Positions 1 through 64,000 of a stretch of 64,000 nt of DNA are shown here, one piece after another (positions within the stretch are counted from its first letter, which is position 1; each line of letters starts with the position of its first letter). The position numbers and the translations under genes are program-made. Origin of the DNA: Azospirillum thermophilum (lineage in GTDB: Bacteria > Pseudomonadota > Alphaproteobacteria > Azospirillales > Azospirillaceae); NCBI RefSeq assembly GCF_003130795.1, contig NZ_CP029352.1:485001-549000 (forward strand), given 5' to 3'. The notes beneath the pieces were generated by a model. That model saw only the letters and a program-made list of their open reading frames with translations, did no database searches and was not told the DNA's origin.

Positions 1-1246
1 GCCCGAAGTTCACGTTCATCGGCTGGAAGGTCTCGGCATCCGCCCCGCCGGTGATGTGGCCGAGGATGGCGCCGAGCGCCGTGGTGGCCGGCGGCGGCAG
101 GATGTCCTGCCCCAGCCGCTCCGCGGCGGCGAAGCGGCCGGCCAGCAGCCCGACCGCCGCACTCTCGACATAGCCCTCGCAGCCGGTGACCTGTCCGGCG
201 AAGCGCAGGCGCGGCTGTGCCTTCAGCCGCAGGGCGCCGTCGAGCACGCGGGGGCTGTTGAGGAAGGTGTTGCGGTGCAGGCCGCCCAGCCGGGCGAACT
301 CCGCCTTCTCCAGGCCGGGGATCATGCGGAAGATGCGAAGCTGCTCGGCATGGCGCAGCTTGGTCTGGAAGCCGACGAGGTTGTACAGCGTGCCCAGCGC
401 GTTGTCCTGGCGGAGCTGCACGACGGCGTAGGGCCGGCGCTCCGGCTTGTGCGGGTTGGTCAGTCCCACCGGCTTCATCGGCCCGTAGCGCAGCGTGTCG
501 ACCCCGCGCTCGGCCATCACCTCGATGGGCAGGCAGCCTTCGAAGTAGGGGGTGGTCTTCTCCCACTCCTTGAAGTCCACCTTTTCGCCGGACACCAGGG
601 CGTCGATGAAGGCGCGGTACTCGTCCTTCTCGAAGGCGCAGTTGATGTAGTCCTTGCCGGTGCCGCCGGGACCGGGCTTGTCGTAGCGCGACTGGAACCA
701 CGCCTTCGACAGGTCGACGCTCTCCAGGTAGACGATGGGCGCGATGGCGTCGAAGAAGGCCAGCGACTCCTCGCCCGTCAGGGTCCGCACCGCTTCGGCG
801 AGCGCGGGGGAGGTGAGGGGGCCGGTGGCGACGACGACGCTGTCCCAGTCCTCGGGCGGCAGGCCGGCGATCTCGCCGCGCTCCACCGTGATCAGCGGGT
901 GGCCGGCGATCGCTTCGGTCACGGCGTCGGCGAACCCGTCGCGGTCCATCGCCAGCGCTCCGCCGGCCGGCACCTTGTGCGCGTCGGCGCAGCGCAGGAT
1001 CAGCGAGCCGCAGCGCCGCATCTCCTCGTGCAGCAGCCCGACCGCGTTGTATTCGGCATCGTCGGACCGGAAGGAGTTGGAGCAGACCAGCTCCGCCAGC
1101 TTGTCGGTGCTGTGCGCCTCTGTCCCGCGGACGGGGCGCATCTCGTGCAGCACCACGGGAATGCCGCGCGAGGCGAGCTGCCAGGCGGCTTCCGACCCGG
1201 CGAGACCGCCGCCGATGACATGGACGGGACGAGGGGAATTGGTCAT
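1..1246 (-). CDS. trmFO: TrmFO, folate-dependent tRNA U54 methyltransferase (C-terminus cut by window edge)
   Basis: FAD- and methylenetetrahydrofolate-dependent enzyme that makes 5-methyluridine at position 54 of tRNA in the cytoplasm. The N-terminus [20 protein letters not shown] holds the FAD-binding GGGLAGSEA glycine motif. Family blocks follow: [35 protein letters not shown], the ATGPLTSP stretch, [17 protein letters not shown] and [13 protein letters not shown]. The ATG at 1244-1246 is the only start that places the FAD motif at the usual distance from the N-terminus. About 415 codons are visible and the frame is open at base 1, so the last residues lie outside. A small nucleotidyltransferase gene lies 51 bp upstream on the same strand. 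Identification is firm. Confidence 0.95.
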
Positions 1247-1297
1247 TGCTCGACTTTCAGACGGACAGGAGGTGACGGGGGTCGCGGGGCCGCGCCG

Positions 1298-1642
1298 TCA
1301 GGCGCGGGAAACAGGGCGAGGGTCTTCTGGAGCCTTCGGAGGATGCCATTCCACGCTTTCCCGTTTCACGGCATCGCGCAGCTTCGATCCGGCGGTGGAC
1401 AGGTCCACGACATCGACGAAATAGGGCACCGTGCTCTCTTCCAGATCCTCGTCGATCAGCGCGATCAGGCCGGGCTGCCGCGGCTCGGGCGGCTCGATCG
1501 CCACATCGATGCCGCTCCGCTGCCCGGCGTCGCCCCGCGCGCGGGAGCCGAACAGGTACACGCGCGCGGGATGGCCGGCAAGCCGGTCGAAGACGGTCCG
1601 CTTGACGGTGTCCAGCGCGCGGAGGCGGACTTCGTTCATCAT
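1298..1642 (-). CDS. MNT-type minimal nucleotidyltransferase domain protein
   Basis: A protein of about 114 residues starting MMNEVRLRALDTVKR. It has the nucleotidyltransferase signature GSRARGDAGQRSGIDVAIE near residues 30-48. The family usually reads GSRARG...SDIDL, with two Asp binding metal; here the first Asp is Gly (SGID), so catalysis may be impaired or the copy may be non-catalytic. Proteins of this type are often MntA antitoxins paired with a HEPN toxin, but no HEPN gene is adjacent here. An open frame extends upstream to 1729, but that part is Pro/Arg-rich filler and the double ATG at 1637-1642 is the likely start. trmFO follows on the same strand. Confidence 0.7.
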   Translation of the reverse strand: MMNEVRLRALDTVKRTVFDRLAGHPARVYLFGSRARGDAGQRSGIDVAIEPPEPRQPGLIALIDEDLEESTVPYFVDVVDLSTAGSKLRDAVKRESVEWHPPKAPEDPRPVSRA

Positions 1643-1777
1643 CGCCCGATCATAGCACAGCCGGGCGGGGCTCCGGTCGGGTCCGCCTGCCGGTTCCGGC
1701 GCCGGAAACAGGACGGCCGGCCTCCGCAAGCCGCGGATGGCCGGCCGCCGGTCGGGTCCGCCGCCGGGGCGGAGGGC

Positions 1778-1981
1778 CTATTCGGTCTTGGTCGTCGTGC
1801 TGCGCTCGATGGTGGTGGAGCCCGAGGGCGCCGGCGTCACCACGGTCGAGGAGCCGGCGGACGGCACGGTGGTGGTCGTCGTCGAGGTCGTCGTCCGGGT
1901 GGTGTCGCTGGAGCCGCAGGCGGCGAGCAGCACCGCCGCGCCGAAGGCGGCCCCGACACCGGTGAGGAGAGTCTTCGTCAT
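1778..1981 (-). CDS. small Thr/Ser-rich lipoprotein
   Basis: About 67 residues. MTKTLLTGVGAAFGAAVLLA forms a signal peptide that ends in the lipobox LLAAC, so the mature protein should be lipidated at Cys. The remainder is a low-complexity Thr/Ser tail (TTRTTTSTTTTTVPS) with no recognisable domain. The ATG at 1979-1981 follows a GAAGGG ribosome site. A longer frame upstream adds only non-signal sequence. The function is unknown; a periplasmic tether or stress lipoprotein is possible. It is convergent with nothing and lies downstream of the uvrA 3' end. Confidence 0.65.
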   Translation of the reverse strand: MTKTLLTGVGAAFGAAVLLAACGSSDTTRTTTSTTTTTVPSAGSSTVVTPAPSGSTTIERSTTTKTE

Positions 1982-2081
1982 GATGGGTTTCCCTTCCTTC
2001 GAAGCGAAGCGTGCCGGGGAAACGCCCATCCCGCGTGCTTTGTTCACCGGTGCCGGGGGCGGTGGCCCTTTCGCGCCCCCG

Positions 2082-4925
<2,844 letters not shown>

Positions 4926-4931
<6 letters not shown>

Positions 4932-4940
4932 GGAGTGTTC
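4926..4940. promoter_or_regulatory. lexA box: second LexA-box-like site overlapping uvrA start
   Basis: GTTCATGGAGTGTTC matches GTTC-N7-GTTC exactly and overlaps the uvrA initiation codon (CAT on the plus strand at 4929-4931). It could block early elongation or initiation of uvrA, or be a chance match. The sequence match is certain; the role is inferred. Confidence 0.5.
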
Positions 4941-5374
4941 TTAACCGAACGGAAGGCGGTTGGGAAGAGGCCACGATATCGGGATATGGCCGCCGGGCAG
5001 GCCGGGGCCGGACAGATATGTGCCGGGAGCAGGAGGATTGCCACCTCGGCCGCAGGGATGCAGGGCAGTGTCCGGAAAATCGCGGAGCGGGCCAAGGAAT
5101 CGGTTTCACGGACCATCCGGGTCTGCTATATTTGTTCCTGTAGTGTTCTCATTCCGGTGGCGGAGCGCATGCGCCGGGCGGGAATGGGGCGGACACTGCG
5201 ACGGCGGTTGACCTCCGCCGAGTCGGCATGCTTCGCTGCGCGCCGATCCGGCAAGGTCGTCCCTCTACGAGGCCGGCCCTGCGAACGGGACTCCTCGGCA
5301 TCCGGACGCCTCTCCGCCAGGCGTCGACCGGGTCGGCTGGATGCCGGGACATGCGCGCTTGGGAGTAGCGAACG
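4932..5374. other. uvrA-ssb divergent intergenic region (443 bp, no gene)
   Basis: No convincing coding sequence. It holds the LexA box at 5134-5148 with a TATATT -10-like element at 5127-5132 directly before it, read toward ssb. The ssb ribosome site GGGAG lies about nine bases before the ssb ATG. The remainder is GC-rich and unremarkable. Confidence 0.5.
5134..5148. promoter_or_regulatory. lexA box: LexA (SOS) box between uvrA and ssb
   Basis: GTTCCTGTAGTGTTC is a perfect GTTC-N7-GTTC, the known LexA operator of alphaproteobacteria. It sits in the divergent spacer of two classic SOS genes, right after a TATATT -10-like hexamer at 5127-5132, where LexA binding would occlude RNA polymerase. 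Confidence 0.8.
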
Positions 5375-5848
5375 ATGAATGTATGGACCTTTACGGGACG
5401 CCTGGGCGCCGACGGTGAACTGCGCACGACCCAGAGCGGGGAGAAGGTGCTGGGCTTCCGCGTCGCCAATGACGTGGGCTTCGGCGAGCGCAAGACGACG
5501 CAGTGGGTCGACTGCTCGATCTGGGGCCGCCGGGCCGAGGCGCTGGCCCCGCATCTGACCAAGGGCAAGCAGGTGGTCGTTTCCGGCGAGGTCACGATCC
5601 GCGAGTACGAGAAGCGCGACGGCACCCGCGGCGCCGGGCTCTCGGTCCGCGTGAACGAGATTGACTTCACCGGCGGCGCCCGTGAGGGCGGCGAAGGCGG
5701 CGGCTATGGCGGCGGCGGTGGCGGCTACGAGTCGCGTGGCGGCTCGGGCGGTGGCGGCGGGTATGGCGGCGGCTCGGGCGGCGGTGGCCGCAGCGGCGGC
5801 AGCACCCCGCCCCGGCATGAGGATCTGGACGACGAGATCCCGTTCTGA
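5375..5848 (+). CDS. ssb: single-stranded DNA-binding protein SSB
   Basis: A 157-residue SSB. The OB-fold spans about residues 1-110 (MNVWTFTGRLGADGELR, TTQWVDCSIWGRRAEALAPH, GKQVVVSGEV). A Gly-rich, intrinsically disordered linker follows (residues 110-150), and the acidic tip DLDDEIPF is the conserved docking site for repair and replication partners. The start is chosen on the GGGAG ribosome site nine bases upstream. It faces away from uvrA with a shared LexA box. Two hairpins follow the TGA stop. Confidence 0.97.
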   Translation: MNVWTFTGRLGADGELRTTQSGEKVLGFRVANDVGFGERKTTQWVDCSIWGRRAEALAPHLTKGKQVVVSGEVTIREYEKRDGTRGAGLSVRVNEIDFTGGAREGGEGGGYGGGGGGYESRGGSGGGGGYGGGSGGGGRSGGSTPPRHEDLDDEIPF

Positions 5849-5857
5849 GGCCGCGGC

Positions 5858-5943
5858 GCGACCTTCTGTCTTCAAGGTCGCGACCGACCTGCTGTCGAAC
5901 GACGGGACCGGCGTTGCCCGATGGGGTGGCGCCGGTTTTCTTT
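5858..5943 (+). terminator. tandem hairpins and rho-independent terminator after ssb
   Basis: First hairpin: GCGACCTT (5858-5865) pairs with AAGGTCGC (5874-5881). Second hairpin: ACCGGCG (5907-5913) pairs with CGCCGGT (5930-5936) and is followed by the T-rich TTTTCTTTT tract. The second is a typical intrinsic terminator for ssb. The convergent lipoprotein gene ends just beyond, so it may act in both directions. Confidence 0.7.
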
Positions 5944-5949
5944 TGCCGC

Positions 5950-6402
5950 TCAGCGGACCCGGACGCCGTACCAGTTGGTGGCGGCGCCGTCGGCCGGACC
6001 GGTGGCGGGGTAGCCGGCCGGCGCACTGCCCGGAGCCGGCAGGGCCGCGAACTCCTCGGCGCTCATGCCCGACAGGCGGACGGTCTGCAGGTTGGGGGCA
6101 TAGCGCAGCGCGCTGGAATCCACCGCCACCCGGCGGGCGGTGGTGTACATCGGCGACCCGCTCTCCACGATCGCCTGCTGGATTCTGCCGTCCGGCGCGA
6201 TCACCAGGTCCTTGATGTTGCCCAGCACGCGCGACCCGTCGCGGGATTGCAGCGTCAGCCCCACCACCTGGAGCGGCGGCAGTTCGGCGACCGGGGGCGC
6301 CGGGTCGTTGACCGTGCCGGCACAGGCGCCGAGCGCCAGCATCGGGGCGCACAGGGCGAAACCCGCCAGGGCGGCGGCCGGGCGGCGCGTGGGCGTCTTC
6401 AT
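5950..6402 (-). CDS. PRC-barrel domain lipoprotein
   Basis: About 150 residues. The N-terminal signal peptide ends in the lipobox LALGAC, so it should be a lipoprotein. A PRC-barrel-like domain follows (PPLQVVGLTLQSRDGSRVLG, then NIKDLVIAPDGRIQQAIVES). The region rich in Ala/Pro/Gly at the C-terminus ends WYGVRVR. The ATG at 6400-6402 follows a GAGGAGGAG ribosome site and is preferred over an in-frame ATG ten codons upstream. It is convergent with ssb. Such proteins are common in soil alphaproteobacteria and are linked to envelope or stress roles; the exact function is unknown. Confidence 0.7.
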   Translation of the reverse strand: MKTPTRRPAAALAGFALCAPMLALGACAGTVNDPAPPVAELPPLQVVGLTLQSRDGSRVLGNIKDLVIAPDGRIQQAIVESGSPMYTTARRVAVDSSALRYAPNLQTVRLSGMSAEEFAALPAPGSAPAGYPATGPADGAATNWYGVRVR

Positions 6403-6609
6403 CGTGGCTTTCTCCTCCTCTCGGGACCGCACTTCCGTCAGGGACGGGGCGATATCCGGTGAAACGCCGGCGGCGAAGCTTGCGGTTCCCCGCCTCCGAC
6501 GGGTGACTGCGGAAGAGCAGGGCGGCAGAAGGCAGATTGTCCGGGAACCGGATGAACGAACAGGCGGGGCTCCCCTTGCCCCGCCTGTTCGTTCCCGTCG
6601 CGTGCCGGA

Positions 6610-7290
6610 TCAGGTGAAGGCGTAGTCGCGGCCGGCGAGCAACCCGACAGCGTTCACCGTCAGCCGCGATCCGTCGGTGAAGGCGAAGGTCGTTCCGCTC
6701 TCCGAATTGGTCACGGTAAGCTCGGCGGCGGTGAAGCCGCTGAACTCGATCCGGTCGATCGCCGGTTCGAAGTAATAGATCTGGTCGTGGCCGAACCCGC
6801 CGGTCGTCTTCTCCAGCAGGAAGAGATCGGTCTGGCCGTCGAAGTAGCTGACCATCGTGTCGTCGCCGGCGCCGGGCTGGAAGATGTCGCGGCCATCGTC
6901 GCGATAGGTGTCGGTCAGGACGTCGTTGCCGGCGCCGCCGATCAGCCGGTCGTCGCCGCGGCCGCCCTTGACGGTGTCGTCGCCGATTCCGCCGTCGAGC
7001 GTGTCGTTGCCCGGCCCGCCGAAGAGCTGGTCGTTGCCGTCGTCGCCGAACAGCTTGTCGTCGCCCAACTCGTTGCCGTAGGGGTCGCCGATCCAATCGT
7101 TGCCCGCCCCGCCATACATCGTGTCGTTGCCGATCCCGCCGATCAGCGTATCGTTGCCCGCCTCCCCCAGCAGCTTGTCGTTGCCGTCCAGCCCGTTCAG
7201 CCAGTCGTCACCCTGCAGGCCGTGCATCGTGTCGTTGCCCGTGCTGCCGGACAGGGTGTCGTTGGTGGTCTTCCCCCAGTAGGTGCCCAT
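6610..7290 (-). CDS. RTX-type calcium-binding repeat protein
   Basis: About 226 residues built of RTX nonapeptides (GGxGNDxL type): LSGSTGNDTMHG, LDGNDKLLG, AGNDTLIGG, GNDTMYGGAGNDWIG, GGPGNDTLDGG, GRGDDRLIGGAGNDVLT. Such repeats bind Ca2+ in beta-rolls after type I secretion outside the cell. The C-terminal 60 residues (FDRIEFSGFTAAEL-type region and GLLAGRDYAFT end) resemble the usual secretion-signal region. The correct start is the ATG at 7288-7290, because a GGAGGAG ribosome site lies just before it; an in-frame ATG five codons upstream sits inside that site. No type I secretion genes are adjacent. Confidence 0.85.
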   Translation of the reverse strand: MGTYWGKTTNDTLSGSTGNDTMHGLQGDDWLNGLDGNDKLLGEAGNDTLIGGIGNDTMYGGAGNDWIGDPYGNELGDDKLFGDDGNDQLFGGPGNDTLDGGIGDDTVKGGRGDDRLIGGAGNDVLTDTYRDDGRDIFQPGAGDDTMVSYFDGQTDLFLLEKTTGGFGHDQIYYFEPAIDRIEFSGFTAAELTVTNSESGTTFAFTDGSRLTVNAVGLLAGRDYAFT

Positions 7291-7681
7291 TTTTTGCTCC
7301 TCCATCAGCTCACTGCCCGTGAGTTAACGAAATGTTAACCAGAACAACGGCACTGCTGGAAATAGAAAAACGAAGCACTCCCCTCGGCTCAGGGTCACTT
7401 GACACAGGTATATAAATATTTAAGCAAATTTTCTTTTTGAATTCGTTCTGAACATGAAGCAATGATTCCGGGTTGTTTCTTTGAGGTGAGATTTTTTGGT
7501 CGTGGCTGCGAGGCGACATTCCGGTGTCGACTGCCGAGCTCAAGCTGGGAACTGGGGCGATCGACCGCGATCAACCGCCGCGATCAGCCTTCGTGATGGT
7601 CGGCGATGACCGGGCACCGGGCATGGAAAAGGCGGGGCCGCCGGCCACCGCCTTTCCTGGTCTTCGGGGGAGGGCCGCGGG
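7291..7681. promoter_or_regulatory. AT-rich intergenic region with GTTAAC repeats upstream of the RTX gene
   Basis: A stretch without a gene. From about 7310 to 7510 it is clearly AT-rich against a GC-rich background. GTTAAC occurs at 7323-7328 and 7334-7339, one helical turn apart and each self-complementary, which looks like an operator 33-49 bp upstream of the RTX start. No promoter could be fixed with confidence. The part from 7525 to 7681 shows nothing. Confidence 0.4.
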
Positions 7682-7882
7682 TCAGGCGGTCGTCGGGTTC
7701 GGCGCTCCCGGGACCGGCTGCTCGGCCGGCGGCGGCATCTCCGGCGGCACGTCGGGATTGGCCGGAATCGGATAGGGGTCCGGGGCGCCCGGATGGGTCG
7801 GCTCCGGCGTGACCGGCGTGCCGGGGGAGGGGATCTCCGGCGGGTTTCCCGCCGCGGACAGGCCATGGTTGTAGGATGTCAT
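7682..7882 (-). CDS. small Pro-rich hypothetical protein
   Basis: 66 residues, MTSYNHGLSAAGNPPEIPSP then a Pro/Glu/Thr-rich disordered sequence (PVTPEPTHPGAPDPYPIP). There is no signal peptide or domain. It is supported by a GAGGAG ribosome site about eight bases before the ATG and by strong codon bias in a GC-rich frame. It lies 28 bp downstream of the entericidin-like gene on the same strand. Function unknown. Confidence 0.5.
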   Translation of the reverse strand: MTSYNHGLSAAGNPPEIPSPGTPVTPEPTHPGAPDPYPIPANPDVPPEMPPPAEQPVPGAPNPTTA

Positions 7883-7910
7883 CCGGCTGCTCCTCATCGC
7901 TGTCGGCGGG

Positions 7911-8063
7911 TCATTGGGCGGTTCGTTCGATGGCGCGCCCGCCGGATTGCACGTCCTGCCCCATGCCCTCGACGGTGTTGCAGCCGCCGAGCATGGCGGC
8001 GAGCGCCAGGAAGACGCTGGCCAGGGCGATCTGGTGGACGGGAAATGGGATCGTACGGCTCAT
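7911..8063 (-). CDS. entericidin A/B-family small lipoprotein
   Basis: A 50-residue protein. The N-terminal hydrophobic signal (IALASVFLALAAMLGGC) ends in a lipobox with Cys at about residue 29. The mature part is the entericidin motif CNTVEGMGQDVQSGGRAIER. Entericidins are membrane lipoproteins linked to an antidote/toxin pair and stationary-phase lysis in enterics; in other proteobacteria single copies are common and of unclear role. The ATG at 8061-8063 follows an AAAGGAG ribosome site. It probably forms a transcription unit with the Pro-rich peptide gene downstream. Confidence 0.8.
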   Translation of the reverse strand: MSRTIPFPVHQIALASVFLALAAMLGGCNTVEGMGQDVQSGGRAIERTAQ

Positions 8064-8285
8064 CGTCGGCTCCTTTCCCAATGGCTGGTCGCATAAGGAC
8101 CGTGCGGCGCCGGTCCCCGATGTCCTCTCGTCCTGACAACGGCGCCGGCGGGAGGTTGGTTCCGGCAAGTCATGCGTGCCGCGCAAGGGTCCTCCCGCCG
8201 TGCCGGAGCGGCCTTGACGCGCTCCGGCGGACCGTCAAGATGGCCGGCCGCCCTCCGGCGAACCTGCAACCTCTGGTGCGCGACG

Positions 8286-9640
8286 ATGACCGACACGATC
8301 TGTGCCGAACCCCGCCTGGGCCGTCGCCTGCGCGGCCATGTGGGGGAGCTCGCGCGCCTCGCCGCTCCGGTGATCGTCTCGCGCGCCGGGCTGATGGTGA
8401 TGATGGCGGTCGACACGGCCATCGTCGGGCGCTACGCCGCGCAGGAACTCGCCCTTTACGGGCTGGCCCATCTGCCCGCCAACATCATGACGGCGAGCGG
8501 CGTCGGGCTGCTGATGGGGACCGTCACCACCACGGCCCATGCGCTCGGTTCGGGAAACGAGGCGGACTGCGGCCGGGCGTGGCGGCGCTCGATCCCCTAT
8601 GCCCTGATGCTGGGCGTCCTGTTCGCCGCGGTCTCGCTTCTCGGCCTGCCGATCTTCCGCGCCGGCGGCCAGACGGAGGAGATGGCGCGCGGCGGGGCCG
8701 AGGTGCTGGCCGTGCTGGGGCTCGGCAGTCCCGGCATGATGCTCTACATCACCACCGGCTTCTTCCTGGAGGGGATCAAGCGCCCGACTCCGGGCATGGT
8801 CGTGATGATCGTCGGCAACATCCTGAACGCCCTGCTGGCCTGGGTGCTGGTCTGGGGTCATGCCGGGCTCGACCCGATGGGCGCGGTGGGCTCCGCCTGG
8901 GCGACCACCGTGGTGCGCTGGGGCATGGGGCTGGCGCTGGTCGCCCATGTCTGGTCGATGGCCGACCATGACCGCTGGCAGGTGCGCCGGCCGGTGGGGA
9001 ACTGGTGGAGCGGGGCGAGGCGGCAGCGCAACCTCGGCTATGCCGCCGGCCTCAGCATCGGGGTGGAAAGCGCGGCCTTCGCGGCGCTGGGGCTGTTCGC
9101 CGGCATGATCTCGCCGCTGGCGCTGGCCGCCTATGCGATCGGGCTGAACCTGATCGCGCTGCCCTTCATGGCGGCGGTCGGGCTGGCCTCGGCCACCGCG
9201 GTGCGGGTGGGGGTGGCCTACGGCCGCGGCGACCGCAGCGACATGGTCCTGGCCGGCTGGACCGGTCTGGGGTGACCAGCGCGATCCTGGCCGGAGTCGG
9301 GGTCCTCTACCGCCTGCTGCCGGAGGAGATCGGCCGCATCTACACCGGCGATCCGGATCTGCTGTCCCACGTCGCGCCGCTGATCGCCTTCGGCGCCTGG
9401 GTGCTGGTCGCCGACGGCGGGCAGACGGTGATGGCCAATGCGCTGCGCGGCCGCCACGACGCCTGGGTACCCACGGCATTGCACTTCGTTTCTTACGCCG
9501 TGGTGATGATTCCGGTATCCGCCTACCTCTCGCTGGGTCTCGGCAGGGGTGAACGTGGTCTTTTTGAGGGTATTCTGATCGCCAGTGTGGTATCCGTCAC
9601 CGTCCTTTCGCTGCGCTTTGCGATGCTGAGCCGTCGTTGA
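8286..9640 (+). pseudogene. MATE-family multidrug exporter with single-base frameshift
   Basis: Inner-membrane drug or metabolite:cation antiporter of the MATE family. The first frame begins MTDTICAEPRLGRRL and runs through about ten hydrophobic segments to TGLG at 9275. The family sequence then continues in the next frame as VTSAILAGVGVLYRLLPEEI to SLRFAMLSRR at 9640. Adding one base to the GGGG run at 9269-9272 restores a single protein of about 450 residues, the usual MATE length. Two other genes in this window have the same defect in a G or C run, so a sequencing undercall is likelier than a real lesion. It lies upstream of gyrA on the same strand. Confidence 0.8.
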
Positions 9641-9783
9641 TCCGTCACGCGACTGATCATTGGTGGTCCGAGCGTTGTGTGCATATGCGAAAGCTGGTAG
9701 GAATTACTATATACCGAACGCGGTCCTCCCGGGCCGCGCGGGCCGCGTAAGCGGCGCTGCAGACCGAAGAACGAGCCTGGTCC

Positions 9784-12582
9784 TTGAGCAATACGCCTCT
9801 GCCTCCCGCTTCCGACATCGCGCCGGTGACCATCGAAGACGAGATGCGCCGGTCGTATCTCGACTACGCGATGAGCGTGATCGTCAGCCGCGCGCTGCCC
9901 GACGTCCGCGACGGGCTGAAGCCGGTGCATCGCCGCATCCTGTATGCCATGAAGGAAGGCGGCTACGACTCCTCCAAGCCCTACAAGAAGTCGGCGCGCA
10001 TCGTCGGCGACGTGATGGGTAAGTACCACCCGCACGGCGACAGCGCGATCTACGACGCCATGGTCCGCATGGCGCAGGACTTCTCGATGCGCCTGCCGCT
10101 GATCGACGGGCAGGGCAACTTCGGCTCGATGGACGGCGACCCGCCGGCGGCCATGCGCTATACCGAGGCGCGGCTCGCCAAGGCGGCCGAATCGCTGCTC
10201 GACGACATCGACAAGGACACCGTCGATTTCCAGCCGAACTACGACGATTCGGGACGCGAGCCCGCCGTCGTGCCGGCGCGCTTCCCGAACCTGCTGGTGA
10301 ACGGCGCCGGCGGCATCGCCGTCGGCATGGCGACCAACATCCCGACCCACAACCTGGGCGAGGTGATCGACGCCTGCTGCGCCTTCATCGACAACAACGA
10401 CATCACCGACGAAGAGCTGCTGGAGCATGTGCCGGGTCCGGACTTCCCGACCGGCGGCCTGATCCTTGGCCGGTCGGGCAGCCGCAGTGCGCTGCTGACC
10501 GGGCGCGGCACCATCATCCTGCGCGCCAGGACCGAGATCGAGGAGGTGCGCAAGGACCGCCTCGCCATCGTCGCGACCGAGATCCCGTATCAGGTCAACA
10601 AGTCGAAGCTGATGGAGCGCATCGGCGAGGTCGTCAACGACAAGATCGTCGAGGGCATCTCCGACCTGCGCGACGAATCGGACCGCGACGGCGTGCGCGT
10701 GGTGATCGAGCTGAAGCGCGACGCGGTTCCCGACGTGGTGCTGGCCCAGCTCTTCCGTCACACCCAGCTCCAGACCTCCTTCGGCGTCAACATGCTGGCG
10801 CTGAACGGCGGCCGGCCGGAGCTGATGAACCTGCGGCAGGTCATCGCCGCCTTCGTGCGCTTCCGCGAGCAGGTCATCACCCGGCGGACCGAGTTCCTGC
10901 TGGGCAAGGCGCGCGAGCGGGCGCACACCTTGGCTGGTCTGGCCGTGGCCGTCGCCAACCTCGACGCGATGATCGGGCTGATCCGCAGCGCCCCCGACCC
11001 GGTCTGGGCGCGCGAGGAGATGATGGCGCGCGAGTGGCCGGTCCATGACGTCGGCCCGCTGATCGAGCTGATCGACGAGCCGGGCCGCGGCGTCAGCCCG
11101 CAGGGCACCTACCGCCTGTCGGAAGTCCAGGCCCGTGCCATCCTCGACCTGCGCCTGCACCGCCTGACCGGGCTGGAGCGCGACAAGATCGGCGCCGAGC
11201 TGCGCGAGGTGACCGACCAGATCGCCGACTTCCTGGAGACCCTCTCCAACCGCACCAAGCTGCTGGGCATCCTGCGCGACGAGCTGGTGGAGATGAAGGA
11301 GCGGTTCGGCAACCCGCGCCGCACCGAGATCCAGGATCTCGAGTTCGAGGCCGACATCGAGGACCTGATCCAGCGCGAGGACATGGTCGTCACCGTCAGC
11401 CAGTCGGGCTACGTGAAGCGCGTGCCGCTGTCGACCTACCGGGCGCAGAAGCGCGGCGGCAAGGGCCGCACCGGCATGGCGATGAAGGCGGAGGACGCGG
11501 TCAGCGACCTGTTCGTCGCCAACACCCACACGCCGCTGCTGCTCTTCTCGAACCGCGGCATGGTCTACAAGCTGAAGGTCTACCGCCTGCCGCTGGGCAA
11601 CCCGCAGTCGCGCGGCAAGGCCTTCGTCAACCTGCTGCCGCTGATCGACGGGGAGACCATCACCACCGTCCTGCCGCTGCCGGAGGACGAGGCGACCTGG
11701 GCCGACCTGCACGTCGTCTTCGCCACCTCCAGGGGCAATGTCCGGCGCAACCGCATGTCGGACTTCGCCAACATCCGCTCCAACGGCCTGATCGCCATGA
11801 AGCTGGAGGAGGAGGGCGAGCGGCTGATCGCCGTCCACACCTGCCAGGAGACGGACGACGTGCTGCTGGCGACCCGCGACGGCAAGTGCATCCGCTTCGC
11901 GGTGGACGATGTGCGCGTCTTCGCCGGCCGCACCTCCACCGGCGTGCGCGGCATCCGGCTGGCGGAGGGCGACGAGGTCGTCTCGATGTCGATCCTGCGC
12001 CATGTCGAGTCCGGCCCCGAGGAGCGTGCCGCCTATCTCAAGAAGAAGCGCGAGGACGGCGTGGAGATGGAGGGCGAGGCCGCGCCCGAGGCCGACGAGG
12101 TCTCGGCCGAGGCGGTCACCCTCACCCAGGAGCGCTATGAGGAGCTGAAGCGGCTGGAGCAGTACATCCTGACCGTCTCCGACCGCGGCTACGGCAAGCG
12201 CACCTCGTCCTACGAGTACCGGGTGACCGGGCGCGGCGGGCAGGGCATCTGGAACATGGAGATGGGCGAGCGCAACGGCTCGATCGTCGCCGCCTTCCCG
12301 GTGGAGGAGAGCCATCAGGTGATGATGGTGACCAACAGCGGGCAGGTGATCCGCATGCCGCTGCACGACGTCCGCATCGCCGGCCGCAAGACCCTCGGCG
12401 TCACGCTGTTCCGCGTCGCCGCGGAGGAGCGGGTGGTCTCGGTCGCCTCCATCGCCGACGAGGAGGGCGAGAACGGGAACGGCTCGGATCTGGGCGGCTC
12501 GGATCTGGGCGGTTCGGATCCGGGTGCTCCTGAGGATGGCGGCGAGACCGGGGCCGGCGACGCCGGTGTGACGGGCGAGTAA
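9784..12582 (+). CDS. gyrA: DNA gyrase subunit A
   Basis: Catalytic DNA-breaking subunit of gyrase, 932 residues. The N-terminal region [20 protein letters not shown], the quinolone region [19 protein letters not shown] and the active-site Tyr in RYTEARL are all present. The GyrA-box QKRGGKG in the C-terminal beta-pinwheel separates it from ParC. At the quinolone positions (E. coli Ser83 and Asp87) it carries Ser and Asp, the sensitive form. The start is a TTG; the first ATG in frame is about 20 codons in and would cut into the conserved N-terminus. The tail carries a short GSDLG tandem repeat before the TAA stop. coaD follows 26 bp on. Confidence 0.96.
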
Positions 12583-12608
12583 CGTAAAGGGCGGAAAGGG
12601 TATCTTCC

Positions 12609-13169
12609 ATGTCCAAGCGCCGCATCGGTGTCTATCCCGGCACCTTCGATCCGATCACCAACGGGCACCTGGACATCATCCAGCGCGCCTCGCGGCAGGT
12701 CGACCATCTGATCGTCGGCGTTGCCCGGAACGCCGGCAAGGGCCCGCTCTTCTCGACGGACGAGCGGGTCGCGATGGTGCGGGAGGACGTGGCCGCCCTG
12801 ACCAACGGCACCTCCCACAGCAACGGCGCCAGCGTCGAGGTGCGGGCCTTCGACACGCTGCTGATGCATTTCGCGGTGGAGATGAACGCCAGCGTGATCA
12901 TCCGGGGCCTGCGCGCCGTCTCCGATTTCGAGTACGAGTTCCAGATGGCGGGCATGAACGCCCGCCTGAACCCGAACATCGAAACCATTTTTCTGATGGC
13001 ATCGGACAGGCACCAGTTCATCTCCTCCCGGTTCGTGAAGGAGATCGGGCGGCTTGGCGGCGACATCCGCGGCTTCGTCTCGCCGCGGGTGGCGCTGCAG
13101 CTTGCCGAGCGCTTCGCCCTGGAGGATGCCAAGGCCAACCCCGCGCCGATCACCCAGCCGCAGGGCTGA
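12609..13169 (+). CDS. coaD: phosphopantetheine adenylyltransferase
   Basis: Fourth step of coenzyme A synthesis, transfer of AMP to 4'-phosphopantetheine. 186 residues. It shows the nucleotidyltransferase start YPGTFDPITNGHLDII with its T/HxGH motif, the RGLRAVSDFEYEFQMA block and the ISSRFVKEI signature, all standard. It is slightly longer at the C-terminus than the E. coli enzyme. The gene follows gyrA by 26 bp, and the pair is probably co-transcribed. Confidence 0.95.
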   Translation: MSKRRIGVYPGTFDPITNGHLDIIQRASRQVDHLIVGVARNAGKGPLFSTDERVAMVREDVAALTNGTSHSNGASVEVRAFDTLLMHFAVEMNASVIIRGLRAVSDFEYEFQMAGMNARLNPNIETIFLMASDRHQFISSRFVKEIGRLGGDIRGFVSPRVALQLAERFALEDAKANPAPITQPQG

Positions 13170-13355
13170 CGGCGATAGGTCTGGCGGTGCAGGTCCGGGT
13201 CCCCGCGGAGAGCCTTCGGAGGGCCGTTCGGGGGTGTGTCGGAAAGCGCCGGGGGTTGACCTATGCGGTGCACATCCCTATGGTGCGCCAACCTGCGCAG
13301 GGGGCGGTTCGGCAGCACCGAAACCCGTCCGCCCGAGAGGGCTTGCAACGGGCAC

Positions 13356-13431
13356 GATCCGGTAGCTCAGTCGGTAGAGCACGTGACTTTTAATCATGTG
13401 GTCGTGGGTTCGAGTCCCACCCGGATCACCA
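13356..13431 (+). tRNA. trnK: tRNA-Lys (anticodon TTT)
   Basis: A complete cloverleaf with encoded CCA. The acceptor GATCCGG (13356-13362) pairs with CCGGATC, then A and CCA (ending 13431). The D-arm is GCTCAGTCGGTAGAGC. The anticodon stem CGTGA/TCATG carries the loop CTTTTAA with TTT at 13389-13391. The T-arm is GTGGGTTCGAGTCCCAC. It is the integration site of the adjacent element, and its last 48 bases are duplicated at 28680-28727. Confidence 0.97.
13384..13431. repeat. attL: attL: tRNA-Lys 3'-end core repeat
   Basis: 48 bases starting TGACTTTTAATCATGTGG and ending CCCGGATCACCA, identical to 28680-28727. It covers the anticodon arm to CCA of the intact tRNA gene, so the target gene stays functional. 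Similarity to attR also extends weakly upstream into the D-arm (TCGGTA). Confidence 0.92.
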
Positions 13432-13490
13432 TCTCTTTCAAGCAGTTAGGTAGGTGTTGCAGCGAAGACCAAGCCAGTGATTGAGGCTTC

Positions 13491-13512
13491 GGTCCGCGCT
13501 TGGTCCGCCGGT
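13491..13512. promoter_or_regulatory. left integrase arm-type site
   Basis: A 22-bp site made of two 11-bp units each starting GGTCCGC. It matches 28501-28522 at 20 of 22 positions and in the same orientation. It lies 60 bp inside attL, where arm-binding sites of tyrosine integrases occur. A further GGACC lies near 13533. Confidence 0.6.
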
Positions 13513-13673
13513 CGCAACGGTCTGCGTTTCTACGGACCAAGGCGATGCTTGCGTTGGTGAAGGCGAGTGCGCCCGAATCACCATCCTCCTCGTCCTGCTG
13601 GGCCTTGAAGGCGGTAACGTGACCTTAAGCGGGCGTGTGGTAGGGCGTGCACAGGCACCCGAAAGGCTCTCCC

Positions 13674-15149
13674 ATGTCCACCCAACTGTCCACGTCACCG
13701 GCATTGGTACCCTCTCGGGACACGCAGGGTGCGATTGTCCCGTACGATCCGTTCGCGGTCGCTCCGAATCCGGAGTTCGCGCTCCCGAGCGTGCTGGAGC
13801 ACGGTTCCGACGTGGAGATGTCCTACCTGACGCGGGATATGCTGATTTACCAGTACGGCAGTGTGGTTTTCACGGAGGGTGAGTTTTGGTCTTTCTCGGC
13901 TACCCACTGGGTTCCGCTGCCGGATGAAATCCTGCGCCAATACGCGCACAAATTCGATGGCAAGTTCTACCTGAAGCCGGGTGGTAAGCGCGACAAGGTG
14001 CTGTTGAACAAGGGGCGTATCGATTCGATTTTGCACGAAGTCGCTATGCTGATGACGGTGCGCAACTTCTTCTCGGATGCGCCAATCGGGATCAACTGCC
14101 TCACAGGCTTTGTCGAGATCGGGCCGAACGGCGGAACAATCTACGAGCACAGCCCGCGACACAAACAGCGGCATCTGATCGAAGCACACTACGACGCCGA
14201 GAAGCCGGCGCTGCCGGGTCCGCTGCTAACGAAGTTGCTGAACGGCTGCTTTGCCAACCTTGAACCCGATGAATCGGCTGCACGGATCCTCATGCTCAGT
14301 CAGATCGGCGGGGCGGCTATTGCTGGCATGGCGACGAAGCTGAAGAAACCGAAGGCGGCTGTGTTGCACGGTCAGACCGCAGAAAACGGCAAGAGCCAGT
14401 TCCTTGAGTGCTTCCGCGCGTTTCTGCCTGCCGATGCCGTGTGCGCCTTCTCCATCCAGCAAATCGGCGACGAGCGCTACATACCGCGCCTGTCGGGCAA
14501 GCTGCTGAACACCTGTGACGAGTTGTCCGCCGCTGCGGTGACTTCAGACACCTTCAAGCGCGTCGTTACGGGTGAAGCGCTGAGCGGGCGGGAGGTGAGG
14601 AGGCTTGCGGTGGAAGTCCGCCCTGTCGCGCAGCATGTCTTCAGCACGAACGTCCTCCCTAGTTTCATCGGCGGCGCAGATCGCGGCGTGCGTCGGCGAC
14701 TGCTGATTGTGCCGTTCGAGCGGTCGATCCCCGACTCGGAGAAGGTGGAGAACATCGGCGCACGGATCGCGGACGAGGAAGCGGATGGGCTTCTGGCTTG
14801 GCTGATCGCAGGAGCGGTGTCACTGGTGCAGGCGGGATTCTTCCATGAGTCCCAGGCATGCAAGCAGGCACTGGATGACTGGCTGTTCAATTCGGACGTT
14901 GTCCTGGCATGGCTGAACGAAGAGTGCGAGGTGACGGGGAAGGCAGAGGACGCAGTTCCGTCCAGTTTGGCGTATTCAGCATTCAGTGTGTGGGCAAAGG
15001 GCGAAGGTTACGATAGGATTCCAAACGCCAACATCTTCAAGCAGCGCATGCTGGCTGCGGACCCTCAGTCGCGCATCGCATGGAAGCCAACAAACAAGGG
15101 GAAGGTCATCACCGGATTGCGGATGGAGAAGACCGGCTTTGCGACGTAA
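13674..15149 (+). CDS. P4/D5-type SF3 helicase (replication protein)
   Basis: About 491 residues. The C-terminal half is a superfamily 3 helicase: Walker A GQTAENGKSQFLECF near residue 240, acidic motif LLNTCDELS near 280 and sensor HVFSTNVLPSF near 325. The preceding D5_N-like part (residues 60-230) fits phage and plasmid helicases. No primase catalytic motif is visible, so it would need a partner primase. The ATG at 13674 follows GAAAGG; an upstream in-frame ATG has no ribosome site. No in-frame TAG occurs and the stop is TAA, unlike the second helicase of this element. Confidence 0.85.
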   Translation: MSTQLSTSPALVPSRDTQGAIVPYDPFAVAPNPEFALPSVLEHGSDVEMSYLTRDMLIYQYGSVVFTEGEFWSFSATHWVPLPDEILRQYAHKFDGKFYLKPGGKRDKVLLNKGRIDSILHEVAMLMTVRNFFSDAPIGINCLTGFVEIGPNGGTIYEHSPRHKQRHLIEAHYDAEKPALPGPLLTKLLNGCFANLEPDESAARILMLSQIGGAAIAGMATKLKKPKAAVLHGQTAENGKSQFLECFRAFLPADAVCAFSIQQIGDERYIPRLSGKLLNTCDELSAAAVTSDTFKRVVTGEALSGREVRRLAVEVRPVAQHVFSTNVLPSFIGGADRGVRRRLLIVPFERSIPDSEKVENIGARIADEEADGLLAWLIAGAVSLVQAGFFHESQACKQALDDWLFNSDVVLAWLNEECEVTGKAEDAVPSSLAYSAFSVWAKGEGYDRIPNANIFKQRMLAADPQSRIAWKPTNKGKVITGLRMEKTGFAT

Positions 15150-15311
15150 CGCACGTGCGCGGAAGCGGTGGTGCCGCGTGCGAGAGGGCTCCATTAGGCG
15201 CCTCCCGGTTAGTGGGCATCACCCGTCACCGCAGCCGTCCAATCCATTGATTTTTCACATGATTCTGTCACTCTGAGGCGTCACCAATTCAATGCAGAGG
15301 CGTCAGCCTGA
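15150..15311. other. short intergenic region, nothing recognised
   Basis: Between the helicase stop and the methyltransferase fragment. No promoter, repeat or coding frame could be supported. Confidence 0.4.
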
Positions 15312-15713
15312 ATGCGGGATACGTTTTGTGCGCTGCCTCCCGAACGCCACAATGCTCCGGCGCTACAAAAGACCCACCAGCCTGCGCTTCGCGTCTGTGC
15401 CGCGCTGGATGAAGCCCTGTATCGCGGCAAGCGACAGCTGACCGGCATTATAGCACAAACGATCGTCATTGACCCGCCTTACAACTCCGGCCGTGAAGAC
15501 CTGCTTTACGATGATCACTTATCGGAGGACGCCGCTCACCGAGACTCATCTTGGCTCGAATGGCTGCACCGTCGATTGTTGCTTGCACGTGACCTTTTAG
15601 CCGCGGATGGCGCAGTCCTTGCCTGTATCGACGATCAGAGGCGCGCGTTGATGGAACTCCTAATGGAATAGGTGTTTCCGGGAATGCGCGTCGGCAGTTT
15701 TGTTTGGAATCCC
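15312..15713 (+). pseudogene. fragment of an adenine-specific DNA methyltransferase (type III Mod-like)
   Basis: The motif IV segment IVIDPPYNSGREDLLYDDHL lies near 15460-15530, then SSWLEWLHRRLLLARDLLAA and GAVLACIDDQRRALMELLME follow, as in Mod or beta-class N6-adenine methyltransferases. A TAG at 15669-15671 interrupts the frame, but the family sequence continues in the same frame (VFPGMRVGSFVW). It then breaks off at about 15713, where the IS5-family relic begins. The N-terminal part is also missing. It is a dead remnant of a restriction-modification gene, although its TAG fits the amber pattern seen further right. Confidence 0.75.
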
Positions 15714-15715
15714 GC

Positions 15716-16240
15716 AAACCAGCGGGTCCCCATCAGGGTGGCGAAGGCCTTGCTGTCGTGCACCACGCCGCTGGTCAGCGTGAAGGTCACCGGCTTGCTG
15801 AAGCCTTCGCCGCGGATGTTGATCTTGGTCGAGAAGCGGCCGCGAGCGGCCGAGTGCGTCATCATTGATTCCCTTTTTCGCCGCTGGTTTTGCGGACGTC
15901 ATCGGCGCGCTGACGAGCGCGGACGATGGTACTGTCCAAAAAATGCAGGTTCCAATCCACCACACCCGCCGGTCGGTGCGGGCTCGCAGCGCTTCAAGGA
16001 TACGCTGCTAAATCCCGGCGCGCCGCCAGCGGTAGAACCGGCTCGACACGGTCCCGAACGGGCCATACTGCTCCGCCAAGCCGCGCCATGTTGCTCCACT
16101 GCGGGCGATCCAATGCATGCCGTTGATCATCCGCCGGTGAGAGTGGATCGGCCGTCCGGTACGAGGATTCTCTGGAGGAAAGCGCGGCTCCAGCCGCTCC
16201 CATTGTGCATCGGTCAGTTCATAGCGTCCAATTAGGCAAA
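15716..16240 (-). mobile_element. degraded, truncated IS5-family transposase
   Basis: Read on the minus strand from about 16240: RYELTDAQWERLEPRFPPEN, then RMINGMHWIARSGATWRGLA and FYRWRRAGI, followed by a TAG where the family has Trp (TGG to TAG), then QRILEAL. Further frames give DWNLHFLDSTIVRARQRADD and RGRFSTKINIRGEG before the sequence stops at the methyltransferase junction. There are at least two frameshifts as well as the stop, and the C-terminal DDE part is missing, so it is inactive. Confidence 0.75.
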
Positions 16241-16426
16241 AAATTGGGAACGCATCCTCAACCTACCACGCCTTAGCTGACACGGTCTAACGCCAACTGA
16301 TATAAGAGCCATCCTGAACCCACTGCACAATGGGTGGCGCCGCCTCCCACATAACATAGAAGTTGACACATAACTCATTGCATAGCCATTTTAGGCGTAC
16401 TTACCAACCAGTCCGAAAGTCACATT
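16241..16426. promoter_or_regulatory. upstream region of the Hachiman operon
   Basis: AT-rich 186-bp spacer between the IS relic and hamA. It contains TTGACA at 16363-16368, a good -35 box. The matching -10 is poor (CATTTT near 16387-16392). No strong ribosome site precedes the hamA ATG. Confidence 0.35.
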
Positions 16427-17245
16427 ATGCCAGCGCATCCGCCCCATTTAAGCTGGCTGACGGAAACCGGAGAAACTCTCGTTTCGGCCGACGGACGGCA
16501 GATCAAAGTGTTGGAGCTGAAGTATCATGAAGACGACGCGGTAATGTCGGCATGGGCAAAGCATTTTAGGCATCATTATTGCGATGATGAAGAGCTTAGG
16601 ATTATGGTTAAAGGATCAAAGAAAACGCGCTCTGAATATCTTCATGCCATTATCTTTCCAGATGAGTCATCTGCGCCCGGCCCGAGCATAAGATCTGGAG
16701 ACTTTGCAGAAATATTGCTAGCAGACTACTTAGAATATGCTCTCGGGTACTGGGTGCCTAGGAACAAATATGCTGAAAAGGGTGCCCGAAATGAGTCAGT
16801 AAAAGGCTCTGATATTATAGGATTCAGAGTAACTGACTGGTATTCAGACAGTAATGATGATGAGCTTTATATCTGTGAGGCGAAAGCTCAACTATCTGGG
16901 AATAAGCCGCACCCCCGCTTGCAGAATGCGATTGATGATTCGGCGAAGGATATGGTTAGGCAGGCCGAGTCTCTGCATGCGATCAAACGTCACCTTTACA
17001 GGAGGTACGGCGAAGAGGAGGCAAGCAAAATTGAGCGCTTTCAGGACGTTGAGGACCGACCCTACCGCCGTTCATATGGAGCCGCTGCGGTATTCAATAA
17101 CTCCATATTCGACAAGGACTCGATTCAACAATCAGACAGCAGCAAGCACCCAGAGAAGGATAGTCTCTATTTAATTACCATCAAAGGCGAAAGTTTGATG
17201 GAGCTAGTGCGCAATTTATACAACAGAGCTGCAAATGAAGCCTAA
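16427..17245 (+). CDS. hamA: HamA, Hachiman defence nuclease (DUF1837)
   Basis: A 272-residue protein of the DUF1837 type, the effector of Hachiman anti-phage defence. The PD-(D/E)xK-like core is visible: GDFAEILLADYLEYALGYWV near residue 92, NESVKGSDIIGF with the acidic residue near 127, and YICEAKAQL (ExK) near 150. In Hachiman, HamA cleaves DNA once released by the helicase HamB. The gene is AT-rich compared with the chromosome, a sign of transfer. Its stop overlaps the hamB start by 11 bp, so the pair is translationally coupled. The assignment depends on recalled family features plus the partner gene. Confidence 0.8.
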   Translation: MPAHPPHLSWLTETGETLVSADGRQIKVLELKYHEDDAVMSAWAKHFRHHYCDDEELRIMVKGSKKTRSEYLHAIIFPDESSAPGPSIRSGDFAEILLADYLEYALGYWVPRNKYAEKGARNESVKGSDIIGFRVTDWYSDSNDDELYICEAKAQLSGNKPHPRLQNAIDDSAKDMVRQAESLHAIKRHLYRRYGEEEASKIERFQDVEDRPYRRSYGAAAVFNNSIFDKDSIQQSDSSKHPEKDSLYLITIKGESLMELVRNLYNRAANEA

Positions 17246-20200
17246 ATCTAAGTCAAATAATCTTTTGGCGAAGACCCGGTCTTTGGCAAAGATGTACGAA
17301 TATGACGTTCCTCAAGAACATCACTTGAAGATTAAAGATGACCCAAGAAACCTGTTCCCATTGTCAATTGGCATGCTCGGTGATATAGCCGCTGCAATTG
17401 CCGACGGTCGCGACGCGGAGGAAGATCTGCGTGCAGCTACAGAGGAGCTTCGTTTCTCTTCATTCTTTTTTGATGCATACCATAGCAGCGGGCTTGATGG
17501 TGCAAACAACTCCTACGTAATTTTGCTGGCTTCTTCGGCATATTATCTTTGTGATCTCCCTGGGAGTTCAAGCGTACTGATTAACCAGTTGCCGCTCGAA
17601 CTCGATCTTAATGCCCAGTGCATCGAGCATCTACTTATTTGGCTCCTAAAAGGAGATTTATCACTCGTAACCACCCTAGGCGGAAGCATATATGAAGAAT
17701 ACTTAGAAGATATTATGTCGTTGTTCCGCCAGATATACGATAGTGCCATAGATGAGCCCGTGTTGGTCACAGCAACAGACTCGCTCAGAGATGCTGTATA
17801 TGCCTATGGGACTCCACGTGAGTTGTTCCTATCCGACCTCGTTGCTGCAGTTGCTATATGGCGCTATAGAAACTCGGCCAGATATTGCCTGCCAGCTTAC
17901 ACTGGCCTGCCTCTTGACGTTTGGATGCCCACCCTCACGAAGCCGTCCTTCGTAAAGGAGTTGTGGCCTGCTCAACGAATCCTGGGAGAGCGAGGCATCT
18001 TCCAAGGTGCTTCAGGTGTTATTCAGATGCCGACCAGCGCAGGGAAAACGCGTGCGACAGAAATAATAATACGTAGTGCGCTTTTATCTGGCAGGACATC
18101 TACCGCTATCATAGTAGCGCCCTTTCGTGCGCTGTGCCACGATATAAAGGCAGATCTCGTCAATGCGTTTCGGGATGAGGCCGTCCATGTCGATGAGCTC
18201 ACAGACGATTTCACAATTGGCGAAGATTTTGACTTGTCGGTTTCAAAACGGGGCATACTCATTGTTACACCCGAGAAGTTAGCCTACATAATTAGACAGG
18301 ACTCCACCTTGCTGAGCTCTGTTGGACTCGTTGTACTTGATGAAGGACACCAACTCGACTGCGTGGGCCGAGGCGCAAACTATGAACTTCTGGCATCTTA
18401 CCTACGTTATAATGTAGATAAGCATGCCCAATTCATTGTGATATCGGCTGTGGTCAGCAATGCGGAGGCTATAAACGAGTGGATAAACAGCGATAAAGGG
18501 GTTGTGGTGCGTGGTATACGGTTACTGCCAACGCAGCGAAGTATAGCTTTCACCAGTTGGACAAAAGGTCTAAGATCGCAGAAATCAGTTTCGGGATCTC
18601 TAGTCTACGTAAATGACAAAGATCCGAACGTTCGTGAATTTTATGTTCCTCGTGTAATTCAGACGCAACAATTGAAGCGGCTTCCGAGAGAGCGAAAGGT
18701 CCCGCCATTATTTCCTCAGTGCGACGATGGAAGTTCAATCGCTGTCTACCTCGGGCTGAAACTATCGAAAGTTGGCGGAGTAGCCATATTTTGCGGAACA
18801 AAGATTGTCGCCAAAGGAGTGTGCGACAGAATCGTGGAAGCTTATTCACGAGATGTCGATTTGGCAACGCCGCTTAACTATTCTAACGAGCATGAGATCA
18901 AGCTTATTGGTGACCTTTATGAAAGAAATATTGGCGCCGATGCAGCCTATACGAAATGCGCTAGGATGGGGGTGCTAACGCATCACGGAAACACACCTCA
19001 CGGTATAAGATTGTCGGTCGAGCATGCGATGAAAATGCGTCATGCTAAGCTAGTCGTGTGCACATCGACCCTGGCTCAAGGAGTTAATCTTCCGATTCGC
19101 TATCTAATTCTATCATCACTACGCCAAGGATCCGAAAAAATCTCTGTCCGAGACTTCCACAATCTCATGGGAAGAGCGGGGAGGTCGGGCATGTATACAG
19201 AAGGAAGTGTGATTTTCACTTCTCCGAATCTCTACGATAGCCGACAATACCGAAATGGAAACTTCAGCAAGAGCTGGACTGAGGTACTGCATCTGCTCAA
19301 TCCAGAAATGGCAGAGCCTTGCATTAGCGAGATACAAAAATTAGTGATGCCTATAGAGGCGAAGGCAACAGAACGTCAATATGACTTGGCCCCTGACGAA
19401 CTGCTAACCATGTACTCTTCGTCATCGGAGGAGGCGCTAGATCGCGTACGACAGATTTGCTTGGAATTGGGAGAAGATGATTCCGACAAAATTGAAGAAC
19501 AGCTTGCAGATAGATTTAAGACTCTTTCGGTGATTGAGAGCTACATGACTGCTCTTGAGGAATTCGATAGCGGATCTGTGGCAAGATTGCTTGAGACGAC
19601 ATTTGCATTTATGCAGAGCAGCTCTGATGAGCGTACCAAGTTAAGTCGCATTTTTACGTGGTTGTCAAGTAGAATAGCGGACACTTTGACCGAAGCAGAA
19701 AAGAGGCGGTCGTATGGGAAGACCCTTTTAGGCATTAGCGACGCTATGCAAGTAGAAGCATGGGTTAACCAGCACAGAGAAAATTTGCCGTTTATAGTAA
19801 GCTACGAGGATATGCTCGTAGCAATATGGCCTCTGATGCAGGACACAATGAAGAACAAGACGTTCATCAAGTGTGTTCCAAAAGCCGACATGGTTGTGTT
19901 TGCATTGGAATGGATGGCTGGCCATACGTTCTCTCAACTGCATGAAAGCATGAATAGGGTTGGCGTAAAAACAAAATGGGGAAAAGGTTTCCGGAAAGTC
20001 ACAATTGACCAAGTTGTTGAGATATTCGAGGGTGGAATCGCGTTTGACGGCATGCTTATAGTAAACGCTGTAGCTGAGTTTTTAGGGGAAGAGGACCCAT
20101 CTTACACCATAGTCAAAGGTCTCCAGAAAAGGATTAAATATGGACTATCTGATGATAGTTCAATCTCATTATATGAGATGGGCTTCTCCGACAGGTTAGT

Positions 20201-20351
20201 TGCGCAAGAATTGTCGGTCGTCACCAGCCCGCACCATCGCCGCCTTGATGTGATTGATGTGCTGCGAGAGAAGAAGGATCAAGCTTCGGAGATACTGCAG
20301 CGATACCCGTCTTATTATTCGGGTGTGCTCGCAACCCTAATCGGAGGGTAA
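17235..20351 (+). CDS. hamB: HamB, Hachiman defence SF2 helicase
   Basis: 1038-residue superfamily 2 helicase. Walker A PTSAGKTRATE lies near residue 265, DEAH-like box VVLDEGHQLD near 368, motif III ISAVVSNAE near 400, and the C-terminal RecA domain has STLAQGVNLPIRYLI and HNLMGRAGRSG near 645. The length, a long N-terminal region before the helicase core and pairing with a DUF1837 gene match HamB, which holds HamA inactive and senses damaged or invading DNA. It overlaps hamA, is AT-rich like it, and ends in TAA. Confidence 0.82.
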   Translation: MKPKSKSNNLLAKTRSLAKMYEYDVPQEHHLKIKDDPRNLFPLSIGMLGDIAAAIADGRDAEEDLRAATEELRFSSFFFDAYHSSGLDGANNSYVILLASSAYYLCDLPGSSSVLINQLPLELDLNAQCIEHLLIWLLKGDLSLVTTLGGSIYEEYLEDIMSLFRQIYDSAIDEPVLVTATDSLRDAVYAYGTPRELFLSDLVAAVAIWRYRNSARYCLPAYTGLPLDVWMPTLTKPSFVKELWPAQRILGERGIFQGASGVIQMPTSAGKTRATEIIIRSALLSGRTSTAIIVAPFRALCHDIKADLVNAFRDEAVHVDELTDDFTIGEDFDLSVSKRGILIVTPEKLAYIIRQDSTLLSSVGLVVLDEGHQLDCVGRGANYELLASYLRYNVDKHAQFIVISAVVSNAEAINEWINSDKGVVVRGIRLLPTQRSIAFTSWTKGLRSQKSVSGSLVYVNDKDPNVREFYVPRVIQTQQLKRLPRERKVPPLFPQCDDGSSIAVYLGLKLSKVGGVAIFCGTKIVAKGVCDRIVEAYSRDVDLATPLNYSNEHEIKLIGDLYERNIGADAAYTKCARMGVLTHHGNTPHGIRLSVEHAMKMRHAKLVVCTSTLAQGVNLPIRYLILSSLRQGSEKISVRDFHNLMGRAGRSGMYTEGSVIFTSPNLYDSRQYRNGNFSKSWTEVLHLLNPEMAEPCISEIQKLVMPIEAKATERQYDLAPDELLTMYSSSSEEALDRVRQICLELGEDDSDKIEEQLADRFKTLSVIESYMTALEEFDSGSVARLLETTFAFMQSSSDERTKLSRIFTWLSSRIADTLTEAEKRRSYGKTLLGISDAMQVEAWVNQHRENLPFIVSYEDMLVAIWPLMQDTMKNKTFIKCVPKADMVVFALEWMAGHTFSQLHESMNRVGVKTKWGKGFRKVTIDQVVEIFEGGIAFDGMLIVNAVAEFLGEEDPSYTIVKGLQKRIKYGLSDDSSISLYEMGFSDRLVAQELSVVTSPHHRRLDVIDVLREKKDQASEILQRYPSYYSGVLATLIGG

Positions 20352-20559
20352 GATCTCTTCTGGGAGTGACGGTCTGTCTACGGAACAGCGGGCACTACAC
20401 TGGAACAAGCCAATGCGGGGGCTGTAGCGGCATTATGTCGCCATATCATAATATGCACGCTGGAATCCCATCCTTTGCCGATAGGCCGGGGCGTACTTTA
20501 ATGCCTGCCCCTCTCTACCGACGTGGGGGGGTGAGGGGACTCATAGCTGCTGGTGGACC
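20352..20559. other. intergenic region after hamB
   Basis: 208 bp with no convincing gene, promoter or terminator. Composition is mixed. A weak GGTGG ribosome site precedes the next gene. Confidence 0.3.
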
Positions 20560-21426
20560 ATGGATATCTTCAAATTGCGCCCCGAAGATGACGACTGCAT
20601 CAAGCTGAAAGAAGAGAATTTTCACAGGGCCACCGGGAAGCAGTACCCATACTACCAAGTGAAGTGCGGTAAAACTCAGCATTACGCAACGTGCCCGGCG
20701 TGTGATAATCCGATTCACATCATCAACCTGGACGTTGATGAGAAATATGACTCCCTAGGCCGTAAACTCTCACTCTTCGCGAAGCATGCGAAGTCGGATG
20801 TTCGCGGAATTGCAAAATTTGTACAGGAGGAGTACGATGATTGTCCTCTGGCGAACCCCGAGGCTTTTACGGGGCGAAGCAAGAGGGTTCGTGGAAAGAC
20901 TTCTGCCGAGCTCATCGAGCTCTTGATTGAGTTCTCCGATATCGTTGAAATGGCCATTCGGTCTGCGACTGGGGTTCACTTCACGGAGAAAGCGTTTGAA
21001 AGAATACTCCGTGCGTTCCGGGCGGAGGAAGGGTACTTGTATCGGCACACGACGAAGTTCAATTTGCCTTATGGTGTTCTCTATATGGCAGAGTATCTGA
21101 GTATCGTCGACTCAAGGGTTGCCGATAAGTCGCAAATTAGGAATGCTATAGAGACAAGCAGCAAGTATTTCTATGTGAATCGGGCTGGGAAGGTGTTGCC
21201 TAAGACGGGGTACGGAAGGGCTGACATCGGGTTTTTTCTAACTAAGCATGTCATCCCCTCCGATGCGGAGGCTCCACAGACTATGACGATGGTCGTAGAA
21301 GAGCGCCTTGGCGAGCCGAGACGAGGAGTTGCAGAGATCATTGTAGAAATAGATCAAACCTACTTCAACAATACTGTCGCCAAAAGGAGGCGGTTCCGCA
21401 GAATGGCTGAGGCCGTATTTCGGTAG
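20560..21426 (+). CDS. unrecognised protein beside Hachiman
   Basis: 288 residues, no family recognised. It begins MDIFKLRPEDDDCIKLKEEN. Cys36, Cys45 and Cys48 with His41 (VKCGKTQHYATCPACDNP) may form a zinc ribbon. The middle is helical (TSAELIELLIEFSDIVEMAI), and a beta-rich part with a basic tail (VAKRRRFRRMAEAVF) closes it. Its position directly after hamAB and its lower GC suggest it travels with the defence module. It ends at a TAG; the frame stays open 77 codons past it, but that part does not look like protein, so TAG is probably a true stop here. Confidence 0.65.
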   Translation: MDIFKLRPEDDDCIKLKEENFHRATGKQYPYYQVKCGKTQHYATCPACDNPIHIINLDVDEKYDSLGRKLSLFAKHAKSDVRGIAKFVQEEYDDCPLANPEAFTGRSKRVRGKTSAELIELLIEFSDIVEMAIRSATGVHFTEKAFERILRAFRAEEGYLYRHTTKFNLPYGVLYMAEYLSIVDSRVADKSQIRNAIETSSKYFYVNRAGKVLPKTGYGRADIGFFLTKHVIPSDAEAPQTMTMVVEERLGEPRRGVAEIIVEIDQTYFNNTVAKRRRFRRMAEAVFR

Positions 21427-21848
21427 GAATGGCTGAAATCAGCTCGGGATATTGTCGCGATAGTTCGTAGCAGAGATGTTGCTCGTTTTTTTGCAGGTGG
21501 CGCGAAGAGCGTCGAGCGGATGGACGCGAACAGGGAGGCCGGTCCTGACCTTGCGGATTGGGCGGTTTATCAGATGCGGCTGCGGGCGACGTGGATAGGA
21601 ATGAGGGGATGCCGGATTGGGCTTGTGAACCAGTGGACCGAGGCAGACGGATGGTGCCGTTTGTAGGGTGGTGGACCCGAGCCATCCTGCGGACTGCGCC
21701 AAGCTACATACGTAGCGGTCTGTCTGGCGCACACCACTAGAAAGGCTGCACCGCGCGCCGCCTGCCCCGTGAACAATGAAATGCTTACAAAACGTCAAGA
21801 GGCGGAGCAACAATTGCTCGCTTAATGTATTTCCTCGAGTGACGTTGC
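21427..21848. other. intergenic region between unknown gene and serine recombinase
   Basis: 422 bp. Open frames exist on both strands but none shows recognisable protein features or a ribosome site. It may be remnant DNA from an insertion. Confidence 0.3.
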
Positions 21849-22406
21849 CTATGCCTCCTCCTTGAGCAGACGGAAGACGCTGGCGCGACTGATCCCCAGC
21901 TTCTCAACGATCTGTTTGGGAGTGCGCCCTTCGGCGTGCAGCTTGCGTACCTCGTCGCCCTTCTCCCGTGCGGTGGGCTTGCGGCCGCGATACTTCCCTT
22001 CAGCCTTCGCCTTGGCGATGCCTTCGCGCTGACGTTCAAGCATCACTTCGCGCTCGAATTGGCCGATTGCCCCCAGCATGGTGAGCATGAGCTTGCCGGT
22101 AGGCGTCGAGGTGTCGAGGTTCATAGCCATAATGCGGAGAGACGCGCCCTTGGCTTCGATCCGGTCAACGATTTGGAGGAGGTGGGCGACGGAGCGGGCC
22201 AAGCGGTCCAGCTTCGTTACAATGAGCGTATCGCCGTCGCGCAGATAGTCGAGGGCGCTTTCCAGAGCTTCCCGCCGCGCCACGTCGACGGACGACACTT
22301 GCTCGCTGAACAGCTTCTCCACCCCAGCGGCGGCAAGCTCGCGGTGCTGCGCCTCCAACCCCGCCTGTTGGTCCAATGTGCTCGTACGTGCATAGCCCAG
22401 CAACAT
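21849..22406 (-). CDS. small serine recombinase (resolvase/invertase family)
   Basis: 185 residues with the full catalytic domain: GYARTSTLDQQAGLEAQ with Ser9 as nucleophile, DGDTLIVTKLDRLARSVAHL with conserved Arg residues and GAIGQFEREVMLERQREGI. The C-terminal helix-turn-helix GRTPKQIVEKLGISRASVFR (about residues 158-177) binds DNA. Such enzymes resolve dimers or invert DNA at short sites. Inverted and direct repeats directly upstream (22426-22491) are a plausible res region. The gene is GC-richer than hamAB and may belong to a separate insertion. The stop is TAG. Confidence 0.9.
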   Translation of the reverse strand: MLLGYARTSTLDQQAGLEAQHRELAAAGVEKLFSEQVSSVDVARREALESALDYLRDGDTLIVTKLDRLARSVAHLLQIVDRIEAKGASLRIMAMNLDTSTPTGKLMLTMLGAIGQFEREVMLERQREGIAKAKAEGKYRGRKPTAREKGDEVRKLHAEGRTPKQIVEKLGISRASVFRLLKEEA

Positions 22407-22425
22407 GGCAGTTCTCCATCTCAGA

Positions 22426-22491
22426 GTCTCACAGACATCTAAGATGTTGTCTCACGGAGGTCTCAAAATGGCAATACCATTCGTGTGAGAC
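22426..22491. repeat. putative res site of the serine recombinase
   Basis: GTCTCAC at 22426-22432 and 22449-22455 with the perfect dyad ACATCT-A-AGATGT (22435-22447) between them, and the inverted copy GTGAGAC at 22485-22491. Repeated, inverted short sites next to a resolvase start are typical of res subsites or an operator. The function is inferred. Confidence 0.45.
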
Positions 22492-22935
22492 TGCCGAGCC
22501 AGCGCTTGGGCGGGTTGATGAGACGACTCACACGGGCTTGCTCTATTGAGACTTTCCCTTCAGCGCATGTGACTATTTTGCAACGGTTGGAAACGCGACC
22601 CGGAACGTTGTGGACTCGGCGGAAATGGCGATTTTGCCAGGAGCAGAAGCGTTGCGGTCGAAATACGCGCAATGCTGTCGCTGTGAGACGCGGCGCTGGC
22701 GGTAATGCGGGCAATGCCGATGGGGTAGCAGCGGCAACGCGGCAGAGTGTGGTGGAGAAACGTTAGGGGGACCCGCCGGGGGTAGTACCCCCCTTTCCAG
22801 CCGAACCGTCCAGGTGGCGGGGCGGGCGCGATGTAATGCTGTGGAACCCAAACAGAGATAACGGCGCGGGGGTGATTTTGACGGCGGGATGCGAGGGATT
22901 GCGGACTGCACGCCCGCGTGGATGGTGCCTTCCGT
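22492..22935. other. gene-poor region with a 7-bp inverted repeat
   Basis: No gene can be supported. GGGGGTA-G-TACCCCC at 22778-22792 is a perfect 7-bp-arm hairpin. Some long open frames exist on both strands, but their composition is not protein-like. Confidence 0.3.
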
Positions 22936-23200
22936 TTTCCCTGCTTTCCCTGCTTTTCCCTACCGTTGGGAAAGCTGAACCCATTGGAAATGCTTGTTAT
23001 TTTGCGTGTTTTCCCAAATTTCCCTGATTTTCCGGGTTGAGTTCCGTAGCAAGTCTTCAGAACAACACACATCCCCCACGCGCTATGCACAAGCACCATA
23101 TCGAAAAACTGGGAAAAATGGGAAATCGTTGAGAAACCCAGGGATACCAACGGGTTCAGCTTCCCCCGCTAGAGGGAAATTTCCCGCCTGATCTGGGAAA
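22936..23200. repeat. ori: TTTCCC/GGGAAA iteron field, candidate replication origin
   Basis: Eleven copies in 265 bp. TTTCCC starts at 22936, 22945, 22955, 23010, 23019 and 23180; GGGAAA starts at 22968, 23111, 23120, 23174 and 23195. Several are spaced nine to ten bases, close to one helical turn. The left cluster is mostly in one orientation and the right cluster in the other, and 23174-23185 is the palindrome GGGAAATTTCCC. It begins just downstream of the primase-helicase gene. In P4-like elements the primase-helicase binds iterated short repeats at its own origin, so this is the best origin candidate. Confidence 0.5.
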
Positions 23201-23242
23201 AACGAAAAGCGGGGCACACAATCGCACGCCCCTGCCTCCTCG

Positions 23243-26053
23243 TTAGAACTTCCTGCGACCGGGGAAGTTGACGACCTTTGCAGGTCGCTCCTCCTCTTCC
23301 GTATCGTCCTCATCAATCTTCAGCCCGAAGTGGTGTGCCGCGACGCGCGTCGCAGTGTCACTCTTCAGCCCGATACCGATGGCACACACCTTGCCGGTCC
23401 CGAGGTAGAAGCCGTCGTTGTTGGTGTTCCACTTCGCCTTCCCGACCTTGATGCCGCGCTCCTCCAGCATTCCTTCGATGAGGCTTCGGGTCATCTGGTT
23501 CACGCCCTCGTCGCGCGCCCATTCGTTGTACTCGTCCACCAACGCGGCGATGGAGGCGATCATCTTCGGATGTGTGACGCACCGGTCACCCAGGAACTGG
23601 CCGAAACGATCCTCGCTGCGGATGTACTCCTCCGTCCGCGCCTACACCAGCGCCGGTACTGGAACCCCGTCTACCTGACCAAAGAACTTGGCTGCGGCCT
23701 TGATGGCCTTGAACAGGATGCCGGGGTACTCCTTCACCAGCTTCAGCTTCAACATCACGTCGGGCTTCGCCACCGCTGGCCCTGTCGGGACGATGCACAG
23801 GCGGCGTGCAACGGCGAAAGACATCTTCTGCACGGCGGGGAGCTTGTTCATCACGACCCAGATTTTCGCCTGCGACATGAAGCTGAAGTTGTCCCCGCGC
23901 ATGAACCGCGCTGAGATCACGTCGTCGCCGGTCAGGCGTTTAAACCGATCTTCGTTCAGGAAGCCCCCATCCGGCCATTCTGAAGTGATGGCGAGACGGG
24001 CACCGACGAACTGTGCGATCTCCGTAGGGTGCCGGTCGTTCTTCTGCTTCTCCAAAACGCTCGCGTCGAAGGAGATGGCGTAGGAGCCGAACAGGCCAAA
24101 CAGCGTGTTGAGGAAGGTGCTCTTGCCGTTCTGCCCCGATCCGGTGAGCCAGAAGCTCTTTTGAAGCCGCTGGTCACCAGACAGGGTGTAGCCGAGGAGT
24201 TGCCAGAGGTATTCTTCGGTCTCCGCGTCGTTGTTCGCCATGTTCCGAAGCAGGCTGTCGAACATCGGCGTCGGAATATCGACCACGCCTGCGGCGGTTT
24301 GCTTTGTGCAGAGGTACTTCGCACACTCCTCTGCATCGCTCGCCACCAGTTCACCGGATTCCAGGCTGTAGATGCCGGAAGGCGTGGCGATGACCATCGG
24401 GTCAGCGTCCAAGTCCCTCATGCCGATCATTAGCCCAGGCTTTCGCGCCAGCATGTCGGATACGGCTCGAACCGTGTTGTTGGCTCCGAGCTGCTTGTAA
24501 ATCCGCGCGGCAATCGCGTCGGCTTTCTCGTCGTCCATTCCGTCGGTGATCGCTGCAACGATCCCCCCCGCAAGGACCTACAAGCCGTTGGTGACATCGT
24601 TCCGAAGGTGGTCAGAGGCGCCGAATTCCCAAATCAGCCGATTCGCGTCGAACCGCATCCACTCTCTCCGATCAGTGTTGAAGCGGTAGAGCTTCGCGAC
24701 GTCCTTCAGCAGAGCGTCGGCAAGCGCCGCGTCGGACAGGGCGTTCTGATTGCTGGCGTGCTTGAACACGGTGCCGTCGCCCAGGTTGGCCGATTCTCTC
24801 GGCTGGACGTTCGTCCGCTCGCCCAAGAACAACTCTCCATGCGTCGGTCGGCCCTCTGCGCCCCCGACCTCGATCTGAAACTCGTCGGCGCATAGGTCTT
24901 CGGTGGTCAGCCAGTCCCGCTTGATCATCTCTGCCAGGAAGTCGAGCCGATCCCGTCCGGTGCAGGCGTTGTGCTGACACCCGATGACGAATCCGCCCTT
25001 ATGGGACTCGCCGGCGTTAATGACGAAGCTTCCACCAAAGGCCGAAGGGTCGGTGTGCTCGTCTTGGAACGGACATTCGATGTGGTGAACGTCACCACGG
25101 TCCTTTTCGGGATGCAGCACGTCAGGGCTGCGGGCTTCGAGAGCGTCTGCGATCAGGAACGTGTCCGCGTATCCCGTTGCCGCCCACCGTTTCAGCTTGC
25201 GCATCAGGTCGTCGGCGCTGCCCTCCACCTTGGCGCCCATGGCGCTGGCAGCGGCGAGGAAGGGATTGCTCGTCGCGCTGGCGTCCGTCTTCACGCTCGG
25301 CAGGGCGAAGATGTCCACGGCCTTGCCCTCATGCACCACCGCTTCGTAGGGCGCTCCGTCCGAGTGGCGCGGGGTGAAGTAGAGCCTGGATACGTCGGTG
25401 CAGGCTTCGTCCACCTGGATGCCCAACCAAGCCGCGAACGCCAGATACGACCGCCTCCATGCGGCGAGGGCTTCAGCCTGCGTCGGGTAGTCCGCGACAC
25501 TCCACGGCTGCGCCAGGATGAACACCAAACGGTTCTTTGGCATCGGCGCGTGCTTGATCCGCGTGACGATGCCGCTGCCGGTCTGCTTCTCCTCGATCAC
25601 TTCGGCGGTTTCGGCAATCGCCGGAATGAACCGCTTCTTGGTGGTCAGGTAGTCACGAACGTCAGCTTCGGGGCTCTCGCGCAGGAAGCGGTTCAGGTCG
25701 TCGCGGCTGACCTCCGTCACCTCGCGCCCGCTGCTGTGAGTGGTGTAGCGTATGCAGAACACCCCGCGTTCCCTAACGATGCGGTCCAGTTCCTTGCTCG
25801 CCATGCCGTTGTCCACGTCGATGCCGACAATGAACAGGCGCTCCATGGCCTTGGCGGATCGCACGCCGTCCACGCAGGAACCCTGAAGGAAGCATAGGCC
25901 GTCCTTGTGCCCGACTTTGTGGGTGGTCAGTCCCTCGACCAGCGCAGGCAGGTCGAAGGAGTGATTCTTCCACTTCCCGTTTGGGGTATCGCTCTTAGAG
26001 CCGTAAGCAAGAGTTGCGGTCCAATCGTCCGCAATTTTTCGTAGATACTACAT
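23243..26053 (-). CDS. primase-helicase with three in-frame TAG codons (amber-recoded)
   Basis: Replicative primase-SF3 helicase of 936 codons if TAG is read as an amino acid. The only internal stops are TAG at codon 2 (26048-26050), 492 (24578-24580) and 804 (23642-23644); the true stop is TAA. The frame never shifts. N-terminal AEP-type primase: FIVGIDVDNG (DxD) and DVSRLYFTPRHSDGAPYE. A zinc-binding segment follows (CPFQDEHTDPS ... GCQHNACTGRDR). The helicase has Walker A LTGSGQNGKSTFLN, ARLAITSEW and IWVVMNKLPAV. After the third TAG the family C-terminus continues (ARTEEYIRSEDRFGQFLG). The ATG at 26053 has a TTTGGAG ribosome site and no other start is available before the conserved region. 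In the host, TAG is a stop, so expression would need suppression; Gln is the best guess. Confidence 0.85.
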
Positions 26054-26116
26054 TGTCGTTTTCTCCAAATCAGCGTTGTTTCAAAAATGAGGAATCGGCT
26101 ATCAGATGATTACCGA

Positions 26117-26569
26117 TCAACGATACACGTAATCATTAGGCCGCGCGTTCAGATACCCGCGCGGCTCGACGTTCAACTTTTCCATGATTGGCTGGAACTG
26201 TTGGCGGCAACGGAACGTGCCGAAGCCCTCGTTTTCTGTGCCCTGAATCCATCGGCCTTCGGCGCGTTCCAGCCAACCCGAAGCGATCACCTAGCCGACC
26301 TCGAACCCAGCACCCATGCAGGGCAGCCACTGTTCAGCGTTCTTCGTCGGGCAGACCGCGACCCGAAAATGCAATTCATCCGCGCCAAGGCACTGAACGA
26401 ACACTTTCGTCGGGAACCCTCCGACGCGGCACTCGTACATGCGGTAGTCGCCGCGTGACAGGCCGTCCGCGCCGACCTCCAGGGAAATCGCGCCCTGCTG
26501 TAAACCCTCGTTGATCGTGGCGACGAGCACGTTCCGCCACGCCTTGTATCTCTAAATCTGGTGTATCAT
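26117..26569 (-). CDS. unknown 150-codon gene with two in-frame TAG codons
   Basis: The ATG at 26567-26569 follows TGGAG by eight bases. TAG occurs at codon 6 (26552-26554) and codon 93 (26291-26293); the frame then runs on to a TGA at 26117-26119. Segments: RYKAWRNVLVATINEGLQQG, EVGADGLSRGDYRMYECRVG, VAVCPTKNAEQWLPCMGAGF, then after the second TAG VIASGWLERAEGRWIQGTEN and CRQQFQPIMEKLNVEP. No family was recognised. It lies 63 bp upstream of the primase-helicase in the same direction, probably one operon. It contains ordinary CAG Gln and TGG Trp codons, so those codons are not simply replaced. Confidence 0.75.
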
Positions 26570-26807
26570 GACTTGATCTCCACAATTGGTTTCTTTCCTG
26601 AGTAATCTGAAGTAAAAACGCCAAACCGGAAAAGAGGTGGGCACGCGTTCGTAAGGCGAATGCCCACCCTGTCAGTGCTGCCGATTTGGTGAGAAAACCT
26701 CTTTCGAGATTGACAACAGGATAGCAGTAAATTATTTCAAATACAATACTTGCGTAGTAAAAAATTTTGTGTTAGACTAGTGCAAATTATGAAAAAGGAG
26801 AATGCAC
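26570..26807. promoter_or_regulatory. divergent control region with nested inverted repeats
   Basis: 238 bp between the replication genes (leftward) and the HTH gene (rightward). Outer arms AAAGAGGT (26631-26638) and ACCTCTTT (26697-26704) enclose GGTGGGCA (26636-26643) with TGCCCACC (26661-26668), and a TTCG/CGAA pair lies inside. A rightward promoter TTGCGT (26750-26755), 17 bases, TAGACT (26773-26778) precedes the AAAGGAG ribosome site of the HTH gene. It is a plausible switch region for the amber genes. Confidence 0.5.
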
Positions 26808-26984
26808 ATGAACCCAACTGATTTCGTTAGCCTCGTAGAGCTAGCTGCTCTGCTTGGTGTCTCAAAATAGTGTTTGTACTATCGCGCTTCCCGTGCTGGC
26901 GCCCCTGCGTCGATTAAGATCAATCGCCGCCGTTACTTTCTCCGCTAGGAAGCCCTGAACAATCTGGTCCTCCGCCTGCCATGA
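26808..26984 (+). CDS. AlpA/MerR-like helix-turn-helix regulator with two in-frame TAG codons
   Basis: 58 codons plus TGA. AAAGGAG lies seven bases before the ATG. LVELAALLGVSK, TAG at 26868-26870 (codon 21), CLYYRASRAGAPASIKINRR, RYFLR, TAG at 26946-26948 (codon 47), then EALNNLVLRLP. This is the standard single-HTH excisionase/AlpA layout: the recognition-helix turn where homologues have Gln or similar, and the RRYF-R wing. Both TAGs fall inside the fold and the frame is otherwise perfect. AlpA-type proteins control excision and early gene expression in integrative elements. It overlaps the next gene by ATGA. Confidence 0.82.
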
Positions 26985-27184
26985 TGACCGACCGCACCGA
27001 AACCTTGCTGGCGGCAGCCACGGTGCTTCTGTTCGATGCAGCGTTCGCCATGCAAGACGCCCTTGACGCATAGCGGGCAGAGCGCGCGGCGAAGGCCAAG
27101 CGCCGAAAGTCTAAGAAGCGCCGTAACTGCGATCCCCGCGCCGCCGTCCTCGAATGGGGGCGGAAGCATAGGCCGAGATACTGA
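26981..27184 (+). CDS. small basic protein with one in-frame TAG codon
   Basis: 67 codons. It starts ATGATG with the first ATG overlapping the TGA of the HTH gene (ATGA), a sign of coupled translation. TAG is at codon 31 (27071-27073) between AMQDALDA and RAERAAKAKRRKSKKRRNC. The end is WGRKHRPRY followed by TGA. A hydrophobic first half and a Lys/Arg-rich second half suggest nucleic-acid or membrane contact, but no family was recognised. A terminator follows. Confidence 0.65.
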
Positions 27185-27220
27185 TCCACCGAAACAACGC
27201 CACACGGCCCACCAACACCG

Positions 27221-27261
27221 AAGGCGCCACCCTTCCCAGGGTAGGCGCCTTCATCGTTTTC
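27221..27261 (+). terminator. rho-independent terminator after the small amber operon
   Basis: AAGGCGCCACCC and GGGT-A-GGCGCCTT form a stem (27221-27251) closed by TTCCCA, then CATCGTTTT. It closes the HTH/basic-protein transcription unit before the convergent integrase gene. Confidence 0.7.
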
Positions 27262-27311
27262 GCAAGCCAGCACCCCCAGCGCCACCCATCACCGACCGCG
27301 TAGGAGGCGGC

Positions 27312-28472
27312 TCAGGAAAGGCTTTTGAGAACCCGCTTTCCCATCAACCCAGCAACAGCAGCGCGCTGGTCATCGTTTACGACGTGAGCGTAGTGCTTCA
27401 GCAGCGTTTGCGGGGTGCTGTGACCGGTCAAACTCTGAACCGTCTTGATTGATGCCCCCTGAGACAGCAGCCGCGTGGCAAAGGTGTGGCGAAGGTCGTA
27501 AAGGTTCGCGTCACCAAGATCAGCGACCTTCCGCAACGTGGCCCAGCGGTTCTTGATGGTGGTGAGGTGTCCGACACGACCGGGATGAGGGGAGGGGAAC
27601 ACCCATTCGTTTGACCGCCCTTTCTCCTTAAGCGACCGCAGCAGTTCCACTGCTTCGGGCGCGAGGGGGACGGTGTGCGCCTTTTTCGTCTTCATGTTGG
27701 CGGCTGGCTTGCGCCACACCGCATCGTTAAGGTCGAATTGTTCCCAGCGCGCTTTGAACGCCTCGTTTGGTCGCGCGCCGGTCAGCATCAGGAAGGAAAC
27801 ACAATAGTCAGTTGTCGTGTCGGTCAGTGCGTCGATAAGTCGGTCAAGCTGCGCGTCCGTCAGGTATGCTTCCCGCGGTTGTTCCTTCTGACGGCCGATG
27901 TCACTGATCCACTGCGCATCGGTCAGCATCTCCCATTTACGCGCTTGCGTCAGCATGAGGGAGATCCACGCGAGGACGCGATTGTGCGTCGCCGGTTGGC
28001 TCACCAATGGGCGCAGCAATCGTTCCACGTCGAGACGCCGAACCTTGTGAACTTCAATGTGCCCGATGGCAGGATGCACATACTTGGTCTGGTAGCGTCG
28101 GCAGGCATCCACGTACGACTTTGATCGGCCTTGGCTCTCCAGATACGCGAGGGTGTCTGACGCGACATGCTCAATAGTTGTCTTATTGATTGTCTGGTCC
28201 TTGATCACCTTGAGGTGGGGAGGGTTGCCACGCGAAACGTCTGTGCGGATGGACTGTCCCCAGAGGCGCGCGCCGAGAAGCTTCTCGTCGCCGGTCAGCG
28301 TGACCATGTGCTCAACGCCTTCCCACCGATACCGCATCACCCACGTTTTGAGACCGTTCGACCTCACCCGCAGCGTGAGACCTCGCACGGTCGTGTCTTG
28401 GTAGGACGTGCTGTCCTTCTCCGGCGGCTTGACGGTGTCAATGAAGCGCTGGGTCAGATTGACGCGAGCCAT
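27312..28472 (-). CDS. int: tyrosine recombinase integrase
   Basis: About 386 residues, P4-like integrase. The N-terminal DUF4102-like arm-binding part (TVRGLTLRVRSNGLKTWVMR) comes first, then a core-binding domain. Catalytic residues follow: Arg in LTGARPNEAF, Lys in KTKKAHTVPL, HxxR in YDLRHTFATRL, His in LTGHSTPQTL and the nucleophile Tyr in KHYAHV. The start is the second of two in-frame ATGs because it lies nine bases from AGGGAG, while the first is only three away (28478). It sits next to attR and reads into the element. It contains no TAG and ends in TGA, so it works in a normal-code host. Confidence 0.93.
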   Translation of the reverse strand: MARVNLTQRFIDTVKPPEKDSTSYQDTTVRGLTLRVRSNGLKTWVMRYRWEGVEHMVTLTGDEKLLGARLWGQSIRTDVSRGNPPHLKVIKDQTINKTTIEHVASDTLAYLESQGRSKSYVDACRRYQTKYVHPAIGHIEVHKVRRLDVERLLRPLVSQPATHNRVLAWISLMLTQARKWEMLTDAQWISDIGRQKEQPREAYLTDAQLDRLIDALTDTTTDYCVSFLMLTGARPNEAFKARWEQFDLNDAVWRKPAANMKTKKAHTVPLAPEAVELLRSLKEKGRSNEWVFPSPHPGRVGHLTTIKNRWATLRKVADLGDANLYDLRHTFATRLLSQGASIKTVQSLTGHSTPQTLLKHYAHVVNDDQRAAVAGLMGKRVLKSLS

Positions 28473-28500
28473 AGTCATTTTCTCCCTGGCGAGGCATCTC

Positions 28501-28522
28501 GGTCCGCACTCGGTCCGCCGGT
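28501..28522. promoter_or_regulatory. right integrase arm-type site
   Basis: Two 11-bp units starting GGTCCGC, 20 of 22 identical to 13491-13512, lying 158 bp inside attR and directly upstream of the integrase start. It could also serve as an integrase autoregulatory site. Extra GGTCC/GGACC copies occur near 28569 and 28658. Confidence 0.6.
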
Positions 28523-28679
28523 TGATACCACTTCAGGGCCATATTTTCCAACCTTCCGTGATCGAGTCGGTCCACAAAAATCAATTGCTCGGTTTGTGTG
28601 TCCTTGAAATCGGCCGTCTTTTGGCGTTTTTCGTGGGCAGTTCCGGCATAGGCCGTGCGGACCGAAATCGGTAAGAACA

Positions 28680-28727
28680 TGACTTTTAATCATGTGGTCG
28701 TGGGTTCGAGTCCCACCCGGATCACCA
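28680..28727. repeat. attR: attR: duplicated 3' part of tRNA-Lys
   Basis: 48 bases identical to 13384-13431. The upstream bases (ATCGGTAAGAACA) resemble the tRNA D-arm region but no acceptor 5' strand is present, so this copy is not a working tRNA gene. Confidence 0.92.
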
Positions 28728-28753
28728 ACCGTTTCAAGGCTTTAGCCTTCCTC

Positions 28754-28777
28754 AAGGGGTCGCTTCGGCGGCCCCTT
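28754..28777 (+). terminator. original tRNA-Lys terminator, displaced by the integration
   Basis: AAGGGGTCGC, loop TTCG, GCGGCCCCTT is a 10-bp stem (with one G-T pair) and a UUCG tetraloop, followed by CGGCGTTTT. It lies just past attR and must have served tRNA-Lys before integration; it is now more than 15 kb from the intact tRNA. Confidence 0.7.
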
Positions 28778-28888
28778 CGGCGTTTTGGGGCGCAAAGCCG
28801 CAGGCATCGCACGGGCGCCCAATCCCGCGCCGCGGCCCCGAGGGCGAGCGGCGGCGTCGGGTCCTTGCCAAGGTCGCGGCGAATTGAT

Positions 28889-28911
28889 AGCTTGCTACCA
28901 AATAGCAAGCT
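28889..28911. promoter_or_regulatory. palindromic MarR operator
   Basis: AGCTTGCTA, CCAAA, TAGCAAGCT is a perfect 9-bp-arm inverted repeat that ends 17 bp before the marR start. Its size and place fit autoregulation of the marR-exporter operon. Confidence 0.7.
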
Positions 28912-28928
28912 CATGAAAGCCGGGTGCG

Positions 28929-29378
28929 ATGCCAGACGAGTCCCGTCAGCAGGTCCTCTCCTCCATCGGTATCCTGTTGCAGGAGACGGCGCGGGCGTGG
29001 CGGCTGAAGCTCGACCAGCGGCTGCGGCCGCTCGGGCTCAGCCAGGCGAAGTGGCGGGCGCTCGTGCTGACCGACCGGGCCGGCGATGGCGTCACCCAGA
29101 AGGAACTGGCCGAGTTGATGGGGATCGAGGGGCCGACCCTGGTCCGCCTGCTCGACCGGCTGGAGGAGGATGGCTGGCTGGAACGCCGGGTCTGCCCGCA
29201 GGATCGGCGCAGCCGCCGCATCCACCTTTCCGCCCAGGCCAGGGACATGCTGGCGCGGATCGAGGCGGTGGCGGCCGAGCTTCGCGTGGAGCTGCTCGGC
29301 GGGCTGGCCGAGGACGACCTGCGGACGCTGGACCGGCTGCTGCGGGACATCCGCCGCCGCGTCGGCGACGCGCGATAG
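28929..29378 (+). CDS. MarR-family transcriptional regulator
   Basis: 149 residues. Winged helix-turn-helix: GLSQAKWRALVLTDRAGDGV, TQKELAELMGIEGPTLVRLL with recognition helix and wing DRLEEDGWLERRVCPQDRRS, flanked by dimerisation helices. Such regulators repress a neighbouring exporter and are released by small aromatic ligands. It is 12 bp upstream of a DHA2 exporter in the same frame and has a palindromic operator. The stop is TAG, showing that the host uses TAG for termination. Confidence 0.88.
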   Translation: MPDESRQQVLSSIGILLQETARAWRLKLDQRLRPLGLSQAKWRALVLTDRAGDGVTQKELAELMGIEGPTLVRLLDRLEEDGWLERRVCPQDRRSRRIHLSAQARDMLARIEAVAAELRVELLGGLAEDDLRTLDRLLRDIRRRVGDAR

Positions 29379-29390
29379 GGGGCGGCGGCG

Positions 29391-30856
29391 ATGAGTTCCA
29401 CCGACCAATCCGTCCCCGCGGTCACCGTCCGGGCGCGCTGGCTGGCGACCGCGTCGGCGATGCTCGGCACCTTCTCCGTCGTGCTGGCGGCGACCATCCT
29501 CAACGTCGCCCTGCCGCAGCTGATGACCGTCTTCGCGGTGGACCGCCAGACGATCCAATGGCTGGTGACCGGCTTCCTCGCCGCGATGACCACCGCCATG
29601 CTGCTGAGCGCCTGGAGCGTCGAGCGCTTCGGCATCCGGGCGACCTTCGTGGCCGCCATGCTGGTCTTCAGCGCCGGCTCGCTGCTCGGCGCCGCCAGTC
29701 CGGGCGTCGCCTGGCTGATCGTCGCGCGCATCCTGCAGGGGGCGGCGGCCGGCATCGTCCAGCCGCTCGGCATGATGGTCATCTTCCGCGTCTTCCATCC
29801 GGCCGAGCGGGGGAAGGGCTTCGGCATCTATGGCCTGGGAGTGATCCTGGCGCCGTCCATCGCGCCGGTGCTCGGCGGGCTGCTGGTCGATCTCTTCTCC
29901 TGGCGCGCAACCTTCCTGGTGGCGCTGCCGGTCTGCCTCGTGGCGGTCCCATGGCGCTCGTCCATCTGCCGGGCCGCGGCGACGGGCTGCCGGCACGCCG
30001 CCTCGACCTTGCCGGGCTGCTGCTGCTGGCGGGAACGCTGGCCGTCCTGCTCTGGGCCCTGTCGCGCGGCCTGCAGATCGGCTGGGACGAGCCGGTGGTG
30101 CGCGGCGGCCTCACCGCCGGGGGCGCCGGGCTGATCACCTTCCTGCTGTGGGAGTGGTTCTGTCCCTTCCCGCTGCTGGAACTGCGGGTCTTCCGCTCGC
30201 GCTCCTTCGTCGGCGGCTTCGTGCTGACCCTGTCGATGGGCGGCGGGCTCTATGCCTCGACCTATCTGATCCCGCTCTATCTGCAGCAGGTCGGGCATCT
30301 GAGCGCCAGCACCGCCGGCCTGATGATGCTGCCGGCCGGCCTCGCCATGGCGGCGACCTTTCCCTTCGCCGGCCGCATGACCGACCGGGTGTCGCGGGCC
30401 ATCCCGATCCTGTGCGGCGGCCTCCTCTTCGCCGCCTCCTGCGTGCTGATCGCGCTGGCCGACCTCGGCACGGCCGTCATGCTGCTGGCCCTGTGGATCC
30501 TGCTCGGGCGCATCGGGCTCGGCCTGATGATGCCGCCGATCACCGCAGGCGCGCTGATGACGCTGGAGCCGCATCTGGTCCCACAGGCGTCGGGGGCGGT
30601 CAATTTCGGCCGCCAGCTCGGCGGGTCGTTCAGCGTCAGCCTGATCTCCATCGTGCTGGACGCCGCGGCGGGCACCCATGCCGCCGGCTATGCCCTGCTC
30701 GACGAGGCGGAGCGCCGGGCGGCGCTGGGTCACGGCTTCCACGTCGCCTTCCTCGCGCTGGCCGGCGTGCTGGCGCTCTCGCTGCTCGCCCTGCTGCTGA
30801 TGCCGAGGGGCCCCGCGCGGGACGCGCGGCAAGATGGTGCGCGGGACGCGCGCTAG
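29391..30856 (+). pseudogene. DHA2-type MFS multidrug exporter with single-base frameshift
   Basis: 14-TM-type drug:proton antiporter of the inner membrane. The first frame MSSTDQSVPAVTVRARWLAT to VALPVCLVAVP contains the MFS motif GRIxQGxxxG-like RILQGAAAGIVQPLG. At the CCC run 29948-29950 the protein continues in the next frame (MALVHLPGRGDGLPARRLDL) to LLMPRGPARDARQDGARDAR. One added C gives a product of about 489 residues with no other defect. As with the MATE gene, an undercalled homopolymer is likely. It forms an operon with marR. Confidence 0.8.
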
Positions 30857-30876
30857 AGAAATGCGCGTGACGCGCG
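30815..30876. repeat. three 24-bp-spaced GC palindromes
   Basis: GCGCGGGACGCGCG at 30815 and 30839 and GCGCGTGACGCGCG at 30863, spaced exactly 24 bases. They cover the exporter 3' end and its stop codon. They may act as a REP-like or terminator-like element. Confidence 0.6.
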
Positions 30877-30980
30877 GTAACGGCTGCACGGGGCGTTTGG
30901 CGGAGGGGCTGGACCTTGCCGCCCGCCTCGGGCGACCATGTCCGCCGGAAGGGGACCAACAAGAACCGAGGGAACCGAGC

Positions 30981-32426
30981 ATGAGGCAGTGCCTGAGCTT
31001 CTACATCGACGGCGGCTGGACCGAGCCCGCCGCGGGCGCGCGGCGCTTCGACGTCATCAATCCGGCGACGGAGCAGCCGTCCGGCGTCGTGGCGCTGGGC
31101 GGGGAGCCGGACGTGCAGCGCGCCGTGCAGGCAGCCCGCCGCGCCTTCGACCGCTTCTCGCAGAGCAGCCTGGACGAGCGGCTCGACCTGCTGGCCGCGA
31201 TCTGCGCCGCCTATGAGAAGCGCATGGACGACATGGCCGATGCCATCACCGAGGAGATGGGCGCGCCGCTCGCCGGCCTGTCGAAGCCCGCCCAGGCCAG
31301 GATGGGGCTGTCGCATTTCCAGCACGCCCTGCGCGTCGCCCGCGACTACCCGTTCGAGCGGATACACGGCACCACCCGCATCGTCCGCGAGCCCATCGGC
31401 GTCTGCGCGCTGATCACGCCGTGGAACTGGCCGATGAACCAGATCGCCTGCAAGGTTGCCCCGGCGCTGGCGGCCGGCTGCACCATGGTCCTGAAGCCCA
31501 GCGAGTTCGCCCCCTATTCGGCCCGTCTCTTCACGGAGATCCTGCACGAGGCCGGGGTGCCGGCCGGCGTCTACAACATGATCTTCGGCGACGGGGCGGA
31601 GATCGGTCCCGTCCTGTCCTCGCACCCGCTGGTCGACATGGTGTCGCTCACCGGCTCGACGCGGGCCGGCGCTTCGGTCCTCCACGCGGCGGCCGACGGC
31701 ATCAAGCGCGTCTCGCTGGAGCTGGGCGGCAAGTCGGCCAACATCCTGTGCGAGAGTGCCGATCTCACCCGCGCGGTCACGCATGGCGTGCGGTCGATGA
31801 TGTCCAACACCGGGCAGAGCTGCAACGCGCCGTCCCGCCTGTTCGTCCCCGCCGCCCGGCTGGCGGAGGTGGAGGCCCTGGCCGTCCAGGTCTGCGCCAA
31901 GCTGGTGGTCGGCGACCCGCGCAAGCCGGAGACCAATGTCGGTCCCATCGCCAACCGCCGCCAGTACGAGCGGGTGGTCGGCCTGATCCGCCAGGGCATC
32001 GAGGAGGGCGCGGTCCTGCTGTGCGGCGGACCGGAGCGGCCGGAGGGGCTCGATCGGGGCTTCTTCGTGCGCCCGACCGTGTTCAGCCGGGTCACCGACG
32101 ACATGACCGTCGTGCGGGAGGAGATCTTCGGCCCGGTGCTGGTCATCCGCCCCTATGACGATCTGGAGGAGGCGATCCGCAGCGCCAACGACACCCCCTA
32201 CGGCCTGTCGGGCTACGTGTCCGCCGGGACGGTGGAGGAGGCGAGGGCGGTCGCCCGCCGGCTGCGCACCGGCATGGTGCACCTGAACGGCGCCTCCGGC
32301 GACCTCGGCGCCCCCTTCGGCGGCTACAAGCAGTCGGGCATCGGGCGCGAGTGGGGCGAGGCCGGCTTCGAGGAGTTCCTGGAGACCAAGTCGCTGTTCG
32401 GCAGCGAGCCGGCTCCGGCGAAGTAG
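30981..32426 (+). CDS. NAD(P)-dependent aldehyde dehydrogenase
   Basis: 481 residues. Oxidises an aldehyde to the acid in the cytoplasm. It has the ALDH landmarks TPWNWPMNQI near residue 140, SLELGGKSAN with the general-base Glu near 245, NTGQSCNAPSR with the nucleophile Cys near 280, and EEIFGPVLVI near 380. A GAGGGA ribosome site precedes the ATG at 30981; an upstream in-frame start would add unrelated sequence. The substrate cannot be deduced. The stop is TAG. Confidence 0.88.
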   Translation: MRQCLSFYIDGGWTEPAAGARRFDVINPATEQPSGVVALGGEPDVQRAVQAARRAFDRFSQSSLDERLDLLAAICAAYEKRMDDMADAITEEMGAPLAGLSKPAQARMGLSHFQHALRVARDYPFERIHGTTRIVREPIGVCALITPWNWPMNQIACKVAPALAAGCTMVLKPSEFAPYSARLFTEILHEAGVPAGVYNMIFGDGAEIGPVLSSHPLVDMVSLTGSTRAGASVLHAAADGIKRVSLELGGKSANILCESADLTRAVTHGVRSMMSNTGQSCNAPSRLFVPAARLAEVEALAVQVCAKLVVGDPRKPETNVGPIANRRQYERVVGLIRQGIEEGAVLLCGGPERPEGLDRGFFVRPTVFSRVTDDMTVVREEIFGPVLVIRPYDDLEEAIRSANDTPYGLSGYVSAGTVEEARAVARRLRTGMVHLNGASGDLGAPFGGYKQSGIGREWGEAGFEEFLETKSLFGSEPAPAK

Positions 32427-32548
32427 GGCGACCGGAGGCGAGGGCGGGGCCGCGGCGGTCTTTGCTGCGCGGTCCCTTTTGTTTTGGTGGCGGGAGCCGA
32501 AAGCGCTGCCGGGCTGTTGTGCGCTCGGACGCTGACGGAGTTGCCCAG

Positions 32549-33721
32549 ATGAAGCCCTGCCGCCGCCTTTCCCTTGCCGTCCTGGCCGCCCTGTCGCTCG
32601 GGACGGCGGGTGTCGCCGCGCAGCAGCCGCAGGGCGGGCCGCCGCCCGCGGTGACGACGGCCCCGGTGGAAAGCCGGGACGTGGCGCCCTCGTCCGAGTT
32701 CATCGGCCGCGTCGCCGCCATCCAGTCCTTCGATGCGCGGGCGCGCGTCGAGGGGGCGGTCGAGAAGGTGGTGTTCCAGGAAGGGCAGGACGTCCGCGAG
32801 GGCGACCTGCTCTACGCCATCGAGCAGGGGCCCTTCCAGGCGTCGCTCGACAGCGCCAAGGCCCAGCTTGCCAGTGCCGAGGCCAAGCTGCGCGAGGCCG
32901 AGCGGGCCTTCAACCGGGCGGGCGAACTGCGCGAGCGCGGCAACGTCTCGCAGGCGCAGTACGACCAGGCACTGGCCGAGCGCGACGCCGCCCAGGCCGG
33001 CGTCCTGCAGGCCCAGGCGCAGGTCCGCACCGCCGAGCTGAACCTCGGCTATACCCGCGTGACCAGCCCGATCGACGGGCGGGTCGGCGCCACGGCGGTG
33101 ACGCAGGGCAACCTCGTCAATCCCGCCACCGGCGTGCTGGCCACGGTGGTGCAGCTCGACCCCATCCGGGTGGTCTTCTCGGTCAGCGACCGCGACCTGC
33201 TGGCGACCCAGCGCCAGTTCGACGTGCGCTCCCCCGCCGATGCGGTCGACAAGTTCATCCCGACGCTGCGCTTTTCCGACGGCTCCGATTACGGCGAGGT
33301 CGGCAAGGTGGAGTTCGTCGACAACCGCATCGACCCGCAGACCGGAACCATCGGCATCCGCGCCCTCTTCCCGAACCCGCAGCGCCTTTTGCTGCCCGGC
33401 CAGTTCGTGACGGTGCGCGTGCGGCGCGACGAGCCGGAGCAGCGCCCCGTCGTCCCGGTCGCCGCGATCCAGCAGGACCAGCAGGGCCGCTACGTGCTGG
33501 TGCTCGACCAGGACAACCGGGTGCAGCAGCGCCGCATCGAGGTCGGCCCGCAGATCGAGCAGGTGATCGCGGTGGAGAAGGGGCTGAACCCCGGCGAAAC
33601 CGTCCTGGTGGACGGCGTGCAGAAGGTGCGGCCGGGCATGACGGTGCAGCCGGTCGCCTCCAGCCAGACGGCCGAGCGACCCGACGCCCCGCGCAAGGGC
33701 GCCCCCCGCAAGGGGGAGTAA
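32549..33721 (+). CDS. RND efflux periplasmic adaptor (AcrA/MexA type)
   Basis: About 390 residues. A signal peptide of about 24 residues ([16 protein letters not shown]) comes first. A lipoyl half motif ([20 protein letters not shown]), a coiled-coil hairpin ([20 protein letters not shown]), a beta-barrel ([20 protein letters not shown]) and the C-terminal membrane-proximal domain follow. It links the inner-membrane pump to an outer-membrane channel. The start ATG at 32549 has GACGGAG eight bases upstream. The pump gene follows by 4 bp. No TolC gene is adjacent. Confidence 0.92.
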
Positions 33722-33725
33722 GCCG

Positions 33726-36700
33726 ATGTTCTCCGCCCTGTTCATCCGGCGCCCGAACCTCGCCATCGTCATCGCCGTCGTCACGCTGATCGCCGGCCTG
33801 CTCGCCCTCGTCGCCATCCCGGTGGCGCAGTATCCGCCGATCACCCCGCCCTCGGTGCAGGTGACCGCCAACTATCCCGGGGCAAACGCCCAGGTCGTGG
33901 CGGAGAGCGTCGCCGCCCCGATCGAGACGCAGGTGAACGGCGTGGAAGGCATGCTCTACATGTCCTCCACCAGCACCGACACGGGCAACTACCAGCTCAC
34001 CGTCACCTTCGCGCCGGGCACCGATCCGGACATCGCCGCCGTCAACGTGCAGAACCGCATGTCGCTGGCGACGCCCACCCTGCCGTCGGAGGTCAGCCGC
34101 CAGGGCGTCACCGTGCGCCGGCAGTCCTCGAACATGCTGATGGCGGTCAACATCTACTCGCCCGACAGCAAGTACGACGCGATCTTCATCTCGAACTACG
34201 CCAGCATCAACCTGCGCGACGCCATCGCGCGGGTGAACGGCGTCGGCGATGCCCAGGTGCTGGGCGCGCTGAACTACTCCATGCGCATCTGGATGAACCC
34301 GGACCGCATGGCGGCGCTGGGCATCGCCGCGTCGGACGTGGTCGGCGCCATCCAGCAGCAGAACATCCAGGCCTCCGCCGGCCAGATCGGCGCGCCCCCG
34401 GTGCAGGGCGACCAGCAGCAGCAACTGACCATCCTGGCCCGCGGCCGGCTGGACGATCCGAAGCAGTTCGGCGACATCATCATCCGCACCAACGAGAATG
34501 GCGGCGTGGTCCGGCTGCGCGACGTGGCGCGGGTGGAGCTGGGCGCCCAGACCTACAGCGCCTCGTCCAAGCTCAACGGATCGCCGGCGGCGACGCTGGT
34601 CGTCTACCAGTCGCCCGGCGCCAACGCGCTGGACGTCGCCAACGCCGTGCGGGCGGAGCTCGACCGGCTGTCGCAGCGCTTCCCCGAGGGGATCGAGTAC
34701 GCCGTCGTCTTCAACACCACCAACTTCGTGACCGCGACGATCGAGGAGATCGTGCTGACGCTCGGCATCACCTTCCTGCTGGTGGTGGCGGTCATCTACG
34801 TCTTCCTGCAGGACTGGCGGGCGACGCTGATCCCGACGCTGGCGATCCCCGTGTCGATCATCGGCGTCTTCGCGGTGCTGCTGGCGCTCGGCTACAGCGC
34901 CAACACCATCACGCTGTTCGCGCTGATCCTCGCCATCGGCCTCGTCGTCGACGACGCCATCGTGGTGGTGGAGAATGTCCGGCGCGTGATGGAGGAGCAT
35001 CCCGAGCTCTCCCCGCCCGAGGCGGCGCGGCAGGCGATGGGGCAGGTGACCGGCGCCATCGTCGCCTCCACCCTGGTGCTGGCCGCCGTCTTCATACCCG
35101 TGGCCTTCCTGCCGGGCATCACGGGGCAGCTCTACCGCCAGTTCGCGGTCACCATTTCCGCCTCCTTCATCATCTCGGGCATCAACTCCCTGACGCTGAG
35201 CCCGGCGCTCTGCGGACTGCTGCTGCGCCCGCCGGGACGGCCCTGGCGGCCGCTCGCCGCCTTCAACGGCGGGGTCGAGCGGGTGCGCGGCGGCTATGGC
35301 CGGCTGGTGCACGGGCTCGGGCGGCGGCTGGCGGTGGGGCTGGTCCTGTTCGCGGCGATCACCGCGGGGGCCTTCCTGCTGCTGCGCTCGCTGCCCACTG
35401 CCTTCCTGCCGGCGGAGGACCAGGGCTACTTCTTCGTCAACGTCCAGCTTCCCAGTGCCGCCGCCCTGACGCGGACGGAGCCGGCGATGGACCGCATCGC
35501 CGCGCTGGTGAAGGACACGCCGGGCGTCGCCGACACCATCGCGGTGTCCGGCTACAGCATCCTGAGCGGCCAGGGCTCCAACGTCGGCCTGATCATCGCC
35601 GCGCTGAAGCCCTGGTCGGAGCGCGGGGCCGACCAGACGGTGGACGCCATCCTGGGGCGGCTTCGCCCGCAGTTCGCCGCCATGCCGGAAGCGACGATCA
35701 CCGCCTTCAACCCGCCCTCCATCCCCGGCCTCGGCGCCACCGGCGGCTTCGACCTGCGGGTCCAGGCGACCGGCGGGCAATCGCCGCAGGACCTGGGATC
35801 GGTGTTGCGCGGGCTGATGGTGGCGGCCAACCAGGACCCGAACCTGCGCGCCGTCTTCAGCACCTTCTCTGCCGACGTGCCGCACCTCTACGTCGACCTC
35901 GACCGCACGCGGGCGTCGCTGCTGGGGGTGACGCCGGGCGACGTCTTCACGACGCTGCAGGCCCATCTCGGTTCGGTCTACGTCAACGACTTCAACCTGT
36001 ACGGCCGGGTCTTCCAGGTGAAGGTCCAGGACGAGGCCGACTTCCGCGAGCAGGCGGAGGCGATCGACCAGCTCTACGTCCGCAGCGCCAGCGGCGACAT
36101 GGTGCCGCTGCGCACGCTTGTCACCATCCGCACGGTGCCGGCGCCGGACAGCATCACCCGCTACAACCAGTTCCTCTCGGCCTCGGTGAACGGGCAGGGG
36201 GCGCCGGGCATCAGTTCCGGCCAGGCGTTGCAGGCGATGCAGCAGGTGGCGGACCGTACCCTGCCGCCAGGCTATGCCACGGAGTGGTCCGGCCTGTCCT
36301 ATCAGGAGAGCCGGGTCGGCAACCAGGGCATCCTCGTGTTCGGCCTCGCCCTGCTGTTCGGCTATCTGTTCCTGGTGGCGCAGTACGAGGACTGGCTGAT
36401 CCCGCTGGCGGTGCTGCTGTCGGTGGCGGTGGCCGTGCTGGGGGCCGGGGCCGCGCTGTGGATCGCCGGCATTCCCAACGACGTCTATGCGCAGATCGGC
36501 CTCGTCCTGCTGGTGGGCCTCGCCGCCAAGAACGCCATCCTGATCGTGGAGTTCGCCCGCGAACAGAGGGCGGCCGGCCTGTCGATCATCGACGCGGCGG
36601 TGACGGGTGCGCGCCAGCGCTTCCGCGCGGTGCTGATGACCGCCTTCGCCTTCATCCTCGGCACGGTTCCGCTGCTGGTGGCGACCGGCGCGGGAGCGGC

Positions 36701-36866
36701 CAGCCGGCGGTCCATCGGCACCACCGTCTTCGGCGGCATGGTGGCGGCGACGGCGATCGGCATCCTCTTCGTGCCCGTGCTGTTCGTCGCCTTCCAATAT
36801 CTGACCGAGCGGCTTCATCGCAGGAAAGCCGTCCCTCCCGCCCCGTCGCCGAGCCCGGCGGAGTGA
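33726..36866 (+). CDS. RND multidrug efflux pump, HAE1 family (AcrB/MexB type)
   Basis: 1046 residues, proton-driven trimeric drug pump. It starts [20 protein letters not shown]. It has TM blocks in the two halves with the conserved Asp pair in TM4 ([14 protein letters not shown]), the HAE1 motif [20 protein letters not shown], and [20 protein letters not shown] in the second half. The operon with the adaptor is clear. Substrates cannot be predicted. Confidence 0.95.
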
Positions 36867-37036
36867 GAGGCGCATCCTTCAACCGGAGGTAAGTGGTCTG
36901 ACCATGTAGTTTAGGGGTGTCTGATATGTCCGCGGTGCAGTTGTTGCCGTGGAACCGGGGGGCCTATTAGTCGCTGGTCGGGCAATGGAAGTAATGGTTT
37001 GCGGCCCCCACGAATAATAATCGAAGGAAACCCCTG

Positions 37037-38545
37037 ATGTACCGCGATAGAATCCGGATGAAATCCCTGTGGGGCAAGGTGGTCACGCCGGAGGAGGCCG
37101 CCCTCCTCATCAAGGACGGCATGACCATCGGCATGAGCGGCTTCACCCGGGCCGGCGACGCCAAGGCCGTCCCGCTGGCGCTGGCCGAACGCGCCGCCAA
37201 CGAGCGGATCAAGATCACGCTGATGACCGGCGCCTCGCTCGGCAACGACGTGGACAAGATCCTGACGGAGGCCGGCGTGCTGGCCCGCCGCCTGCCCTTC
37301 CAGGCCGACCCGGTGCTGCGCAAGGCGATCAACCGCGGCGAAGTGATGTTCGTCGACCAGCACCTCTCGGAAACGGTGGAGCTTCTGCGCTCGCGCCAGA
37401 TGGGACCGGTCGACGTGGCGGTGATCGAGGCCTGCGCCATCACCGACACCGGCGGCATCGTCCCGACCACCTCCATCGGCAATTCGGCCACCTTCGCCAT
37501 CCTGGCGGAGAAGGTGATCGTCGAGCTGAACCTGACCCAACCGCTCGACCTCGAAGGGATGCACGACGTCTACATCCCGACGCGCCGTCCCTTCCGCGAG
37601 CCGATCCCGGTGGTGACGGCGGAGAGCCGGGCGGGCCTGCCCTATATCCCGATCGATCCGTCGAAGATCGCCGCCATCGTGGTGACGCGCAAGCAGGACA
37701 GCTCCGCCAGCATCCTGCCGCCGGACGACGACACCAGGGCGATCGCCGGCCACCTGATCGAGTTCTTCGACCGCGAGGTGCGGCAGGGACGGCTCGGCCG
37801 TTCGCTGAACCCGCTGCAGGCGGGCATCGGCACCATCGCCAACGCCGTGCTGCACGGGCTGATCGACGGGCCGTTCCACGACCTGACCATGTACAGCGAG
37901 GTCCTGCAGGACAGCACCTTCGAGCTGTTCGACGCCGGCAAGCTGACCTTCGCGTCGGGCTCCTCCATCACGCTCAGCGCCGGCAAATATGCCGAGGTGC
38001 TGCCCAGGATCGGGTCCTACAAGGGGCGGCTGCTGCTGCGTCCGCAGGAGATCTCCAACCATCCGGAGGTCATCCGGCGGCTTGGCGTCATCGGCATCAA
38101 CACGGCGCTGGAGTGCGACATCTACGGCAACGTCAACTCCACGCATGTCAACGGCACCCACATGATGAACGGCATCGGCGGGTCGGGCGACTTCGCCCGC
38201 AACTGCCACCTCGCCGTCTTCGTGACCAAGTCGCTGGCCAAGGACGGCGCCATTTCCAGCGTGGTGCCGATGGTCACCCACGTCGACCACAACGAGCATG
38301 ACGTGGACGTGCTGGTGACCGAGACCGGTCTCGCCGACCTGCGCGGGCTGGCGCCGCGCGAGCGGGCGGAGACGATCATCCGCAACTGCGTCCATCCCAG
38401 CTATCGCGAGTTGGCGATGGACTACTTCCGCCGGGCGACCCAGCGCGGCGGCCACACGCCGCACCTGCTGGAGGAGGCCTTCTCCTGGCACCTGCGCTAC
38501 CAGCAGACCGGCAGCATGCTGACGAGGACGGTGGCCGCGGAGTAG
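37037..38545 (+). CDS. acetyl-CoA hydrolase / succinyl-CoA:acetate CoA-transferase
   Basis: 502 residues of the AarC/ScpC/Ach1 family, cytoplasmic. Family blocks are GMTIGMSGFTRAGDAKAVP, VIEACAITDTGGIVPTTSIG, GIGTIANAVLHGLIDGPFHD, the catalytic Glu in LTMYSEVLQDSTFELFDAG, and GIGGSGDFARNCHLAVFVTK. It exchanges CoA between acetate and succinate or hydrolyses acetyl-CoA, tuning the acetate pool. The ATG is preceded by GAAGGAAA. A strong terminator follows. The stop is TAG. Confidence 0.92.
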   Translation: MYRDRIRMKSLWGKVVTPEEAALLIKDGMTIGMSGFTRAGDAKAVPLALAERAANERIKITLMTGASLGNDVDKILTEAGVLARRLPFQADPVLRKAINRGEVMFVDQHLSETVELLRSRQMGPVDVAVIEACAITDTGGIVPTTSIGNSATFAILAEKVIVELNLTQPLDLEGMHDVYIPTRRPFREPIPVVTAESRAGLPYIPIDPSKIAAIVVTRKQDSSASILPPDDDTRAIAGHLIEFFDREVRQGRLGRSLNPLQAGIGTIANAVLHGLIDGPFHDLTMYSEVLQDSTFELFDAGKLTFASGSSITLSAGKYAEVLPRIGSYKGRLLLRPQEISNHPEVIRRLGVIGINTALECDIYGNVNSTHVNGTHMMNGIGGSGDFARNCHLAVFVTKSLAKDGAISSVVPMVTHVDHNEHDVDVLVTETGLADLRGLAPRERAETIIRNCVHPSYRELAMDYFRRATQRGGHTPHLLEEAFSWHLRYQQTGSMLTRTVAAE

Positions 38546-38569
38546 GACGCTCGGTCATCCGGCTGAAAC

Positions 38570-38603
38570 GAAAGGGCCGCGCCCAGATCGGCGCGGCCCT
38601 TTC
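38570..38603 (+). terminator. strong rho-independent terminator
   Basis: GAAAGGGCCGCGCC (38570-38583), loop CAGATC, GGCGCGGCCCTTTC (38590-38603), a perfect 14-bp stem with A/T ends, so it can work on both strands. Confidence 0.9.
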
Positions 38604-38610
38604 GCTGTCT

Positions 38611-38814
38611 TCAGGCTCCGGTGCCGCTGGCTGACGGCTGACCGGCGTGCCTTTCAAGGTACATCAGCAGAGCCGGATAGTAGTGCTTCCGGGTTGCCGA
38701 GATGCGCTGGCAATAGCGCCGCGCCTCCCCTCTGCGAATCCAAGCGTCTAGCTCGCCGCTCTGTCGCTTTTGCGCGACCATGCGGTCGATCTTGTCGAGA
38801 ATTTTGTGGAGCAC
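38611..38814 (-). CDS. small basic hypothetical protein
   Basis: About 67 residues from a GTG: HKILDKIDRMVAQKRQSG, ELDAWIRRGEARRYCQRISA, TRKHYYPALLMYLERHAGQP. It looks helical and basic with no known domain. A longer open frame extends to 38976, but the first part is not protein-like; the GTG at 38812-38814 follows GAGAGAAC. It is convergent with the CoA-transferase gene and shares its terminator. Function unknown. Confidence 0.5.
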   Translation of the reverse strand: MLHKILDKIDRMVAQKRQSGELDAWIRRGEARRYCQRISATRKHYYPALLMYLERHAGQPSASGTGA

Positions 38815-38996
38815 CGTTCTCTCTCGTTTGTCCTTGTCTTCCGTCGCGCACGGTCTTCTTGGCCGGACCGGCGGGGAACACCTGATTATTATGGTCAAGC
38901 TTTCCGGGAGGAGGCGTGCGTAATCGACATGCCAAGCATGCCGCATCGCACAATGACGAATGCCGCCGCTGGACAAGCTGAACCGGTCACAGGTAG

Positions 38997-39039
38997 CTTT
39001 ATGTCATGCCAATTTGAATTATTGGCATAGGACATAAAG
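38997..39039. promoter_or_regulatory. large inverted repeat upstream of the amidotransferase gene
   Basis: CTTTATGTC-ATGCCAAT (38997-39013), spacer TTGAATT, ATTGGCAT (39021-39028), AG, GACATAAAG (39031-39039): 17-bp arms broken only by a two-base bulge. It ends 31 bp before the next start. A dimeric regulator operator is likely. Confidence 0.6.
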
Positions 39040-39070
39040 CGGGACAGGGATGGCGTGAGGAGGGTGGAGC

Positions 39071-39781
39071 ATGCTGAAGACCGCGGTGGCGATCCGACAT
39101 GTGCAGTTCGAGGATCTCGGCAGCTTCGAGGAGGTGCTCGAGCGGCGCGGCTACAGGGTTCACTACTATGACGCGGGGGTCGATCCGCTCTGGACGCTGG
39201 AGCCGGTGAAGACCGAATTGCTGGTGGTCCTCGGCGGACCCATCGGCGCCTACGAGGAGGCCGGCTATCCGTTCCTGGAGGAGGAGCTGCGGCTCCTGCA
39301 GGCGCGGCTGGCCGCCGGGCGTCCGACCATGGGGATCTGCCTGGGGGCGCAGCTCATGGCCCGCGCGCTCGGTGCCAAGGTCTATCCGGGTCCCTGGCCC
39401 GAGATCGGCTTCGCGCCGATCCGGCTGACGGCGGAGGGACGGGAGTCCTGCCTGGCGCCATTCGCGGAGGAGGGGGCGACGGTCCTGCACTGGCACGGCG
39501 ATACCTTCGACCTGCCGGACGGTGCGGTCCGCCTCGCCTCTACCGCGGTCTGCCGCAATCAGGCCTTCGCCTGGGGGCGCAACGCCATTGCCTTCCAGTT
39601 CCACCCCGAGGCCCGGCTGGCGGGGTTCGAGCGCTGGCTGATCGGCCATGCCTGCGAGATCGCCAGGACGGAGGGCGTTACCGTACCCGGCCTGCGGGCC
39701 GACGCCGACCGGCATGCCCCGGCCATCGAGGAGCGGGCGGCGCGCTGCCTGTCCCGCTGGCTGGACGGGCTGGACGTCTGA
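39071..39781 (+). CDS. class I glutamine amidotransferase (GMP-synthase-like)
   Basis: 236 residues, a single GATase domain. The nucleophile elbow GICLGAQLMARALGAKVYPG (Cys near residue 98), His-Glu in AFQFHPEARLAGF and the oxyanion LVVLGGPIGAYEE are all in place. Free-standing members transfer or hydrolyse glutamine amide for a partner enzyme or degrade gamma-glutamyl compounds; the partner is not visible here. It is convergent with the ABC exporter gene. Confidence 0.88.
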   Translation: MLKTAVAIRHVQFEDLGSFEEVLERRGYRVHYYDAGVDPLWTLEPVKTELLVVLGGPIGAYEEAGYPFLEEELRLLQARLAAGRPTMGICLGAQLMARALGAKVYPGPWPEIGFAPIRLTAEGRESCLAPFAEEGATVLHWHGDTFDLPDGAVRLASTAVCRNQAFAWGRNAIAFQFHPEARLAGFERWLIGHACEIARTEGVTVPGLRADADRHAPAIEERAARCLSRWLDGLDV

Positions 39782-39792
39782 CCGCAGGGGAA

Positions 39793-41604
39793 TCAGGCAG
39801 CCGTTGCGAGCAGGCCGAGGCGGGCGAGCAGCGGGGCGGAGCGGGCCTCGACCTCCTCCCACCGGCCGGCCGCGACCAGCCGTCCGCCCTCCATCACCAG
39901 CAGCCGGTCGGCGCATCGCGCGGTGGCCGGCCGGTGGGTGACGACCAGCACGGCCATGTCCCGGCCCAGCGCCTCGATCACCGACAGGATCCGGCGCTCG
40001 CTCTCCGCATCCAGCGCGCTGGTGGCCTCGTCCAGGATCAGCAGGGCGGGGCGCCGCAGCAGGGCGCGGGCGATGGCGATGCGCTGGCGCTCGCCACCGG
40101 ACAGCCAGCCGCCGCGGTCGCCGACCACGGTGTCGAGCCCCGACGGCTGCGCCCGCAGGAAGTCCGCCGCGGCCGCCCGCTCCAGCGCGTCCCACAGCTC
40201 GGCGTCGGAGGCGTCCGGGCGGACCATGGCCAGGTTGTTGCGCACCGTGTCGTGGAACAGGAAACTGTCCTGCGGCACATAGGCGACGCGCTGCCGCCAG
40301 GCGAGCCGGTCGCTCCCCTCCAGCGGCCGGCCGTCCGCCAGGATCCGCCCCGACTCCGGCGTGATCAGGCCGAGCAGCAGGTCGGCCAGCGTCGATTTGC
40401 CGGAGCCGGACGGGCCGATGACGGCCGTGATCCCGCGGGCCGGAATCTCGGCGGTCACGTCGTTCAGCGCAGGCGTCTCGCCGCTGCCATGGCGGTAGCA
40501 CACGCCCTCGACCCGCAGGCTGCGCTCGAATGGGGGCGCCTTTCCGGCGGCCACCGGTTCGGCGCCCTCGCGCAGTTGCCGGAGCAGGTCGCCCACCGCG
40601 GCATGGGCGGGCAGAGCGTGCAGGATCATCGTCTGCCCCTGGCGAAGCGCCATTCCGGTCGACAGCAGGCGGGCGAAGGCGACGATGACCGCCAGCGTGT
40701 CGGCCAGCGGCATGTCCAGCCCCTGCACCGCGGTCAGCACGACGCCGGCCGTCACCGCCGCCGCCGCGGTCCGGGTCAGCGCCTGCTCGGTCCCCGCGAG
40801 ACTCATGTAGGCGAGGTGGCTGTCGCGGACCTGCGCGATGCGCTCCGCAAAGCGCCGGCGGCGCGCCGCCTCCAATCCATGGCTGCGCACCACCCGCATG
40901 CCGGCCAGATCGTCCAGCAGGTCGGCGTTCATCCGTCGCCCCGCCTCCTGGAGCATCTGCCCGAGCCGGTAGGTCAGGCGGTTCATCGGCCGCATCGTCA
41001 GCCCGGCGACCGCCGCCAGCCCCAGCAGCAATCCGGCCAGCGGCGGCGAAACCCAGGCGGCGGCGGCCAGCAGCGTCGCGATCTGGAGCCCGTTGGTGCC
41101 CAGCCGCAACAGGAACTCCACGCCGATTCCGGCCTTCACGCACTCCTCGGTCAGCGCCTGCGACAGGGCCGCCGAGCGCAGCCGGGAGAAGACCGGCCAT
41201 TCCGTCGCCAGGATCGCATCGTGCAGGCGGCGGCGGAGATCGTCGACATAGGCCAGACGAAGCCGCAGGACCGTCAGCGTCCGTGCCCGGACGACCAGCG
41301 ATGCGACCGCCATCAGGACCACATAGAGGGCGAGCGCGCCGCCCAGCCCGACCGGCGGCAGCCCCATCGCGCCGAGCCAGCCCGACACCCGGCCCGACCC
41401 GCTGATCCCCAACAGGTCCAGCAGCGGCAGCAGCAGCAGCAGCCCGGCTCCTTCGGCGAAGGCCGTGGCGCCCATCAGCATGATGGTCGAAACAAGACGC
41501 CGCGGCCCGGCGAAGCGCGCCACGTCGCGGACCAGCGCAGCCAGCCGGCGCAGCCGCTCGCGCCCGCCGATCGGTGGCGGTTGGGGAGTGGCGTCGCCGC
41601 TCAT
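39793..41604 (-). CDS. ABC exporter (permease-ATPase fusion)
   Basis: About 603 residues: six TM segments in residues 30-320 (RLVSTIMLMGATAFAEGAGL and further), then a nucleotide-binding domain with Walker A VIGPSGSGKSTLADL, Q-loop YVPQDSFLFHDTVRNN, signature WLSGGERQRIAIARALL, Walker B LLILDEATSALDAES and switch His VVTHRPATARC. It probably exports a lipid-linked sugar or a peptide across the inner membrane in the polysaccharide island. The ATG at 41604 overlaps the upstream stop (ATGA). Confidence 0.88.
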   Translation of the reverse strand: MSGDATPQPPPIGGRERLRRLAALVRDVARFAGPRRLVSTIMLMGATAFAEGAGLLLLLPLLDLLGISGSGRVSGWLGAMGLPPVGLGGALALYVVLMAVASLVVRARTLTVLRLRLAYVDDLRRRLHDAILATEWPVFSRLRSAALSQALTEECVKAGIGVEFLLRLGTNGLQIATLLAAAAWVSPPLAGLLLGLAAVAGLTMRPMNRLTYRLGQMLQEAGRRMNADLLDDLAGMRVVRSHGLEAARRRRFAERIAQVRDSHLAYMSLAGTEQALTRTAAAAVTAGVVLTAVQGLDMPLADTLAVIVAFARLLSTGMALRQGQTMILHALPAHAAVGDLLRQLREGAEPVAAGKAPPFERSLRVEGVCYRHGSGETPALNDVTAEIPARGITAVIGPSGSGKSTLADLLLGLITPESGRILADGRPLEGSDRLAWRQRVAYVPQDSFLFHDTVRNNLAMVRPDASDAELWDALERAAAADFLRAQPSGLDTVVGDRGGWLSGGERQRIAIARALLRRPALLILDEATSALDAESERRILSVIEALGRDMAVLVVTHRPATARCADRLLVMEGGRLVAAGRWEEVEARSAPLLARLGLLATAA

Positions 41605-42812
41605 CGGCGCGGCCTCCCGGTCAGGGACCGGCGGCGGCGGAGCGTGCGGACGACCCATCCGATCGGACGCAGGGCCGGATAGAGCCAGATCAGCCGCGCC
41701 GGCAGCGGGATCACCCCCCAGTCCGCCGGATTGCGCAGATCGGCCTGCAGCTCGTTCCAGCGGTGGCGCCAGCCGGGCTTCAGCGCGTAGACGTGCAGAC
41801 GCTGCCGCAGTTCGCGCCGGACCCAGGCGGCGGTCCCCTTGGCCGGCTCCTCCAGCCACGCCGTTCCGCCGAAGACGCTGTGGATGAAGCGGTCCACCCG
41901 GCGCGCCCACGGGCCTGCGGGCAGGGCCTCCTCGGGCAGCGGCAGACCCAGCAGCCGGTTGCAGAGCCCCACAGCCAGACGCATCGAGCGGCCGAGACCA
42001 GCGGCTTCCGCATCGTCGAGCGTGCGGCGGACGGCGTCCGGGCTGTCGAGCAGCGCCGCGAGGTCGGCCAGCCAGCACAGCCGCTCCCAGCAGTGATGGG
42101 CGCCATGGACGCACAGGTAGAGCGGCAGGATGCGGTCGGGCAGGGTGGCCACGGCGCGTCCCGCCAGCCGCACCTCGCCATGGGCGCGCCAGAGCGCCTC
42201 GAAGGAGCAGTCGAGCCGATGCGGATTGGCGGTGAGCCGCTGGTGCAGCTCGACCAGGGTTCCGCGCGCCCGGTTCCGGTAGGACAGGTCGCGGAGCAGC
42301 GCCTGTCCCGCCGCCCGGTGGCTGCCTGGGATCAAGGGGCCGTCGGGCTCGTAGCCGGCCTGCAGCAGGACCGCTTCGGCGTCCCAGAACCGGGCGGGGT
42401 CGACCAGCAGGTCGATGTCCCCGGCATCGCGCCGGGCGGGGTCGCCATGGAGCTGTTGCGAGAGCACCACCCCTTTCAGGACCATGACGCGGATCCCGGC
42501 CGCCTGCAGCATCCCGGCGAGGCGAAGCGTTTCCGCCGCATTGGCGAGGCAAACCCTGGCCAGGGCCGAGGCGTTGCGGCGCAGTTTCCCCATCTCCGCG
42601 GCGGGCGGGGCGGGAAGGGCGGCGGTCTGCAGGCCGGCAAGGACAAGTCCCGTCGCGCGATGCCGGGCGGCCCCCCTGACGACGGCCGGCCAGTCGATGG
42701 CCGTTTCCGGCTGTGGCGGGACAGGTGGGGCGGCGGCGGGAAGGGATGCACGAACCGCGGCACACAGATAGCGGAACTCGGGCGCGAGCCGGTCCTGCGA
42801 CTGCGGCGGCAT
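41601..42812 (-). CDS. nucleotidyltransferase-fold protein of polysaccharide loci
   Basis: About 403 residues with the NTP_transf_5-like core: VMVLKGVVLSQQLHGDPARR, DAGDIDLLVDPARFWDAEAV (GDIDLLV = nucleotidyltransferase Asp pair) and LVELHQRL near the middle. Members occur widely in exopolysaccharide and peptide-modification clusters next to ABC exporters, as here; the reaction is unknown. Overlaps with both neighbours (GTGA or ATG start after the ligase stop, ATGA before the exporter) show one operon. Confidence 0.75.
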   Translation of the reverse strand: MPPQSQDRLAPEFRYLCAAVRASLPAAAPPVPPQPETAIDWPAVVRGAARHRATGLVLAGLQTAALPAPPAAEMGKLRRNASALARVCLANAAETLRLAGMLQAAGIRVMVLKGVVLSQQLHGDPARRDAGDIDLLVDPARFWDAEAVLLQAGYEPDGPLIPGSHRAAGQALLRDLSYRNRARGTLVELHQRLTANPHRLDCSFEALWRAHGEVRLAGRAVATLPDRILPLYLCVHGAHHCWERLCWLADLAALLDSPDAVRRTLDDAEAAGLGRSMRLAVGLCNRLLGLPLPEEALPAGPWARRVDRFIHSVFGGTAWLEEPAKGTAAWVRRELRQRLHVYALKPGWRHRWNELQADLRNPADWGVIPLPARLIWLYPALRPIGWVVRTLRRRRSLTGRPRR

Positions 42813-42814
42813 GG

Positions 42815-44275
42815 TCACGTCCCGGCGCCGGTCGGCCGCAACGCTTGCGCAGGGGCCGGTTCTGCCACGAGAAGCGAACGTTCCAGCACCAGGACGCCGA
42901 TGCCCAGCCCCATGATCGACCAGAACCAGATGCCGCCCTGCGGTCCCTCCAGATAGACGTCGAACGACGCGTTGACGAGGGCGGCGAGCCAGTAGGCGAG
43001 GATCCAGACGTTCAGGCGCGCCCAGTTCTCCAGGCCGGCGCGCTGGAGCCGCACCGTCATCCTGGAGAGCTGGAATGCGAAGGTTCCGAGGACCGTCAGC
43101 CAGAGCGCCAGGCCGGGAACCCCGGCGCGGGCCAGGATCGTGAAGTGTCCGTTGTGCGGGCTGCGCAGGCTGTTGTCGTAGTAATCGGTCTGGTAGCCGT
43201 CGGAATCGGCGAGGTTCTCCCCGAACCCTTTGCCGGTCCAGAAATAGGGCCCGTGGACGGTGTAGTCGATGATGTCTCCCCACCACTGCAGGCGCCAGTT
43301 CATCGTGCCTTCGAGGTCCTTGCTGTCGACACGGGAGAAGGCCTCACCCTCCGGCGTGATGCCGCCGATGCTCAGGATGTTGGCAATCAACTGTGCCGCC
43401 GACAGGTTGCGGCGCTCCAGGTCGATGCTCAGGTCGAGGGCCGCGAGCGCCAGCAGGGCGACGATCCCGACTCCGGCCAACTGCATCACCCGGCGCCGCG
43501 CGTACCCGAAGACGACGACGGCCAGCGTGCCGCAGGTCAGGGCCAGGAAGGCGCCGCGGCTGAGGACGGACCAGAACAGGCTGCCGGTCCAGCAGGCCCA
43601 GAAGGCGATCTCGATCAGGCGGTGGACGTGGCTGTGGCGGCCCGTCGCCATCCGGTCGAGCAGCAGCAGCCGGAAGGCGAGCATGCCCGTCAGGTGCACG
43701 GCGACGTCGCCGGCCTTGACCAGGACGAACCGGCTTTCCTCGTCCATCAGGTTCATCGTGTACAGGATGGCGACAGGAAGGGCGATGGCGGCGATCCGGA
43801 TCATCCTGGCATAGAAGGTGATCACCCGGTCGACGGCGTCGATGTCGGATACGCTCGCCGCCACCAGAACGGCGAAGGCGGAGTAATAGTAGATCGCCGA
43901 GTCACGGGCGGCGTCCAGGCCGAACTCGCTCAGGTACGGCCATGTCCGGGAAAAGCACCACAGGCAGTAGATGGCGATCAGCCATACCAGGCCGGAGCTC
44001 TTGACGATGCGGTAATCGTTGGCCGCCAGGAACAGGACGGCGGCGGCGGCAAGGGTGATCTCGCCGATGTACACCGGAGGAATCTGGATGTAGGCGAAGG
44101 CCTTGCCACCCATCAGATAGCCCGACAGCAGTGCGCCGATCAGGAGAAGGCAGAAGGTCTTGACCCTGGAAACCATCACTCTGTCCGGAATGGTGGCGGC
44201 GGTGGCGCGGATGCGCTTTCCGCCCGGTCCGCTCGCCTTGCGCAGGACATTACCGGGCCGGGGTAGGTTGTTCAA
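42815..44275 (-). CDS. O-antigen ligase/polymerase-type membrane protein (first copy)
   Basis: 486 residues, about 11-12 TM segments. The family periplasmic loop lies at about residues 300-385 (SRVDSKDLEGTMNWRLQWWG; GPYFWTGKGFGENLADSDGY; DNSLRSPHNGHFTILARAGV) including the conserved H-N-x-H-like SPHNGHF. It polymerises or ligates lipid-linked glycans. It is the start of the minus-strand four-gene unit after a 162-bp spacer from the glycosyltransferase. Precise role, polymerase or ligase, is unknown. Confidence 0.82.
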   Translation of the reverse strand: MNNLPRPGNVLRKASGPGGKRIRATAATIPDRVMVSRVKTFCLLLIGALLSGYLMGGKAFAYIQIPPVYIGEITLAAAAVLFLAANDYRIVKSSGLVWLIAIYCLWCFSRTWPYLSEFGLDAARDSAIYYYSAFAVLVAASVSDIDAVDRVITFYARMIRIAAIALPVAILYTMNLMDEESRFVLVKAGDVAVHLTGMLAFRLLLLDRMATGRHSHVHRLIEIAFWACWTGSLFWSVLSRGAFLALTCGTLAVVVFGYARRRVMQLAGVGIVALLALAALDLSIDLERRNLSAAQLIANILSIGGITPEGEAFSRVDSKDLEGTMNWRLQWWGDIIDYTVHGPYFWTGKGFGENLADSDGYQTDYYDNSLRSPHNGHFTILARAGVPGLALWLTVLGTFAFQLSRMTVRLQRAGLENWARLNVWILAYWLAALVNASFDVYLEGPQGGIWFWSIMGLGIGVLVLERSLLVAEPAPAQALRPTGAGT

Positions 44276-44437
44276 GGATCGCTGGTGTTTCTCCCAAAAC
44301 GGTCATCCTCCGGGTGGGACGGGGACGGCTGCCGGCCGCGGTACGCGAGAAGCGTGGCCTTGTGCGTCCCGATGCGCCGGCCATCCAGGTCGTCCGGCAG
44401 CCCCGTGCAGCCTGCCGTGTCGCCGCCGGCCGGCGGA

Positions 44438-45673
44438 TCAACCGGCCTTGCCCTGGTCCTGCCCGTCCGCGATGATGCCGCGGGCCTTCCGGCCGGCATC
44501 CGGCGCAGGATGCGCGCGGGCCGCCAGCACCTGCCGATAGAGGGCCATCCGCCGCTCGTATGCGGGCGCATCCGAAAAGCGGGTCTCGAACATGGTGCGG
44601 GCCGCCCGGCCCATCCGGCGGAGCCGGTCCGGCCGCGCCATGAGTGCGGAGAGGCGGTTGCGCCAATCGGCCACGTCGCCGGCAAGGGCGAAGGCTCCTG
44701 TCTCGCCGTCGCTGATCATATGGACGACGGCACTGTCGGCGGAGGCCAGAACCGGAAGGCCATGGGCCATCGCCTCGGCGACGACCAGGGGGAAGTTCTC
44801 GTACCACAGCGACGGGAACAGCAGGATCGAGGACCGCGTCATGGCCGCCGACACGCCCTCGTAGGACATGCCTCCCAGGAAGCGCACCTGCGGCGGAGCC
44901 TCGCGCGCCAGCCTTTCGCCAAGCGGCCCTTCGCCGATGATGTCGAGTGGGGCGTCGATGCCGCGCCATGCCTCGATGAGGGGTTCCAGCCCCTTTTCCT
45001 GGCTGAGGCGGCCGACGAACAAGGCACCGGCCCGGTCGTCGTTCTCCGCCGGCCGCGGCCCCGGATCGCGGACCGCCGGCGGGCACACCGCGACCCGGTC
45101 GGGGGGCAGTCCTCCCTTGATGAACAAGTTCCTCGAATGCGGGTTCAGCGCAAGGAACAGGTCGACCTTGCTGCGCCACGTTCCGATTCCATGATGGAAG
45201 CCCGCCATGGCAGCGACGGCCGCGCTCGCCAGCCGGCTGTCGCGGTAACAGGCGTGCCGGACCGCCGGCCATTTGACCGTCCGCTCGAGACAGAGGTCGC
45301 AGGCCTTGCCGTCGCGCAGCATGAATCCGTTCGCGCACATCAGGCGGAAGTTGTGCAGCGTCTGCACCACCGGGATGCCGTGACGCTGCGCGGCGTAATA
45401 GATGGACGGGGAGAGCAGAGGAAAGGTGTTGTGGACATGCAGGATGTCGGGCCGATGCTCCGCGACCGCCCGCGACACCATCCCGTATCCCTCGCGCGAC
45501 CAGACGGTTCCGGCGGCCAGCCGCAGCGATCCGGCGTCGCCGATGCGGGCGTTGTCGTCGATCAGGGTGGCGACGTCGGCGCCGTGGGCCGCGAGCAGAG
45601 CCTGCTCCGTCTCGACCACGACGTCTTCGCCGCCGCGCTGGCGGTAACGTTCGTGGACCAGCAGGATCCGCAT
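44438..45673 (-). CDS. GT4-family glycosyltransferase
   Basis: About 411 residues, GT-B fold. It starts MRILLVHERYRQRGGEDVVV with the Gly-rich loop, then LHNFRLMCANGFMLRDGKAC, LFVGRLSQEKGLEPLIEAW (start of the second Rossmann half), and the E-x7-E motif SLWYENFPLVVAEAMAHGLP. It adds a sugar from a nucleotide donor during exopolysaccharide repeat-unit assembly on the cytoplasmic face. It is divergent from the membrane protein gene at 46035. Confidence 0.9.
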   Translation of the reverse strand: MRILLVHERYRQRGGEDVVVETEQALLAAHGADVATLIDDNARIGDAGSLRLAAGTVWSREGYGMVSRAVAEHRPDILHVHNTFPLLSPSIYYAAQRHGIPVVQTLHNFRLMCANGFMLRDGKACDLCLERTVKWPAVRHACYRDSRLASAAVAAMAGFHHGIGTWRSKVDLFLALNPHSRNLFIKGGLPPDRVAVCPPAVRDPGPRPAENDDRAGALFVGRLSQEKGLEPLIEAWRGIDAPLDIIGEGPLGERLAREAPPQVRFLGGMSYEGVSAAMTRSSILLFPSLWYENFPLVVAEAMAHGLPVLASADSAVVHMISDGETGAFALAGDVADWRNRLSALMARPDRLRRMGRAARTMFETRFSDAPAYERRMALYRQVLAARAHPAPDAGRKARGIIADGQDQGKAG

Positions 45674-46034
45674 CGTCAAATCTCCTGTCCATCGGCACAG
45701 GCAGCAGCGCCGTGCTGGCCGCGGCGGGTTCCCGCCGAAAGCAGTATAACTTTCCGGCGAAGCATCCCGGAAGGAATTCCTCCCGGCGACCGGGGACGGA
45801 GAGGCGCGATCCGGGCCGGTCCCGTGCCCGCGCCTGCCGGCTCGGCCCCTGGGGCGGGGCGGCGGACGGGTCGGGTTCGGCAGAATATCATGATCACGGC
45901 GCTCCGTCCGGTGGTCTGTGGACCAATGATGCATAACGATGGTTGTTGAACCCGGCGGATATCGGATATACGGGCGCCTGCACAACAGATGCCGCGCCAA
46001 TGACGGGGCACGGCCGTTCCGCGAAAGACCTGCG
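45674..46034. other. divergent intergenic region in the polysaccharide island
   Basis: 361 bp between the leftward GT4 gene and the rightward membrane protein gene. It should hold both promoters, but no clear -35/-10 pair or operator could be fixed. No gene is supported. Confidence 0.3.
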
Positions 46035-48089
46035 ATGTTCGACCCGCTGCTGCCCTGTGCTCTTGCCGGAGGCTTCTCCCTCGGCTACTGGGCGATCGGC
46101 CGGCACACGACGGCGCCGGTCACGGCCACCCTGGCTGCGGGGCTGTGGACCGTCTACGCCGGCGTCGCCCTGCCTGGCTTCGCCGGCCTGCTCACCCTTC
46201 CCGGCATTGTCGCCGGTCTTCTCCTGTCGGCCCTGCTGATGGCGGTCGTGGGGCTGCTGCTGGGCCGCCACCCGGTTCCGCCCCAGCCCGCCGACCGGCC
46301 ATTCTTCGACCCGCGGGGTGGCGGCCGGTGGGCGGAGCGGGGCCTGTTCGGCCTTGCCGTGGCGGTCGTGCTGCTGCCGCAGTCCGTATGGACCCGCGTG
46401 CCATTCTTCGACCGGGCGGTTCCCCTGCCGCAGATGTTCCGCGATTTCCTCGGCTATGCGGAGGACTTCACGGCTGTCCCGCTCAACAACATGGACGTGC
46501 TGGTCTACCACCTCCCGACCTTCGTCCGGTTCCTGCAGCAGGGGTCCTTCGCCATCGGGGCCAACCCGTTCGACAGCTACAGCTACGGCTGGGAGGCGAT
46601 GTTCGGTCTGCCGCTCGCCTCCGGTCACGGTCTCCATGGAATGGTGGTCGGCACGGCGGTTGCGGCCCTGTTGGCCGTCGTTTCCGCCTACACCGTCGCC
46701 GCCGCCCTGAGCGCCGCCGCCACTCCCGATGCCGCGCCGGTCCATGGCCGGGCCTCCCTCGCCGCGGCGGGCTGCTTCGTATTCCTGTCCCTGACGCTGT
46801 CGGCGACCATCGGCAAGAACGACGTTGCCACGGCGGCATTTCTGCTCGCCGCGCTGGCGTGCCTGCTCGCTCCGCTCAGCGAGGGGCCGCGGATGGCTCC
46901 CGCCCGGTGGTGCGCCCACCTCCTCGCTTCGGCGATGGCAATGAGTCTGGCGCTGGCGGTGAAGCCGTCCGCGCTCGGCCTGATGCCCTGCTGGCTCGGT
47001 ACTTTGGCGGTTCTGCTGCGGCCGGGCGGCAGGCCGCTGGTGCCGTCGCCGCTCCGGATGCTGACCGGCCTGGGCGTGGCCTTCGTCTTCCTGCTGGGCA
47101 GCGGATTCATGCTGCGCACCCTGGCGGTCCTCGGTGCCCTGTCGGATCCCGACTTCCGCTTCGCCTTCGACCTCACCCTGGTGAAGGCCCTGGCGACGCG
47201 GGGGGAGTGGTATCTGCTGGATGGTCTGCGCGACCGCGGCATCCTGGTGCTGTTCGTGCTCGGCACGATCGGTGCGGCGGCGTTGGCGATCACTGCCGGT
47301 CGGCGCGGCCGTCTCGTGGCGGCCGTCGTCACGGTCTGGGCGGCTGCGGCCGGCGTGTTGTTCACCATCACCCCCTGGTCGGTCTACTTCGACCAGGTGA
47401 TCCAATGGCGGCTGGGCTTCGCCGCGATCCTGCTGAGCCTGACGGTGGTGGTGGTCGCGGGCCTGTCGTTGCCGCCGCTGGGGTGGCTCTTCGGTCGGCG
47501 AGGGGCGGCGGTTCCGCAGCCCGGCCCGCTGCGGTCAGACCGTTCGCAGATGGGGAGGCTCCTTGCCGGCCGGCTGGCCGCCGCCGGGGCACCGCTGCGG
47601 GTGTCGCTGGCTGTGGTTCCCATCCTGGTGCTGGCCCTCGCCGGGGCCGGCGGACGACACGAACTGATCGGCGTTCCATGGGCGGAGGCCTTCAACGGGC
47701 ATCCCGACACCCTGTACCGCCGCATCCAGCAGGACCGCCGGCCGCACCGCATCTACGCGATGGGGCTGCTTCCCTATGGCCTGATGGGGCCGACGCTGGA
47801 GAACCGCGTGTTCTACGACGTCGAAACCCGCAAGCTCCGCGGCCCGGAGACGCGAGGACGCATCCGCGCGGTGATCGAGGACTTCAAGCCGGACCTCGTC
47901 ATGACCGCCGCCGGCTTCGAGGATGCCGACCGCCAGCCGCCGCACCTGTCCTGGCTGCGTGGCCTCTCCTGTCTCACGGAAGTGCCCGTCGACCCGGCCT
48001 TCGCGGTGTTCGCCGTCACCGGGGATTGCGCCGCCGCCCTGGCGGACACCCCGCGCCCGTCCGGCCCGCTCCGGATGAGAACCTACTGA
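46035..48089 (+). CDS. polytopic membrane protein, possible glycan-related transferase
   Basis: About 684 residues with about 12-13 hydrophobic segments and a soluble C-terminal tail (YRRIQQDRRPHRIYAMGLLP, VIEDFKPDLVMTAAGFEDAD). The overall layout recalls GT-C-type membrane glycosyltransferases, with acidic residues in the first periplasmic loop (FLGYAEDFTAVPLNNMDVLV), but no family could be named. It is placed between glycosyltransferase and co-polymerase genes. Confidence 0.6.
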   Translation: MFDPLLPCALAGGFSLGYWAIGRHTTAPVTATLAAGLWTVYAGVALPGFAGLLTLPGIVAGLLLSALLMAVVGLLLGRHPVPPQPADRPFFDPRGGGRWAERGLFGLAVAVVLLPQSVWTRVPFFDRAVPLPQMFRDFLGYAEDFTAVPLNNMDVLVYHLPTFVRFLQQGSFAIGANPFDSYSYGWEAMFGLPLASGHGLHGMVVGTAVAALLAVVSAYTVAAALSAAATPDAAPVHGRASLAAAGCFVFLSLTLSATIGKNDVATAAFLLAALACLLAPLSEGPRMAPARWCAHLLASAMAMSLALAVKPSALGLMPCWLGTLAVLLRPGGRPLVPSPLRMLTGLGVAFVFLLGSGFMLRTLAVLGALSDPDFRFAFDLTLVKALATRGEWYLLDGLRDRGILVLFVLGTIGAAALAITAGRRGRLVAAVVTVWAAAAGVLFTITPWSVYFDQVIQWRLGFAAILLSLTVVVVAGLSLPPLGWLFGRRGAAVPQPGPLRSDRSQMGRLLAGRLAAAGAPLRVSLAVVPILVLALAGAGGRHELIGVPWAEAFNGHPDTLYRRIQQDRRPHRIYAMGLLPYGLMGPTLENRVFYDVETRKLRGPETRGRIRAVIEDFKPDLVMTAAGFEDADRQPPHLSWLRGLSCLTEVPVDPAFAVFAVTGDCAAALADTPRPSGPLRMRTY

Positions 48090-48183
48090 TCATCTCGGGC
48101 TGGTCATCTTGGCGAATGCCGGCGGTGAGAGGGCCGTCCCCGTCCCGCCGGCGAGACGGCCCTCGCCACGGGGAAGGGGGCGG

Positions 48184-48921
48184 CTACCGTTTGCCGTGCA
48201 GGCGCTGGAACTGGAGCATGTCGGCGTCGGTCAGCCCGTTCAGCGCCTCGCGGACGATGTCATTCGCCCCGGGCCGTTCACTGAGTTCGGCCACCCGGTT
48301 CGGTTCGACCAGCCAGAACAGCCTGATCTGCCGGCGCAGAAGCTCGGTCGTCTCGGCATCGAGGGCAGGAAGCAGCCGCAGGCCCAGCTCGATCCGCGAG
48401 GCCATCATCGCCGGCACGAAGGACCCCGACAGCATGGACAGGCGCAGGGCTGCGGCGGCAGGGGCCGGTTCCCCCTGCAGAAGGCGCAGATAGGCGAGGC
48501 GGGCCCACACGCCCGGCTGTCCGGGGGCGATGGCCACCGCCGCCATGGCCGAGGCGGTCGCCTGCTCCAGCAGATCCTTGCGTTCGGCGGCCGTCTTCGC
48601 CGCTTCCGCGGCGCGCAGGAGGACGAGGCTGCGGTCGCCCTGAAGCTCGCCGTCGGGCATCCAGCGCAGTCCGGACGCCAGATCGGCCGCCGCGGCGGTG
48701 AGACGGTCGACGGGGAGATCCTCTCCCGCATAGACGTCCCACAGCACGCCGCGGGCATCGAGCGTCTGCACACCGGACAGCAGGCTCGGTGCCGAAAGCC
48801 CGAGCAGGAGGAGTCCGGCCAACCCGGCCACAACGGCCGGGCCACGATGGGACGGGCGCGCCGCCCGCGTCCCGTGGGAGGAGGAGCGGCCGGATCGGCG
48901 GCCGTCCACCCTACTCTCCAT
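48184..48921 (-). CDS. membrane-anchored hypothetical protein of the polysaccharide operon
   Basis: About 245 residues. One N-terminal TM segment (VVAGLAGLLLLGLSAPSLLS, about residues 30-50) is followed by an Ala/Leu-rich helical region like TPR repeats (LEQATASAMAAVAIAPGQPG, WARLAYLRLLQGEPAPAAAA). The ATG lies inside the last codons of the Wzc gene (11-bp overlap), so it is co-translated with it. Function unknown; a periplasmic scaffold for polymer assembly is possible. Confidence 0.7.
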   Translation of the reverse strand: MESRVDGRRSGRSSSHGTRAARPSHRGPAVVAGLAGLLLLGLSAPSLLSGVQTLDARGVLWDVYAGEDLPVDRLTAAAADLASGLRWMPDGELQGDRSLVLLRAAEAAKTAAERKDLLEQATASAMAAVAIAPGQPGVWARLAYLRLLQGEPAPAAAALRLSMLSGSFVPAMMASRIELGLRLLPALDAETTELLRRQIRLFWLVEPNRVAELSERPGANDIVREALNGLTDADMLQFQRLHGKR

Positions 48922-51148
48922 AGTAGTCGCGGTATCGGCCATAATACTGCCCGTAATCGCCATAGCCGTAGCCGGCATGCTTGCGCTGGTTCACCTGCGA
49001 CAACACCACGCCGTAGGGGCCGATGCCGGCGCTGCGCAGCAGTTTCATGCCGTTGCGCACCGCATCGCGCGGAGTGGAGTTCCAGCGCACCAGATACACC
49101 ACCCGGTCCGCCAGCCTCGCCAGCACCCGGGTGTCGGCGACCGCCAGGACGGGCGGCGAGTCGATGATGATCCGGGTATAGCGCCGGCGCAGGTCGGCGA
49201 TCAGGGCTTCGACCTGGGTGCCCTGGATCGCCTCGGCCTGCTCCGGCATATGGCCGGCCGGCAGGAAGTCGAGCGATCCGCCCACCCCGCGGTGCAGAGC
49301 CTCGTCGAAGCTGCACTTGCCGGACAGAACCTCGGCGAAGCCCCGCCCCGCCTCCAGTCCCAGCGCCTTGTGGAGGCGCGGGCGGTGAACGTCGCCGTCG
49401 ATCAGCAGCACCCGCTCGTCCACCTTCGAGAACAGCAGGGCGAGGCAGAGCGAGACGAAGGTCTTGCCCTCCTTCGGGACCGACGAGGTGACGAGCACCA
49501 CATTGGGCGTTTCGGGTCCCTCCCCGAGATGCAGCGCGGTCCGCAGACTGCGCACACCGTCGGCCAGGGCGGAGCGGGGCCTCTGCAGCACCTCCTCCGC
49601 CGGGCGGTCGGCATTGCCGCGCTGGTACGGGATCATCGCCAGCACCGGCAGGCCGGTAAGCTCCTCCGCATCGTCGGCCGATCGCACCGCGTTGTCGAGG
49701 TGGTCGATCAGGAAGACCAGCGCCACGCCGCCGACCAGCGAGAGCAGGGCCGCGAGGGCGAGCATCGCCCGTTTCGGCGGATAGGACGGAACGACCGGGA
49801 TATCGGCCGGCGACACGATGCGGGCGTTGGCGCGCTGCATCCGCTCCTGCTCCGCCTCGCGCTTGAAGCGGGACAGGAAGGCCTCATACAGGCTCTTGGT
49901 GGCGTCGGACTGACGTTCCAGTTCGCGCAGACGAACCTCGGCGGCGCCGGCGACGTTGTTCTGCTGGCGCAACCCATCCAGTTCGCGCTCGAGCGAATGG
50001 ACGCCGGCCGCGGCCACCTCGACGTCGTTGGCGATGGAGGCGGCGATCTTCTCGATCTCGCTGCTGATCTTGCCGCGCAGGTCGTTCAGGTCGGCGCGCA
50101 GCCCGAGCATGCGCGGATGCCGCTCGCCGTAAGTCTTCAGGGCCTCGGACATCTCGCGGGACTTCTGCGCCTCCTGTTCGCGCAGACGCTGGATGAGGGG
50201 CGACTGGAGGACGTCCGACGAGGTGTCGACGCTGCCGCGCAGCCGGACCAGGACGCGGACCTGCTCCAGCCGTGCCTGTTTCTGCGCGAGGTCGGCCCGC
50301 GCCACCACGAGGCGGGAGTTCAGTTCGGAGAGCTGCTGGTCGTTGATCGTGACCTGCCGCTCGGTCTTGCGCCGCAGCCCGTGTTCGGAGCGGAACTGCT
50401 CGACCGCATTCTCCGCCGCCACCACGTCGCGGCGCAGCGTCTCCAGCCGTTCGCCCAGCCAGCGGCTGACCTGGCGGGCCTCGTCGAAGCTCGCTTCCAG
50501 ACGGTCGACCAGATAGAGCTCGGCCAGCGTGTTGGTGATCAGAGCCGCCTTCTCGCGGTCCTCCGACACGAACTGGAGCGCGATGATATGCGACCGGCGC
50601 TGCGGCCTCACGCTCAGGCGGGTGGAGAAGGCACGCACGATGCGGGCGCGCTCCACCTCCTCGCGGGCAAGCGGGCCTAGTCTCTGGCCCTCGTCCTTCC
50701 TTTCGGTCCAGGAATCGGGGATCCAGGTCGCCGGGTTCAGCGAAGCGAGGAAGGCCGCGAGCGGCTTGGGCTCGCGCAGGGCCTCGTTGAACTCCGGATC
50801 CCGGTCCAGCCTCAGCTTCTCCACCGCGCGGCGGGCCAGGGTGCTCGACGCGATCAGCTCCGCTTCCGTCTGGATGATCGCGTCCGACATGAACGGACGG
50901 CCGAACATCATGCTGCGGTCGGACAGCACGTCGTTGGTGCCCGGCGCCTCGATCATGATCTGGGCGGCGGCTGTGTAGCGGGGGGTTGCCTGCTGCAGGA
51001 ACAGGATGGTCGGAACCAGCACCAGCGCCATGACGGCGAGGATGAGGTACTTGCCGCGCCAGACCAGCCGCCAAGCCCACCGGGCGGTTTGACGAAAATC
51101 CTTGGTGGGCTGGGCGGTCGGCGCGGATAGCGGATCGCGAATGGTCAT
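48911..51148 (-). CDS. Wzc-like polysaccharide co-polymerase / tyrosine kinase
   Basis: About 745 residues. A Wzz domain with two TM segments (VWRGKYLILAVMALVLVPTI and MLALAALLSLVGGVALVFLI) frames a long periplasmic coiled-coil. The C-terminal BY-kinase has Walker A SSVPKEGKTFVSL, Walker A' VLLIDGDVHRPRLHK and Walker B RIIIDSPPVLA. The tail is a tyrosine cluster (YGYGDYGQYYGRYRDYYGE) for autophosphorylation. It controls polymer length and export. The start at 51148 gives a sensible TM position; an upstream GTG is possible. Confidence 0.9.
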   Translation of the reverse strand: MTIRDPLSAPTAQPTKDFRQTARWAWRLVWRGKYLILAVMALVLVPTILFLQQATPRYTAAAQIMIEAPGTNDVLSDRSMMFGRPFMSDAIIQTEAELIASSTLARRAVEKLRLDRDPEFNEALREPKPLAAFLASLNPATWIPDSWTERKDEGQRLGPLAREEVERARIVRAFSTRLSVRPQRRSHIIALQFVSEDREKAALITNTLAELYLVDRLEASFDEARQVSRWLGERLETLRRDVVAAENAVEQFRSEHGLRRKTERQVTINDQQLSELNSRLVVARADLAQKQARLEQVRVLVRLRGSVDTSSDVLQSPLIQRLREQEAQKSREMSEALKTYGERHPRMLGLRADLNDLRGKISSEIEKIAASIANDVEVAAAGVHSLERELDGLRQQNNVAGAAEVRLRELERQSDATKSLYEAFLSRFKREAEQERMQRANARIVSPADIPVVPSYPPKRAMLALAALLSLVGGVALVFLIDHLDNAVRSADDAEELTGLPVLAMIPYQRGNADRPAEEVLQRPRSALADGVRSLRTALHLGEGPETPNVVLVTSSVPKEGKTFVSLCLALLFSKVDERVLLIDGDVHRPRLHKALGLEAGRGFAEVLSGKCSFDEALHRGVGGSLDFLPAGHMPEQAEAIQGTQVEALIADLRRRYTRIIIDSPPVLAVADTRVLARLADRVVYLVRWNSTPRDAVRNGMKLLRSAGIGPYGVVLSQVNQRKHAGYGYGDYGQYYGRYRDYYGE

Positions 51149-51195
51149 TGGCCCCTGACGGGCCTCCACGGTTAAGGGAACGGGATCGGCGGTGG

Positions 51196-52623
51196 TCAGT
51201 ACTGCAGGCCGAGCCTCAGCATGAAGATGGTCTGGTTGTAGCTGGAGCTGCTGAGCTCCGAATGCTTGCTGCGGTAGGCGATCTCACCTCCGGTGAACAG
51301 TTCGGGCGTGAAGGCGTAGATGGCGCGGCCGCGCGCCTCATAGCTCCAGGCGTTCTGGTTGGTGATGCCGGACATCTGGTCGTAGGCGACGCTGCCGTAG
51401 CCGGTCAGCACGATGTTGCGCTCAAGCTCGTGACGGACGGTCACGCTGAAGGAGTTGCGCACCATGCTCGACGCGCCGAAGGTCGTGGTCTCGTTCACGG
51501 TCCGCTCGAGCGACGGAACGACGATCGTCAGCGGGGTCGGCGTCCAGTTGAAGGTGGCGCGCAGCGAGAACCCGTTCGGGTCCTTGAGGCGCTGGTCCCG
51601 GTAGTTCTGTGCGAAGTAGCCGACGAGGAAGTCGCCGCGCACCAGCTGGCTGATATCGACGCCGATACCGGTCTCGACGCGGTAGCCGTGGCTGTTGCGG
51701 TCGAAGCCGTTGCGGTCGCGCGAGGAGTCGTAGATCCGGTCGTTCGCCGACACCTCCGTCACGAAGGCATAGCCGGGGAACATCTCGTAGCTGCCGCGCA
51801 GCCGCCCCAGCAGCTCGACCCGGTCACGGTCGGAGTTGTCGATGGAGGGGCCGGCGGCGGTGCCGACCTTGCCGAACGCACGACGGTCGACCCCGACCTC
51901 CCCCAGGACCGTGTAGCGGCCGAACTGGTGCTTGACGCTGCCGCGGTTGATGACGCCGCTGGTGGGCGTGGGAGACAGGCCGCGCACGTCGTCCGGGCTG
52001 CCGCGGTCTTCGTGCCGGGCGAAGGCCTGGCCGTAATAGTTGGCCTGCGTGTCGCTCGAGAAATCGTAGCGGCCATCGACCTCCGCCAGCAGGTCGGTCC
52101 GGTTGTCGCGGTGATAGCGGCGGTGCAGGTACTGCTCGGCCATCAGCGTGACGTTGAGGGCATGCTCCTTGAAGCGGGAGCGCAGCTTCAGCTCCGGCCG
52201 CATGACCGAGAGGAACTCGCCGCGGACGTCGGTCTTCGTCGCGTAGAGGTTGCTGTTGTACAGCAGATCCGTCTCCAGCTTGGGCAGGAACAGGAACTGT
52301 CCCATCTCCACGCCCTTTGCCTGGTAGCTGTCGTGCACCCGCTCCGAGTCGGAGCGCGATCCCTTCGTATTGTCCTCCGGATCGAGCTCCTTCGTGACGT
52401 TGGCTCCGGATCCCTGGCGGCGGGGGTCCGTCTGGGACTGGGTTCCCTTGCTGTCGGCCAGAACGGGCTGCGACAGCGACAGGGCGAGCAGCATGCCCGT
52501 GGCGGCGAGCCCGGCTGGCCGGCCGGCGGTGGCCAGGAGGCGCCCCGACAACGCAGGGGTCACGAAAGGACGGGAAGAATGCGCTTCGGAATAGCCATTG
52601 GTAAGCAAAGGATGGCGGGTCAT
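51196..52623 (-). CDS. outer-membrane beta-barrel protein of the polysaccharide operon
   Basis: 475 residues. The first 60 contain a signal-like hydrophobic stretch (LAATGMLLALSLSQPVLA). The remainder alternates short polar/aromatic strands (DGRYDFSSDTQANYYGQAFA; HGYRVETGIGVDISQLVRGD) and ends in an aromatic C-terminal Tyr (FMLRLGLQY), the usual signal for outer-membrane assembly. It resembles VpsM-like or BBP2-type barrels found beside Wzc genes. It lies 47 bp upstream of wzc in the same direction. Confidence 0.75.
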   Translation of the reverse strand: MTRHPLLTNGYSEAHSSRPFVTPALSGRLLATAGRPAGLAATGMLLALSLSQPVLADSKGTQSQTDPRRQGSGANVTKELDPEDNTKGSRSDSERVHDSYQAKGVEMGQFLFLPKLETDLLYNSNLYATKTDVRGEFLSVMRPELKLRSRFKEHALNVTLMAEQYLHRRYHRDNRTDLLAEVDGRYDFSSDTQANYYGQAFARHEDRGSPDDVRGLSPTPTSGVINRGSVKHQFGRYTVLGEVGVDRRAFGKVGTAAGPSIDNSDRDRVELLGRLRGSYEMFPGYAFVTEVSANDRIYDSSRDRNGFDRNSHGYRVETGIGVDISQLVRGDFLVGYFAQNYRDQRLKDPNGFSLRATFNWTPTPLTIVVPSLERTVNETTTFGASSMVRNSFSVTVRHELERNIVLTGYGSVAYDQMSGITNQNAWSYEARGRAIYAFTPELFTGGEIAYRSKHSELSSSSYNQTIFMLRLGLQY

Positions 52624-52762
52624 TGGCGTCGCATATGGCTTATGGAGGACGCGGGGAGCCTACCATCAGTTTACCCCCAAAGCGAGTAGCTGCGAGAGGG
52701 ACCACAAAAAAATACCCGTCAGGGGAGGTATCGTGGCAATGGTCACCCGTTGCGGCCCCGTC

Positions 52763-53572
52763 TCAGGGCGCGGTCTGCAATATACCCCGCTCCCCGCCCT
52801 GCAGGACGAGTGCCGTCAGCACGCCCGTTGCATAGGCTCCGGTATCGATTCCGATTCGATTATCAAGGAGTTCCGGCTCATCGACCACGGTATGCCCGTG
52901 CACGATCATTTTCTCGTGGCGTCGCCGGTAGGACAGGAAGGGCTCCCGGATCCAGAGCAGATCGTCGGCCGATTGCCGCTCCAGGGGCTGGCCGGGCAGC
53001 ACGCCGGCATGGACGAAGGCGTAGTCGCCGTAGACCGCCATCGGCTCCAGCGCCGTCAGGAAGCCGCGGTGGGCCGCCGGCAGCCGGGCCTCCATCTCGT
53101 CGCGGAGCGCCCGGCAGCGTTTCGGATCGCTGACCCCGACCGACGCGCGGATCCCGTAGCTGGCCAGCGCCTCGACTCCGCCGAAGGACAGCCAGGGGGC
53201 GCCCGCGACGGGATCCCTCAGGAACTCCAGGAGAGCCTGCTCGTGGTTGCCCATGAGGAAGCGGCAGGCGGGGCCGCTGCCGTCGGCGGACGCCGCGGCG
53301 GCGTCGCACAGCAGGTCGAGCACCCCGCGGCTGTCCGGCCCGCGGTCGACGTAGTCGCCGAGGAAGACGATCGTGCAGCGCAGGTCCGGCCCGCGGTGGC
53401 GGTCCATGTCGGCGGCAATCATGGCGAGCAGACGCTCCAGGCAGCGCTTCTCGCCGTGAATGTCGCCGACGGCGTAGAGGCGCAGGCCGTCCGGGATCCG
53501 TGGCGCACCGGCAACTGCAAGGCGGCGGCCCGGGCGGAGTCTTCCCAGAAGGGTGTTGAAAAAAGAGGCCAT
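52763..53572 (-). CDS. PPP-family serine/threonine phosphatase (metallophosphoesterase)
   Basis: 269 residues. The metal-binding motifs are complete: GDIHGEKRCLERLL, FLGDYVDRGPDSRG and LMGNHEQALLEF, plus later VHAGVLPG and VHGHTVVDEPEL. Mn/Fe-dependent cytoplasmic phosphatase. Similar enzymes sit beside BY-kinase and export genes in alphaproteobacteria and may reverse protein phosphorylation, but the substrate is unknown. It is divergent from the export lipoprotein gene. Confidence 0.9.
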   Translation of the reverse strand: MASFFNTLLGRLRPGRRLAVAGAPRIPDGLRLYAVGDIHGEKRCLERLLAMIAADMDRHRGPDLRCTIVFLGDYVDRGPDSRGVLDLLCDAAAASADGSGPACRFLMGNHEQALLEFLRDPVAGAPWLSFGGVEALASYGIRASVGVSDPKRCRALRDEMEARLPAAHRGFLTALEPMAVYGDYAFVHAGVLPGQPLERQSADDLLWIREPFLSYRRRHEKMIVHGHTVVDEPELLDNRIGIDTGAYATGVLTALVLQGGERGILQTAP

Positions 53573-53708
53573 GATGTCCGATCACGCGCTTGCGCGGCAG
53601 TGTCCCGTTGCGGACGGGAGCGAATATCGTTTAATTGGCGTCGAAGTTGCGATGCAAGTCCCGCGAAGCGCAACCTCGCCATGCTCAAGGTGACAGGAGT
53701 TGGGTTCG

Positions 53709-54308
53709 ATGCGTGTCGTTTCTCGCGGACGGTCCACCGTCCGTTTGGCGCGAGTCGTTTTGGTGGCCGCGTTGCTCGCCACGGGGTGCTCCTCGACTCC
53801 CGGTTTCCCGACCGAGGATGCGCCGATGAAGATCGTCAGCCCGGCGGAGGGCTATGTCCTCGAGCCCGGCAACCGCGTCCGGCTGACCGTCTTCGGTGAA
53901 AACGCCCTGTCCGGCGATTTCACCCTCGACCCGTCGGGCAACATCTACCTGCCGCTCGTCGGCAATGTCAGCGCCAGCGGCATGACGGCCAAGACGCTGT
54001 CCAGGCGTATCGAGGATCTGCTGAGGAAGGACAATTACCTGCAGGATCCGAAGGTCGCGGTCGAGGTGCAGACCTTCCGGCCCTTCTACGTCCTGGGCGA
54101 GGTGCGCGCCCCCGGCGAGTTCCCCTACACGACCGGCATGACGGTGCTGAGCGCGATCGCACGCGCCGGCGGCTACGACTACCGGGCGCGCGAGGGCGAG
54201 GTGGTGCTGGTCCGCGTGGTCGACGGGGAGCAGAAGGATTATCGCGCGGTGGAGCGTGCGCCGATCCTGCCCGGCGACATCATCCGGGTGCTGCAGCGCC
54301 GGTTCTGA
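53709..54308 (+). CDS. Wza/GumB-type polysaccharide export lipoprotein
   Basis: About 199 residues. The signal peptide ends in LLATGC (lipobox, residue about 27). A Poly_export domain (GYVLEPGNRVRLTVFGENAL, SGDFTLDPSGNIYLPLVGNV) and a SLBB domain (FYVLGEVRAPGEFPYTTGMT, ILPGDIIRVLQRRF) follow. This is the short type of outer-membrane export protein that needs a separate barrel, which would fit the beta-barrel gene nearby. The ATG at 53709 has AGGAG nine bases upstream. Confidence 0.9.
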   Translation: MRVVSRGRSTVRLARVVLVAALLATGCSSTPGFPTEDAPMKIVSPAEGYVLEPGNRVRLTVFGENALSGDFTLDPSGNIYLPLVGNVSASGMTAKTLSRRIEDLLRKDNYLQDPKVAVEVQTFRPFYVLGEVRAPGEFPYTTGMTVLSAIARAGGYDYRAREGEVVLVRVVDGEQKDYRAVERAPILPGDIIRVLQRRF

Positions 54309-54456
54309 GTCGGCGCCGGTACGGGCATACCGTCCATCGGTGCGCGTGGGGCTGGCACTCACGCCGGGTTGTATAGTAATGTCGCCGAAAGCGTATGAGG
54401 ATGCGCCGCATCCTGCGCGCTTGCGCTGTCCGGGCATGGGAAGGAGTTCAGGGAAC

Positions 54457-55512
54457 ATGGGACGTTTCCATAGTGCGATCACCGTGGCGCTGCTGAGCGC
54501 CGGGCTCGGGCTGTCGTCGGTCGCGCTGGCCCAGCAGGCCCCGCAGGGCAATCGCGGGCAGCAGGGACAGCAGGGGCAGAGCCAGGCCGCCCAGCCGCTG
54601 CCGCCGGCCCTTCAGGCCGCGCTGCAGAGCGGAAACCCCCAGGCGGTCGGCCAGGCGATCGCCACGCTGAGCGGCGGCAATCCGCAGCGGGCCGCGGCGC
54701 TCGCGGAACAGACCGTCAAGGCGGCGGAGCAGCTTCTCAACACCAACCCGCAAGCGGCGGTGCAGATCGCGGCGGCGGCGGTGGAAACCGTCAGGAACAC
54801 CTCCGTGCAGCAGTCCGCACCGCAGCAGACCGAATCGGTGGTGACGACCGCCGCGCGCATCTTCGTCACGCCGCAGGCCCAGCGCGTCGTTCCCGAGGCC
54901 GCGGCACAGCTCGCCGTCGCGGCGGTGCAGGTGGCGGCGGCGACCGGCAACCCGACCCTGACCGCCAGCGTCGCCAACCAGGCGGTGACCGCCGCCGAAC
55001 GCATTCTGACGGTCGCTCCCGCCGCCGCGGTGCAGATCGCCGCGGTCGCCGTGCAGACGGTGAAGGACCAGCCCGTCCAGCAGAATGCTCCGCAGCAGAC
55101 CATGCAGGTCGTGACCACGGCGGCCCGCATCATCGTGCAGCCGGAGGCGCAGCGGATCGCTCCGCAGATCGTCGCGACGATCGCGGCAACGTCGGTGCAG
55201 ATCGTGAGCAACCCCGTGGTCTATCAGGCCGCCCCCACCGCCGCGGTCAGCGTCATGGCGAACGCCTACTCCGCGGCCACCAGCCAGACCGTCACCGCAG
55301 CGGTACCGACCGCGGCCGCCACGGTGCGGAGCGAACTGGTTCAGGCCTCGCAGACCCAGAGCCTCACCCAGGCGAATCCCACCAACCCGGCGGCCATCAA
55401 CTCCATTCTTGCCGGCACCAACCCCGTGACCGGCCAGCCGCTGGTCGTGAACAACCAGGCGGTGCAGCAGCCGATCTCCGAGAACCGGAACCTCAATGCA
55501 AGCCCGAGCTGA
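54457..55512 (+). CDS. secreted Ala/Gln/Val-rich repeat protein
   Basis: 351 residues. A signal peptide (AITVALLSAGLGLSSVALA) cleaves before QQAPQG. The remainder is low-complexity Ala/Gln/Val with an internal repeat of about 90 residues: AAVQIAAAAVETVRNTSVQQ / SAPQQTESVVTTAARIFV recurs as AAVQIAAVAVQTVKDQPVQQ / NAPQQTMQVVTTAARIIV. It looks helical or beta-helical and possibly forms fibres. No family was recognised. It lies between the export lipoprotein and the second ligase and overlaps the latter by 17 bp. AAGGAG precedes the ATG. Confidence 0.75.
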   Translation: MGRFHSAITVALLSAGLGLSSVALAQQAPQGNRGQQGQQGQSQAAQPLPPALQAALQSGNPQAVGQAIATLSGGNPQRAAALAEQTVKAAEQLLNTNPQAAVQIAAAAVETVRNTSVQQSAPQQTESVVTTAARIFVTPQAQRVVPEAAAQLAVAAVQVAAATGNPTLTASVANQAVTAAERILTVAPAAAVQIAAVAVQTVKDQPVQQNAPQQTMQVVTTAARIIVQPEAQRIAPQIVATIAATSVQIVSNPVVYQAAPTAAVSVMANAYSAATSQTVTAAVPTAAATVRSELVQASQTQSLTQANPTNPAAINSILAGTNPVTGQPLVVNNQAVQQPISENRNLNASPS

Positions 55513-56935
55513 CGCTCTCGAGGGCGGACCCCGGACGGAGTCCGCCCACTCCGGCTCCGGCCACGTCAATTTCCTGATCTTCCGTATTCTCCTCGGCATC
55601 GTCGTCCTCGCTCCCCTGCCGCTGGGGTCCAACCGGCCGCTGGCGTGGAGTGCGATCGCCTTTGCCGTCGCCCTGCTGATGGTGGGGTGGGGGAGCGCCG
55701 TGGTGACCGGCCGGGCGCGTGCACCGGTGCCGCTCGGCTGGCTGGGCGGCATCGCGACCTGCTTCGCCCTTGCGCTGGGCTGGGGGTGGGTGCAGTCGAC
55801 CGGTGCGGTGCCGCAATCGGTTTGGCACCCGCTGTGGGCCGAGGCGTCCCAGGCGCTCGGCAAGCCGGTGGCGGGCGGCATCTCGATCGATCCGACCCTG
55901 TCGCATGCCGCCATCCTGCGGCTTCTGTCCTATGGCGGGGTCTTCTGGCTCGCCGCCCAGCTCTGCCGGGAGCGCAGCCGGGCCCGCGAGGCCCTGGTCG
56001 CCGTCGCCGCCGCAGGCGTCCTCTACGCGGCCTACGGGCTACTCGGTCACTTCGCCGGGTGGGAGCGTATCCTGTGGCTGGAGAAGTGGGCCTATATCGG
56101 CGATCTCACCAGCAGCTTCGTCAATCGCAACGCCTATGGCGCCTATGCGGGCATCGGGCTCGTCTGCTGCACGGCGCTGTTCCTGCACGAGTTGCGTCCG
56201 CCGCGCCGCGGTGAGACCCGGCGTGTCTATGACATGACCGAAATTCTCCTCCTGCGCGCCATGCCCTTCATGATCGGCGGGGTCGTGCTGGGCACCGCCC
56301 TGCTGCTGAGCCACTCCCGCGGAGCCTTCCTCAGTACGGGCGCCGGGATCCTGGTCCTGATGGCGGCCGTAATGATGTCGCGCCTCGTACGTCCGCGGAC
56401 GGCGCTGCTGGTCGGGCTGGTCATCGCCGTTGCCGGCACCGCGGTGCTGGGGATGAGCGGCGACGGAACCTTCTCGCGCCTCGCCGATACGGACATCCAA
56501 AACGGTGACAAGGATCGGGCGGAACTCTACCGGATCGCCCTGCAGGCCATCGGCGATGCTCCCCTGACCGGACACGGCATCGGTACCTTCGCGGCGGCCT
56601 TCCGGATGTACCGCGAGACGTCGCTGTCCGCCCCCACGGTCTGGGACTACGCCCACAACGTCCATCTGGAGATGGCGATGGATCTGGGCCTGCCGGCGGC
56701 GATCCTGCTCTACATCGGCTTTGCGACCATCCTCGGGGTCTGTCTGCGCGGGCTGTTGCGGCGGCGGCGCGATCAGGTCTATCCGGCGGTCGCCCTGTCC
56801 GTGGCCGCCCTGATCGGCCTGCATGGGCTGGTCGATTTCAGCGCCCAGATGCCGGCGATCGCCCTCACCCTCTCCTTCCTCCTCGGTCTCGGCTTCGCCC
56901 AGTCCTGGCGGACGTCGGATGGCGGCAACGAGTAG
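55496..56935 (+). CDS. O-antigen ligase/polymerase-type membrane protein (second copy)
   Basis: 479 residues with many TM segments. The periplasmic loop carries LADTDIQNGDKDRAELYRIA, GDAPLTGHGIGTFAAAFRMY and the WDYAHNVHLEMAMDLGLPAA signature (H-N-x-H-like), as in Wzy/WaaL proteins. It overlaps the upstream gene, so it belongs to the same transcript. Polymerase and ligase roles cannot be separated by sequence. The stop is TAG. Confidence 0.85.
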   Translation: MQARADALEGGPRTESAHSGSGHVNFLIFRILLGIVVLAPLPLGSNRPLAWSAIAFAVALLMVGWGSAVVTGRARAPVPLGWLGGIATCFALALGWGWVQSTGAVPQSVWHPLWAEASQALGKPVAGGISIDPTLSHAAILRLLSYGGVFWLAAQLCRERSRAREALVAVAAAGVLYAAYGLLGHFAGWERILWLEKWAYIGDLTSSFVNRNAYGAYAGIGLVCCTALFLHELRPPRRGETRRVYDMTEILLLRAMPFMIGGVVLGTALLLSHSRGAFLSTGAGILVLMAAVMMSRLVRPRTALLVGLVIAVAGTAVLGMSGDGTFSRLADTDIQNGDKDRAELYRIALQAIGDAPLTGHGIGTFAAAFRMYRETSLSAPTVWDYAHNVHLEMAMDLGLPAAILLYIGFATILGVCLRGLLRRRRDQVYPAVALSVAALIGLHGLVDFSAQMPAIALTLSFLLGLGFAQSWRTSDGGNE

Positions 56936-57099
56936 GGTGGGTGCGAGGCGCGCCCGTCGGTTGAGAGAGTCCCGGCCGCAGCAGCCGTGGAAATATTGTG
57001 CCATGGCATGCGCGTCCGTATGTTGAGCTTCCAGGGGGTGGATTATCTGATTTAACATATGCCGAACGTCTAGTGCGGCATAACGCTTCGGTCTCTCCC

Positions 57100-58550
57100 A
57101 TGACAGTCCACAGCCTGGACGAGGACGCTTCCACCCCCGCTCTTGCGCCCGACAGCCTGGCTTCCGCCGGCGGCCTGGTGAAGCCGTGCGGCCGGCCGCC
57201 GCGGGGCGTCGCCGGTGCCGTCCTGTTCCTCGGCGACCTTCTGGTGCTGGCGGCGGCGGTGTTCCTGGCCGTCCTGTTCCGCATGCAGTTGCGGTGGCTG
57301 CTCCCCATCGAGATCAGTCCGGAGAGCTTCGTCGGCGTCGCCGTCTCCGCCACCTTCCTCCCGCTGGTCTTCGCCGCCGCCGGCCTCTATCCCGGCTACG
57401 GACAGGGGACGGTCGAACGTCTGCGCAAGCGGGTGATCGTCACGGCGCTCTGGTTCGGGATGATGATCCTGTTCGACCGGCTGGCCCAGGACGGCCAGTG
57501 GTCGCGCGGCATCCTGCTGGCCGCCGCCGTGATCTCGCTGATCGCCCTGCCGCTCTGGGACGCAGCGGCGCGCGGCATCCTGATCCGCCGCGGCTGGTGG
57601 GGGGAGCCGGTGGTGGTTCTCGGCTCGGCCAAGCGGCGGGCGATGCTGGTGAAAGCTCTGGCGGGGCTGCCCGATCTCGGCTGGGTCCCGGTCGCGGAGG
57701 GAGAGATTCCCGGGCAGGATGGCCCGGAACATGGCAAGCCCCTGGCCGCCGGGGTGGCCGTGGCGGTGGTGGTGCCGGAGGGCGGCCTGGGTGTTTCCAG
57801 CCTGGCCGATCATCTGCCGTATCGCCGGGTCGTGCTGGTCCCGAGGTGGACGCCCTGCAGAGCCTGTGGGTCACGGTGCGCGATCTCGGGTCCCACATCG
57901 GGCTGGAGATGCAGCGCAACCTGCTGATCCCGACCAACCAGCTGGTCAAGCGGGCGCTGGACCTGGTGCTCGGCACGACGGCGCTGCTGTGTTCGATCCC
58001 GATCATCGTCCTGTTCGGCGCTCTCGTCGCCGTGATCTCACCCGGCCCGGTCTTCTACCGGCAGACGCGAATCGGCATGGACGGCCACCTGTTCAGCCTG
58101 TGGAAGCTGCGGACGATGGTGCCGGATGCCGACAAGATGCTGTTGCAGGTCATCCAGGCATCGGTCGATGCGCAGTCGGACTGGCACCAGTCCATGAAGA
58201 TCAAGAGCGATCCGCGGATCATCCCGGTGCTCGGGCATATCATGCGGCGCTTCAGCATCGACGAACTGCCGCAGTTCTGGAACGTGCTGCGCGGCGACAT
58301 GAGCCTCGTCGGACCTCGCCCGCTGCCCTCCTATCATGTGGAGCGGCTGGACCCCGCCGCCGACCGCATCCGCCGCCGCGTGCGGCCGGGCGTGACCGGG
58401 CTCTGGCAGGTCTCCGGACGCAGCGCCACTTCGATCGACGACCAGGAACGGCTGGACACCTACTATGTCCGCAACTGGTCATTGTGGCTGGACATCCACA
58501 TCCTCGCGCGCACGGTCCTGGTGGTGCTGACCGGCCGGGGGGCATGGTGA
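57100..58550 (+). pseudogene. undecaprenyl-phosphate sugar phosphotransferase (WcaJ/GumD/PssA-like) with single-base frameshift
   Basis: Priming enzyme that loads the first sugar phosphate onto undecaprenyl phosphate. N-terminal TM domain (AVLFLGDLLVLAAAVFLAVL) and a CoA-binding-like region come first. The catalytic domain follows: TNQLVKRALDLVLGTTALLC, SPGPVFYRQTRIGMDGHLFS, KLRTMVPDADK, RRFSIDELPQFWNVLRGDMS and LVGPRPLPSYHVERL. At the CCC run 57840-57842 the reading frame changes; adding one C joins VVLVP to EVDALQSLWVTVRDLG, giving about 484 residues. It is the third such defect here, so likely sequencing error. Confidence 0.82.
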
Positions 58551-59386
58551 TGGAGAGCGGCCGGTGCATACCGCCGATCGTCAATGTGCTGGGCGTCGGG
58601 CTGCGCGCCCAGCGCATGGCCGACGCGGTGGAGAGCGTCACCCGCTGGATCGAACGGCGGGTGCGGACCTATGTCTGCGTCGCCGACGTCCACAGCGTGG
58701 TGCGCTGCCAGGACGATCCGGCGCTCAAGTCGCTCTACAACGATGCCGGCATGGTGGTGACCGACGGCATGCCGCTGGTCTGGCTGGCGCGCCGTGCCGG
58801 CCACGAGGCGGTCGAACGCGTCTACGGCCCGGACCTGATGCTGGAGCTCTGCGCCCTGTCGGTCGAGCGCGGGTGGCGGCACGCCTTCTACGGCGCCACC
58901 GACGAGGTGCTGGCGAAACTGCGCGGCCGGCTGGAGTCCCGCTTCCCCGGGCTGCGGATCGTGGACTGCCAGGCCCCGCCCTTCCGTCCGCTGACGGAGG
59001 ATGAGGACCGCGCGGCAGTGGAACGGATCAATGCGGCGCGCCCCGACATCCTGTGGGTGGGGCTGGGTGCGCCGAAGCAGGAACGGTGGATGGCCGGGCA
59101 TCTCGGACGGCTGGACGTACCGGTCATGATCGGCGTCGGCGCCGCCTTCGACTTCCATGCCGGGACCAAGCCGCAGGCTCCCCGCTGGATGCAGCGGAAC
59201 GGGCTGGAGTGGCTGTTCCGTCTGGCGAGCGAACCGCGCCGGTTGGCGCGCCGCTACGCCGTTCACAACACGCGGTTCCTCTGGCTGATCGCGCAGCAGC
59301 AACTCGGCCTGCGGGAATTCCCCTTGATCGACGGCTCCCGGCCGACGGTTCCGGGGCCGGACGGGCCGGCTCCGAAACCGCTGTAA
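58550..59386 (+). CDS. WecG/TagA/CpsF-family glycosyltransferase
   Basis: About 278 residues. The family signature is clear: NDAGMVVTDGMPLVWLARRA near residue 65, RVYGPDLMLELC, HAFYGATDEVLAKL, PDILWVGLGAPKQERWM and PVMIGVGAAFDFHAGTKPQA. It adds a sugar to a lipid-linked precursor. The ATG forms TGATG with the stop of the preceding gene; alternative starts at 58544 and 58547 exist. It is the last gene of the island, convergent with paaK. Confidence 0.9.
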   Translation: MESGRCIPPIVNVLGVGLRAQRMADAVESVTRWIERRVRTYVCVADVHSVVRCQDDPALKSLYNDAGMVVTDGMPLVWLARRAGHEAVERVYGPDLMLELCALSVERGWRHAFYGATDEVLAKLRGRLESRFPGLRIVDCQAPPFRPLTEDEDRAAVERINAARPDILWVGLGAPKQERWMAGHLGRLDVPVMIGVGAAFDFHAGTKPQAPRWMQRNGLEWLFRLASEPRRLARRYAVHNTRFLWLIAQQQLGLREFPLIDGSRPTVPGPDGPAPKPL

Positions 59387-59396
59387 CCGAAGCGCC

Positions 59397-60734
59397 TCAA
59401 GCCTTCGGCCGGAGGTCGCGCACGCGCTTGGCCTTGCCGATCGAGCGCGCGATGGAGCCGGGATCGGCGACTTCCACCGCCGTGCTGATGCCGATCATCG
59501 ACTTGATGGAGTGGCGCAGGTTCTTCGCGTGGCCGTCCCAGGTCGAGGGGTGGGTGTCCGGCGCCATTTCCACCCGAACGGTCAGGCTGTCCATGTGGCC
59601 GTCGCGGGTCACCACCAGCTCGTAGTGCGGCGCCAGCGCCTCGTCCTTGCAGATCAGCTCCTCGATCTGGGTCGGGAAGACATTGACGCCGCGGATGATG
59701 AGCATGTCGTCCGAGCGGCCGGTGATCTTGTCGATGCGCCGCATGCCGCGGGCGGTCGGCGGCAGCAGGCGGGTCAGGTCGCGGGTGCGGTAGCGGATCA
59801 CCGGCATGCCGCGCTTGGTCAGGGTAGTGAAGACCAGCTCGCCATAGGCGCCGTCAGGCAACACCTCGCCGGTGTCCGGATCGATGATCTCCGGATAGAA
59901 GTGGTCCTCCCAGATGACCGGACCATCCTTGGTCTCCACGCATTCCGACGCCACGCCCGGCCCCATCACCTCCGACAGGCCGTAGATGTCGACGGCGTCG
60001 ATGTCGAAGGTGCGCTCGATCTCCGCCCGCATCGCGCCGGTCCAGGGCTCCGCCCCGAAGATGCCGACCTTCAGCGAGGTGCTGCGCGGGTCGATCCCCT
60101 GGCGCACCATCTCCTCGGCGATGTTCAGCATATAGGAGGGGGTGACCATGATGATGGTCGGCTTGAAGTCCATGATGAGCTGGACCTGCTTTTCCGTCTG
60201 GCCGCCCGACATCGGAATGACGGTGGCGCCCAGCCGCTCGGCGCCGTAATGCGCCCCCAGCCCGCCGGTGAACAGGCCGTAGCCATAGGCGATGTGCACC
60301 CGGTCGCCGCGCGAGCCGCCGGCCGCGCGGATGGAGCGGGCGACCACCTCCGCCCAGACGTCGATGTCCTCCCTGGTGTAGCCGACCACCGTAGGCCGGC
60401 CGGTCGTGCCGCTGGAGGCATGAACGCGCACGATGTCGTCCATCGGCACGGCGAACATGCCGAAGGGATAGTTCTGGCGCAGGTCGTCCTTCACGGTGAA
60501 GGGGAACAGGGCCAGGTCCTTCAGCTCCTTGAAGTCGTCGGGATGGACGCCCTTCGCATCGCACTTGGCGCGGAAATGCGCGACGTTGTCGTAGCTGTGC
60601 CGCAGCGACCAGGCCAGCCGCCCGGTCTGCATCGCCGCGATCTCGTCCCGGCTGGCCATTTCGTAACGGTCGAACGCAGTGGCGCTGCCGGTGGAGGCGG
60701 TTTCGGATGGCGGGGGCTTGGTCGCTGTCAGCAT
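59397..60734 (-). CDS. paaK: phenylacetate-CoA ligase PaaK
   Basis: 445 residues, activates phenylacetate to its CoA thioester with ATP, the entry step of phenylacetate degradation. ANL-family motifs: HASSGTTGRPTVVGYTREDI (ATP-binding loop), YGYGLFTGGLGAHYGAERLG, DIYGLSEVMGPGVASEC and RRIDKITGRSDDMLIIRGVN. It lies downstream of paaI by 91 bp on the same strand as the remainder of the paa genes. Stop TGA. Confidence 0.94.
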   Translation of the reverse strand: MLTATKPPPSETASTGSATAFDRYEMASRDEIAAMQTGRLAWSLRHSYDNVAHFRAKCDAKGVHPDDFKELKDLALFPFTVKDDLRQNYPFGMFAVPMDDIVRVHASSGTTGRPTVVGYTREDIDVWAEVVARSIRAAGGSRGDRVHIAYGYGLFTGGLGAHYGAERLGATVIPMSGGQTEKQVQLIMDFKPTIIMVTPSYMLNIAEEMVRQGIDPRSTSLKVGIFGAEPWTGAMRAEIERTFDIDAVDIYGLSEVMGPGVASECVETKDGPVIWEDHFYPEIIDPDTGEVLPDGAYGELVFTTLTKRGMPVIRYRTRDLTRLLPPTARGMRRIDKITGRSDDMLIIRGVNVFPTQIEELICKDEALAPHYELVVTRDGHMDSLTVRVEMAPDTHPSTWDGHAKNLRHSIKSMIGISTAVEVADPGSIARSIGKAKRVRDLRPKA

Positions 60735-60825
60735 GGTGCGTTTCTCCCGTCGAGAATGGTCGTTGTTCTTTTCGTTCGGCCGGGTCTTGCGCCCGGGCCT
60801 TCCGGCCGGTCGGGTGGGGCCGGGA

Positions 60826-61266
60826 TCAGCCGGCGTCCACCACGCTGCCCTGGATGCGCGTGGACTGGCCGCGGAACAGTCCGGTCACCGTGCCGTCCTG
60901 GGTGGTCACGGTCACGTCGTAGACGCCGGAGCGTCCGCGCTGGTGCGTGCGCCGCGCCTCCGCCGTCAGCACGTCGCCGAGCCTGGCCGGGGCGGGAAAG
61001 ATGATGGAGCAGCCGGAGGCAACCGTCACCTCGTTGCCGGCGTTGCAGGCATAGGCGAAGGCGGTGTCGGCCAGCGTGAAGGTCATGCCGCCGTGGCAGA
61101 TGTCGTGCCCGTTCACCATGTCCTTGCGCACGGTCATGGTCATGCGGGCGTAGCCGGGCGCGATCTCCAGCAGTTCGATCCCGTGGGCCTGCGAGCAATG
61201 GTCCCGCTCGTACATGCCCTTGCCGACCGCCTCCGCAAGGCGCTGGGCGTCGTTCTGGTCAGCCAT
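60826..61266 (-). CDS. paaI: hydroxyphenylacetyl-CoA thioesterase PaaI
   Basis: 146 residues, hotdog-fold thioesterase that recycles CoA from dead-end aryl-CoA. Signature: DHCSQAHGIELLEIAPGYAR, VNGHDICHGGMTFTLADTAF (catalytic loop HGG...D), ACNAGNEVTVASGCSIIFPA. The start overlaps the paaH stop by 8 bp. Confidence 0.93.
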   Translation of the reverse strand: MADQNDAQRLAEAVGKGMYERDHCSQAHGIELLEIAPGYARMTMTVRKDMVNGHDICHGGMTFTLADTAFAYACNAGNEVTVASGCSIIFPAPARLGDVLTAEARRTHQRGRSGVYDVTVTTQDGTVTGLFRGQSTRIQGSVVDAG

Positions 61267-62776
61267 GAAACCCGGTTCCTCCCGAATGTTTGCGGCGCAG
61301 CAGCGCCGAGGCGCGGTAGCGGTCCTCGCCGTAGGTGCGGGCGAGCGCGTCGAGCACCCCCAGCACGGCGCCGATCCCGATCCGCCCCGCCCAGGCCAGC
61401 GGGCCGAGTGGGTAGTTGACGCCCCTGGTCATGGCGATGTCCACGTCGCCGGCGGTGGCGACGCCCTGCATCACCGCGTCCGCCGCCTCGTTGGCGAGCA
61501 TCGCGACGGTTCGCATGACGATCAGGCCCGGCGCATCGTCGATCACCGAAACCGCCTTGCCCAGCGTCTGGAACAGGCCGGCGGCCGTCGCCACAGCCTC
61601 GGCCGGGGTGCCGTCGGCCGGGGCCAGCGCCACGCGGGACGCCTTGGCGTAATCGAGCGCCAGATCGAACAGCACCAGCGGCCGGCGTCCGTCCCCGGCG
61701 GCCCGCTGGGTCGCGGTCCGGCCATCGGTCAGCGCCAGCGTCACCCCGTCCACCACCAGAAGCCCGTCGCCGTCGGTCTCCTCGACCGCGATGCCGGCGG
61801 CGCGCAGCAGGTCCGGCAGTGCCGAGGCAGCGCCGAGATCGCCGCCGACCACCACCCGATGCGGCTTCGGCCCGGCCGGAGCCTCGGCCGGGGCGGGCCT
61901 GGCCGCGTCTGCGGCGTGGTCGTAGAAGCCGCGCCCGGTCTTGCGGCCGAGCCGCCCGGCCTCCACCAGCTCCTGCTGGATCAGCGACGGCTGGAAGCGC
62001 GGGTCGCCGAAATAGGCGGCATGGACCGAACGGGTGACGGCGAAGTTCACGTCATGGCCGATCAGATCCATCAGCTCGAACGGCCCCATGCGGAAGCCGC
62101 CGGCCTCGCGCATCACCGCGTCGATGGTCGCGGGAGCGGCCGCCTGCTCCTGCAGCAGCCGCAAACCCTCGGCATAGAAGGGACGGGCGACGCGGTTGAC
62201 GATGAAGCCGGGGGTGGAGCGGCAGCGCACCGGGCTCTTGCCCCAGGCGGCGGCGGTGTCCACCAGCGTGTCGAGCACCGCCGGTCCGGTGGCGAGGCCG
62301 CTCACCACCTCCACCAGCGCCATCAGCGGGGCGGGGTTGAAGAAATGCAGGCCTGCCAGCCGCTCCGGCCGCTTCAGCGGCGCCGCGATGGCCGTGACGG
62401 AGATGGAGGAGGTGTTGGTCGCCAGGATGGCGTCCGGGCCGACCAGCGTCTCCAGCTCGGTGAACAGGCGGCGCTTGGCGTCCAGATCCTCGACGATCGC
62501 CTCGACCACCAGCCCGGCGGGGGCGAGATCGGACAGGCTGGCGACGGGAGTCAGGCGCACGACGACGGCGTCGCGCTCGGCCTGCGTCTTCTTTCCCTTG
62601 GCGACCAGCCCGTCCAGCGCCTGGGCGACCGAGCGGACGGCCGCCTCGGCGGCGCCTTCACGGGCGTCGAGCAGCAGGACGGGATGGCCGGCCTGGGCCG
62701 CCACCTGGGCGATGCCCTGGCCCATGGCGCCGCTGCCGACCACCGCGACGGTAAGGGAGGAGGGAAGCGCCGCCAT
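61259..62776 (-). CDS. paaH: 3-hydroxyacyl-CoA dehydrogenase PaaH
   Basis: About 505 residues with two 3-hydroxyacyl-CoA dehydrogenase C-terminal domains, as usual for PaaH. The NAD-binding motif VVGSGAMGQGIAQVAAQAGH is at the N-terminus, HFFNPAPLMALVEVVSG and STPGFIVNRVARPFYAEGLR follow, then a second domain (GVNYPLGPLAWAGRIGIGAV). It oxidises 3-hydroxyadipyl-CoA. The ATG at 62776 overlaps the paaG stop (TGATG). The long frame upstream of this start is not part of the protein. Confidence 0.93.
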   Translation of the reverse strand: MAALPSSLTVAVVGSGAMGQGIAQVAAQAGHPVLLLDAREGAAEAAVRSVAQALDGLVAKGKKTQAERDAVVVRLTPVASLSDLAPAGLVVEAIVEDLDAKRRLFTELETLVGPDAILATNTSSISVTAIAAPLKRPERLAGLHFFNPAPLMALVEVVSGLATGPAVLDTLVDTAAAWGKSPVRCRSTPGFIVNRVARPFYAEGLRLLQEQAAAPATIDAVMREAGGFRMGPFELMDLIGHDVNFAVTRSVHAAYFGDPRFQPSLIQQELVEAGRLGRKTGRGFYDHAADAARPAPAEAPAGPKPHRVVVGGDLGAASALPDLLRAAGIAVEETDGDGLLVVDGVTLALTDGRTATQRAAGDGRRPLVLFDLALDYAKASRVALAPADGTPAEAVATAAGLFQTLGKAVSVIDDAPGLIVMRTVAMLANEAADAVMQGVATAGDVDIAMTRGVNYPLGPLAWAGRIGIGAVLGVLDALARTYGEDRYRASALLRRKHSGGTGFHG

Positions 62777-63564
62777 CACCGGCCCTCGAACTGCGGGGCG
62801 CGCTTGGCCACGAAGGCGCTGACGCCCTCGCGATAGTCGCGGGTGCGGCCAGCCTCGCGCTGCAGGTCGCGCTCCAGGTCGAGCTGTTCGTCCAGGCCGT
62901 TGGTGGAGGAGGCGTTCAGCGCCTGCTTGATCAGCGCCAGACCCTTGGTCGGCTGGGTGGCGAGGTGGCGGGCGAGTGCCTTGGCCTCGTCCGCCAGCTT
63001 GTCGTCGTCCACCGCCTTCCAGATCATGCCCCAGGCCTCCGCCTGCTCGGCGGTGACCTTGTCGTCCAGCATGGCGAGGCCCATGGCGCGGGCATGGCCG
63101 ACCAGCCGCGGCAGGGTCCAGGTGCCGCCGGAATCGGGGATCAGCCCGATCTTGCAGAAGGCCTGGATGAAGCTCGCCGACCGGGCGGCCAGCACGATGT
63201 CGCAGGCGAAGGCGAGGTTGGCCCCGGCGCCGGCGGCGACGCCGTTCACGGCGCAGACCACCGGCATCGGCAGGCTGCGCAGCGTGCGGACCAGCGGGTT
63301 GTAGTTCGTCTCGATCGAGGCGCCGAGGTCCGGCATCTCCGCATCCGGCGACACCGCCCGGTCGGACAGATCCTGCCCGGCGCAGAAGCCGCGGCCTGCC
63401 CCGGTCAGCAGGAGACAGCGGACGCCGCTGCCCTCCCTGCCCACTTCGGCCAGCGCCTCGCGCACCTCCTGGTGCATGGCGGCGGTGAAGCTGTTCAGCC
63501 GGTCGGGCCGGTTCAGGGTCAGCGTGGCGACGCCGTCGGTGATCTCGAAGAGGATACTCTCCAT
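62776..63564 (-). CDS. paaG: enoyl-CoA hydratase/isomerase PaaG
   Basis: 262 residues, crotonase fold: MESILFEITDGVATLTLNRP, LTGAGRGFCAGQDLSDRAV (oxyanion block), VCAVNGVAAGAGANLAFACD, FIQAFCKIGLIPDSGGTWTL. It isomerises ring-1,2-epoxyphenylacetyl-CoA to oxepin-CoA. The start at 63564 overlaps the paaN stop by one base (TGATG), so translation is coupled. A more upstream ATG would add an Arg-rich tail that is not family-like. Confidence 0.92.
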   Translation of the reverse strand: MESILFEITDGVATLTLNRPDRLNSFTAAMHQEVREALAEVGREGSGVRCLLLTGAGRGFCAGQDLSDRAVSPDAEMPDLGASIETNYNPLVRTLRSLPMPVVCAVNGVAAGAGANLAFACDIVLAARSASFIQAFCKIGLIPDSGGTWTLPRLVGHARAMGLAMLDDKVTAEQAEAWGMIWKAVDDDKLADEAKALARHLATQPTKGLALIKQALNASSTNGLDEQLDLERDLQREAGRTRDYREGVSAFVAKRAPQFEGR

Positions 63565-64000
63565 CACGCGGCCTCCACGACCGGCACGCGGCTCTGCACG
63601 ACGTGGAAGCGGTTGGCGACGAAGGCGAGGTCGCACAGCGCCGCGTTGGCCGCCGGGTTGGCGCCGGTGCCATGGAAGTCGCTGAAGGCGGCGGACTGGT
63701 TGACGAAGACGCCGCCCGTCAGGTTGACGGACAGCGCGACGCCGGCCTCCACGAAGGCCTCCGTCGCCTGCTCGACCACCGCCGGGTCGGTGGAATAGAG
63801 GCCGGCGGTCAGGGCGCCGCGGGTGCGCACCAGCCGGGCGGCCCGCTCCAGGCTGTCGGCGGTGCTCTCCGTCTTCACGATGATGGAGATCGGGCCGAAC
63901 AGCTCGTGCCCATACTTGTCCTCCTCCGCGGCGTCCATGGTGAGGATCAGCGGCGTGCGGATGCGCGCCTCCGGGAACTTCGGGTGGGGGATGGCGCGCG
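63564..64000 (-). CDS. paaN: PaaN-type phenylacetate degradation protein (N-terminus outside window)
   Basis: Only the last 145 residues are seen; the frame is open at base 64000. RAIPHPKFPEARIRTPLILT, GHELFGPISIIVKTESTADS, LTAGLYSTDPAVVEQATEAF, GVFVNQSAAFSDFHGTGANP. This is the C-terminal part of an aldehyde-dehydrogenase-like ring-opening protein; PaaN fits better than PaaZ because no hotdog hydratase domain follows. It is the upstream gene of the overlapping paaG-paaH-paaI group. Confidence 0.85.
   Translation of the reverse strand, partial: RAIPHPKFPEARIRTPLILTMDAAEEDKYGHELFGPISIIVKTESTADSLERAARLVRTRGALTAGLYSTDPAVVEQATEAFVEAGVALSVNLTGGVFVNQSAAFSDFHGTGANPAANAALCDLAFVANRFHVVQSRVPVVEAA

What the first reader, a model, noticed from the sequence alone, without database searches (positions are those of the whole stretch)
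23243..27184. Amber-recoded gene block: four consecutive genes interrupted in frame only by TAG
Eight internal stops occur in four genes of an integrated element, and all eight are TAG. They lie at codons 2, 492 and 804 of the primase-helicase, 6 and 93 of the 150-codon gene, 21 and 47 of the AlpA-like gene, and 31 of the basic protein. Each gene has an intact frame on both sides, ends in TAA or TGA, and has a good ribosome site or an ATGA overlap. The primase-helicase keeps its motifs before and after its TAGs. Random decay would produce TGA, TAA and frameshifts too; with equal odds for the three stops, eight out of eight would be about 1 in 6500 (crude). UAG read as an amino acid, most likely Gln (CAG to TAG), is the simplest reading. 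UAG-to-Gln recoding is known in some gut phages; I know of none in an integrated element of this kind of host.
Basis: partly seen in the sequence, partly recalled or inferred. Interest (0 to 1): 0.95.

Follow-up and report, generated by a model that had tools for sequence, protein, structure and literature searches.

The report
Amber-coded satellites lacking their own tRNA
A piece of mobile DNA in an Azospirillum-type bacterium carries genes interrupted only by the stop signal UAG, which is likely read there as glutamine; no tRNA able to do this was found in the host genome, so these genes would work only when an outside source, likely a helper phage, supplies one.

Summary
In detail: four adjacent genes of a tRNA-Lys island carry 8 in-frame TAGs and end in TAA or TGA. 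It does not look like decay. Two more genomes of the same genus carry the related primase, and those two plus a second island of the window's own genome carry a related tape-measure gene, with TAGs at shifting places. Homologues fix the lengths of these genes. Behind the TAGs dN/dS is 0.055 to 0.313. In the tape-measure alignment 12 of 16 TAG columns face Gln, mostly CAG. UAG = Gln is well supported for this element family. For the window's own eight TAGs it is inferred: only one faces a Gln, in one of five distant homologues. Three integrases and the Hachiman cargo carry no TAG. No CUA tRNA was found in the elements or among 54 host tRNAs, an incomplete list; host ORFs use TAG as a stop. Viral contigs with a Gln-like CUA tRNA and UAG = Gln genes exist, but none is linked to these elements. 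Best reading: satellite-like elements in code 15, likely decoded in trans by a recoded helper. Relics of recoded phages remain a serious rival.

The parts
13384..13431 (+). attL: 48 bp shared with the right end, the 3' part of the intact tRNA-Lys(TTT) gene (13356-13431)
28680..28727 (+). attR: 48 bp copy of the tRNA-Lys 3' end
   Evidence: scored as a weak tRNA (37.3 bits)
23243..26053 (-). primase-helicase, 936 codons, three in-frame TAGs, ends TAA
   Evidence: DUF5906 and D5_N; PHROG DNA primase families
26048..26050 (-). TAG, codon 2 of the primase
   Evidence: faces E of the 74%-identical P0002
24578..24580 (-). TAG, codon 492 of the primase
23642..23644 (-). TAG, codon 804 of the primase, inside a stretch shared with P4-type primases
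26117..26569 (-). 150-codon gene of unknown family, TAG at codons 6 (26552-26554) and 93 (26291-26293), ends TGA
   Evidence: no Pfam family over its cut-off and no PHROG for its pieces
26808..26984 (+). AlpA-like helix-turn-helix gene, TAG at codons 21 (26868-26870) and 47 (26946-26948), ends TGA
   Evidence: similar to a gene of L006 that has TAG at the site of codon 21
26981..27184 (+). small basic protein, TAG at codon 31 (27071-27073), ends TGA, ATGA overlap
27312..28478 (-). tyrosine integrase, 388 aa, 17 Gln codons, no TAG, ends TGA
16427..17245 (+). HamA of a Hachiman defence system, no TAG
17235..20351 (+). HamB helicase of the Hachiman system, 33 Gln codons, no TAG
21849..22406 (-). 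resolvase of the island; no inner TAG, but it ends in TAG, so this cargo follows the host's code

Best explanation
The window holds the replication and control block of an integrated, likely satellite-type phage parasite whose in-frame UAG codons are likely read as glutamine, and since no decoding tRNA was found in the element or its host, that tRNA would have to arrive in trans, most likely with a recoded helper phage. Shown: TAG-only interruption in primase, tape-measure or regulator genes of four elements in three genomes; selection on the protein behind the TAGs; interchange of TAG with CAG in the tape-measure genes. Shown: three integrases and the Hachiman cargo lack TAG. Inferred: in the resting cell UAG is a stop, so primase, AlpA-like regulator and late genes stay off while integrase and defence genes work; the first TAG lies within the first 60 codons in 19 of 21 genes, which suits a lock. 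Untested: that a helper phage brings tRNA-Gln(CUA) and so unlocks the element.
For: Related primases (65.5% and 53.9% identical over the first piece) with TAG at other places in L006/L014 (Azospirillum sp. B21) and L007/L015 (Roseomonas genomospecies 6 ATCC 49961; same genus by the tool). Three uninterrupted viral homologues run on for 1010 to 1024 codons from the matched start. Tape-measure genes in three elements, one of them a second island of the window's own genome. 12 of 16 TAG columns face Gln against a background of 121 in 3200; binomial 1e-14, columns not fully independent. dN/dS 0.055 to 0.313 in five tape-measure segments (codons 17-740) and 0.31 in the primase behind the TAG of L006. 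21 genes, 48 TAG; 20 of 20 known ends are TAA or TGA. Nine integrase, cargo and other genes: 0 TAG against 123 CAG+CAA. No CTA anticodon: elements, host pattern, 54 host tRNAs, pattern candidates in G041 and G011. ORFs of 200 aa or more with high GC3 in the window outside the island end in TAG in 8 of 30. First-TAG-early test p = 0.004. Viral contigs with a Gln-like CUA tRNA and TAG facing Gln in 22 of 27 show that the needed kind of phage exists.
Against: No helper was found: the eight matches to a terminase family in the three genomes carry no TAG, and that family also rings in 11 of 14 control genomes, so it is unspecific; the recoded viral contigs share no protein similarity with the elements; viral-contig scans with tape-measure pieces confirmed no relative. 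Only one residue facing the window's own TAGs is Gln. The elements could be relics. The tRNA survey is incomplete: tRNA-Ile(GAT) and tRNA-Ala(TGC) did not appear in it. About half of code-15 phages have no detected CUA tRNA (375 of 715 have one; PMC11210395, passage), so its absence proves little. In-frame stops with conserved sequence are reported as widespread in bacterial genes (PMC7918605, start of abstract in the listing). The 21 TAG genes were picked as TAG-bearing and their ends drawn at TAA/TGA, so the contrast with the nine others and the '20 of 20' are partly built in. Without the window genes (and one shared site) the early-TAG test gives p = 0.027.
Confidence: 0.55

Rival explanations
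1. The blocks are relics of temperate phages that once used UAG = Gln and carried their own suppressor tRNA. After losing it the remnants sit silent, and the conserved sequence reflects past selection.
For: Only a tape-measure gene and small neighbours of a virion were seen in the sister elements; 20 PHROG scans of pieces (two of one gene) hit no capsid, portal or terminase family. The window island also holds a second, N-terminally short D5 primase and broken frames. The L007 tape-measure gene has a frameshift.
Against: Integrase, AlpA-like regulator, primase or tape-measure genes recur in separate islands of three genomes. Of the length-fixed genes only one has a frameshift, close to a contig end. 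A standard-code island in G014 keeps a related, uninterrupted tape-measure gene beside an integrase-like frame.
Confidence: 0.22
2. The host itself reads UAG as Gln at a low level, by near-cognate pairing of tRNA-Gln(CUG) or by an undetected suppressor tRNA, so the genes are expressed weakly and need no helper.
For: The host has two tRNA-Gln(CTG) genes; the tRNA survey is incomplete; read-through of in-frame stops has been proposed for many bacterial genes (PMC7918605, start of abstract).
Against: Both tRNA-Gln types have ordinary 5-bp anticodon stems. Eight of 30 host ORFs in the window end in TAG. Tape-measure genes with 7 to 9 UAGs would give almost no full product by weak read-through (inference). 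Host RF1 was not searched.
Confidence: 0.13
3. UAG is decoded as another residue, for example Trp, Glu or pyrrolysine.
For: Four of the 16 tape-measure columns face only E, S, H, T or A; the residues facing the window's own TAGs are mixed.
Against: Gln faces 12 of 16 columns; the one PylS-family match in the host is under the curated cut-off, and such matches ring in 13 of 14 controls.
Confidence: 0.04
4. Ordinary pseudogenes or sequencing errors.
For: In-frame stops are the usual mark of pseudogenes; one tape-measure gene has a frameshift near a contig end.
Against: 30 TAG, 0 TGA, 0 TAA and one frameshift in length-fixed genes of three genomes; dN/dS well below 1 behind the TAGs; TAG alternating with CAG.
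Confidence: 0.03

Closest known systems
Code-15 (UAG = Gln) bacteriophages, for example crAss-like phages; UAG = Gln shown by metaproteomics (PMC9523058, start of abstract)
   Same: TAG in frame in phage genes, TAA/TGA as stops, TAG alternating with Gln codons, standard-code host
   Different: Here small integrated elements of a high-GC alphaproteobacterium with no CUA tRNA found; most reported cases in my listings are gut phages, though one survey covers jumbo phages of seven habitats (PMC13037316, start of abstract)
P4-like satellites and PICIs (passages of PMC11364771)
   Same: Small island with tyrosine integrase, AlpA-like regulator, P4-type primase, defence cargo
   Different: The control and replication genes are amber-coded; no helper known
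PLE satellites of Vibrio cholerae, which encode their own tape-measure protein for chimeric tails (PMC12987554, passages)
   Same: The sister elements carry a tape-measure gene, with no other virion family hit in the pieces scanned
   Different: Unrelated host, amber-coded tape measure; no tape-measure gene was seen in the window island
Bacterial genes with conserved in-frame stops (PMC7918605, start of abstract)
   Same: In-frame stop with coding selection
   Different: Here one stop codon only, in many genes of one element, facing Gln
Recoded viral contigs L145, L153, L154, L158, L165 (IMG/VR)
   Same: UAG = Gln; GC 0.56; CUA tRNA 69% identical to the host tRNA-Gln(CTG)
   Different: Phages with portal and terminase-like genes and their own CUA tRNA; no protein similarity to the elements

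Membership tests
Code-15 recoded phage elements | In-frame TAG at Gln positions of homologues | tested here: met
   Sister elements: 12 of 16 columns. For the window's own TAGs alone it is inconclusive
Code-15 recoded phage elements | Recoded genes end in TAA or TGA, not TAG | tested here: met
   20 of 20 known ends, partly built in by how frames were drawn; cargo such as the resolvase does end in TAG
Code-15 recoded phage elements | Own CUA suppressor tRNA (common, not universal: 375 of 715) | tested here: not met
   frequency from PMC11210395
Code-15 recoded phage elements | UAG translated as Gln in protein | not testable with these tools
   needs mass spectrometry
Phage satellite (P4/PICI kind) | Island at a tRNA with integrase | tested here: met
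   48-bp repeat and integrase; for the sister islands no clear att repeat was found
Phage satellite (P4/PICI kind) | P4-type primase and AlpA-like regulator | tested here: inconclusive
   Primase met. The AlpA-like call for the window gene rests on likeness to L006 and recalled family features, not on a profile hit
Phage satellite (P4/PICI kind) | No complete set of virion genes | tested here: inconclusive
   20 PHROG scans of pieces gave only tape measure, integrase, primase, topoisomerase and unknown families; not every ORF was scanned
Phage satellite (P4/PICI kind) | Mobilised by a helper phage | not testable with these tools
   needs culture work
Pyrrolysine UAG system | PylS in the genome | tested here: not met
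   no match over the curated cut-off

The most novel reading that the evidence does not exclude
A genetic-code lock between parasite and helper: satellites write their replication, control and tail genes in the helper's code (UAG = Gln) but carry no decoding tRNA, so the arrival of the helper's tRNA-Gln(CUA) is itself the signal that switches the satellite on, while integrase and anti-phage defence stay in the host's code and always work.
Probability: 0.4. Interest if true: 0.93.

Novelty: new variant of a known kind. Interest (0 to 1): 0.82.

Why it matters
Stop-codon recoding is known from phages, about half of which have a detected suppressor tRNA of their own. Here it sits in chromosomal islands of a culturable genus, split within one island: integrase and defence genes in the host's code, replication and control genes with UAG. 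If the decoding tRNA comes from outside, the code itself becomes a switch that senses another virus. It also means that such genes are cut short in public protein sets: the entries for both relatives end at the TAG (P0003, P0005). Named assemblies (Azospirillum sp. B21, ATCC 49961) make the idea testable in culture.

Tried and rejected
A codon-bias scan for stops with coding on both sides was too weak: it found 1 TAG in the window island and scattered single hits elsewhere. A six-frame comparison of whole elements mixed true and shadow frames and was not used for counts. Searches that could have shown a helper or more relatives: tape-measure pieces in viral contigs (none confirmed) and in phages (none; 26 distant tape-measure matches), primase in 385 class genomes (own genome and one other without stops) and 45 genus genomes (the three known), a terminase family in the three genomes, the window primase middle piece in viral contigs (none), a second CUA-tRNA pattern (0 matches), the recoded portal in 385 class genomes (12 with a match, no TAG). 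No recoded helper came out. PylS: not over the cut-off. The 18-kb element at tRNA-Gln in G041 did not look TAG-rich in its long frames. Literature: Azospirillum with suppressor tRNA 0 papers; phage satellites with alternative genetic code 0 papers; the rows shown for (parts of longer lists in several cases) named no recoded satellite. The library lacks most subscription papers; the 2022 paper on stop-codon recoding of lytic genes is recalled, not read.
Full report
What is there. The window lies in a 6.78-Mb genome of nine contigs. The nearest relatives of its primase with a named record lie in Azospirillum sp. B21 and Roseomonas genomospecies 6 ATCC 49961, both placed in the same genus as the window's genome by the tool, so the host is taken to be Azospirillum in the GTDB sense. 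An island of about 15.3 kb sits between an intact tRNA-Lys(TTT) gene and a 48-bp copy of its 3' end. From the right it holds an integrase, the four reported genes, a resolvase, a Hachiman pair HamA/HamB and a second D5-type primase.

The eight TAGs are real in the sequence. The frames go on to TAA or TGA. A start after the first TAG of the primase would lose a stretch (DWTATLAYGS and on) that the relatives share; the first start codon listed after it is codon 61. P0002, 74% identical, begins in register with the window gene by eye and has Glu at codon 2.

Relatives. One primase search of 145 genomes gave four matches, the own genome included and one of them weak. G041 and G011 hold primases that also cross TAGs, at other places, and end in TGA. 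Three IMG/VR relatives are uninterrupted, so the natural length runs past the TAGs. Beside these primases lie tape-measure genes with 7 and 8 (+1 behind a frameshift) TAGs. A search of 145 genomes with one tape-measure piece found eight genomes with a match: G011 itself, G041, a third copy in a second island of the window's own genome (96% identical over that piece, 9 TAGs), G014 (43% identical, no TAG) and four weaker ones without stops.

Which amino acid. In the three-way tape-measure alignment 18 columns hold a TAG. I dropped two: one is TAG in all three, one lies behind the E11 frameshift. Of the other 16, 11 face Gln in another element, with CAG in 10 and CAA in one; the remaining five face E, S, E, S and D. 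Adding metagenomic proteins puts Gln in two of three at the last, giving 12 of 16. The more distant G014 gene has Gln in three of these columns and other residues elsewhere. Gln makes up 121 of 3200 compared residues. dN/dS (Nei-Gojobori) in five segments from codon 17 to 740 is 0.055 to 0.313; the part behind codon 740, with the last TAG of the own-genome copy, was not measured. In the primases of G041 and G011 it is 0.285 in the part before the G011 TAG site and 0.306 behind the G041 TAG.

In the window's own genes the facing residues are mixed. CAG to TAG is one transition, but that origin is not shown here for these eight.

Split within the islands. A table of 21 TAG-bearing genes in four elements gives 48 TAG and 221 CAG+CAA; nine other genes (three integrases, HamA, HamB, a topoisomerase-like gene, others) give 0 TAG and 123 CAG+CAA (one further gene was not found by the script and is not counted). 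The TAG-bearing genes were picked as such, so the Fisher value is descriptive only. Cargo follows the host's code: the resolvase ends in TAG, and so may a 288-aa cargo gene whose frame stays open behind its TAG. First TAGs lie early: 19 of 21 within 60 codons, combined p = 0.004, or 0.027 without the window genes and one shared site.

Who decodes. No CUA tRNA was found by ARAGORN in the elements, by pattern in the host, or among tRNAs taken from an Rfam scan: 55 matches, one of them the attR remnant, and 55 ARAGORN genes, one of which belongs to G041. tRNA-Ile(GAT) and tRNA-Ala(TGC) are missing from that list, so it is incomplete. Pattern candidates in G041 (7) and G011 (4) with a purine behind the anticodon were fetched; only two tRNA-Arg genes came back. 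ORFs of 200 aa or more with high GC3 outside the island end in TGA 20, TAG 8, TAA 2, so the host uses UAG as a stop. RF1 was not searched.

A source does exist in nature. A scan of viral contigs for the host tRNA-Gln arm with a CUA anticodon gave 28 contigs, of which 17 hold a CUA tRNA by ARAGORN (the program labels it Pyl from the anticodon alone). One group of five contigs (L145, L153, L154, L158, L165; GC 0.56) has a tRNA 69% identical to the host tRNA-Gln(CTG) and TAG-bearing genes, among them a portal (by its matches) and a terminase-like gene (by eye); TAG faces Gln in 22 of 27 distinct cases, shadow frames included. The portal resembles those of Pelagibacter, Bradyrhizobium and Pseudomonas phages among others. 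The group shares no protein similarity with the elements at the limit used, so it shows that such phages exist, not that it is the helper.

Reading. The elements look like phage satellites: in the window an island at a tRNA, integrase, AlpA-like control, P4-type primase and defence cargo, and in the sister elements a tape measure without other virion families in 20 PHROG scans of pieces. No clear att repeat was found for the sister islands. PLE satellites use their own tape-measure protein to build chimeric tails, and that paper reports predicted tape-measure genes in unrelated satellites too (PMC12987554, passages). The new part is the code. The model that fits best is that helper and satellite share UAG = Gln, and the satellite borrows the tRNA. 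The relic model stays open and is the main rival.

Noticed in passing
window 16427-20351: Hachiman defence pair HamA/HamB as cargo of the island, in the standard code.
   Followed up: yes
window 13647-15149: Second D5/DUF5906 primase-helicase without its N-terminal part, next to tRNA-Lys; the island may be a composite of two elements.
   Followed up: partly
window 15312-16235: Broken frames that look like a DNA methyltransferase (motif recalled, no profile search).
   Followed up: no
window 20560-21782: 288-aa cargo gene of unknown family ends in TAG and the frame stays open for 79 more codons to a second TAG; not judged.
   Followed up: no
P0002: The closest primase relative ends at a site where the window and L006 have Trp; which stop codon it has is not known.
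   Followed up: no
L037 (G014:C11:15001-35000): Island with a resolvase-like and integrase-like frames and a tape-measure gene without TAG, near a tRNA-Leu(GAG) gene.
   Followed up: partly
L079 (G041:C15:70116-88366): About 18-kb stretch flanked by tRNA-Gln(CTG) and a copy of its 3' half.
   Followed up: partly
L145, L153, L154, L158, L165, L166: Viral contigs with CUA tRNAs and TAG-bearing portal and terminase-like genes, GC 0.56 to 0.62; L166 was only looked at by eye.
   Followed up: partly
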